Source: a virus | Reading direction: 5' to 3' (one strand) | Length of the DNA stretch: 33,245 bases | Virus record (IMG/VR): IMGVR_UViG_3300048536_000027 | Coordinates: 1 to 33,245 of that record | Shown: positions 1 to 33,245 of the stretch, one piece after another | Layout of the letters: the number at the start of each line of letters is the position of its first letter | How positions within the stretch are numbered: the first letter of the stretch is position 1 | Made by a program: the position numbers and the translations under genes | Notes under the pieces: generated by a model | Seen by the model: only the letters and a program-made list of their open reading frames with translations | Databases searched by the model: none | Told to the model about the DNA's origin: nothing

Positions 1-850
1 TCGGCTTGTCTGCTGGCGTACCCATAAGAACTGTATTGCCAATGCCGCTGTTCATTGATGTGCGAAAGTTTTCAACTGTGCCTTGTGATGTTTTGCTCTC
101 TTTGATCGGCTTTTCTTTATTAAAGCGCTTTAGAGCGTGATTGTTAATTCGACGCTCATAATCAATTTCTTGTTCACCTTTGCGTTTCTTAAACTTGCCG
201 TGAAACATTTCGTGCAGCAAAAAGAAGTCTTGCAGATCTTTGTCTGTTTTGAATAAATCTGCGTGCTTCAAACGAAACTCAGCGTGCATTATGCCTATTT
301 CAGCCTGTCGCTTAGCTGGGCCATCTGCCATTTCAGCAACAAGATCTTTGTTCTTTTTAATTAATGCCCTTGCTTCTTTGGCTGGCATTGCTTTCAAAGC
401 TGCAAATCTTTTAGAAATCTCTTCAAGATCTATATACACAACACCTTTTTCGTTATGCACATATTCATGAAAACCAAAAGGTATGCCGGAATCTTTGTCT
501 TTCCATCCAAGACGCTGACGCGCAGCAGCATACTCATCAGGATCGCTTACAATACGACTGACGTTAAACTCGTCACCATATCTAAATACAATAGTGTCAT
601 AGCCTAGATCGACATAGTTAGCCTGAGTCTGACGTCCTGTCGTCCACTCGCGTGTGTTAGGCAAGTACAAGCCACCGTCAGTCTTATCCCACGGCGCATT
701 AGCAATCTCAGCAGCTTCCTGTTTGCCAATATTGTACCTAGCCAAGTAAGCAATCTCTTGCTCAGTAGCCTCACCACGAGTCAACTTAATTGAGTAATCA
801 ATAAGCGTATGTCCACGAGCAATAGCATCCAGCTTCTTGAACATTGCGGT
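1..850. repeat. Left copy of imperfect terminal repeat (pairs with 32393-33245)
   Basis: Positions 1-94 match 32393-32486 exactly and 747-850 match the last 104 bases of the window exactly. About 530-725 is nearly identical. Between these blocks (about 95-530 and 726-746) the copies differ heavily but keep the same reading frame, with a net length difference of 3 bases. This closes the map into a circle. The divergence means that it is not a simple duplicated contig end. Confidence 0.9.
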
Positions 851-3439
851 CATAGGCGCAACGCCATTAAGCATAAAGAATGTTGATCGCACATTTGACA
901 TCAATCCTTCATTCAAGGGATTGTTAATCATATTCTCGCTAAATCTTAGGTGAGCATCACCCTTTAGAATGTCGATAATCTCACCAGCAATGCGTCCTTC
1001 TTCTGCACTCATGCGGATGCGATTGTCAGACATTACACCAAACAAGCTCTTCCAAACTGTACCCATCTCATGTTCCATCATGATCTTGGCAAAGTCAGGA
1101 AGAGTGGCAAATCCAGCAGAACCAAGATAGTTCAGCATAGCTAGATCTTTAAGAACAATAGCAGCTTTGTAGTTTAGAGCATCTGGATTACGAATAACCT
1201 GACCCTGTACACGATCATTAAGATGCCGGATGTCACGCAATGTTCTATTAATACGCAGTCGTCCAACACCAGCAGCAAGCAAGTCGTCTTCTACTTCATC
1301 AAGCAGATCATCAATGCCTTTGCCAAACTTAGCTTGCATCTCATACATAGGCGCAACTTTTGCTGTGTATGCTTTCATAACAGCAACAGGATTGGTTTCT
1401 ATAAAGTCCAGCACAAGCTCGTTAGGAATATCAACGTCACGATGACGGAAGTGCTTTGAGCGTCCATAGCCATAGAAAGCGTTACCCTCTGCGGTAACAT
1501 CATCTAGGCCCAGGATTTTATCTATTGTTTCATCTGCTCGTTTACCGGCTGTATCAGGATCTGTACGCACCCTTTGATACTTGCCAGTCTTCTCATTAAG
1601 AACATACACATAAGGATTCTTCTGATACCACTCAGTCAAAATCCTGTGCAGATCTGCCCTGCGAGATTCAACCTCGCCCTTAAGCCAGTAGCGTGGGTGA
1701 AACTTCTCTGCAAAGTTACCAGTAGCAGGAAAGTCTTTCATCGCTTCGATCTGTAGATCAATGTCTTCTTTCTGATCTTTAAGGCGACCAAGCATACGCT
1801 GGTTGTGCGCAAGACGATCTTCGTCAGCCGCAGTTCTATTTAATTTTACTCTTAGATTGTCAACAATTGCCTGTCGTTTAGCAATGTCACCTTCAAGCAA
1901 AATAGACTTGTTCTTATAAAACGCTCTGTTGCCAATAAGGCCGGTCTGATTAAGGCGCTTTTCCCAGTTTTCATAAAAATCATCAAGCAACTTCATTGCG
2001 CGAGACTCACCATCTGTTGATGCTGCTTCACCGCGCATACGTTTTTTATTAACCTCTGTAATATATTGCTGGAACGACATGTTTTGAGGTTGGTCTTTAG
2101 ACTTTTGAAATACCTTTTCAGCAGCCTTGCCAATCAAATTGTTGCTGGCATCGTAATCAAGAAATGTTTGCTTGCCTTTGCCAAACTCAGCACCATAGAT
2201 ATTCCGCAGCCCATCGTAGACTTGCACCCACTCGCCATCACGCATAGCCGCCTTCTGATAAACAGATGGGCCAAGACGCAGCCCACCACGGTGCATGTTA
2301 AGCAAGATGCCACTGTCACCAGCAATGCCAAGAATGATCTTCTTAGCGTTATCGGTAATCCCGGTGTCTTGCAGCACTCGCTTCATAGGTGTGCTTACAA
2401 ACTTATAAAATATGCTGTCAGTCCACAGATTCTTTGGCAGTCCATAAGGATTGTCCATAGCATCAATGGCAGCTTGGTCAGCCTTACGCAGATCTGCCTC
2501 GCGCTGGAACATATTATATTCGTTCTTACGCGCATTGAGTTCTGCTTGAACATTGCTTGCAGACTCCTCAGCCTCGTCCAGAGCAGCCTTAGTTCTTGTC
2601 ATGTCATCTGGGGTAGTTGCACGATCAAATGCCGCTCTACGCTCATCTACGAGCCTTACAGCCTCATCTGCTGTTTCTTGTAACTGTTGAATAACTCGTG
2701 GAGCGGTGCCAGTAACGGCATCAAGTTCATAGTTTTCTACCTGAGACAAGGGACGCTCAGTAGTCGGTGACGGAAGATTCTTGTTCACATCAGGTTGCGC
2801 ACGAAGAACAGCAGCGTGTTCGCCTAGCGACTTTTCAGTAGCCTCAAATGCGGCAGCGCGACGAGACGCAGGAATAGATATTGCACTGCCAAGTAAACCG
2901 CCAATAACAAAAGCAGAGCCGACATTAATCGCAACTTCTGTTTTTGTGCCAACAGGATCAAAAGTTGCTCGACCAGCTTCTTGTAATGCAGTTAATCCAG
3001 CAACAGATCCACCTGTCCTTAAAAAAGAACGAGCCATACCCACGGTAGGCCCACCAAAAGGAAGTGCAACAAGATTGACAGGATCAGCAAGGCCAGCAAA
3101 AAAGTGCTGACCAAAAGTTGCTTTAGCCAGTACGTCGCGCCTTGCAAGGTTCTCATCAATAGCGCGTTTAAGATCAGCCATATGCTCGGCGTTCTTAGCA
3201 TCCATAAGGTCATCACGGTATGCCTCGTAGCCATCAATGTTATCTAAGGGACGGTAGTTGATGTCCTCTAGGCCGTCATATTTAATCCTATTGTTGATGG
3301 CTTCAATAATTGGATCGTAGGTATAGCCTACAGATGCTTCGACCACATCAAAAAATGCTGGGTCATCCGCAGCAAGCTGAGTCTGTACACCAGAATACAG
3401 AACGTCATTATGAGCAAACGGATCTAAAACAATCTTCAT
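1..3439 (-). CDS. gp16-like internal virion (ejection) protein, N-terminal 1146 codons (runs off left edge)
   Basis: One uninterrupted frame starts at an ATG (3439-3437) that overlaps the stop of the upstream gp15-like gene as ATGA, and it is still open at base 1. Joined in frame to the right end of the window it gives about 1356 residues, near the 1318 of T7 gp16. In T7, gp16 is ejected with the genome and forms part of the trans-envelope channel. Visible parts: an acidic N-terminus, a hydrophobic Gly/Ala-rich stretch around residues 115-190, a long charged alpha-helical middle (about 230-620), and a zincin-like HEMFH at residues 1076-1080. I see no lytic transglycosylase signature near the N-terminus, where T7 gp16 carries one. 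The role is inferred from size and position after gp14- and gp15-like genes; the sequence itself is not obviously T7-like. Confidence 0.75.
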   Translation of the reverse strand, partial: MKIVLDPFAHNDVLYSGVQTQLAADDPAFFDVVEASVGYTYDPIIEAINNRIKYDGLEDINYRPLDNIDGYEAYRDDLMDAKNAEHMADLKRAIDENLARRDVLAKATFGQHFFAGLADPVNLVALPFGGPTVGMARSFLRTGGSVAGLTALQEAGRATFDPVGTKTEVAINVGSAFVIGGLLGSAISIPASRRAAAFEATEKSLGEHAAVLRAQPDVNKNLPSPTTERPLSQVENYELDAVTGTAPRVIQQLQETADEAVRLVDERRAAFDRATTPDDMTRTKAALDEAEESASNVQAELNARKNEYNMFQREADLRKADQAAIDAMDNPYGLPKNLWTDSIFYKFVSTPMKRVLQDTGITDNAKKIILGIAGDSGILLNMHRGGLRLGPSVYQKAAMRDGEWVQVYDGLRNIYGAEFGKGKQTFLDYDASNNLIGKAAEKVFQKSKDQPQNMSFQQYITEVNKKRMRGEAASTDGESRAMKLLDDFYENWEKRLNQTGLIGNRAFYKNKSILLEGDIAKRQAIVDNLRVKLNRTAADEDRLAHNQRMLGRLKDQKEDIDLQIEAMKDFPATGNFAEKFHPRYWLKGEVESRRADLHRILTEWYQKNPYVYVLNEKTGKYQRVRTDPDTAGKRADETIDKILGLDDVTAEGNAFYGYGRSKHFRHRDVDIPNELVLDFIETNPVAVMKAYTAKVAPMYEMQAKFGKGIDDLLDEVEDDLLAAGVGRLRINRTLRDIRHLNDRVQGQVIRNPDALNYKAAIVLKDLAMLNYLGSAGFATLPDFAKIMMEHEMGTVWKSLFGVMSDNRIRMSAEEGRIAGEIIDILKGDAHLRFSENMINNPLNEGLMSNVRSTFFMLNGVAPMTAMFKKLDAIARGHTLIDYSIKLTRGEATEQEIAYLARYNIGKQEAAEIANAPWDKTDGGLYLPNTREWTTGRQTQANYVDLGYDTIVFRYGDEFNVSRIVSDPDEYAAARQRLGWKDKDSGIPFGFHEYVHNEKGVVYIDLEEISKRFAALKAMPAKEARALIKKNKDLVAEMADGPAKRQAEIGIMHAEFRLKHADLFKTDKDLQDFFLLHEMFHGKFKKRKGEQEIDYERRINNHALKRFNKEKPIKESKTSQGTVENFRTSMNSGIGNTVLMGTPADKP

Positions 3440-6192
3440 GGATAAACATATCCTGTCTGTGCCACACCCAACTCTGCATAAATTTCTGACATGCGTATAG
3501 TCACCATTTCTGCAAAGACATTGCCATCTGCATCTTTTCTATAAACAAAGGCAGGGGTCATTTGACCAGTGCGATCATTTATCTTGTACATCTGGTAAAC
3601 TGTATCAACGTTCTCTTCGCCACCAACAGGAGCCAAAGGCTGTGGCACCAAATAAGTTCTTATACTGCCATCAGCACCAACAGGAATCGACTCAGATGGA
3701 TCCATCTCTCCGGCGGCAATAGCTTCCATCTCATCCATGCGCCGTTCGTAAGGAGACTTGTAGCCCGGTGGCAATGGGCGTCCACCAACTAACATGCTTT
3801 CACGCAAGCGATCATTGTCAACGCTGACGCCAAAGTAGTAATTGTTACGCGGGTCATCTTCTGCGCCACTTAACTGGACTTTCCTTTGAACAATAGTATT
3901 TAGTGCCGCAATGGCTTGTGGCGTTCTTTCATGAAAGGTTTTGGACAGAGCAAACTTAGACCTGTTTATGTTGCCAAAAACCGGATCAAGAATAATGCCA
4001 TTAGTCTCTGGATAATGCTGATCGACATAGCGCATTACCATGTTCTTAACACCATCAGAGTCATTGTTTGACAATATTGCCCACTTAACAAGCGGCTCAA
4101 TCTCACCAGCAATATTCGGGTTCGGTATGTCACTGGTAAAGCCAAAGGTTTCTGTAACAGAATACTCTGCCGTTAGATCGTTTAGAGTCTTGCCATCACC
4201 AAACAGGCTGCGCAGCTTGTCATCAAACACCTTTTGATTCTCTGGAACCCCATCCGGCCACGCATTACGCAAAGTAGCAAGAATGCTGGGAAAGTTATCA
4301 ATGCCCTCAAAGCTAGCAACAGCAAGCGCACCCTCAAGCAACCCGATTTCCTCTGCACTAAGGTGATCTTGCCAAAGGTTCCTTGGAGTTCCAAAGGCAC
4401 TAGGCATTTGACGACCCTGTGCATAATACTGAGCCAGCTTTACAAGATCCTCTGGTCGGTTATCAAACCTACCTTTCAAAGAGCCTTTCAAAGCATTAAT
4501 AAGTGGCCCCGGCAATGCACCATTAGCTTGAGTCATTAGCTTAGTTAGCCACTCTGAACGAGACTCAAAGCCTTCATTAAGGTACCAATTAGGCATTGAG
4601 CCTTTTGGCCTTACAAGTTGGTCTGCAACTCTTTTGACACTAGCTGTTGAATTATCTGCAAAGCCAGTAGACATTGCGGCTGCTGTATCTAGATCAGCTT
4701 GAGACGCTCTTGTTGCAGCTTCATCAGAAGCTAGGCGTCTGGCATCAGATACAAGACCATTTAACTTATTTTGCACATTAACGCCGCGAGACAACTCAAT
4801 AAAATTGTCTGCAAGTGTTAGCATTTCACCTTCTGGTTTGTCTTGAGCCTTACCATTGCTCATAACATAGTTTGCAAACTTAGACAGATCAGATGCGTTT
4901 GCCGCTGTTCCATTCGCCTTGTTTACAATCTGATCCAGCATGAAATTACGTACATAATCAATGTTGCCATTTACTGCATTTATAGCACCTTCGTCTTCTA
5001 TACCCTTAATTGATGCAATAGCTGCTTTTGAATACTCGTTAAACAGCTTGCCAGCATTGGCAAAGTCATTGTTATTAAGAGCATCAGTAATGCTAGAAAC
5101 AACCCTCTCACGCTTTGGCATGAGTTCAAATCTGTTTTCAAGCTGGGCATTACGCCGCTTTTCATCTTCTTCTGACTCTTCTTCTGATTTTTCTGCTGCT
5201 GCAATAGTTGCTTCAATAGATTTGTCTGAGCCATATTGCTTGATGTCTTGCATTACTGTATCGACGTTATCATTGAATGTTGGAGACATTAAAATCTCTG
5301 ACACATCCATTTTTATTTCATCAGGCAAAGTTTCTAATCCAGCACCACGCGCACGAATAACACGCACAACCTGATTTACAGTTGCGTAATCCATGTCGCT
5401 GGACAGTTCGATCTTGTTAATAATTCGATTGCCAATAGCAACATCTGTTGCGCGATCAAAGTTAGCTTTAGCTGTTTCTACTTGAGCCGGTGTAATTAGA
5501 TCTGGGAAAAGTTTTTGAGCCTTTTCAAACTCCATTATAGCAATGTCGCGTAGTATCTCAGCATCTTCTGCTGCCGGAGATCCCGGTGCATAAGTAGGCA
5601 GTGAAATCATGTCTGTATAATCTGAGACTTGTTGGTCAATATATACAGCCGCGTCTGATGCTAAAGAGCGTCTTTCAATTCTATTTCTGTTTTGCTGTAA
5701 GCTAAGTTTATTAGAAGACAGAAGGGCTGCACCAAAGTTCTTAAAAGCTGTAGAAAATTTTGGCGAAGCATTAGCTGCTGTTTCTTCAATAAACTCACTA
5801 AACTGGCTATCAAATTTAGCAACTCCATCAGGGTCAAACTCAAACTCAACAGCAAGTTCAGCAGCTTTTGTTTTGAAGTCTTGTTCAGTCTGGCTTACAT
5901 ATCGTCTTTCAATGAGTTCTTCATACGAGTCAGCAGCAGCGCGTCCGAGATCAACAGGGACAGTAAGCGCTTCAATCCTGCCAGTCTTAGGATCAATAGC
6001 ACGAAGATCAGCGGTTTCTGCCAGCTCTTGCCCGCGATCACGAGCTTGTTTTTTTAACTCATCAAATGATGTTTCGATCATTGCGTTAGCAAGACCGCCA
6101 ACACTACGAGCAACCTCAGCAGCGCCAGTGTTAGCGCGTACTACACCAATGCTTTGCGGAAGAAACTGACGCCTTTGTTTAATTACAGCCAT
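3436..6192 (-). CDS. gp15-like internal virion (ejection) protein, 918 aa
   Basis: A 918-residue, mostly alpha-helical protein rich in Ala, Glu, Asp and Asn. It sits exactly where T7 gp15 (747 aa) sits, between a short gp14-like gene and a giant gp16-like gene. T7 gp15 forms part of the tube that crosses the host envelope during genome ejection. There is no signal peptide. A highly charged tract near residues 335-350 (Glu/Lys/Arg-rich) looks like coiled coil. The ATG at 6192 shares one base with the upstream stop (TAATG), and the stop overlaps the next ATG (ATGA), so the three ejection proteins are probably translated in a coupled way. Assignment is by position, size and composition, not by a diagnostic motif. 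Confidence 0.7.
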   Translation of the reverse strand: MAVIKQRRQFLPQSIGVVRANTGAAEVARSVGGLANAMIETSFDELKKQARDRGQELAETADLRAIDPKTGRIEALTVPVDLGRAAADSYEELIERRYVSQTEQDFKTKAAELAVEFEFDPDGVAKFDSQFSEFIEETAANASPKFSTAFKNFGAALLSSNKLSLQQNRNRIERRSLASDAAVYIDQQVSDYTDMISLPTYAPGSPAAEDAEILRDIAIMEFEKAQKLFPDLITPAQVETAKANFDRATDVAIGNRIINKIELSSDMDYATVNQVVRVIRARGAGLETLPDEIKMDVSEILMSPTFNDNVDTVMQDIKQYGSDKSIEATIAAAEKSEEESEEDEKRRNAQLENRFELMPKRERVVSSITDALNNNDFANAGKLFNEYSKAAIASIKGIEDEGAINAVNGNIDYVRNFMLDQIVNKANGTAANASDLSKFANYVMSNGKAQDKPEGEMLTLADNFIELSRGVNVQNKLNGLVSDARRLASDEAATRASQADLDTAAAMSTGFADNSTASVKRVADQLVRPKGSMPNWYLNEGFESRSEWLTKLMTQANGALPGPLINALKGSLKGRFDNRPEDLVKLAQYYAQGRQMPSAFGTPRNLWQDHLSAEEIGLLEGALAVASFEGIDNFPSILATLRNAWPDGVPENQKVFDDKLRSLFGDGKTLNDLTAEYSVTETFGFTSDIPNPNIAGEIEPLVKWAILSNNDSDGVKNMVMRYVDQHYPETNGIILDPVFGNINRSKFALSKTFHERTPQAIAALNTIVQRKVQLSGAEDDPRNNYYFGVSVDNDRLRESMLVGGRPLPPGYKSPYERRMDEMEAIAAGEMDPSESIPVGADGSIRTYLVPQPLAPVGGEENVDTVYQMYKINDRTGQMTPAFVYRKDADGNVFAEMVTIRMSEIYAELGVAQTGYVYP

Positions 6193-6653
6193 TATGTCTC
6201 ATCCGTTTTGTAAACATGATACCGATACAGACCAGTAGTGACTGCACTGCCAGCATTAAAGTAAGACTCAACAATAGCATTGCGTCCTCGCTCACCTTCC
6301 ATAGCAGCCATACGCCTAGTCTGTGAGGCTTCAATCAAAGCGCCAGACTCAAGAGCCTCTGCATCTTGATAGGCAATCTCTTTCTGTCTGTCCATGAATG
6401 CCTTCATAGATCTATCGCCGGGATCTCTGCCAATAAATGCAGCAAAGGCACGGTTCGATGCTTGGGCAGAATCAAAGTCGCGCAAGCGAAGATTAGCTTT
6501 TTCCGCAGCCTCAACCTTTTGCATCTTGGCCTTAAACTCAAGCTGCTTTCTATTAAACTCAGCCTCAGACCTTTTAGCCCTTCCAGATTGGATAGACGAA
6601 AAAATACTAAGGGTAGTTCCTATAGTTTGTATTGCCATAAATGGTATTGCCAT
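6192..6653 (-). CDS. gp14-like internal virion protein, 153 aa
   Basis: A short protein with a hydrophobic N-terminus (about residues 1-20, MAIPFMAIQTIG...) followed by a long Ala/Glu/Arg/Gln-rich helical region. This is the usual build of T7 gp14-type ejection proteins (T7 gp14 is 196 aa), which insert in the outer membrane at the start of DNA ejection. It lies between the gp12-like nozzle gene and the gp15-like gene, as in T7-type virion modules. Start and stop both share a base with the neighbouring genes (TAATG at each junction). The function is inferred from location and architecture. Confidence 0.65.
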   Translation of the reverse strand: MAIPFMAIQTIGTTLSIFSSIQSGRAKRSEAEFNRKQLEFKAKMQKVEAAEKANLRLRDFDSAQASNRAFAAFIGRDPGDRSMKAFMDRQKEIAYQDAEALESGALIEASQTRRMAAMEGERGRNAIVESYFNAGSAVTTGLYRYHVYKTDET

Positions 6654-8917
6654 TAGAACGATACCTCCGCAACAATGCCATTCACTTGCAGTGACACTGG
6701 CGCAGTTTGTGTAATTTTAACTGTTGGATCTTTACTATACCCAAGCAAACGAAACTCTTTCTTGCCAGTAACAGGCACACGCGCCTGACTAAAGTCATCA
6801 GTGACAGTGCGAATGACAAGCCTCTTCTCATTCACTGATACAGACAAAGTATTCAACAAATCAACCACAACCCTGTTTACAGAGCGAGGCTCACCTGTAA
6901 GTGGACCGCCACCAATCTGTGCATCAATAGGCAGCGTCTCAGCCTCAACATTAAAACCAAAGCCAATCTCTGCTGCTGTTATTTCTTGCACAGCAGACAC
7001 ATCTACATTGCCACTAGCTACTGTAAACTCACCCAAGTAATCATTGCCGCTAACAACCTTGACCTTTGCACCATTTGCAAAGTGGCTAGAGACATCGAAC
7101 ACACCAGCAGAGCCGGTAAAGTCATTGGAGAAGTCCATGTTCAATGAAGAATCAAACTCCATTAGAACATGCTTAGATGTGCCAGCGCCTGTGTCATAGG
7201 TGCCAATACAGAACACACGATCATCTACTGTGCATACAGAATGGAACTTGCCTGTTGTAGTCCACTGTGTCCACCCAGCGCGTTGCTCTGCCCTGTTCGA
7301 TGTAAACACAGCAAGCGTACCATCATTGTTCAGAACAAAGGCATACGACTCTGGGCGGTTAATAGCACCACGCAAAATAGACATTTGCACCGGACCAGTA
7401 ATCAAATGCGGTGACAGCACAGAGATGCCAGTAGATACATACGCTGCTTCTGAGTCAGAATAGATATACTCTCTGACAACAGAGCCGGTCTTCTGCACAT
7501 AGATCGTGGCACCATCAAACGAGTCAGGACGCACAAAGTTTGCACCGTAAGATGTTTGTCTGCGCACCTGTGCATTGGTTGGTGTGATTGGCTTTTCAGT
7601 AAATGACGGCACATACATTTCCGATGTGCTGGTAAAGATCTGCAAGTCACGATTAGACACCAGATGGCGTATAGTATTGATCTCACCAATAGAAGCCGTC
7701 AGGTCAAGCGCATCATCATCTTCCGCATCACCAACATCAAAGTTAAAGTAATCAGCAGACTTGCTTGCCCATATACCATCAGGCTGGGCTATTGTGCCGC
7801 CCAACCATAGTCTGTTCTCGTGGAAGGTAACTGCACCGGGATAGCCGCGCAGTTCACTGTATGATTGCTCACCCCACTCTGTAGCCGCAGCATGTGTGAC
7901 AATCTTTGGAGAGCCACCACCTATTGTAGAATCATTAGAAGAAGCGCCAGCAACAACAACAAACTCATTCTCGTTAATAACCTCAGTTACTGTACGAGTG
8001 CCATTTATGTTGTTTGCTGATATGCCGCCAACTGCACCAGCAGCAGATATTGTTATTGAATCATTTACAGCCAAGCCATGATTAACAAAAGTTATGTGTA
8101 TGCTTGTGCTGCCATCTGTTGTTTCAATGGCGTCTCTATCAAGATGCACAAGCAACTCGTCCTGCACATTGCCTGTTGCCTGTGTTGCAGATTGAACAGA
8201 TGTGATTGTTATCTCGTTGTTGTGGTAGCGCAAGACTGACCCGACATGCTTTGAGTTAGGATAGTTACCACCTGATTGACTGCCGGTTATGTCAAAGTAG
8301 TTAGCACTTGTTGTGACTGTAATGCTATTCCCACTAGAAGCAGAGGGATCAAGAGTCATGCCTATTGGCTGAAAAGAATAGTATGGCTGATTTATTCTAA
8401 AACCATCTGCACTTTGATTGAATGTCATCAACTCAAGCTGGAATGTTGTAAGGCTAGTGCGCACTAACTTGCGCACCATAAATGTTTGATGCGCAATAAA
8501 CATAACATCGCCAGCTTGTGCGTATGTTAGTTCTGGCAGCTTGGCATTGGTAAAAGGAATAGCATTACTATCAACATCTTGAGTAAGCGTTTGAATCAAA
8601 GAAACAGCGCCAGTAGTAGGATTGATCTGGAATATGCGGATCTTTGCGCTTTCAAGACTAATGATGTAACGCTCATCATCAGAGAATATGAATGGCACCA
8701 GCCTGAGTTGCTGGGTAGCGGAGGAGTCTACCGTAGTGTCAAACTCATATAAGCGCTTGGTGCCAAACCGTTTGAGCAAACCACCTTCGTTACGCAGAAA
8801 GAAGTTTTCAATCTTCTTTGCTGAGTTGTTGTAAAGCGGAGTGTCAGTTCTGGAAACAAGAGAAGGGCTGATCTCACCATACTGAAAGTTACTTATCGGT
8901 ACGCGGACTCTTTGCAT
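6653..8917 (-). CDS. Tail tubular protein B / gp12-like nozzle protein, 754 aa
   Basis: A large beta-rich protein of 754 residues; T7 gp12 has 794. The N-terminus (NFQYGEISPSLVSRTD, then an Asn-rich part and a GGLLKRFGTK segment near residue 50) follows the pattern of podovirus nozzle proteins, which form the distal tube to which fibres attach. It lies directly after the gp11-like adaptor gene with a TAATG overlap and before the gp14-like gene, so order, size and N-terminal pattern agree. No transmembrane segments or enzymatic motifs are visible. Confidence 0.85.
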   Translation of the reverse strand: MQRVRVPISNFQYGEISPSLVSRTDTPLYNNSAKKIENFFLRNEGGLLKRFGTKRLYEFDTTVDSSATQQLRLVPFIFSDDERYIISLESAKIRIFQINPTTGAVSLIQTLTQDVDSNAIPFTNAKLPELTYAQAGDVMFIAHQTFMVRKLVRTSLTTFQLELMTFNQSADGFRINQPYYSFQPIGMTLDPSASSGNSITVTTSANYFDITGSQSGGNYPNSKHVGSVLRYHNNEITITSVQSATQATGNVQDELLVHLDRDAIETTDGSTSIHITFVNHGLAVNDSITISAAGAVGGISANNINGTRTVTEVINENEFVVVAGASSNDSTIGGGSPKIVTHAAATEWGEQSYSELRGYPGAVTFHENRLWLGGTIAQPDGIWASKSADYFNFDVGDAEDDDALDLTASIGEINTIRHLVSNRDLQIFTSTSEMYVPSFTEKPITPTNAQVRRQTSYGANFVRPDSFDGATIYVQKTGSVVREYIYSDSEAAYVSTGISVLSPHLITGPVQMSILRGAINRPESYAFVLNNDGTLAVFTSNRAEQRAGWTQWTTTGKFHSVCTVDDRVFCIGTYDTGAGTSKHVLMEFDSSLNMDFSNDFTGSAGVFDVSSHFANGAKVKVVSGNDYLGEFTVASGNVDVSAVQEITAAEIGFGFNVEAETLPIDAQIGGGPLTGEPRSVNRVVVDLLNTLSVSVNEKRLVIRTVTDDFSQARVPVTGKKEFRLLGYSKDPTVKITQTAPVSLQVNGIVAEVSF

Positions 8918-9510
8918 TAACTTCGCCTGTCAGTAATAAACCTCGACGTTACCAGCTTGCGCGTGGTCTGCTGCTGTGCATCCAAACTACGAGCCTTTGC
9001 CATCGCTTTTGTTGAAGCGTCTTGCATTAAAGCCGCAAGACTTGGATCTCTTGCAATAGATGTGGCGAACAATGTTGCCAGCCCATACTCAACAGCAATC
9101 GTAAAGTACGAGGGCCAATCTTGTTCGTTTGCCCTGTATGTGTAATCTGCAATCAAAACATCATTTGTTGATGTGTTGCCATAAATCTTATCACCGTAAA
9201 TCTGATACTCAATCGGGTTGTCATTTACGGTAATAGCATGAATCATTAACGTGCCATCTGGCTGCTGATAAGCATTATCATATCTACCAGTTGGAGCATC
9301 AGTCAGTCTGTTTAGCACATCCTGATTAGTAGAAAACCGCCAACGTGCGTTTACTAGAGATGCTCTTGCCACATCCTCATACATGTTCACAGAGACAAGA
9401 GCCTCTGTGGTGCCGTCGTCAAATGACGTAATTGGTTCTGCGCCAATAAGGATCAATGCCCTTGCACAGATATCAACTGCTGAGTTTGCTGCGGTGCTGC
9501 TAACTGCCAT
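8917..9510 (-). CDS. Tail tubular protein A / gp11-like adaptor, 197 aa
   Basis: The 197 residues match the size of T7 gp11 (196), the gatekeeper ring between portal and nozzle. The N-terminal pattern (AVDICARALILIGAEPITSF, then a Glu-Ala-rich helix and a SLVNARWRFST segment) is characteristic of the podovirus tail tube A family. The C-terminal half is helical and Ala-rich. No Shine-Dalgarno sequence is obvious upstream of the ATG at 9510; a G/C hairpin (9518-9539) occupies that place and may limit translation or transcription relative to the capsid gene. The gene overlaps the gp12-like gene as TAATG. Confidence 0.88.
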   Translation of the reverse strand: MAVSSTAANSAVDICARALILIGAEPITSFDDGTTEALVSVNMYEDVARASLVNARWRFSTNQDVLNRLTDAPTGRYDNAYQQPDGTLMIHAITVNDNPIEYQIYGDKIYGNTSTNDVLIADYTYRANEQDWPSYFTIAVEYGLATLFATSIARDPSLAALMQDASTKAMAKARSLDAQQQTTRKLVTSRFITDRRS

Positions 9511-9517
9511 GAGTAGT

Positions 9518-9539
9518 GAGGGGGGCTTTCACCCCCCTC
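9518..9539 (-). promoter_or_regulatory. G/C-rich hairpin between decoration-like and gp11-like genes
   Basis: On the minus strand GAGGGGGG pairs with CCCCCCTC around a 6-base loop. It lies 6 bases after the decoration-like stop and 7 bases before the gp11 start. There is no U-run after the stem on the minus strand, so it is a poor intrinsic terminator in the reading direction. It may protect the capsid mRNA 3' end or mask the start site. On the plus strand a short T-run follows. Confidence 0.55.
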
Positions 9540-9545
9540 TCCTTT

Positions 9546-9809
9546 TTAGTCGCCATCTGTCTCAGCTACCGCAGTGCCATCAGACACATCGACAACTGAA
9601 CCAGTGTTTGACAAAACAGTACAAAAGTTTGTTGTTGGCACATTAGTATCACGAACGATAATCAAGTCCCGAACATCAAGCATGTTTGCTGCACTGTTAA
9701 AATACCCTGCGGTATTTACCGTGGCAATCGCATCGGCAGATGTGTACATCCACAAGCTACCGTTTGAATCACCACCAACACGAGTTAGTCCGCTTGAAGC
9801 AAAAGCCAT
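9546..9809 (-). CDS. Small decoration/head-stabilising-like protein downstream of capsid, 87 aa
   Basis: An 87-residue, Ser/Thr/Val/Asp-rich, cysteine-poor protein that looks like a small beta domain. It starts MAFASSGLTRVGG and contains a SADAIATVNTAGYFN segment, a layout I associate with small proteins next to capsid genes in many marine phages. It lies 12 bases downstream of the major capsid gene with a strong ribosome site (AGGAGGG). Position and abundance-type signals suggest a capsid decoration or head-fibre role, but no motif proves it. Confidence 0.6.
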   Translation of the reverse strand: MAFASSGLTRVGGDSNGSLWMYTSADAIATVNTAGYFNSAANMLDVRDLIIVRDTNVPTTNFCTVLSNTGSVVDVSDGTAVAETDGD

Positions 9810-9821
9810 TTCCTAACCCTC

Positions 9822-10634
9822 CTAGTTGTTGTCGAGAACTTCGTACACACCGTTATCATCGATAACAGTTGCACCCATCGACATCATCGAGGTTGCAAGG
9901 TGTGATACTTTTTCTGCGACATAGTTGATCTCAGTCGTGACATCAGCGTTGATACCCAGACCAATAGATGAAGTGTGATACGCCATGTTCTTACCGGCAG
10001 TGATCGCTGACGTTGAGAAGATCTTGAAACCAAGAAACTCTTTCATTGTCATGCCACCAGCAAACGGAAGATTCTGCTCACCAACAAAGTCTGACGATGC
10101 AAACTCAGTAATGTTGAACAGATCAGCATAACCCTTCGGGTGCATTGCCAGATAACGCTGACCGTCTTCTGGAATGTTTGCTGTGCCAAATGTCTCAAAC
10201 AGTGACAGCAGATCAGCTTTTTCAAGAGCAGATGATGCGTCGTGGATCTGAGTTGAGTTAGCGCCAGCGTCCATTGCTGTGTACAGGATGTCATCAGTCT
10301 TACGCCCAAGTGCGGCAGCAGCAGATTGCGCTACAGCCTGACGCTCGTTGATGTTGATCTTGAGTTCATCCAGCTTGTCAATGTACTCAGCAGCATAGAA
10401 GTCAGCCATGGTGGCTTCTACTTGCGTATGCGCCAGTTCCATTGCGGTTACGTTGCCGTTGCGTGATTTGGTAGAAGCAGTGCCAGTACCAATCTTTTGG
10501 AATCGAACAGTCGAGCCAGTCACATTGTTTGCCATACGCACAGTGTTCCGCAGTTTGGAACCCATACGCTGATAAGCCATGTGTACCTCAGACTCAAACT
10601 GCTTAATGAATGCGACATCAATAGTGTTCGCCAT
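9822..10634 (-). CDS. Major capsid protein, 270 aa
   Basis: A soluble protein of 270 residues located after the scaffold and gp13-like genes and before the tail-tube genes. The sequence has the features of a HK97-fold major head protein of the compact type found in podoviruses: a charged N-terminal helix, an E-loop-like basic segment near residues 50-70 (TGTASTKSRNGN), a long Ala-rich helix (about 95-120, ERQAVAQSAAAALGRKTDD) and a C-terminal beta-rich part. Translation starts at the ATG at 10634 with GAGGA upstream. A 78-base spacer separates it from the upstream gene, one of the few real gaps in the late block. Confidence 0.88.
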   Translation of the reverse strand: MANTIDVAFIKQFESEVHMAYQRMGSKLRNTVRMANNVTGSTVRFQKIGTGTASTKSRNGNVTAMELAHTQVEATMADFYAAEYIDKLDELKININERQAVAQSAAAALGRKTDDILYTAMDAGANSTQIHDASSALEKADLLSLFETFGTANIPEDGQRYLAMHPKGYADLFNITEFASSDFVGEQNLPFAGGMTMKEFLGFKIFSTSAITAGKNMAYHTSSIGLGINADVTTEINYVAEKVSHLATSMMSMGATVIDDNGVYEVLDNN

Positions 10635-10712
10635 TTTACAGTCCTCAAAGGTTGTTTACACATTGACGGTTATCTGTTTGGCATCCTCAACGCGATTGTC
10701 CTTGCGGGTCGC

Positions 10713-11258
10713 TCAGTGCATTACAGGCCGACTTAATTCACCAATACCATCATTTTTATCTACAGCGCAACGCTCAAATCGCATAAAGGTGTGACTGTTT
10801 ATTTCATACATAGTTTCATCGAAGGTAAACCCGCACCAACTTAACCACATAATTGTGTCGTGATGATCCACTGGCACATAGTTTTCAACGCTTGCAAAGC
10901 TACCCTGCAACAAATCAATCGTTGCGCGACAGCCCCGCAAGAACGGACGAAAATTGTAGTTGATTCCATTAGTGCCAAGTAGCCAGATTCTAGCGTGGAC
11001 ATCATCTATTGGCACATTCCCACACATACCAATGGGCGTTTCATCAAGCCTAAGTGTGTAGGTTACTGCCCCATCAATAACAAATGGCTCAGTCAAAGCC
11101 TCAAGTGGAGTAAGGTTGTGTATATAGCATTCCCTTACATCAGCCTTGCGCATGTTGTCAGCAACACGCTCTGCATGTTCGGGTAGGCTTTTGATTAACG
11201 AGAGCCTACCAACTCGTATGACCTCATTAGCCATTTGAGAATATACGCTTGAAGCCAT
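10713..11258 (-). CDS. gp13-like protein with GNAT-like fold (DUF2833-type), about 181 aa
   Basis: The body of the protein (IRVGRLSLIK..., then a DMRKADVRECY-like helix, an IWLLGTNGIN strand, an RPFLRGCRATIDLL helix and a WLSWCGFTF C-terminal motif) follows the pattern of T7 gp13/DUF2833 proteins, which resemble GNAT acyltransferases and are needed for virion morphogenesis. The chosen ATG (11258) has AGAGG six bases upstream and overlaps the end of the scaffold gene by 32 bases. An alternative ATG at 11234 (MANEVIR) overlaps by 8 bases and would fit family N-termini better. Unlike T7, where gp13 follows gp12, the gene lies between scaffold and capsid. Confidence 0.75.
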   Translation of the reverse strand: MASSVYSQMANEVIRVGRLSLIKSLPEHAERVADNMRKADVRECYIHNLTPLEALTEPFVIDGAVTYTLRLDETPIGMCGNVPIDDVHARIWLLGTNGINYNFRPFLRGCRATIDLLQGSFASVENYVPVDHHDTIMWLSWCGFTFDETMYEINSHTFMRFERCAVDKNDGIGELSRPVMH

Positions 11259-11964
11259 CATCAACCTCTTTCACAAAGGTTGGATCTCTACGCGCAGGAT
11301 CGTGATAACGTGGATCAAGCATCTTCTGGCGCAGATCAGCCTCTGTTTCACGTGAAACCTCAATCGCTCCGTTTGATGGACCACCCTCACGCATAGCTTC
11401 CATGACATGCTCAAGCACCATAATGCCTTCTGCCGTCTCACACATACGCTCTACAGCACCAAGCATTTCATCTGGGAAGAACTGATTGGCAAACAAACTA
11501 GCTGCTTCAGTCCTTGCACTAGCATTGTCGCCTAGCTTTGCAACCTCTGCATCATAGTCAGGCACATCAGCATTGATTGCCTGTGCATACATCTCAATGC
11601 CTTCAGCAAACTCATCCTGACTGTAGCCATTTTCAAATGCAGTCTTTGCCCACCACTGCAACAAATCATTGTCTGTTGCTGTTTCATCATCAATGCTATC
11701 AGGAAGAACATAGTCACCAACATCGGCTGGCCTATTTGCATAGGCTTGCTCTTCCATCTCTTTCATAAACTGATCGCGGAATGTTTCTTCCTTAGCGCCA
11801 ATCTTGCTCTCAAGATTAGAGTAGGACTCAACTAGATCATCGATAGACTTAAACTTCTCAGGCAGCGCAGCAAGCGGATCGGGTGCCGCTTCTGGCTCCA
11901 TCAATGGATTGCCACCCTCGGTTACAATGCCAGAGTCTTCTGCTGTTGCTTCTACTTCATTCAT
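11227..11964 (-). CDS. Capsid scaffold / assembly protein, 245 aa
   Basis: An acidic, Ala/Glu/Asp-rich helical protein between portal and capsid genes, as expected of a podovirus scaffold (T7 gp9, about 300 aa). The N-terminus is disordered and acidic with a FKSIDDLVESYSNLE segment near residue 40 that is typical of the family. The C-terminus carries DPRYHDPARRDPTFV and a basic/aromatic tail (GFKRIFSNG) that in such proteins contacts the capsid. The scaffold directs procapsid assembly and leaves before maturation. It overlaps the upstream small gene by 8 bases. Confidence 0.85.
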   Translation of the reverse strand: MNEVEATAEDSGIVTEGGNPLMEPEAAPDPLAALPEKFKSIDDLVESYSNLESKIGAKEETFRDQFMKEMEEQAYANRPADVGDYVLPDSIDDETATDNDLLQWWAKTAFENGYSQDEFAEGIEMYAQAINADVPDYDAEVAKLGDNASARTEAASLFANQFFPDEMLGAVERMCETAEGIMVLEHVMEAMREGGPSNGAIEVSRETEADLRQKMLDPRYHDPARRDPTFVKEVDDGFKRIFSNG

Positions 11965-12220
11965 TTGATTTCACCTTTTGACCATGCCGGATGCGCGACT
12001 CTATTAGGCCCACGATGTACCGCTGCCCCTCCATATGACGCAACTCCGCATCAGTTACTGCTGCGCCATTAACTGCTTCTATTGTGATTGATCTAAGATA
12101 CTTCAACACATCTTTGCCAAGTTCATCTTTGAACAAGGCAGCTATGTTGATGCTTATCTTCTCATCATCTGGACGACCACGTTGGTAGCCGTCAAGGCTG
12201 AGGTATTTGTTCTGCGCCAC
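11957..12220 (-). CDS. Small protein downstream of portal, about 87 aa, unknown
   Basis: A small protein whose best start is a GTG at 12220, six bases after AGGGAG, overlapping the portal gene's 3' end by 29 bases. The open frame extends further upstream inside the portal gene, but that part is probably not translated. The sequence holds a charged helical region with a KDVLKYLRSITIEAVNG segment and an HMEGQRYIVGLIESRI helix. It resembles small helical head-completion or accessory proteins by location only. I do not recognise the family. Confidence 0.6.
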   Translation of the reverse strand: MAQNKYLSLDGYQRGRPDDEKISINIAALFKDELGKDVLKYLRSITIEAVNGAAVTDAELRHMEGQRYIVGLIESRIRHGQKVKSNE

Positions 12221-13775
12221 CCATTGCTCCCTGTTGAGTCTGTGCATACTGTTGTGCCAAGGCCACAAGCTGTCTGCGTTCCTCAAGGTCGCGGATCAAT
12301 GAATCTGGCACACCAAACTTCTTACCGAGGTATGCTGCTGTTTCTTCTGAATCAATAAGTATCTGCACAACTTGTGGGCCAAAGGTTGCTTGAACTAACT
12401 CAAGCCAACGCGCCACAGATGTAATGTCTTGGTTTGCCTGTGCCTGTGCAAGTGGCGATACAGAGCGAACCTTTACTTCCCTGCCATTAATTGTTGGCAG
12501 TTCAATACGTCCCTGCTTCTTCAAGATGTAAACTACACGCTGAAGAACAGGTTGTACCAACTCTGCTTGGAGTCGCCCAAAAGCAGAACCAATACGACGC
12601 GACAGGTCGGCCATACGCTCTGCAACTTCTGTTGCAGAAGCTGGGGTTCGATCAGGATTACCAAGCATGTCATTGTACAAGGCTCGTTTGATATTGAGCC
12701 TCATATCAGACAGAACAAGATTGGCTACGTCAAATGAACCGGCTGCACGAATAGGCTCAAGGCCACGAGAGCCAGCAGCCTTTGGAATAACAGTACCCGG
12801 CACAAGACTAATCGTGTCAGGGTTTACTACTCCGTCGTCTTCCATTTGGTAGATACCTGAGATAGCCATTTGCGCATTCTCAAGTATAAGCTCAATCGTA
12901 AGATTAGTAGTCTTAATAGCGCTAAGCGCATTGATGAGAGGCCCGCGTCCATAGACTTCCCCGCTGCACTTCGACCAGCGGAAGCAAATAAAAGGATTTG
13001 ACCCCACACCACGATACTTCTCCTCTCTGACTATTTCCTTGTTTGTGCAATCAATAGCGTAAAACAGATAGGCTTCATCGTTCTTTACTGTGTAATCCTT
13101 ACACACAACCTCAAGAATCTTCACCTTGTCATCAGGTGCGTTCTTAATTTTGTTCTGTAGCTTGCTGCCAATCTTAGCTTGCTTGTACATCAACGGCACA
13201 TCAGATGCGCGTACCTGACGCTCACGATACACATGATCGATGCGATCATCAGGTCCAGTATCCAGCACTACATGCGGAAGTGGTACAGCAGAGAAAACAA
13301 TTGGATTGATTGCATCGCCCTCAGATACAGACAACACACCAGTACCAACTGCCAGATCAAGGAATGACTCATGCACCTCCTGACCAAAGTTGCTGTTCTG
13401 AATCACCTCAAAGACGTATTCAGTTACTTCATCAAGTTCATTATCAACGCTTTCGCGTGTTTCAGACGGGACTTCAGATCCCGCACGAAAGTCTGCCCAT
13501 CGTGCAAAGTTCGGAACCAAACCCTGTTGCAAGCGTGATGCAAACTCTTGAACACCGACAACGGCTGTTTCATCAAAGATTTTATCATCTCGACGTTGAC
13601 CAACTGATTCATAGTAAAACGACTCCCTCTGTGGCAGCGCATACTCGTAACACTCTTCAAACAAATCGACAAAGTTCTCTCGTAGAGACTTTGCCTTTTC
13701 GTATTTCTTCATGTACATGCCAGCAAGTTTATCGTTGCTGTATGTGGCTTGTCCGGCGTCAGTATTTACAATCAT
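12192..13775 (-). CDS. Portal (head-tail connector) protein, 527 aa
   Basis: The 527 residues compare with 536 for T7 gp8. The N-terminal helix with SLRENFVDLFEECYEYALP followed by a KIFDETAV... and FASRLQQGLVPNFARW segment is the signature of the podovirus head-tail connector family. The central part carries a VYGRGPLINAL motif and a PASATEVAERMADLSRR helix typical of the stem and wing, and the C-terminus is Gln/Ala-rich. The portal forms the dodecameric ring through which terminase packages DNA. Its ATG overlaps the stop of the preceding short MCIGGG gene. Confidence 0.93.
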   Translation of the reverse strand: MIVNTDAGQATYSNDKLAGMYMKKYEKAKSLRENFVDLFEECYEYALPQRESFYYESVGQRRDDKIFDETAVVGVQEFASRLQQGLVPNFARWADFRAGSEVPSETRESVDNELDEVTEYVFEVIQNSNFGQEVHESFLDLAVGTGVLSVSEGDAINPIVFSAVPLPHVVLDTGPDDRIDHVYRERQVRASDVPLMYKQAKIGSKLQNKIKNAPDDKVKILEVVCKDYTVKNDEAYLFYAIDCTNKEIVREEKYRGVGSNPFICFRWSKCSGEVYGRGPLINALSAIKTTNLTIELILENAQMAISGIYQMEDDGVVNPDTISLVPGTVIPKAAGSRGLEPIRAAGSFDVANLVLSDMRLNIKRALYNDMLGNPDRTPASATEVAERMADLSRRIGSAFGRLQAELVQPVLQRVVYILKKQGRIELPTINGREVKVRSVSPLAQAQANQDITSVARWLELVQATFGPQVVQILIDSEETAAYLGKKFGVPDSLIRDLEERRQLVALAQQYAQTQQGAMGGAEQIPQP

Positions 13776-13987
13776 CTGTTATACTCATTGAAATAGCCCA
13801 TGCCACCGCCAGAGCCAGTAATTAAAGACCGACGACCAGAACCCCTGCTTGTAGCCTCTACAGATTCAGCAAGAGCCTCTTGCTTACGCTCACGCTTTTC
13901 AGAAAGCGCAGCTTCTTTTCTACGCTCCTGTTCAGCTTCTGCTTCTGGATCTACTGCTGGGCCTCTATAGCCGCCACCAATGCACAT
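13772..13987 (-). CDS. Short MCIGGG protein upstream of portal, 71 aa, unknown
   Basis: The protein starts MCIGGGYRGP and then becomes an Ala/Glu/Lys/Arg-rich charged helix (about residues 15-45, EAEAEQERRKE) with a Gly/Ser-rich, Tyr-ending tail. AGGAG precedes the ATG. Stop and portal start overlap (ATGA). The N-terminal MC-x-GG resembles the start of the 237-residue protein at 17198-17911. A Cys at position 2 before a Gly-run without any hydrophobic segment does not look like a lipoprotein signal. Function unknown. Confidence 0.7.
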   Translation of the reverse strand: MCIGGGYRGPAVDPEAEAEQERRKEAALSEKRERKQEALAESVEATSRGSGRRSLITGSGGGMGYFNEYNR

Positions 13988-14016
13988 GTCAGTCTCCTTT
14001 ACTAACCTGTATCATC

Positions 14017-15537
14017 TTACATCCTTGCCCACAAGCCACTGCGTTTTTGTTGCTTTGGCTTTCTAGCAAAGACATCAAACTCTTTCTTGGCATTAAATGC
14101 TCTTGCTGGCTTCTGACCAGAGATAAGCTGACGCCCCTCACCGGCACCCAACATTAGATATTGCAGAGCATCATGTATGTGCGAATACATATTTTTCTCA
14201 GGCTTGTCATCAAACCTTTCACCAGATACTTGCAGTCGCTTATAGCTATATCCACCCTCAAATCCCTTGATGAGCGTAGGACAGCGACGATCAATCAAGA
14301 ACGCTGGCTTACCATCAACCATCTTATTCAGATTACTAGACACTGACTCAAGACGCAGATCTACCGAGTTGCTGTGTGTAGGCTGTGCGCGTAGACCAGC
14401 ACCGCGCAGAATCTGGAACGGTGTGCTTTCATCGGTTTGCGCACGGAAGTCACCAGCCGGATCGCCAAAAATATGCACATCAAGATCGCCAAAACGAGTA
14501 GCAATCTCTTGGCGCAACATCTCAGCAAAGCGCACAATGCCCATATCAATCGCCACAATCTCAGCTTGGATTAGCCACCTACCTCGCACCTTCTGCCCAA
14601 ACACAGCAGCGGGTGTCAAACCAAAGTCGATGCCAATGTACAACGGAATACCAGCAGCAATAGGTATTTCTTCAGTAGCAATGTGTGTCTCGACATTAAA
14701 CATTGGATAAACAGGCTTACCCTCTTGGATAGTGCCAAGACGGTTCATTACATACACATCAATCCAGCTTTTAGTTTTGCCTCGAATAAGGTTCGAGTAA
14801 TAACTCTCAAGCATGTTCTTGGCGTTCTCAGCCTTAGTATGTGACGTATATTCTAATACATTGCCGTTCTTATCTGTCTGCTCACGCATACCAGATGGCT
14901 GTACATAGAAACTCCAGTTGTCTGGCTTGACCAGCATACGCGCTTGCTCGTGAGGAATGTGGTCAGGAACAGGAACCTCGCCAGACATAATCGGCCACCA
15001 ATGATCTTCCTCTGGTGCATTGGTATCAGCAATCACACCTGACCATGACGGCCCACCTTCACGCATAGAAGGGAAACGACCCACACGCATAGTACACGCA
15101 TCAATAATAGACTTTGGCACTTCTCTGGCCTCGTTAATCCAGATGCCAGTAAGTTCCAAAGACAGCAGCTTCTTTACATCTTCGGGGCGATCAAGGGCCA
15201 AGAAGATAACCTCAAGTTCCAGATCAGCTTGCCTGATGTTGTGTGTGTATGGCACCGACCACATAAACTTGCCCCACTGATCCTCTGGAAACCAGTCAAG
15301 CCAAGTCTTGATTGTCGTTGTTCTAAGCTGTGGGTTGGTGTTTCGGATGATTGCCCATCGACTGCGCCGAACACCATCCTTGTTTGGCTTCTGCTCTAGC
15401 GCACGGCGAAAGACCTCAACGCAACAAGCAACTGACTTGCCAGAGCCTACCGGCCCCCTGATGCCACGAAAGAACGTATTGTCTTTCATAAATGCTTTGA
15501 GGGTGTTGCCGTCAGGCTTGTAGCTAAAGTTGGTCAA
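14017..15537 (-). CDS. terL: Terminase large subunit, 506 aa
   Basis: This is the packaging ATPase/nuclease. Walker A is GPVGSGKS at residues 28-35. The Walker B-like segment is TGIWINEAREV (about 130-140), with Asn-Glu in place of the more common Asp-Glu. The C-terminal nuclease domain shows the expected acidic residues: GIDFG near 297, FGDPAGD near 350 and an SHIHDALQYLM segment near 455. Length is in the normal range (T7 gp19 is about 586). It overlaps the upstream small gene by 14 bases and is followed 29 bases later by the MCIGGG/portal pair. The motor docks on the portal encoded next door. Confidence 0.95.
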   Translation of the reverse strand: MTNFSYKPDGNTLKAFMKDNTFFRGIRGPVGSGKSVACCVEVFRRALEQKPNKDGVRRSRWAIIRNTNPQLRTTTIKTWLDWFPEDQWGKFMWSVPYTHNIRQADLELEVIFLALDRPEDVKKLLSLELTGIWINEAREVPKSIIDACTMRVGRFPSMREGGPSWSGVIADTNAPEEDHWWPIMSGEVPVPDHIPHEQARMLVKPDNWSFYVQPSGMREQTDKNGNVLEYTSHTKAENAKNMLESYYSNLIRGKTKSWIDVYVMNRLGTIQEGKPVYPMFNVETHIATEEIPIAAGIPLYIGIDFGLTPAAVFGQKVRGRWLIQAEIVAIDMGIVRFAEMLRQEIATRFGDLDVHIFGDPAGDFRAQTDESTPFQILRGAGLRAQPTHSNSVDLRLESVSSNLNKMVDGKPAFLIDRRCPTLIKGFEGGYSYKRLQVSGERFDDKPEKNMYSHIHDALQYLMLGAGEGRQLISGQKPARAFNAKKEFDVFARKPKQQKRSGLWARM

Positions 15538-15718
15538 CCTTCTGATCCTTGCCGAACTTAATCATCCGATCAACCACCTCTGGACCAATAGCCGCGATAA
15601 CCTTGTCGGCCTCGCGGTCAGTAACAAACTCTTTCGGGTGGTGAACAAGGTGGACTTTCTTCACCACCCTGCGCAGGATCTCTCGCTCTTCTGGTTTAAG
15701 TGTGTGCAGGAAACTCAT
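15524..15718 (-). CDS. Small helical protein upstream of terL, 64 aa, unknown
   Basis: A 64-residue charged helical protein (TLKPEEREILRRVVKKVH... and a DREADKVIAAIGPEVVDRMIKFG helix). It overlaps the upstream gene as ATGA and the terminase gene by 14 bases, so it is translationally tied to terL. Proteins of this type occur directly before terL in other marine phages as far as I recall. A packaging accessory role is a guess from location only. Confidence 0.75.
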   Translation of the reverse strand: MSFLHTLKPEEREILRRVVKKVHLVHHPKEFVTDREADKVIAAIGPEVVDRMIKFGKDQKVDQL

Positions 15719-15966
15719 CTGTAACTCGCAGTCTTTTTGGCAATGCTTTTAGGTTGCTTTGAGAACTGCTTGCCTTGCCTTACGGCAGCGCGTTTCTTCC
15801 GGCTAGTGCGCCGATACTCTTCGTCACTCAGGGCAGAGATGGCGGCAGCAGGGAGATACCGCTCACCAGTAGCCTTGCTGCCCTGAGTGCTAGGCTTCCC
15901 CGACTTGGTGCGCCATTTCTGTCGCGTCCATGCTCTTAGGGATTTCTGTGAATCTGCCATTGCCAT
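15715..15966 (-). CDS. Small basic protein with GERYLP...GKQF..QPK pattern, 83 aa
   Basis: A Lys/Arg/Ser-rich small protein. The ordered pattern LRAWTRQKWRTKSGKPS, then GERYLPAAAI-x-ALS, GKQFSKQPK and IAKKTA-x-YR recalls a family of short basic proteins seen in marine phages and algal viruses (probably DUF5872; name from memory). The function is unknown; the net charge suggests nucleic-acid contact. The stop overlaps the next start (ATGA). The second Met (MADSQ) is an equally possible start. Confidence 0.75.
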   Translation of the reverse strand: MAMADSQKSLRAWTRQKWRTKSGKPSTQGSKATGERYLPAAAISALSDEEYRRTSRKKRAAVRQGKQFSKQPKSIAKKTASYR

Positions 15967-15993
15967 CAGCTAGTGTATCCACCGCCAGCCTTT

Positions 15994-16257
15994 TTATACA
16001 AGAGAGCCAGACGCTGCGCTTTTCTTGCTGACCACTGACCGGGGCTTCCGCCCTTTCCCTCGCGCTTTACGCGGTTGAATAGGCGCTTCCTCAACGCTGG
16101 CTTCGTGTAATTCCCCGCTTCGTTGACCGCCATCTTCCATCTCCACTAGACGCTTTGAGTCGCGTGTGTAAGTTGCACCAGACAGAACCCTACCGTCCTG
16201 CATAATAAAATACGGCCCATCATACGGAGTGCCGTCTCTGAACTGATACTTAGGCAC
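15994..16257 (-). CDS. Small protein, about 87 aa, probable GTG start, unknown
   Basis: The likely start is a GTG (16257) overlapping the end of the 50-aa gene upstream by 8 bases. The open frame continues upstream, but that part is Arg/Cys-rich and looks non-coding. The N-terminal half (PKYQFRDGTPYDGPYFIMQDGRVLSG-like, with aromatic residues and Gly turns) looks like a small beta domain. The C-terminal half is a Lys/Arg/Ser tail. No function recognised. Confidence 0.55.
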   Translation of the reverse strand: MPKYQFRDGTPYDGPYFIMQDGRVLSGATYTRDSKRLVEMEDGGQRSGELHEASVEEAPIQPRKARGKGRKPRSVVSKKSAASGSLV

Positions 16258-16402
16258 TGCGCATCTTGCTCTTAGCAATCTTATCCTGCAAATCCTGCGG
16301 CAACTTCTTCTGTGCAGCACTCAGCAAAGAACGAGCAGCCTTCTTGGCTTTCTTCTTTCCCGCAGCAGTGTAGGCATATTTCTTTCCCATTACGTTAGGC
16401 AT
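16250..16402 (-). CDS. Very small basic protein, 50 aa
   Basis: The ATG at 16402 shares one base with the upstream stop (TAATG) and is preceded by GGAGG at good spacing. The product (starts MPNVMGKKYAYTAAGKKKAKK, continues with a Leu/Ala/Lys helix, ends SKMRSA) is highly basic. It resembles short Lys-rich GKKY-x-YT proteins that recur in marine phages. Function unknown; DNA binding is plausible from charge. Confidence 0.65.
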   Translation of the reverse strand: MPNVMGKKYAYTAAGKKKAKKAARSLLSAAQKKLPQDLQDKIAKSKMRSA

Positions 16403-16620
16403 TACTTTCCTCCACCATATTTTTCATCGATTTTTTTAAGTTTTCGTCTAATGCCAGCAAGCATAGCAGCACTGCCAGCGGCTGCTGCTGGTGGTCCATA
16501 GTCCCCAATAGCAGTTAATATGTCCTTAGCAACAGGCCCATACTGCAAAAGTATATCGCCAGCACCACTAGCCTTAATCAAACTTTTATTTTTTTTAGGC
16601 GTCTTAATTGCACGTTTCAT
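16402..16620 (-). CDS. Small basic, Gly/Ala-rich protein, 72 aa
   Basis: The N-terminus is Lys-rich (MKRAIKTPKKNKS). The middle is Gly/Pro/Ala-rich with a weakly hydrophobic segment (PPAAAAGSAAMLAGI, about residues 43-57) and the end is charged (KLKKIDEKYGGGK). The hydrophobic stretch is short for a membrane helix. The GGTGGAGGA codons at its 3' end supply the ribosome site of the next gene. Function unknown. Confidence 0.65.
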   Translation of the reverse strand: MKRAIKTPKKNKSLIKASGAGDILLQYGPVAKDILTAIGDYGPPAAAAGSAAMLAGIRRKLKKIDEKYGGGK

Positions 16621-16635
16621 GCCTTACACAGTTCC

Positions 16636-16869
16636 TTATTTCATTGCAGCGGCAAGAGCAGACTTAACCCTTGCGTTAGTTCTGCTAATCATTCCAATGT
16701 CTATGGCATTTTTAATGTCTCTAACATACCGCTTTGTTTCGGAGCTTGTAAGAGCATTGCCACTAACATCATCTTTGCCCGATATTAAATTTTGAATTGC
16801 TGGTTGCAATCGAGCATTAATACGATTGCTCTCTTGCTTGCCAATCAATGTTCTTGCTTTTGACTTCAT
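16636..16869 (-). CDS. Small helical basic protein, 77 aa
   Basis: A 77-residue charged, helical protein (KSKARTLIGKQESNRINARL..., SSETKRYVRDIKNAI...) with no hydrophobic segment or motif. The start overlaps the upstream stop as ATGA. It belongs to the run of tiny basic genes between the two terminase subunits. Function unknown. Confidence 0.65.
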   Translation of the reverse strand: MKSKARTLIGKQESNRINARLQPAIQNLISGKDDVSGNALTSSETKRYVRDIKNAIDIGMISRTNARVKSALAAAMK

Positions 16870-17201
16870 GCCTTAGCCCTTTCCTTAGACTTCTGGTAAG
16901 AGGCTAACAAAGAACGACCCTTGCGTACAGCACTAGCCTTGTCACCACGATGCCCCCATGCCTCTAGTGAGAGCTTCAATCGTGTCTTCTTCCCATCCTT
17001 TATCAACGGACCCTTGGCGCTGCCCATCCTTACCAAGAAGCTGCCCTGCCGCCTCTTGCTCTGTGGTGTCTTCGCCTTGCCCTTTACTGGGTCTTTGAGT
17101 GTGCCGCCGGTTTCCCGCTTGTATGATGCGCGTCCGGCAGCGTTGAGGCCACCTTGAGGATTCTGTCCTTCCTTGCGCTGCCATGCCGGAGTCTTGCTCA
17201 T
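16866..17201 (-). CDS. Small basic protein (DUF6321-like), 111 aa
   Basis: The N-terminal pattern KTPAWQRKEGQNPQGGLNAAGRAS, then LKDPVKG and RRQGSFLVRMG, resembles a family of short basic phage and bacterial proteins (DUF6321 from memory). The C-terminal half is Lys/Arg-rich. It has a high positive charge and no membrane segment. The start overlaps the upstream stop (ATGA) and the stop overlaps the next start. The molecular role is not known to me. Confidence 0.72.
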   Translation of the reverse strand: MSKTPAWQRKEGQNPQGGLNAAGRASYKRETGGTLKDPVKGKAKTPQSKRRQGSFLVRMGSAKGPLIKDGKKTRLKLSLEAWGHRGDKASAVRKGRSLLASYQKSKERAKA

Positions 17202-17911
17202 CTAACATTTCTCAAGTTAATCAGACTAGCCCTTGTGCCAAAAGAAGTCCTGCGGCCACCGCCACGCCTGTTCTTTGTTGTGGCCCTGCGATCACTACCC
17301 ATCTGCTCAACATCAACAACAGGCTCCTCAACCTTGGGCTTAGAAACAGGAGCAGGAGTGTCATCCTCTTGCTTCTTGGAAGCCATAGGATTCATGTCAG
17401 GACGCCCAGAATAAACCCGGCCACCAAAAGTACCCGGCTCAGTAACGCCAACAATAGAACCAGTCTTGGTTGTTACAGGCTTCACACTGTAGCTAGGCTT
17501 GTCACCCAACTTGCCAATAGTCGGCGTGTCACTCTTCAACTTATCCATCAAACGAGCAGCAGAAGCAGTGCCAATCGTATTCAATATACCGCCAACAGTG
17601 CCAACCTTGCCTAAACCCCTAGTGCCTACAGTCGCCCTAGTCTGTAAATCACCAAGCTGCTCCTTGGTAATGTCAGAACGCCCAGCAATGTTACCAACAG
17701 CTACGTCACTAAGAGGGCTGCTTTTAGAATAACTGCCAGTAATTGCACGAACAGCACCCGGACTTATGCCACTAGAAGGCTTGTAACTCACACCAACCTC
17801 ACGCTGCTTGGCAGACGCAGGACCACTAACTTCCCTAGCAGGAGCCTTGCGAACCCTCGGTGGATTCAAATTTTCTGATGTTCCCCCACCGGGATCTCCG
17901 CCTGTACACAT
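17198..17911 (-). CDS. MCTGG-type Gly/Pro/Ser-rich protein, 237 aa, unknown
   Basis: The protein begins MCTGGDPGGGTSEN and is largely low-complexity and basic, with likely disorder. A more ordered middle (VGTRGLGKVGTVGGILNTI..., DKLKSDTP) is followed by an Asp/Val/Glu segment and a basic end (TKNRRGGGRRTSFGTR). AAGG lies 7 bases upstream of the ATG. The MC-x-GG start is shared with the 71-aa protein before portal. It is the largest gene between terS and terL. A virion or packaging accessory role is only a guess. Confidence 0.65.
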   Translation of the reverse strand: MCTGGDPGGGTSENLNPPRVRKAPAREVSGPASAKQREVGVSYKPSSGISPGAVRAITGSYSKSSPLSDVAVGNIAGRSDITKEQLGDLQTRATVGTRGLGKVGTVGGILNTIGTASAARLMDKLKSDTPTIGKLGDKPSYSVKPVTTKTGSIVGVTEPGTFGGRVYSGRPDMNPMASKKQEDDTPAPVSKPKVEEPVVDVEQMGSDRRATTKNRRGGGRRTSFGTRASLINLRNVR

Positions 17912-17989
17912 GATCGAGCCTTTTTTGCCTATAATGTCTGTGTGGTACTACGTCACACTGGCATAGCCACACTTTTGGGGGCACCCCCC
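17912..17989. other. Short spacer with inverted repeats after terS
   Basis: The 78-base gap contains a GGGGG/CCCCC palindrome with a tiny loop just after the terS stop, and a GTGTGG...CCACAC inverted repeat. No U-run follows on the minus strand, so it is not a convincing terminator. It could separate terS mRNA from the next gene by processing. Confidence 0.35.
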
Positions 17990-18361
17990 TTATGTCAGGT
18001 CTATGCTCACCTTAATTTCCCCAGCATGCAAGTGCATAGATTTATCTACAGGCTTAAACCCAGCACGATCTAGTATGTCCTTGCTTGCTTCCAACTGAAC
18101 GTACTCTGACTTAGCGCCAGATGCTAGTCTCAGCAACTTGCTGGCAGCATAAGTAGCATTAACACCCAAGCTTTCAGTTACCGCTTGCATCATATACTGC
18201 TGCACATGAGGCAGCTTCAAAGCCTTGCTGGCTGTGACTCTGCCGCTTTCTCCTTCAGCGTATCCAGCCTTACCAGCTGCCTCTTTGATGCTACATCCTT
18301 CTGACACGAGCGTATCAACTAGAGCCATCTGTTTACCAGTTAGTGTCTTAGCTACTGTCAT
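17990..18361 (-). CDS. terS: Probable terminase small subunit, 123 aa
   Basis: First gene of the late block. The N-terminal half reads LTGKQMALVDTLVSEG-x-SIKEAAGKAGYAEG, then SKALKLPHVQQYM, which is the helix-turn-helix pattern of small terminase subunits (recognition of packaging sites and recruitment of the large subunit). The C-terminal part (LRLASGAKSEYVQLEASKDILDRAG) matches the oligomerisation region of such proteins. The ATG at 18361 is preferred; a TTG lies two codons earlier. Unusually, eight small genes lie between it and terL. Confidence 0.8.
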   Translation of the reverse strand: MTVAKTLTGKQMALVDTLVSEGCSIKEAAGKAGYAEGESGRVTASKALKLPHVQQYMMQAVTESLGVNATYAASKLLRLASGAKSEYVQLEASKDILDRAGFKPVDKSMHLHAGEIKVSIDLT

Positions 18362-18519
18362 ACTCAAACCTGACTGTTGCCCCCCCTTGTGTTCCCCCCC
18401 AAAGTGGCCGATCTGTCAACCCCATGTCAACCCACTAAATGCAAATATATCTCACTCAGCCCTTCATCATCTGTTCTGTGCGCGTGGCCTATGTACGCGC
18501 CAGCGGCCGTTGCGACAGC

Positions 18520-18541
18520 GCTGCGATCTGTTAATCGCAGC
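18520..18541. other. Perfect 8-bp stem-loop in divergent region
   Basis: GCTGCGAT and ATCGCAGC are exact inverted repeats around a 6-base loop (CTGTTA). It could be an operator or part of the late mRNA leader. Confidence 0.45.
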
Positions 18542-18599
18542 ACTGACGGACGTTGCGCGGCGCATTGCAACACGCGCAGGATAGGGGGGATATACCTCA

Positions 18600-18605
18600 A
18601 GTATA
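18600..18605 (-). promoter_or_regulatory. Possible late-block -10 element
   Basis: On the minus strand GAATATACT offers a TATACT -10-like hexamer, with a weak -35-like CTGATG 17 bases upstream. It would give a leader of roughly 230 bases to terS. The -35 match is poor, so this is tentative. Confidence 0.2.
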
Positions 18606-18803
18606 TTCATGCTCCACAACAACATCAGACTGCGAGAAAAGCTGTTGGCAGAACCTTGCCAAGTCCACATTTGCTAGCATTGACATAGCACTCCTAACCA
18701 AAGAAACGACCCGATCCGCCAAGAACAACCAACGCATCACAGCGGCCTCTTTGCACCCGCGCTAGTCGCGCGTATCAAGTCTCGCCCATGCTCAGTTTGC
18801 TGC

Positions 18804-18882
18804 CCAGCCCGCGCTTATTGGCCCGCGCTTTTATTTGCGCTTCGCGCAAGCGGGCCAGTGCGCATCCGCGCAAGCGGGCTGG
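18804..18882. repeat. Large nested palindrome with 12-bp direct repeats
   Basis: Three successive paired blocks: CCAGCCCGC (18804-18812) with GCGGGCTGG (18874-18882), TGGCCCGC (18819-18826) with GCGGGCCA (18850-18857), and TTGCGC/GCGCAA around a 3-base loop (18835-18849). GCGCAAGCGGGC occurs twice, at 18844-18855 and 18868-18879. It lies about 105 bases upstream of the first early gene. A protein-binding site, replication element or structured leader are all possible. Confidence 0.75.
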
Positions 18883-18987
18883 ATCAAACTGGCATGCCGG
18901 CCGAGCCTGACTTGATTGCAGAGGCTACTGTGATTGCGGGTTGTTCGTAAGGCGGGATCGTCTCGCCTCTTTGCTAAGGAGTGACTA

Positions 18988-19413
18988 ATGTCAAAGCAAT
19001 CAAATGTAAATGGACTTGCCAAGAACCTGACCAACATCTTTTCTCTTGCTGCTGTTGAACAAAACAACACAACAAACAGATCAGTTCAGTACCACATTCA
19101 GAAGTTCATCGATCATCTGGAATGGTCGATCAACAAGAAGGAAGAGATCAAGACACAGATCTTCGACAAGGGCGTTGAGATGAACGCCAACAGACACGGC
19201 GATGTCGAGGGTGCGCCAGCCTTCGATGCGGGACAACTCCTCCAGTGGGAGCGGGACTGGAACTGGCACAACGATCAGCAGAGCGTCTCAGAAGAGATGC
19301 TCACTTACCTCAAGCAGGCGCAACAGCAGATGTTCCCAGATGAGGTTGCAACTGCCAAGCAGAACGCAGCAGCCACCGCAGATGCCGGTTCCTTCTTCTC
19401 CAAGTCAGCTTAA
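18988..19413 (+). CDS. First early protein, 141 aa, unknown
   Basis: The start is supported by AAGGAG six bases upstream. It is a soluble, helical, Gln/Asn/Glu/Asp-rich protein with Trp residues clustered near 85-95 (QWERDWNWHND) and an Ala/Thr-rich end. There is no HTH, membrane segment or catalytic motif that I recognise. It forms its own transcription unit: a strong terminator follows at once and the next gene has its own promoter. A first-expressed host-takeover or regulatory protein fits this position, but that is inference. Confidence 0.75.
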   Translation: MSKQSNVNGLAKNLTNIFSLAAVEQNNTTNRSVQYHIQKFIDHLEWSINKKEEIKTQIFDKGVEMNANRHGDVEGAPAFDAGQLLQWERDWNWHNDQQSVSEEMLTYLKQAQQQMFPDEVATAKQNAAATADAGSFFSKSA

Positions 19414-19424
19414 CCGGTTGACAC

Positions 19425-19457
19425 AGCCTCGCAGCTTCGGCTGCGGGGCTTTTTCTT
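19425..19457 (+). terminator. Rho-independent terminator with UUCG loop
   Basis: AGCCTCGCAGC pairs with GCTGCGGGGCT (one G-U pair) around a TTCG tetraloop, followed by TTTTCTT. It starts 12 bases after the stop of the 141-aa gene. Confidence 0.92.
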
Positions 19458-19506
19458 TGACCGGTATGCAGCCGCAGCACCGCCTTAGAACGGCCATATA
19501 ACTGCG

Positions 19507-19534
19507 TTGCAAACACAACAATCATTGCTATACT
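19507..19534 (+). promoter_or_regulatory. Sigma70-like promoter of the main early operon
   Basis: TTGCAA (19507-19512), 16-base spacer, TATACT (19529-19534). It lies between the upstream terminator and the ribosome site of the next gene, as expected for a new transcription unit read by host RNA polymerase. Confidence 0.65.
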
Positions 19535-19559
19535 GCAAGTATGCAGTAACGAGGAAAAA

Positions 19560-19730
19560 ATGAAACTTCTATCAAACTTTCTCATCGGAATCGGCATGTT
19601 CGCTCTGATCTTTGGCACATCCATGGCAGAGCCAATGGATAACAGCGCCTTCTTCTTTCAGATCACATGTCTTATCGGCGGCATATGTGTCGCCTTCATC
19701 GGCGGCATTGTCCGCACAATGGCTGAATAG
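19560..19730 (+). CDS. Small membrane protein, 56 aa
   Basis: ATG preceded by GAGGA. The 56 residues contain two hydrophobic segments: about 5-22 (SNFLIGIGMFALIFGT) and about 33-50 (ITCLIGGICVAFIGGIV). The first could be a signal anchor; an AMAE-type cleavage site is not clear. It is the first gene after the promoter, so it is made early. Superinfection exclusion or another membrane effect on the host is possible, but nothing proves it. Confidence 0.7.
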   Translation: MKLLSNFLIGIGMFALIFGTSMAEPMDNSAFFFQITCLIGGICVAFIGGIVRTMAE

Positions 19731-19748
19731 CCAACAAGGAGAACCAAA

Positions 19749-20600
19749 ATGGACGGAACTATCGTCAAAGAAGACCTGTGGCATTTCCCAGTTGAGATGT
19801 GCAGCTTACACGCATCATCAATCCACACCGACAATGTTGAGGTGCCAGAAAATATGGCACGAGCAGTCGTGCGCACTGACACCAATCAAGTGCTGGGTGT
19901 TCACGGAAAAAAGTACAAGCCAATCACCAACATGACTGTCGTAAATGCAATGGTCGATGCTGTACATGAGTCAGGCATCAGCCGTGACTATGACTTGACT
20001 ATCGACACACTCGACGGTGGAGCCAAGATGCGTGGTCGATTCTTGTTCAACGATTTGGTGATCGAACCTGATGTTGGCGATATCATCAAGCACGAGATCC
20101 TGTTTTACAACAGCTACGATGGTAGCTGGGCATTCCAGCAGACCAGCCGTGGTCACAGACTCTGGTGCAAGAATGGCTGTAGTAACGCCATGACTGTAGC
20201 TAACACATGGGCCAAGCACACCACCAATGTGAATGTCAAAGGCAGCACCACCAAGATCGTTGCTGGTCTTGAGACATTCATGCAAGACAAAGATGTATAC
20301 AAAAGCTGGATGACAACCAGAGTTGATGACGAGACAGCTTTTTTATTCTTCAAGATGAAGCTGTGTCGTTACCCAACACAGGATGCAAGCGTCAAAATAA
20401 ATTGGACTCGTTACCAGCAGCTTTGCCGCCAGTGGAACAAAGAAAAAGTTCAACTCGGTCAAAACAAGTGGGCTTTGTACAACGCTTGCACCCACTGGTC
20501 TACGCATACTGGTGACAGCAATACACCGCACGTTGCTAGACGCAATCGTGAGAACCTACTTATCAAAGCACTTAAGCCAGCCAACTGGCATCTTGCATAG
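19749..20600 (+). CDS. DUF932 family phage/plasmid-like protein, 283 aa
   Basis: The sequence has the DUF932 pattern: VLGVHGKKYKPITN near residue 48, a GGAKMRGRFLFND strand near 90, then YNSYDGSWAFQQTSRGHRLWCKNGC near 125-150 and a WAKHTTNV segment. DUF932 proteins are common on phages and plasmids beside recombination genes; their biochemical role is poorly defined. The start is set by AAGGAGAACCAAA. This ribosome site is exactly complementary over 12 bases to the 3' UTR of the operon (25607-25618). Confidence 0.88.
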   Translation: MDGTIVKEDLWHFPVEMCSLHASSIHTDNVEVPENMARAVVRTDTNQVLGVHGKKYKPITNMTVVNAMVDAVHESGISRDYDLTIDTLDGGAKMRGRFLFNDLVIEPDVGDIIKHEILFYNSYDGSWAFQQTSRGHRLWCKNGCSNAMTVANTWAKHTTNVNVKGSTTKIVAGLETFMQDKDVYKSWMTTRVDDETAFLFFKMKLCRYPTQDASVKINWTRYQQLCRQWNKEKVQLGQNKWALYNACTHWSTHTGDSNTPHVARRNRENLLIKALKPANWHLA

Positions 20601-20608
20601 GAGACATC

Positions 20609-20818
20609 ATGTCCACACCATTCATCGTATTGATCGAGGGGGCCATCGGCCTCCTCGACAGGGCCAAAGACAACATCAACGACACAGGCAAGGATGCCTT
20701 TCGCTACGATGTTGAGACAGCCCTTCACTCGCTGAACAGCATCAGCAACAAGTATCACGAGTCACTTGACCGATTCGTTGCCGAACCAATCAACCCATCA
20801 ATCAAAGAGGTGAAATGA
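20609..20818 (+). CDS. Small early protein, 69 aa, unknown
   Basis: TAGGAG lies upstream of the ATG. The product is a 69-residue, helical, acidic protein (FIVLIEGAIGLLDRAKDNI..., YDVETALHSLNSI) with no recognised motif. The stop overlaps the next start (ATGATG/TGA). Confidence 0.7.
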   Translation: MSTPFIVLIEGAIGLLDRAKDNINDTGKDAFRYDVETALHSLNSISNKYHESLDRFVAEPINPSIKEVK

Positions 20819-21033
20819 TGTCGCTCATGCAGCAACGCCACTTTGAATACATTGCAGACAATGTGGCACCACTCTTGCCTTGGCCATCAAAAATACAGGA
20901 CATGGCTGACAAACTAGCAGCAACCAACCCACGCTTTGATCGCAAGAAATTTATAGATCGCGCGACCAAAGCATGGGAGGCAGCCAATCCAATGGAGGAG
21001 TTGGATGACTACATTCCACACCTTGAGCCGTGA
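20815..21033 (+). CDS. Small early protein, 72 aa, unknown
   Basis: Either of two adjacent ATGs (20815 or 20818) follows AGAGG. The helical protein contains HFEYIADNVAPLLPWPSKIQDMADKLAATNP, then a basic DRKKFIDRATKAWEAAN helix. No family recognised. It overlaps the next gene by 29 bases. Confidence 0.68.
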   Translation: MMSLMQQRHFEYIADNVAPLLPWPSKIQDMADKLAATNPRFDRKKFIDRATKAWEAANPMEELDDYIPHLEP

Positions 21034-21265
21034 GTATTATGAGTGTCAAGATTGCGAAGCGCAGATCGAACACTATCATGATCTCAAGCACTACAGCGAA
21101 GACAGCGGGGGCTTCTGCCCCTTCTGTGACAGCGATCATCTAGTCGTGATGCAGTCTTACATTGTGTATCAACAAGTTTACGCAAGATCAGATGATGATG
21201 CTCTTGAGACAGCTTTGGAGATAGACGAATGGCAAACACAAAGTGGAAGTATCACACAGTCATAG
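21005..21265 (+). CDS. Zinc-ribbon-like small protein, 86 aa
   Basis: Two Cys pairs, YECQDCEA near residue 13 and GFCPFCDSD near residue 38, form a CxxC...CxxC zinc-ribbon candidate. Several His residues lie between them. The C-terminal third is acidic and helical (DDDALETALEIDEW). GGAGGAG lies just upstream of the ATG, inside the previous gene. A nucleic-acid-binding role is likely from the ribbon; the partner is unknown. Confidence 0.7.
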   Translation: MTTFHTLSREYYECQDCEAQIEHYHDLKHYSEDSGGFCPFCDSDHLVVMQSYIVYQQVYARSDDDALETALEIDEWQTQSGSITQS

Positions 21266-21444
21266 ACCCTGACTTTGACACTATGTTCTTTGGACCAGTC
21301 GATGTTCATTTCCAAGAAGAACAATACCAAGGCAACAAGTCACAAGGAGACGAGGTACATATCAGGCCATCGGTTGTTAAGAAGCCAGCAATAGGCAAGC
21401 ACTCAGTATGGCCTGAGTTATGGAGACGTAAATGGAGAACCTGA
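21229..21444 (+). CDS. Small early protein, 71 aa, unknown
   Basis: GGAG eight bases before the ATG supports this start, which overlaps the zinc-ribbon gene by 37 bases. The product is polar, with an aromatic N-terminal half (KWKYHTVIDPDFDTMFFGPVDVHF) and a basic Trp-rich end (WPELWRRKWRT). No family recognised. Its stop overlaps the next start as TGATG. Confidence 0.6.
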   Translation: MANTKWKYHTVIDPDFDTMFFGPVDVHFQEEQYQGNKSQGDEVHIRPSVVKKPAIGKHSVWPELWRRKWRT

Positions 21445-21623
21445 TGAGATACGAACTGTATCATTACCTGATGGACTCAATCGCTACCCACTTTGAGATA
21501 CAACTCAAAGATCGTGACCACTACACTGAACAAGACTGGCGTCGATTAGAATACAAACACGACGCGTGTGTCATGTTTATCAATCAGAAACTAGGAGAAC
21601 CAATCAATGAACGATCTGTTTGA
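21444..21623 (+). CDS. Small early protein, 59 aa, unknown
   Basis: The ATG at 21444 shares one base with the upstream stop (TGATG) and follows GGAGAACC, the ribosome element shared by other early genes. An in-frame ATG at 21432 is an alternative. The product (MRYELYHYLMDSIATHFEI..., then an acidic/aromatic segment and NQKLGEPIN) is probably helical. No family recognised. Confidence 0.6.
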   Translation: MRYELYHYLMDSIATHFEIQLKDRDHYTEQDWRRLEYKHDACVMFINQKLGEPINERSV

Positions 21624-21969
21624 CAAGCTGGGATTAGACCAGCCAGATTTTCCAGAGACACCAGCGTACAAGCTGGCTCGTCGTGATGACCCAAGCACCA
21701 GCCATGACGCTGCCGAGCAGCTTGATGTTAGCAAGATGGAACGGATTGTATTAGCTGCAATCACCAGCTTCTCTGCCGATGGCTGCATATCAGACGATGT
21801 GCTGCGCATCCTGCCGAACCATCGATACAGCACAATCACTGCTAGATACAAGCAACTCAAAGAGAAAGGCTTGATCTTTACCGACCATCGCAAACGCAAA
21901 GGTGAGTCTGGTCGCCAGCAACTAATCATGTGGGCAAAGGAGTTTTACACAGAAGATGCGGAAGTTTAG
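21607..21969 (+). CDS. Winged-helix-like phage protein with DPSTSHDAA motif, 120 aa
   Basis: The N-terminus has LARRDDPSTSHDAAEQLD, a motif (DP-x-TSH-x-AA) widespread in phage proteins that precede a winged helix. Residues about 45-105 fit such a fold: an ILAAI-like helix, a DDVLRIL helix, an RYSTITARYKQLKEKGLI recognition helix and a basic wing. It is probably a DNA-binding regulator or replication-linked protein. The start follows AGGAGAACCA, with overlap of the upstream gene. Confidence 0.72.
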   Translation: MNDLFDKLGLDQPDFPETPAYKLARRDDPSTSHDAAEQLDVSKMERIVLAAITSFSADGCISDDVLRILPNHRYSTITARYKQLKEKGLIFTDHRKRKGESGRQQLIMWAKEFYTEDAEV

Positions 21970-22189
21970 ATATCGGCCAGCAATTACCAATGGCAATCCT
22001 GTTGTGCAGTTTCTGTTTAAAGAAATGCACAGGCAAAGATGCTGCCAGATAGATCTTGCAGAAAGAGTTGGCCTTCACAGAGATACATTGAGGAAGTGGC
22101 GCACTACGCATACGCCACGAGTCAATGATATCGAAGCCGCTCTCAACTATCTGGGCTACACACTCAAGCCAATACGCATCAAAGATTGA
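21956..22189 (+). CDS. Small HTH (XRE-like) protein, 77 aa
   Basis: The segment QIDLAERVGLHRDTLRKWRTTHTPRVNDIEAALNYLGYTL is a classic XRE-type helix-turn-helix with following helices. The N-terminal 30 residues are basic and aromatic. It probably binds DNA as a small repressor or activator. It overlaps the winged-helix gene by 14 bases; an AGGAG lies rather far (13 bases) upstream. Confidence 0.75.
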   Translation: MRKFRYRPAITNGNPVVQFLFKEMHRQRCCQIDLAERVGLHRDTLRKWRTTHTPRVNDIEAALNYLGYTLKPIRIKD

Positions 22190-22220
22190 CATGACTGCGA
22201 CATTGCAGGAGTATCCCTGC

Positions 22221-22424
22221 ATGAAAAGCTACATGACAACGCTCACTAACAGAGCCAAACGCCACAAAGTTCCGCTCAAAGATGCTTTCATCAGAGCGGG
22301 GCTGCCCGACTCAACATATTACAGAGCCAAGCAAGGCAAGGAGTTACGATACGAAACAGCTAAACTCGTGTTTGATTATATAACCAATGCCAGCCAAAAA
22401 CAGACGCATCAAAAAAAATCTTAA
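22221..22424 (+). CDS. Second small HTH protein, 67 aa
   Basis: AGGAG nine bases upstream favours this ATG; an in-frame ATG at 22191 would add ten residues. The core (LTNRAKRHKVPLKDAFIRAGLPDSTYYRAKQG) has the spacing of a helix-turn-helix in which the second helix starts after LPDS. The protein ends in a polar Gln/Lys tail. It follows another HTH gene, so the pair may form a regulatory switch. Confidence 0.65.
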   Translation: MKSYMTTLTNRAKRHKVPLKDAFIRAGLPDSTYYRAKQGKELRYETAKLVFDYITNASQKQTHQKKS

Positions 22425-22719
22425 TCAAGGCAAGTCACAGACATGCGAAGCATGTGGAGTAGTGACACCTTGGTTTGTCTGCCCTGTTGCTGGCATCAAC
22501 CCGCCGTCTTGGTACACAATCTGCCTTGACTGCTATCAGGAGAACCAATGGCAAACAAGAATCGCGACAAGGGAAACTACCACGAAAGGTGGTTCGTCAA
22601 CTGGCTACAAGAACTCGGCTTCACAGCCAAACGCCAGCCCCTCTCAGGCGCACTCGGAGGAGAATACTCCGGCGACATCATCTGGAAACTCGGACGACTT
22701 GAGTTGGTGGTGGAAGTAA
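22387..22719 (+). CDS. Small zinc-finger-like protein, 110 aa, long overlap with nuclease gene
   Basis: Residues 20-50 contain CEACG and CLDC, separated by a FVCPVAGINPPSWYTI stretch, forming a CxxC...CxxC zinc site. The first 15 residues are basic. From about residue 54 the frame runs inside the next gene (172-base overlap) and becomes Ser/Thr/Asn-rich, which may simply be the off-frame shadow of the nuclease. The upstream gene is overlapped by 38 bases, and no clear ribosome site precedes the ATG. Confidence 0.55.
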   Translation: MPAKNRRIKKNLNQGKSQTCEACGVVTPWFVCPVAGINPPSWYTICLDCYQENQWQTRIATRETTTKGGSSTGYKNSASQPNASPSQAHSEENTPATSSGNSDDLSWWWK

Positions 22720-23177
22720 AATACAGAGACAAGTCAAACTTCCCCAATCCATTTACCGTTGTGCGCGACGTTGCATTTTACAAACGTAAAACAGGCAAGC
22801 CCAAAACTCTGGTAATCTTTGATGGCGATGTGTTCGAGCGAGACATTGCCCCGCTACTCACAAAGAAAAAGCAAGTAGCCAAGTCAGGGCTTACAGAAGA
22901 TTGGCAACCAAGTTCTGATCTACAACAGGACATTGATAACAAGTTAGGAGCAAAGATAAACCATGACGCTGAAACAGATAAGTTCCGCAATCACCACCTC
23001 TCGAAAGGCAACACATTCAAACGACCTGACCTCGCTTATAGAAAGTGGTGTCGTCAAGCAGTTGAGTGGGGAGCAGCAGCAACGAGCAGTGGCTCGTCTA
23101 TTGGAAGTAAAAGATCCGGCAAAGGTGGACAGCAATCTGGTCACTTCGCTGGCATCCTTGCCGGGCTTGACGATTAG
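22548..23177 (+). CDS. PD-(D/E)XK nuclease, Holliday-junction-resolvase-like, 209 aa
   Basis: Residues 1-110 show the PD-(D/E)XK layout: NYHERWFVNWLQELGF with Glu near 13, then a QPLSGALGGEYSGDII segment with Asp near 43, then LVVEVKYRDKSNF with the E-x-K pair near 54-56. This is the arrangement of Hjc-type resolvases and related phage nucleases. A branch-resolving role fits the neighbouring exonuclease and annealing genes. AGGAGAACCA precedes the ATG. From about residue 140 the protein overlaps the next gene and is Ser/Gly/Lys-rich, so its tail may be unstructured. Confidence 0.78.
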   Translation: MANKNRDKGNYHERWFVNWLQELGFTAKRQPLSGALGGEYSGDIIWKLGRLELVVEVKYRDKSNFPNPFTVVRDVAFYKRKTGKPKTLVIFDGDVFERDIAPLLTKKKQVAKSGLTEDWQPSSDLQQDIDNKLGAKINHDAETDKFRNHHLSKGNTFKRPDLAYRKWCRQAVEWGAAATSSGSSIGSKRSGKGGQQSGHFAGILAGLDD

Positions 23178-23601
23178 TCCTGTTGAACGCACACGATTCC
23201 CTCGTGATGCTGACATACAAATCACACTGTTGCGCTACGACATACAATGTGAGGACGAACAGTCACTGGATCGTGCGTTAAACGCCGTACAAGCGTCACT
23301 GACGCCCCTCTCGCCAGAAGATATAGGCAAGCAGCTAACTATGCTTGCCACGCTTGTGGTGAAGCCCAGTGGCGAAACAGCAGAAGATCAGACAATCAGG
23401 ATCAAATCGCTCACATCACAACTGATAAAGTATCCTGCGGACATCGTGCTGTATGCCGTCCAGAAGGTCGCTGAGTCGTGTACCTTCTGGCCGGCATACG
23501 CCGAGTTCCACAAGCATATTCATTGGCGCATAGAAAAGAGGCAGAAACTAATGGATGCACTTGTATCCAAGAAGGTTGCGCTTACTGCATACTCGCAGTA
23601 G
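22963..23601 (+). CDS. Early protein, 212 aa, possible helicase-loader-like
   Basis: The sequence looks genuine: a helical N-terminal half (LVTSLASLPGL, RDADIQITLLRYDI) and a C-terminal part with SLTSQLIKYPADIVLYAVQKV, TFWPAYAEFHKHI and a charged RIEKRQKLMDAL helix. That WP-x-x-AE pattern recalls phage proteins near replication genes, some annotated as helicase loaders. This is a weak resemblance, and no Walker motif is present. The gene overlaps the nuclease gene by 215 bases; AGGAG lies 12 bases upstream of the ATG. Confidence 0.6.
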   Translation: MTLKQISSAITTSRKATHSNDLTSLIESGVVKQLSGEQQQRAVARLLEVKDPAKVDSNLVTSLASLPGLTISPVERTRFPRDADIQITLLRYDIQCEDEQSLDRALNAVQASLTPLSPEDIGKQLTMLATLVVKPSGETAEDQTIRIKSLTSQLIKYPADIVLYAVQKVAESCTFWPAYAEFHKHIHWRIEKRQKLMDALVSKKVALTAYSQ

Positions 23602-23623
23602 AATACATACAAAGGAGAACCAA

Positions 23624-24427
23624 ATGAACCGAATAGGATTTATCGGCGGTAGCGACATGCGCCGCATCATGCAAGGTGACTGGATATCACTCTGGGAAGA
23701 GAAGACAGGACGCAAAAAGCCTGACGATCTATCAGATGTATTGCCGGTGCAGCTTGGTACATTCACCGAACAGTTCAACATCAACTGGTTTCAGCAGCAG
23801 ACAGGCAAGCAAGTGTCTGCCAGCCAGCATGAGATCAAGCTGGATGTAGACGGTGTGCCATGCAAAGGGATGCTTGACGGTCTTGTTGAGGGTGTCACAC
23901 CAATCGAGTGCAAACACACCTACGACAACAACACCATCGAAAATGTACTCAAGCAGTACATGCCACAGATCCAGTTCTACATGTGGATTGGCAACTACAC
24001 AGAATGTTATCTGTCAGTCTTGTTTGGCAACAGACGCTGGGAGTCAGTGCGTGTATCTCGCGCTGATGATTACGTCGAGCGGATGCGTGTGCATCTCAAG
24101 ACATTCTGGCAGCTTGTTGTAGATGACACACCACCAGCAGAGGCTGACGAGGTGTATGGCAATCATGTTGCCTCGCCCAACACAGACAAGATTCCTGTCA
24201 ACGATATGGTCAAGCGTGATGCGTCTGGTGACAATGAGTTCATCAGCCGGTGCCATGACTACATCGAGCAGCAGGGCAATGCACAACTATTTGAATCTGC
24301 CAAAGCCGATCTCAAGGCAATGGTAGGCGATGGAGAGCGAGAGGTGTACTGCGATCTCCTCACCATCAAGCGCGACAAGCGCGGATCACTTCGTATCGCA
24401 GTAAAGGAGAACCACTATGACGACTAA
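23624..24427 (+). CDS. YqaJ-type viral exonuclease, 267 aa
   Basis: The domain begins at once: GFIGGSDMRRIMQGDW (residues 3-18). The catalytic pattern of the lambda-exonuclease-like YqaJ family follows: LGTFTEQFN near 50, GMLDGLVEGVTPIECKH near 87-105 (Asp, then E-x-K), and QIQFYMWI near 120. These enzymes degrade one strand of duplex DNA from ends, producing substrate for the annealing protein encoded next. AAGGAGAACCAA precedes this ATG, which is why the longer upstream frame was rejected. The stop overlaps the ERF gene by 11 bases. Confidence 0.9.
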   Translation: MNRIGFIGGSDMRRIMQGDWISLWEEKTGRKKPDDLSDVLPVQLGTFTEQFNINWFQQQTGKQVSASQHEIKLDVDGVPCKGMLDGLVEGVTPIECKHTYDNNTIENVLKQYMPQIQFYMWIGNYTECYLSVLFGNRRWESVRVSRADDYVERMRVHLKTFWQLVVDDTPPAEADEVYGNHVASPNTDKIPVNDMVKRDASGDNEFISRCHDYIEQQGNAQLFESAKADLKAMVGDGEREVYCDLLTIKRDKRGSLRIAVKENHYDD

Positions 24428-24857
24428 GAATCTAGCCACAGCGCTAATCAAGTTCCACGACAGTGGAGCAGCAGCCAAGAAGGGTGCAGCCAATCCCTTC
24501 TTCAAGTCCAAGTATGCCAGCCTAGAGGAAGTCATTGAGACTGTCCGCGCAGAAGCTGGCAAGGTTGGGCTGACATTCACCCAGCTTGTCGACTTCGATG
24601 AGCATCACATCTTTGTAACCACAACAATCATGCACGAGTCTGGAGACTCAATGACTGGTCGCACACCAGTGCTTACCAAAGACAATACCGACCCGCAAAA
24701 GATGGGCAGCGGCATTACCTACGCCAAGCGTTATGGTTTGCAAGCAGCCTTTGGTCTGCCGTCAGAGGACGATGATGGCAATGCAGCCAGCGTGTCCTCA
24801 CCCAAAGTAACCAAAGTTGCCAAGAAGAGCAGTGCACCAGCAGAGGAGGCTTGGTAA
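24417..24857 (+). CDS. erf: ERF family single-strand annealing protein, 146 aa
   Basis: The ERF pattern is clear: LIKFHDSGAAAKKGAANPFFKSKYASLEEVIE (about residues 10-40), then a beta-strand segment, and KMGSGITYAKRYGLQAAFGLPSEDDDGN (about 100-127). ERF proteins form rings that anneal complementary single strands and work with an exonuclease, here encoded just upstream. The C-terminal 20 residues are a flexible Lys/Ser/Ala linker. The start follows AAAGGAGAACC. It is short for the family but contains the whole core. Confidence 0.9.
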   Translation: MTTKNLATALIKFHDSGAAAKKGAANPFFKSKYASLEEVIETVRAEAGKVGLTFTQLVDFDEHHIFVTTTIMHESGDSMTGRTPVLTKDNTDPQKMGSGITYAKRYGLQAAFGLPSEDDDGNAASVSSPKVTKVAKKSSAPAEEAW

Positions 24858-25213
24858 TGCTAGGAATCAACAAACGACTCGACAAGATCGAGTACCGACT
24901 CGCGCGTATCGACAAGATGCTTGAAGACATGCTGACAGTTCCAAAACAGGTACCGTCAGTTGTAGTTCACAAACCTGTATCAGAAAGCAGACAACGCAAG
25001 ACAGACTGGTATCCAGAAAGTCTAGCCAAGTTCATGCTGACCAGATACAGAACCATTGAAGATGCAATGGCTAAGTTTGGATACACCAAAGAGTCAATCA
25101 GAACCTACATCAAGAACATGCGCAAAGCAGGACTGCCTATTAAAACTCGCGGACGCGCACCAACTCAATACAAGATCGACAACCCACACGGAGGGGCAAA
25201 GCCCAATGGCTGA
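24857..25213 (+). CDS. Small DNA-binding-like protein, 118 aa
   Basis: The ATG shares one base with the ERF stop (TAATG) and follows GAGGAGG. The N-terminal helix (INKRLDKIEYRLARIDKMLEDML) is a likely short coiled coil for dimerisation. The C-terminal half (YRTIEDAMAKFGYTKESIRTYIKNMRKAGLPIKTRGR) has the look of a helix-turn-helix of resolvase or sigma type with a basic wing. It lies between ERF and the SSB-like gene, suggesting a role in recombination or early regulation. Confidence 0.68.
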   Translation: MLGINKRLDKIEYRLARIDKMLEDMLTVPKQVPSVVVHKPVSESRQRKTDWYPESLAKFMLTRYRTIEDAMAKFGYTKESIRTYIKNMRKAGLPIKTRGRAPTQYKIDNPHGGAKPNG

Positions 25214-25598
25214 ATACGACAACACAAACTCCGGCATCGCCGGTAAACCTTGGCCCGAACAGAAGCTGCTGCTTAACGGCAAGCTGAATGTATTTGGTGA
25301 AGACATGCCAATCGTTATTGTCACAGCAGAAACAAACACAGGCGAGAAGCGCCTAGAGGTCTTCCAGAAGATCGGTGTTATGTTTAGCAACGACAAGAAC
25401 GGCAATGACAAAGCGCCAGATTACTCAGGCCCACTCGACGGCTTGCATCAAGACTGGCGCGTTGCTGGTTGGCGCGGTGAGAAAGATGGACGCAAGTTCA
25501 TGTCACTCAAAGTCAGCGAGAAACAAAAGCAACAACAAGAAGTAGAACCACAGCAAGAAGTTGCTTCACAAGAGGTCGATGATGATATACCTTTCTAG
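25206..25598 (+). CDS. SSB-like protein with acidic DDDIPF tip, 130 aa
   Basis: The ATG at 25206 follows GGAGGGG; the longer upstream frame is off-frame of the previous gene. The N-terminal 100 residues are beta-rich with a GVMFSND...PDYSGPLDG...WRVAGWRGEKDGRKFMSLKV pattern that recalls DUF736-type small OB-like proteins. A Gln/Glu-rich linker follows and the chain ends DDDIPF, the hallmark of bacterial SSB tails that recruit partner enzymes. A single-strand DNA-binding role beside exonuclease and ERF is likely. Confidence 0.75.
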   Translation: MAEYDNTNSGIAGKPWPEQKLLLNGKLNVFGEDMPIVIVTAETNTGEKRLEVFQKIGVMFSNDKNGNDKAPDYSGPLDGLHQDWRVAGWRGEKDGRKFMSLKVSEKQKQQQEVEPQQEVASQEVDDDIPF

Positions 25599-25676
25599 GC
25601 AGTCGGTTTTGGTTCTCCGGCTTAACTCCTAGCAAACTGACGGTCAGACCAACCTCACGGTCTGACCGTCTTTCTT
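25595..25676 (+). ncRNA. Candidate 3'-UTR antisense RNA with anti-ribosome-site loop
   Basis: Between the SSB-like stop and the terminator, AGTCGG (25601-25606) can pair with CCGGCT (25617-25622), with CTAGG/CCTAG as an outer stem. The 10-base loop TTTTGGTTCT plus two stem bases forms TTTTGGTTCTCC (25607-25618). That is the exact complement of GGAGAACCAAAA at the DUF932 ribosome site, and of 8-11 bases at five other early genes. The RNA would end at the perfect terminator. Structure and function are predicted by eye only. Confidence 0.35.
25639..25676 (+). terminator. Rho-independent terminator of the early operon
   Basis: A perfect 12-bp stem, GACGGTCAGACC with GGTCTGACCGTC, 8-base loop, then TTTCTT. 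It closes the early operon, yet the next gene's ribosome site begins 3 bases after the T-run. Confidence 0.95.
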
Positions 25677-25688
25677 ATGGAGACAACA

Positions 25689-25898
25689 ATGATACTTGTA
25701 ATACCAAGAAACGATGGCTTGAAGATTAGCGTAGAAGGCAAGCTGCATCATAAAGACATGACGCCAGAAGAAATGATGCAGATGGGTATTAGATTCCAGC
25801 AAGCCGCATTAGAAATGATTAGGCTGGAACAGCTAGAAGCCGCATTCGATCAACCAGACGCTGAGCACGGTTCGGCACCTGTCGATACCAACGGCTAG
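25689..25898 (+). CDS. Small protein beyond the early terminator, 69 aa, unknown
   Basis: The ATG follows GGAG by 6 bases; an in-frame ATG at 25677 lies on top of that ribosome site and is less likely. The 69-residue acidic, Met/Gln/Glu-rich helical protein (NDGLKISVEGKLHHKDM..., QQAALEMIRLEQLEAAF) has no recognised motif. It sits directly after a strong terminator without a visible promoter, so it may be made only by readthrough. Its last 80 bases overlap the lysozyme gene on the other strand. Confidence 0.6.
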   Translation: MILVIPRNDGLKISVEGKLHHKDMTPEEMMQMGIRFQQAALEMIRLEQLEAAFDQPDAEHGSAPVDTNG

Positions 25899-26271
25899 AT
25901 TCCATCTGGTTTGCAGCCTCGTCCCACTCAGCAGCCTCAACAGCAGCCTTCATCATTTTGAATTTTGATAATCTTGGATACCCAAGGTTAAACATCATGT
26001 TGGCAATTATTAACTGACAATCATCTGGTAACTCTGTGAAGCTATCATACAAACGCAAGCAATCACGCCGCACACTATCAAGATCCTGCTCGAAAGCCTC
26101 TCGCACCCGATCCTCATCAATCGGGGTGCCGAGAGGCTGGCCGTGTTCTGGGTCATCTTCACGCACTAAATGCCCCACACCAAATGTAGCGTATCCAAGA
26201 TGATCGTTATAAATTTCATACTTACAACCTTCATCAATCTTTAACTCTTCCATTAGCTTATCGATGTTCAT
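25819..26271 (-). CDS. T4-type lysozyme (endolysin), 150 aa
   Basis: The N-terminal 35 residues align by eye with T4 lysozyme: Glu14 in KIDEGCK, Asp23 in YNDHLG and Thr29 in YATFGVGHL correspond to the catalytic Glu11, Asp20 and Thr26 of T4. It is a glycoside hydrolase family 24 muramidase that cuts peptidoglycan glycan strands for lysis. There is no signal peptide, so it depends on a holin. The ATG at 26271 overlaps the upstream membrane gene as ATGA. It is the last late gene and overlaps a plus-strand gene tail to tail. Confidence 0.95.
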   Translation of the reverse strand: MNIDKLMEELKIDEGCKYEIYNDHLGYATFGVGHLVREDDPEHGQPLGTPIDEDRVREAFEQDLDSVRRDCLRLYDSFTELPDDCQLIIANMMFNLGYPRLSKFKMMKAAVEAAEWDEAANQMESSRWYRQVPNRAQRLVDRMRLLAVPA

Positions 26272-26645
26272 TTCTTCAATCCTTTTAGTCCGCGCAAACC
26301 AAATGACGCTGCTATTGAGGCATACATGGCCCACTGGAACCAGCTTGGTGTGCGACTCAACGCATCAAAGCCACGCTCAACATAGGGCTGCAATGGCGGG
26401 ATAAAACACATGGCAATGATAGCTATAAACAGAATAGTCCAAGCCTCATCCTTCCAGCTATCCTTGCTGGCTTCAGCCATAATCTTTTCCCAGCCAGCTT
26501 CATGCGTGGCAGCGACTTTCATCACCTCAGCCTCAGCTTCAGCACGAGCCACCTTTACCTGACTCTTAGCAGCCTTTTCAGCAGCCTTGCCTTTCAGCCA
26601 GCCACCAGCCAGTTCACCTACAATGGGCAGTAAAGCCTGTATCAT
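26268..26645 (-). CDS. Holin-like membrane protein (GTA-type holin pattern), 125 aa
   Basis: A short N-terminal hydrophobic/amphipathic part (IQALLPIVGELAGGWL) is followed by a charged helix of Ala/Glu/Lys (about 20-65). Then come two membrane segments: about 70-90 (AWTILFIAIIAMCFIPPL) and 103-120 (WFQWAMYASIAASFGL). This matches the layout of the three-segment holins of gene-transfer agents and related phages. It lies directly before lysozyme with a 4-base overlap, supporting a holin role. Confidence 0.78.
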   Translation of the reverse strand: MIQALLPIVGELAGGWLKGKAAEKAAKSQVKVARAEAEAEVMKVAATHEAGWEKIMAEASKDSWKDEAWTILFIAIIAMCFIPPLQPYVERGFDALSRTPSWFQWAMYASIAASFGLRGLKGLKK

Positions 26646-26674
26646 TTACTTTGTCCTGTTGTGCATGTCCCACA

Positions 26675-26872
26675 TTATCGCTTCTCACTTCCAAGCCAAA
26701 CAGCAAAAGCGCCAGTCATTGCGCCGCTGACCACACTCACCATTGCGGACTGCTGTGTAGTAATATCATCTAATGACATTCCCCATTCAATCACACGAAT
26801 GTACATAATAGTCATTACAAACATCATAAAGCGCGGCAGTATCTTCCACTGCAAAACCTGTTCAGCACTCAT
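26675..26872 (-). CDS. Second holin-like membrane protein, 65 aa
   Basis: Two hydrophobic segments in 65 residues: about 11-30 (ILPRFMMFVMTIMYIRVI) and 43-60 (AMVSVVSGAMTGAFAVWLG), with a short polar N-terminus and a charged end (SEKR). This is a class II holin build (compare T7 gp17.5, 67 aa). The ATG overlaps the stop of the upstream gene as ATGA. Either this or the 125-aa protein could be the true holin, and one could be its antagonist. Confidence 0.75.
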   Translation of the reverse strand: MSAEQVLQWKILPRFMMFVMTIMYIRVIEWGMSLDDITTQQSAMVSVVSGAMTGAFAVWLGSEKR

Positions 26873-27537
26873 TTCTGGCTATCCTTGATTGCTTTGAGGG
26901 TGTCATAGATATTAGGTGGCGGTGGCTGATCGATGTCCCACTGGCAGAGATATTCCTTTGGGCGAAACTCTCTAGGTGCAAACATCATAGTCTCTTGGGT
27001 ATTGTGTGCGCCACGATACACGCATGCTGTAGTTTTCTTATCAATCTTCATGCACTTGGTAAGTCGGCATACAGTCAGATCGTTAGCAGCCTGTGCAAAG
27101 GCACCCCGCATCCAGAAGGCAAACAGCAATATACCAACTATGCCAAACACAATAACAAGGCCAACACCTACGTTGCCAGCAGTCTCAATGTTTTTCTTCC
27201 GGCGTTTAACAGCAGCTTGCCTAGCTTTGGCCCTACCATCCTTGGCTTCTTCACAGAACCGCTCATAGTCACGCCACAGACCGGGACGGCCAGACAGGAT
27301 CATCAGTTCTTTGAGTTGCTTTTCTTTCTCACGGATCTGCTCAAGAGCCATAAACTCTTCAAGATCGTTACCGCCTACACCTCTGGCACGTTTCTTGTTG
27401 CCCTCTCGCATAAGATCTTCTTTGCAAGAGACAAAGGTGCCAAGAGCCTTACCAGCAGAAGCTAGTTCACGCCCATTTTGAATGGTGGTTTTAATAACTG
27501 CAAAGGCTGCATTGGCTGCTGCAAGTTCTGCTAACAT
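26869..27537 (-). CDS. Membrane-spanning protein with coiled coil and Cys-rich outer domain, 222 aa
   Basis: Residues 1-115 are charged and helical, with coiled-coil character around 60-80. One membrane segment lies at about 120-145 (VGVGLVIVFGIVGILLFAFW). The C-terminal 75 residues contain four Cys (CRLTKCM..., TTACVY, YLCQWDI) and a QPPPPN stretch. If the C-terminal side is periplasmic, disulfides are likely. It could belong to the lysis cassette (spanin-like) or be a virion membrane-contact protein. The family is familiar from marine phages but its function is not known to me. Confidence 0.7.
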   Translation of the reverse strand: MLAELAAANAAFAVIKTTIQNGRELASAGKALGTFVSCKEDLMREGNKKRARGVGGNDLEEFMALEQIREKEKQLKELMILSGRPGLWRDYERFCEEAKDGRAKARQAAVKRRKKNIETAGNVGVGLVIVFGIVGILLFAFWMRGAFAQAANDLTVCRLTKCMKIDKKTTACVYRGAHNTQETMMFAPREFRPKEYLCQWDIDQPPPPNIYDTLKAIKDSQK

Positions 27538-27725
27538 CAGTACACCTTTGTGTCCTTATCTACCATGACTGGCAAACAGTAAGCGGTGATCTTCTGTCCT
27601 TGTTTATGCAGTCGTTGTGCAAAGTACACGCAGTCATCAACAGAGCGAAAGTACATATCATTGCTCTTGAGGCGTTGCTCTTCACCCAAGCCGACAAATA
27701 CAAACAACAAGAAGACATGAATCAT
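27537..27725 (-). CDS. Small exported or membrane-anchored protein, 62 aa
   Basis: The N-terminus (MIHVFLLFVFVGLG) is hydrophobic and could be a signal anchor, short for a cleavable signal. The rest is polar with two Cys (DDCVYFAQ..., AYCLPVM) that may form a disulfide outside the cytoplasm. The ATG overlaps the upstream stop (ATGA) and the stop overlaps the next start. A spanin-like or lysis-accessory role is possible by location. Confidence 0.65.
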   Translation of the reverse strand: MIHVFLLFVFVGLGEEQRLKSNDMYFRSVDDCVYFAQRLHKQGQKITAYCLPVMVDKDTKVY

Positions 27726-27892
27726 CCATTAACAATTAGCCCTATAAGCAAGACAATGGTGGTGCCAGCCGTGCCAATCATAATATGTTCGATGCGCTTG
27801 ATCCGAAGTATGGTTTCCTTCCAGCGTTCAGAGCAGACCGCCTCATGGGTGTCCAGTTCAGCTTTGATAGATGTGACGGTAGGCTTGCTCAT
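27722..27892 (-). CDS. Small membrane protein with cytoplasmic coiled helix, 56 aa
   Basis: The ATG at 27892 overlaps the upstream stop (ATGA) and the stop overlaps the next ATG. The N-terminal 36 residues form a charged helix (SIKAELDTHEAVCSERWKETI..., RIKRIEH) and the C-terminal 20 are hydrophobic (IMIGTAGTTIVLLIGLIV). The helix-plus-membrane-segment layout is common among phage haemolysin/XhlA-like or holin-accessory proteins. The function is inferred from location in the lysis cassette. Confidence 0.7.
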   Translation of the reverse strand: MSKPTVTSIKAELDTHEAVCSERWKETILRIKRIEHIMIGTAGTTIVLLIGLIVNG

Positions 27893-28077
27893 CAGTCAGC
27901 ATCCGCAATGGTCAGTGTACCGGCCTCGACCTGTCGCATGATTTCGTCGTAGTGTGCGTTACCTACAGCCAGTGGGATATAGTATGCCTGACCATCAATG
28001 GTGGCTTCTATACCATCATTTTCATTAGTAATCGGGTGAGCCATATATTGCGCTGACGTAATGTTCGTTCCATTCAT
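27892..28077 (-). CDS. Small soluble protein after fibre genes, 61 aa
   Basis: A polar 61-residue protein (starts MNGTNITSAQYMAHPITNEN; contains IEATIDGQAYYIPLAVGNAHYDEIMRQVEAGTLTI). The last part resembles a short motif found in small proteins next to tail-fibre genes of cyanophages and other marine phages. It is probably virion- or fibre-associated by location. It overlaps the next gene's start by one base pair step (ATGA). Confidence 0.7.
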   Translation of the reverse strand: MNGTNITSAQYMAHPITNENDGIEATIDGQAYYIPLAVGNAHYDEIMRQVEAGTLTIADAD

Positions 28078-28079
28078 GT

Positions 28080-29180
28080 TTACAACTCCGCTTCAAAAGC
28101 AAGCACTTCAGTTGCTGGTGTAACAGTGTAGGCAACTTCATCAGTATTGTTTGAAGCCCACCCAGAAATACGCACCCCTACTGCATTTCGACCTATGTCA
28201 TACGCAAAGTTACTTACGGAAGGATTAGCACCTGAACTGTTCACATTGCCTGACCTGTGGAAAGTATATCCGTTTTGCTTAATAGATGGCGTTGCTCTCA
28301 TAGAAGTGGCAAGCGGGATACCTACAATAATATTAGTTGTGCCAAGACCATTACCGGCAAAGTATGTGCTTCCACTTGCTACTTCTTGATAATATCTTTG
28401 ACAGCGTATCATCTCATCCGCAAACGACCGATGCTCAAACGGCGTGGCCTGTTCGCCAAGTTCCATCTGAACTCCGGTGATGTGCCACTCGTTACCAACA
28501 GTATCAGCAAAATTTACCTGACTGGGGTGTACGGCATTAGCATCAACATCGCCGCCCCAAGTTCCATTAAAAAACGTACCGCTTTTAAGGTCTGCACCCC
28601 CAAGAAGGGCAAAGTTTAAGCGCAGGGACAAGCCATTATCATTAGTAAATGCCCCAGTAGTATCTGGGTTGAAAGTAAGAGATTTACGTTCCCAAGTGTT
28701 TGAACTGTTGATGGTGTATGACAAAGCGTTTTGTCTATTATTATCTGTGTCAAAAAGTCCTACTGTGTATACACCTGTCTTGTTGGACTTTACATAAAAA
28801 GAAACAGTAAATGCTTTGGCATCCGATGTGCCTTTAGCAATGGACTGTAAATCTTGCCCTTCAAATCCGTACCTAAGATGCCAGAACTGTGTAGCGGCCA
28901 GAGAGGTGTCGGCAGTTGTTACTTCAATCTTTGCGCTATTAGAAAAGCCAGATGGGGCATCTGTACTTTGTGAAAATGTAGACACTTGGTCACCGCTTAG
29001 AGAAATCTGAAATCTATCCAATACAGTGTAACCTTCACCAGTTCCGTTTGGCCCTACGTTAGTTTTGCTCGTAGCCCTCTGGCTGACCTGCATCGCACCG
29101 TTGATGACGAGGTTTTTGCCTGTAATGCCACCGGCATCAGCCGAACCGGCGAGGTCTGCGAAATCTCTTGCTCTGCTCAT
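28080..29180 (-). CDS. Tail-fibre-like / receptor-binding accessory protein, 366 aa
   Basis: The N-terminus (MSRARDFADLAGSADAGGITGKNLVINGAMQVSQRAT) and the central jelly-roll-like beta region (FWHLRYGFEGQDL, FTVSFYVKSNKTGVYTVGL, then WHITGVQMELGEQATPFEHRSFADEMIRCQRYYQ near 235-270) form a pattern common in marine phage fibre or base proteins, often with carbohydrate-binding-like folds. It probably attaches to or decorates the fibre encoded upstream, with which it overlaps by 4 bases. No enzymatic motif is visible. Confidence 0.78.
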   Translation of the reverse strand: MSRARDFADLAGSADAGGITGKNLVINGAMQVSQRATSKTNVGPNGTGEGYTVLDRFQISLSGDQVSTFSQSTDAPSGFSNSAKIEVTTADTSLAATQFWHLRYGFEGQDLQSIAKGTSDAKAFTVSFYVKSNKTGVYTVGLFDTDNNRQNALSYTINSSNTWERKSLTFNPDTTGAFTNDNGLSLRLNFALLGGADLKSGTFFNGTWGGDVDANAVHPSQVNFADTVGNEWHITGVQMELGEQATPFEHRSFADEMIRCQRYYQEVASGSTYFAGNGLGTTNIIVGIPLATSMRATPSIKQNGYTFHRSGNVNSSGANPSVSNFAYDIGRNAVGVRISGWASNNTDEVAYTVTPATEVLAFEAEL

Positions 29181-31738
29181 TCTGCTGCCTCCAGTGCTGC
29201 CACTTTGGTTTCGAGGGTTTCAATGCGGGTCATTGCTTCCTGCAAGGCTTTGATAGCTTTCATGTACAACACACTGTATTTGACTGACTTACGAACTTCG
29301 TTGTCAGGATTAGCCGCAACATCAAGCCATTCGGTTTCAGTAATTAACCCGTCCATACCAACAGCTTCTAATTCTTGGGCTACCACACCAATCTGAGTTA
29401 ATTCACTACCTATAAAATTAAACTTGCGAACTTGTAGTGCCTTGATGTCATCCCACTGAGATGCAGCATCTACAATGTTTTCTTTCATGCGTTGGTCAGA
29501 AATACCAGCGTAGCTGTTGTTTGAATTTTCTACGTTGCCGCTATCGTAAACCCTAAACTTGTCAGCAACGCCATGAATAGAGGCTTGAATATGTCGGTAT
29601 GTGCCGTTCGTTGTATTTCTTGATGATGAGACTTGAACTGAACTTGTGGTCATACTAGACGCATTGTTATGAACAAACACCGCATTTTCATTTTGCGCTG
29701 TCTCGACAGAGAGGTGACCACTACTGGGGTCTGTTGTACCAATCCCCACATGACCAGTAGAATTTTTAATCCTGATTGCTTGTGTGTAGTCAGCAGTACC
29801 GACGCAGAAATCATCGCCGCTGCCTGTCTTAATGCCAGCGACATTCGTGCCAACACGGTCAATTATTGTAGTCGCATCGCCTTCCGTAACTGTAAACTGT
29901 CCACCAGCCGTGGTTGTGCCAATCATTACTTGGCCGCTGCTGTCGATACGCATACGTTCTGAACCATCGACATAGAAACCCATTAGGCTTCCCGCAACCT
30001 CTTGATCATTATCTGAATAAAATCGCAAGTTGCCATCGCTTGCGTCGATCGTGCCATCACCACTTGTGTCGTTGTCAGTCAGCAGCAGTGTCGGTGCGCC
30101 AGAGGTTTTCGTAATCCTGACAGAACTGTCAATTACTGTTTCACCCGTTCCCGCTGGGTCGATGTTCACGTTGCCATTCGTATCTGTGCTGCTGATGGTG
30201 TTGCCGTCGATGCGTATGTTGTCGGCATTGAGTTGCGGCACAGTCACAGCACCAGCAAATGTGCCGCCAGCAGTCTTGCTTACCATGTCAGCAGTCGTGA
30301 ATGACTTAAAGGCATAGATGTTGATTAGGTCATTGGTAGCAGCGCCAGAAGCCAGCACAACAGATGTACCGTTGGTAGCTGTGTAGTCTGATGGGTCAAG
30401 GATAACGCCGTTCATGACAACTTGCAGATTGTCTACTGTGTAGGACAGAGTAGCGCTGTTATCGTCAGAACCGCTGAATGTCGTCTGGTTTGATGTAGCT
30501 GTGTATTCGTACAGGATCAGCGAGACATTGCCAGCAGATGTGGCCGCAATCCAGTTGGCTCCGTCATAGACACGCATCTCGTTTGCGGTGCTATTAAAAT
30601 ATAATGCACCAGAAACTAGGGCATTTCCGTCATTGTCCTGAGATGGATTCGATGATTTAGGTCCAAGATACCTGTCATCAAAACTATCAAAACTAGATGC
30701 CGCAGCAGCCGCACTAGAAGCAGCAGCAGTCTGACTTGCCGCCGCAGCAGTGGCAGACGATGCCGATGCGGTTGCACTTGTTGCAGAAGCGGTTGCAGAA
30801 GTTGCGCTAGCCGTGGCAGATGTCGCCGATTCCGCAGCTTTTGTGGTCGATGTTGTGGCTTGTGTGGTGGCTGTAGTGGCCTGAGTAGTGGCCGTTGTGG
30901 CAGACGCCGCAGCAGCCGTGGCCGATGATGCCGCCTCTGATGCCTTAGTCGTGGCAGTTGAGGCATTTGCAGCCGCGCCTTGGATAGCACTAATGTTTGT
31001 CGCGTTGGTGTTTACAGAGGAAATGTTGGATGCAACTGTGCCAATGTCAGAAGCATCACCAGCAACAGCAGTAACATTGCTGCTAATTCCTGCTACCGTA
31101 GTCACGTTGCTGCTTATTCCTGCAACCGTAGTTACATTGGCTTTAATAGCAGCAAGGCCAGAGATGGCATCTGTAGCTGTTGTGCCGTCCTCAATGTCAG
31201 CAAGCGCTGCAATGTCTGCTGCTGTAGCAGATACAGTCTGCACATCTGATGTACTAGGCCCAGCCTCAACAGCACCAGTAGAAGCGTTGAATGCTAGCGT
31301 CTTACCTTTGCGTGTGTTTACATCAGGCAGCACCAAAGATACCGCTGTGTCAAAGTCAGTAAGCTGTAGTGCGCGTGATGCCTTGTCATCAAGGTCAGCA
31401 GCAATAGCAACCAGCTTATCAAGCTCAGTGTTTAGTGAGCCAATCTGAAACGATCCAGATGCAGGAAAGTCAGTAGTTCTTTTAAGATCGATGTCGCGTG
31501 TGATAACGACTGTGCTACCACCAGTAGCCCCAGTAACACTCATTGTTACCGTGCCAGTTGATCCATCGCCCCCTGACACTGTGTAGTGAGTAGTAATTGT
31601 TTTGAGTGTGCCATCAACATACACGTTTAGATCCGCAGCATCGAAAAACTCGAACGATACGGTGAAGGAGGTTTGTGTTGCCCCCTGTGCTACTGCGTAC
31701 GATACGCGAGGTGTATTGTCTGCAAGGTTGATTGTCAT
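29177..31738 (-). CDS. Tail fibre protein, T7-type N-terminus and S74 chaperone C-terminus, 853 aa
   Basis: Residues 1-135 (NTPRVSYAVAQGATQTSFTVSFEFFDAADLNVYVDG..., TDFPASGSFQIGSLNTELDKL) match the phage-attachment domain of T7 gp17-type fibres. A repetitive middle follows: VAGISSN repeats near 205-235 and a long Ala/Thr/Ser coiled tract (about 255-345). Later beta repeats lead to a C-terminal Peptidase_S74 intramolecular chaperone starting at SDQRMKENIV (about 745), ending in a coiled helix. The chaperone trimerises the fibre and cuts itself off before that Ser. The fibre binds the host surface. Confidence 0.93.
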   Translation of the reverse strand: MTINLADNTPRVSYAVAQGATQTSFTVSFEFFDAADLNVYVDGTLKTITTHYTVSGGDGSTGTVTMSVTGATGGSTVVITRDIDLKRTTDFPASGSFQIGSLNTELDKLVAIAADLDDKASRALQLTDFDTAVSLVLPDVNTRKGKTLAFNASTGAVEAGPSTSDVQTVSATAADIAALADIEDGTTATDAISGLAAIKANVTTVAGISSNVTTVAGISSNVTAVAGDASDIGTVASNISSVNTNATNISAIQGAAANASTATTKASEAASSATAAAASATTATTQATTATTQATTSTTKAAESATSATASATSATASATSATASASSATAAAASQTAAASSAAAAASSFDSFDDRYLGPKSSNPSQDNDGNALVSGALYFNSTANEMRVYDGANWIAATSAGNVSLILYEYTATSNQTTFSGSDDNSATLSYTVDNLQVVMNGVILDPSDYTATNGTSVVLASGAATNDLINIYAFKSFTTADMVSKTAGGTFAGAVTVPQLNADNIRIDGNTISSTDTNGNVNIDPAGTGETVIDSSVRITKTSGAPTLLLTDNDTSGDGTIDASDGNLRFYSDNDQEVAGSLMGFYVDGSERMRIDSSGQVMIGTTTAGGQFTVTEGDATTIIDRVGTNVAGIKTGSGDDFCVGTADYTQAIRIKNSTGHVGIGTTDPSSGHLSVETAQNENAVFVHNNASSMTTSSVQVSSSRNTTNGTYRHIQASIHGVADKFRVYDSGNVENSNNSYAGISDQRMKENIVDAASQWDDIKALQVRKFNFIGSELTQIGVVAQELEAVGMDGLITETEWLDVAANPDNEVRKSVKYSVLYMKAIKALQEAMTRIETLETKVAALEAAE

Positions 31739-31760
31739 ACCGCAATCCTACTCTTTCTAG

Positions 31761-33245
31761 TTAATAACGTCCACCCGCGAAGGCTCTAGCTGTTTCGTTG
31801 GTTGTGTCCTTTAAGAAAAACAACTGTGCGCCGGGAAGTTTACGCAATATTTCTGCGGCACCTTCTCCATAATCGCCTTGTATAAATTTAGCAACACCAC
31901 GCCCAACATCTACAGCATAAGATGGACCAGCACCAGCTACACCAGTAATTGCGTCAAGGGCATTCTTCTCTTGCTGGAACTTAGGCTTGATAAGGCCAGC
32001 CCCAATATCAGGTCCACCAAGAGCCATACTAATACCCATCGATGTATAAAACAGATCTGAATACAAAGCAGCAACACCAGAAGCATCAAAAGATCTGGCA
32101 ATCTTTGTACCTAAGTCCATACGATCCATTTGCCAGTCTTTGTACTTTAATTCCATACCCATATACCCAAGGCCCATAGCTGCACTAATTGCAATAGCAC
32201 GGTTCTTTACCTGACCTTGGGCAAGAGAAGCCGTAATTTTATTAGCGGCAGCAAGGCTATAAGACAGAAACTGAAACGGCATAGACAAGATACCGTTTTC
32301 AATACGCGCATAACCTTTGAACTTTGGGTCTTCTTTCATGCCAACCTGACGAGCAATGTGCATTGGCACATAGAATACGCCATCAACAGCAATCGGCTTG
32401 TCTGCTGGCGTACCCATAAGAACTGTATTGCCAATGCCGCTGTTCATTGATGTGCGAAAGTTTTCAACTGTGCCTTGTGATGTTTTACGTTCTTTGATCG
32501 GCTTTTCTTTGTTTAAGCGCTTTAATGCGTGATTGTTAATCCGACGCTCATAAACTGTGCTTGTTTCGCTTTTCTTCTGCTTAAATTTTCCATGAAACAT
32601 TTCGTGCAGAAGGATGAAATCTTGCAGATCTTTTTCTGTTTTGAATGAGTCAGCATGCTTGAGGCGAAACTCAGCGTGCATAATGCGCGTTTCAAGATCA
32701 GTACGCGCTTTGCCCTTTGGCATCTTGGCGGCTTTTGCTTTTGCCTTCCTTAAAGACTCTTCAATTCTTGGTCGAAGCGCAGCGTTTTTGAGGTTGTCAA
32801 ACATCTCTTTTGTTTTATCAAAGTTAATGTACACAACACCTTTTTCGTTATGCACATACTCATGATGACCGAGAGGAATACCATCATCTTTATCACGCCA
32901 GCCAAAACGCTGTCGTGCAGCAGAATATTCATCAGGATCGCTTACAATACGACTGACATTAAACTCGTCACCATATCTAAATACAATAGTGTCATAGCCT
33001 AGATCGACATAGTTAGCCTGAGTCTGACGTCCTGTCGTCCACTCGCGTGTGTTAGGCAAGTACAAGCCACCGTCAGTCTTATCCCACGGCGCATTAGCAA
33101 TCTCAGCAGCTTCCTGTTTGCTAATGTTGTAACGCGCAAGATAAGCAATCTCTTGCTCAGTAGCCTCACCACGAGTCAACTTAATTGAGTAATCAATAAG
33201 CGTATGTCCACGAGCAATAGCATCCAGCTTCTTGAACATTGCGGT
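31761..33245 (-). CDS. gp16-like ejection protein, C-terminal part (enters from right edge)
   Basis: This is the continuation of the gene at 1-3439, open from the right edge to a stop at 31761. Residue numbering is therefore arbitrary; an internal Met at 33239 is not the real start. It carries a second version of the HEMFH zincin-like motif (region of 32590-32610), flanked by a DLQDFILL helix. The C-terminal 200 residues are hydrophobic/Gly-Ala-rich (ISAAMGLGYMGMEL, DIGAGLI), fitting membrane interaction during ejection. The tail fibre starts 22 bases downstream, as gp17 follows gp16 in T7. Confidence 0.78.
   Translation of the reverse strand, partial: TAMFKKLDAIARGHTLIDYSIKLTRGEATEQEIAYLARYNISKQEAAEIANAPWDKTDGGLYLPNTREWTTGRQTQANYVDLGYDTIVFRYGDEFNVSRIVSDPDEYSAARQRFGWRDKDDGIPLGHHEYVHNEKGVVYINFDKTKEMFDNLKNAALRPRIEESLRKAKAKAAKMPKGKARTDLETRIMHAEFRLKHADSFKTEKDLQDFILLHEMFHGKFKQKKSETSTVYERRINNHALKRLNKEKPIKERKTSQGTVENFRTSMNSGIGNTVLMGTPADKPIAVDGVFYVPMHIARQVGMKEDPKFKGYARIENGILSMPFQFLSYSLAAANKITASLAQGQVKNRAIAISAAMGLGYMGMELKYKDWQMDRMDLGTKIARSFDASGVAALYSDLFYTSMGISMALGGPDIGAGLIKPKFQQEKNALDAITGVAGAGPSYAVDVGRGVAKFIQGDYGEGAAEILRKLPGAQLFFLKDTTNETARAFAGGRY
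32393..33245. repeat. Right copy of imperfect terminal repeat (pairs with 1-850)
   Basis: The counterpart of the left end: exact at both outer edges, nearly exact over about 32925-33120, and strongly diverged over about 32487-32925. Both copies keep the gp16-like frame open. Confidence 0.9.

Follow-up and report, generated by a model that had tools for sequence, protein, structure and literature searches.

Organization of the recombination operon and its 3' end

The window analyzed here is a virus record of 33,245 bases. Its + strand carries, between 19.5 and 25.7 kb, an operon that encodes a DUF932 protein, a resolvase/replication-like protein, a YqaJ/RecE-like exonuclease, an ERF annealing protein and an SSB-like protein with a DDDIPF tail. 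Gene content and orientation suggest that this operon is expressed early, and we refer to it as such below. The relevant features, including the ribosome-binding sites (RBS) that are predicted targets of a short seed at the operon end, are the following:

19507..19534, + strand: promoter-like TTGCAA-16-TATACT preceding the operon, from a consensus scan only
19738..19749, + strand: predicted target RBS of the DUF932 gene, 12-nt complement, duplex of -25.4 kcal/mol
21434..21441, + strand: predicted target RBS of the open reading frame starting at 21444, 8-nt complement
21594..21603, + strand: predicted target RBS of a 120-aa gene (phrog_1123), 10-nt complement
22539..22548, + strand: predicted target RBS of the Holliday-junction-resolvase-like/replication gene, 10-nt complement
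23614..23624, + strand: predicted target RBS of the YqaJ/RecE-type exonuclease, 11-nt complement
24406..24414, + strand: predicted target RBS of the ERF ssDNA-annealing gene, 9-nt complement
25206..25598, + strand: SSB-like gene (phrog_7364, tail DDDIPF), followed in its 3' UTR by the element; the RBS of this gene, GGAGGGGCAAAGCCC, is not targeted
25595..25632, + strand: anti-ribosome-site hairpin beginning at the SSB stop codon; position kept in relatives, stems mostly different
25607..25618, + strand: seed TTTTGGTTCTCC, of which 25607-25616 are unpaired loop bases; exactly complementary to sites at six early starts and covarying with the RBS in relatives
25639..25676, + strand: intrinsic terminator with a 12-bp stem and the tail TTTCTT

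Directly upstream of the operon, a strong terminator (AGCCTCGCAGCTTCGGCTGCGGGGCT-TTTT) is present on the + strand at 19425-19450, followed by the promoter-like site at 19507-19534.

The 3' end of the operon is predicted to fold into two hairpins (z = -5.9; none of 200 shuffles is as stable), the first with the loop 25607-25616 closed by AGUCGG/CCGGCU and an outer stem CUAGG/CCUAG, and the second being the 12-bp terminator. As in OppZ and CarZ, the element thus lies between the last stop codon of the operon and an intrinsic terminator; a consensus scan found no promoter-like site near it. In an alignment of seven relatives, several pairs of the terminator have changed on both sides with pairing retained. 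A preliminary description of this DNA had called the terminator perfect, which is an overstatement given the TTTCTT tail. Its coordinates and match lengths, by contrast, were borne out base for base: TTTTGGTTCTCC is the exact complement of the DUF932 ribosome site and can pair with 8-11 bases at a further five early genes. The core motif of these sites, GGAGAAC, occurs six times on the + strand of the window, always at early gene starts, and once on the - strand, where the single copy is the hairpin loop; depletion of the motif on the late strand is not significant in the window alone (0 versus 1.1 expected).

When the segment 25595-25676 was shuffled with dinucleotide composition preserved, complementarity of 12 nt to an early start arose in 10 of 3000 shuffles, and matches of at least 9 nt to five starts in 15 of 3000. 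Fewer than 1% of the shuffles therefore match as well as the actual sequence, which makes chance unlikely, though possible, from the window alone. A control with windows of the same genome was set aside because antisense windows of starts match by definition.

Relatives of the window phage and distribution of the element

The head-tail connector is encoded on the - strand of the window, which suggests a podovirus-like phage. Two cultured phages are related by this protein, Pelagibacter phage Hodr at 60% identity and Methylophilales phage MEP301 at 37%, and neither has the element or GGAGAAC starts. The Hodr record (OQ414635.1) is named Pelagibacter phage EXVC031P Hodr, and its locus tags read EXVC032PBaldr. 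A DNA similarity search with 19001-25700 produced no match to phage records, and the SSB protein produced none to the phage collection; the exonuclease produced 14 weak matches in all, with Hodr the closest (35%). For comparative analysis, we collected about 270 related loci or phage contigs by SSB and exonuclease-alignment searches and clustered them at 90% exonuclease identity, which resulted in 76 clusters. Three of the relatives (L271, L272 and L273) come from metagenome-assembled genomes labelled Opitutae, Rhodobacterales and Euryarchaeota; these are probably mis-binned phage contigs, so the host labels there are unreliable.

The motif GTTCT(C/T) is present in the stretch directly after the SSB gene in 50 of the 76 clusters. 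Among near relatives (L016-L028), stem and terminator vary and the loop part TTTGGTTCTCC is constant; in distant relatives, the stem is mostly unrelated, and GTTCT(C/T) is kept right after the SSB stop, usually with a terminator next. Element and GGAGAAC starts occur together in 50 clusters and are both missing in 13, and no cluster has a called element without such starts. The remaining 13 clusters have 1-3 GGAGAAC starts without a called element; several of them belong to a clade in which the element is found one gene further on. The preliminary description had proposed that the operon 3' UTR encodes an RNA aimed at the ribosome sites of the same operon, and had named relatives with GGAGAACCA at their starts and no complementary loop as evidence against it. 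This search did not refute the proposal, which is strongly supported: loop and sites are retained together, change together and, for the most part, disappear together.

In L038, L046, L049, L051 and L071, an anti-RBS stretch is located 365-530 nt past the SSB stop and downstream of the following gene, where it occupies a hairpin of its own, the loop of the terminator, or both. The target sets of this clade are weaker, and the complementarity reaches the 5' side of the Shine-Dalgarno (SD) sequence, as in L046 (TTCTCCATTCTC with GAGAATGGAGAA), where the loop is complementary to the exonuclease site over 12 nt. In a lineage that has no GGAGAAC starts (L074, L081, L082, L083 and L085), the SSB gene is followed instead by a hairpin containing a TTAAGTAGCTACTTAA-like palindrome.

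A scan of the operon region for the 10-mer complementary to the largest number of starts ranked the SSB 3' UTR strictly first in 31 of the 43 genomes with the element and tied for first in 4. Furthermore, in 17 near-full genomes GGAGAAC is found 127 times on the early strand versus 21 times on the other, and approximately 14 of these 21 copies are the element itself.

Covariation of the loop and the ribosome sites

The loop flank and the extension of the ribosome site covary among the relatives, in the combinations TGG/GGAGAACCA, TTA/GGAGAACTAA, GTG/GGAGAACAC and GTCTG/GGAGAACAGAC. The window-type pair consists of the loop UUUUGGUUCUCC and the site GGAGAACCAAA, and L246 provides a natural TTA-type pair (GATTAGTTCTCC with GGAGAACTAA). 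Other lineages combine (G)AUUAGUUCUCC with GGAGAACUAA (L032, L246, L151, L118 and L257), AGUGUGUUCUCC or AGUGUUCUCU with GGAGAACACA (L089 and L090, respectively), GUCUGUUCUCC with a GGAGAACAGAC site (L122 and L253) and GGUGGUUCUCC with GGAGAACCAC (L248); the loop of L241 is GUAGUUCUCC, and GGAGAACUAC is among its sites. In L098, L112 and L243, which carry GGUGGUUCUUC, pairing is kept through a G.U pair, and the G.U-compatible seed variants GGTGGTTCTTC and GTGTTCTCT co-occur with intact RBSs. These combinations have the appearance of natural compensatory changes between seed and sites.

For a permutation test, we called elements in 34 lineages by a rule that took no account of the extension. 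On average, 1.46 nt of the extension match, compared to 0.54 +/- 0.12 nt with loops swapped, and none of 20,000 swaps between lineages was as good. A chance complement within an ordinary terminator region, against which the window alone gives a p value of only ~0.003-0.005, is refuted by this result and by the covariation, and we consider its probability negligible. The first extension base agrees in 30 of the 34 lineages, the mismatches being in L173, L235, L033 and L094. On the exonuclease tree, a minimum of 10 changes is required at the first loop base and of 12 at the RBS base, and the tree shows that the match between them is not one inherited event. In phylogenetically independent pairs, loop and RBS never differ in opposite directions; such pairs are too few for significance alone, so the permutation test carries the statistics. 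In the clade around L161, L178 and L182, the seed flank is paired and only a 6-7 nt core is exposed, which fits the weaker extension match observed there. Core accessibility averages only 0.53 across the lineages.

The same data bear on the possibility that a phage protein binds GGAGAAC and its inverse, in DNA or RNA (as an operator or iteron), and that no base pairing is involved. Inverted copies of one motif could indeed be protein sites, but the forward copies stand at ribosome distance from the starts, the inverse copy lies in a UTR hairpin upstream of a terminator, and the lineage-specific changes keep complementarity, G.U-compatible forms included. We therefore regard protein binding as very improbable; base pairing of the seed with the ribosome sites is, on the comparative evidence, well supported.

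Three further features of the region were rejected. The second anti-SD stretch of the preliminary description, AACTCCTAG (25624-25632), has most of its bases paired in the outer stem and lacks a matched extension, and is not supported as an independent seed. The UUGG of the loop does fit the YUNR U-turn pattern as had been proposed, but YUNR is not a conserved feature, being present in only 19 of the 34 lineages. Pairing with the RBS directly downstream (25677/25689) is not conserved in relatives.

Genes that carry the extended ribosome site

The extended ribosome site can be viewed as a tag, the distribution of which differs among the genes of the operon. It is found in frame at the exonuclease in 31 of 34 lineages, at ERF in 13 of 14 and at the 120-aa gene in 8 of 10, and at the resolvase in 13 of 31; DUF932 is tagged in 12 of 16 cases by one start caller and in 8 of 16 by another. 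The SSB start, in contrast, has the tag in only 2 of 34 lineages, though GGAG is present there in 29 of 34 (exonuclease and ERF versus SSB, Fisher p = 5e-16). Given that the exonuclease and ERF are tagged and SSB almost never is despite its GGAG, the tag is not simply the ribosome site of the phage.

A putative operon-terminal regulatory RNA

We propose that a regulatory RNA, consisting of a hairpin that would expose an anti-ribosome-site seed and closed by the operon terminator, is encoded at the 3' end of the recombination/replication operon; in one sub-clade, the seed would be exposed between two hairpins instead. The seed is predicted to pair with the RBSs of the exonuclease, ERF, DUF932, resolvase-like and small genes of the same operon. 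Because it covers the SD core, pairing should block 30S binding, and it is quite likely that translation is thereby lowered. Because loop and sites have changed together in evolution, it is most likely that the transcript turns its own translation off. The position of the element at the very end of the transcript implies that it would become active only once the operon has been fully made, as a delayed negative feedback or an early shut-off. Escape would be expected for the SSB gene, adjacent to the element, and for almost all genes of the opposite strand, which have no seed match. Collectively, these observations are best explained by an anti-ribosome-site RNA at the end of the operon that acts as a repressor of the same operon, a reading to which we assign a probability of about 0.77.

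The sign of the effect is a separate matter because base pairing alone does not reveal it, and the pairing might be positive or structural, for instance shielding the mRNA from degradation or setting the timing of reinitiation. Pairing over the SD core itself, however, as expected from this seed, normally blocks 30S binding, and such a role appears improbable.

How the RNA would reach its targets can be envisaged in two ways. The absence of a promoter-like site nearby is consistent with an RNA derived from the 3' UTR, which would probably be freed by RNase cleavage, as OppZ is; we suppose, with some preference, that an RNA of ~80 nt is released in this way and acts in trans. Alternatively, the 3' hairpin might pair intramolecularly, reaching back to a single RBS of the polycistronic mRNA at any given time, with no separate small RNA. 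Since element and targets are on one transcript, all the facts fit this alternative equally well, the lack of a promoter-like site included; but a single seed cannot cover six or more RBSs of one molecule simultaneously, and cis pairing has been excluded for OppZ, the closest characterized case, where blocking RNase E release abolished repression (PMC7398697). We thus view cis pairing as unlikely, albeit a serious contender. Repression by an operon-terminal RNA, the reading that we prefer, is compared with known systems below.

Comparison with known regulatory RNAs and implications

OppZ and CarZ are autoregulatory 3'-UTR-derived small RNAs of Vibrio cholerae that repress their own operons (PMC7398697). 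Like these, the phage RNA would pair, as judged by complementarity and covariation, with translation starts of the operon from the 3' end of which it derives, and OppZ likewise spares one gene of its operon (PMC7398697). The differences are that OppZ and CarZ are bacterial and that OppZ pairs at one start (oppB), its effect spreading by Rho termination (PMC7398697), whereas the phage element matches many starts with a common extended RBS, and seed and RBSs have co-evolved. NfeR1, of the alpha-r14 family of alpha-rhizobia, has a conserved anti-SD motif in unpaired regions of hairpins, the stems of which vary freely (PMC10746234). It resembles the phage element in this conserved motif on variable stems, and silences its targets at the initiation region; unlike the phage element, it has its own transcriptional regulators (LsrB and NtrC), three CCUCCUCCC motifs and scattered chromosomal targets (PMC10746234). 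The phage hairpin instead has one GUUCUCC-type seed in a 3' UTR and targets in the same operon, and CCUCCUCCC motifs in three hairpins, as in alpha-r14, were not found in it. In the c4 antisense RNA of phages P1 and P7, an RBS is blocked by complementary sequences that are probably located in loops (PMC12197685). This, too, is a phage RNA complementary to an RBS, but c4 controls the antirepressor ant in temperate phages (PMC12197685), whereas the element described here is at an operon 3' end and appears to be aimed at many starts. Rfam, including the C4 antisense RNA family, gave nothing at gathering or permissive thresholds (the window and 8 relatives at gathering); the only score was that of pemK (14.8 versus a threshold of 34.8), a chance score. 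Our search of the open-licence literature yielded no account of a phage operon with a common ribosome-site tag read by an operon-terminal RNA.

On balance, we lean toward a more general picture in which a large family of uncultured marine podovirus-like phages possesses a lineage-specific extended SD mark on its recombination/replication genes, and the seed of an operon-terminal RNA reads this mark, silencing many genes in trans and sparing SSB and late genes, with mark and seed having switched together repeatedly. Autoregulation by 3'-UTR RNAs is known from a few bacterial operons; if the proposal is correct, these phages would provide a natural multi-target version that has been co-evolving over many lineages, as well as an RNA-only answer to the question of how lytic phages turn off early genes. 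The lineages offer ready natural compensatory variants for testing. One RNA and one common ribosome-site tag, together providing whole-operon feedback, may represent a compact design rule.
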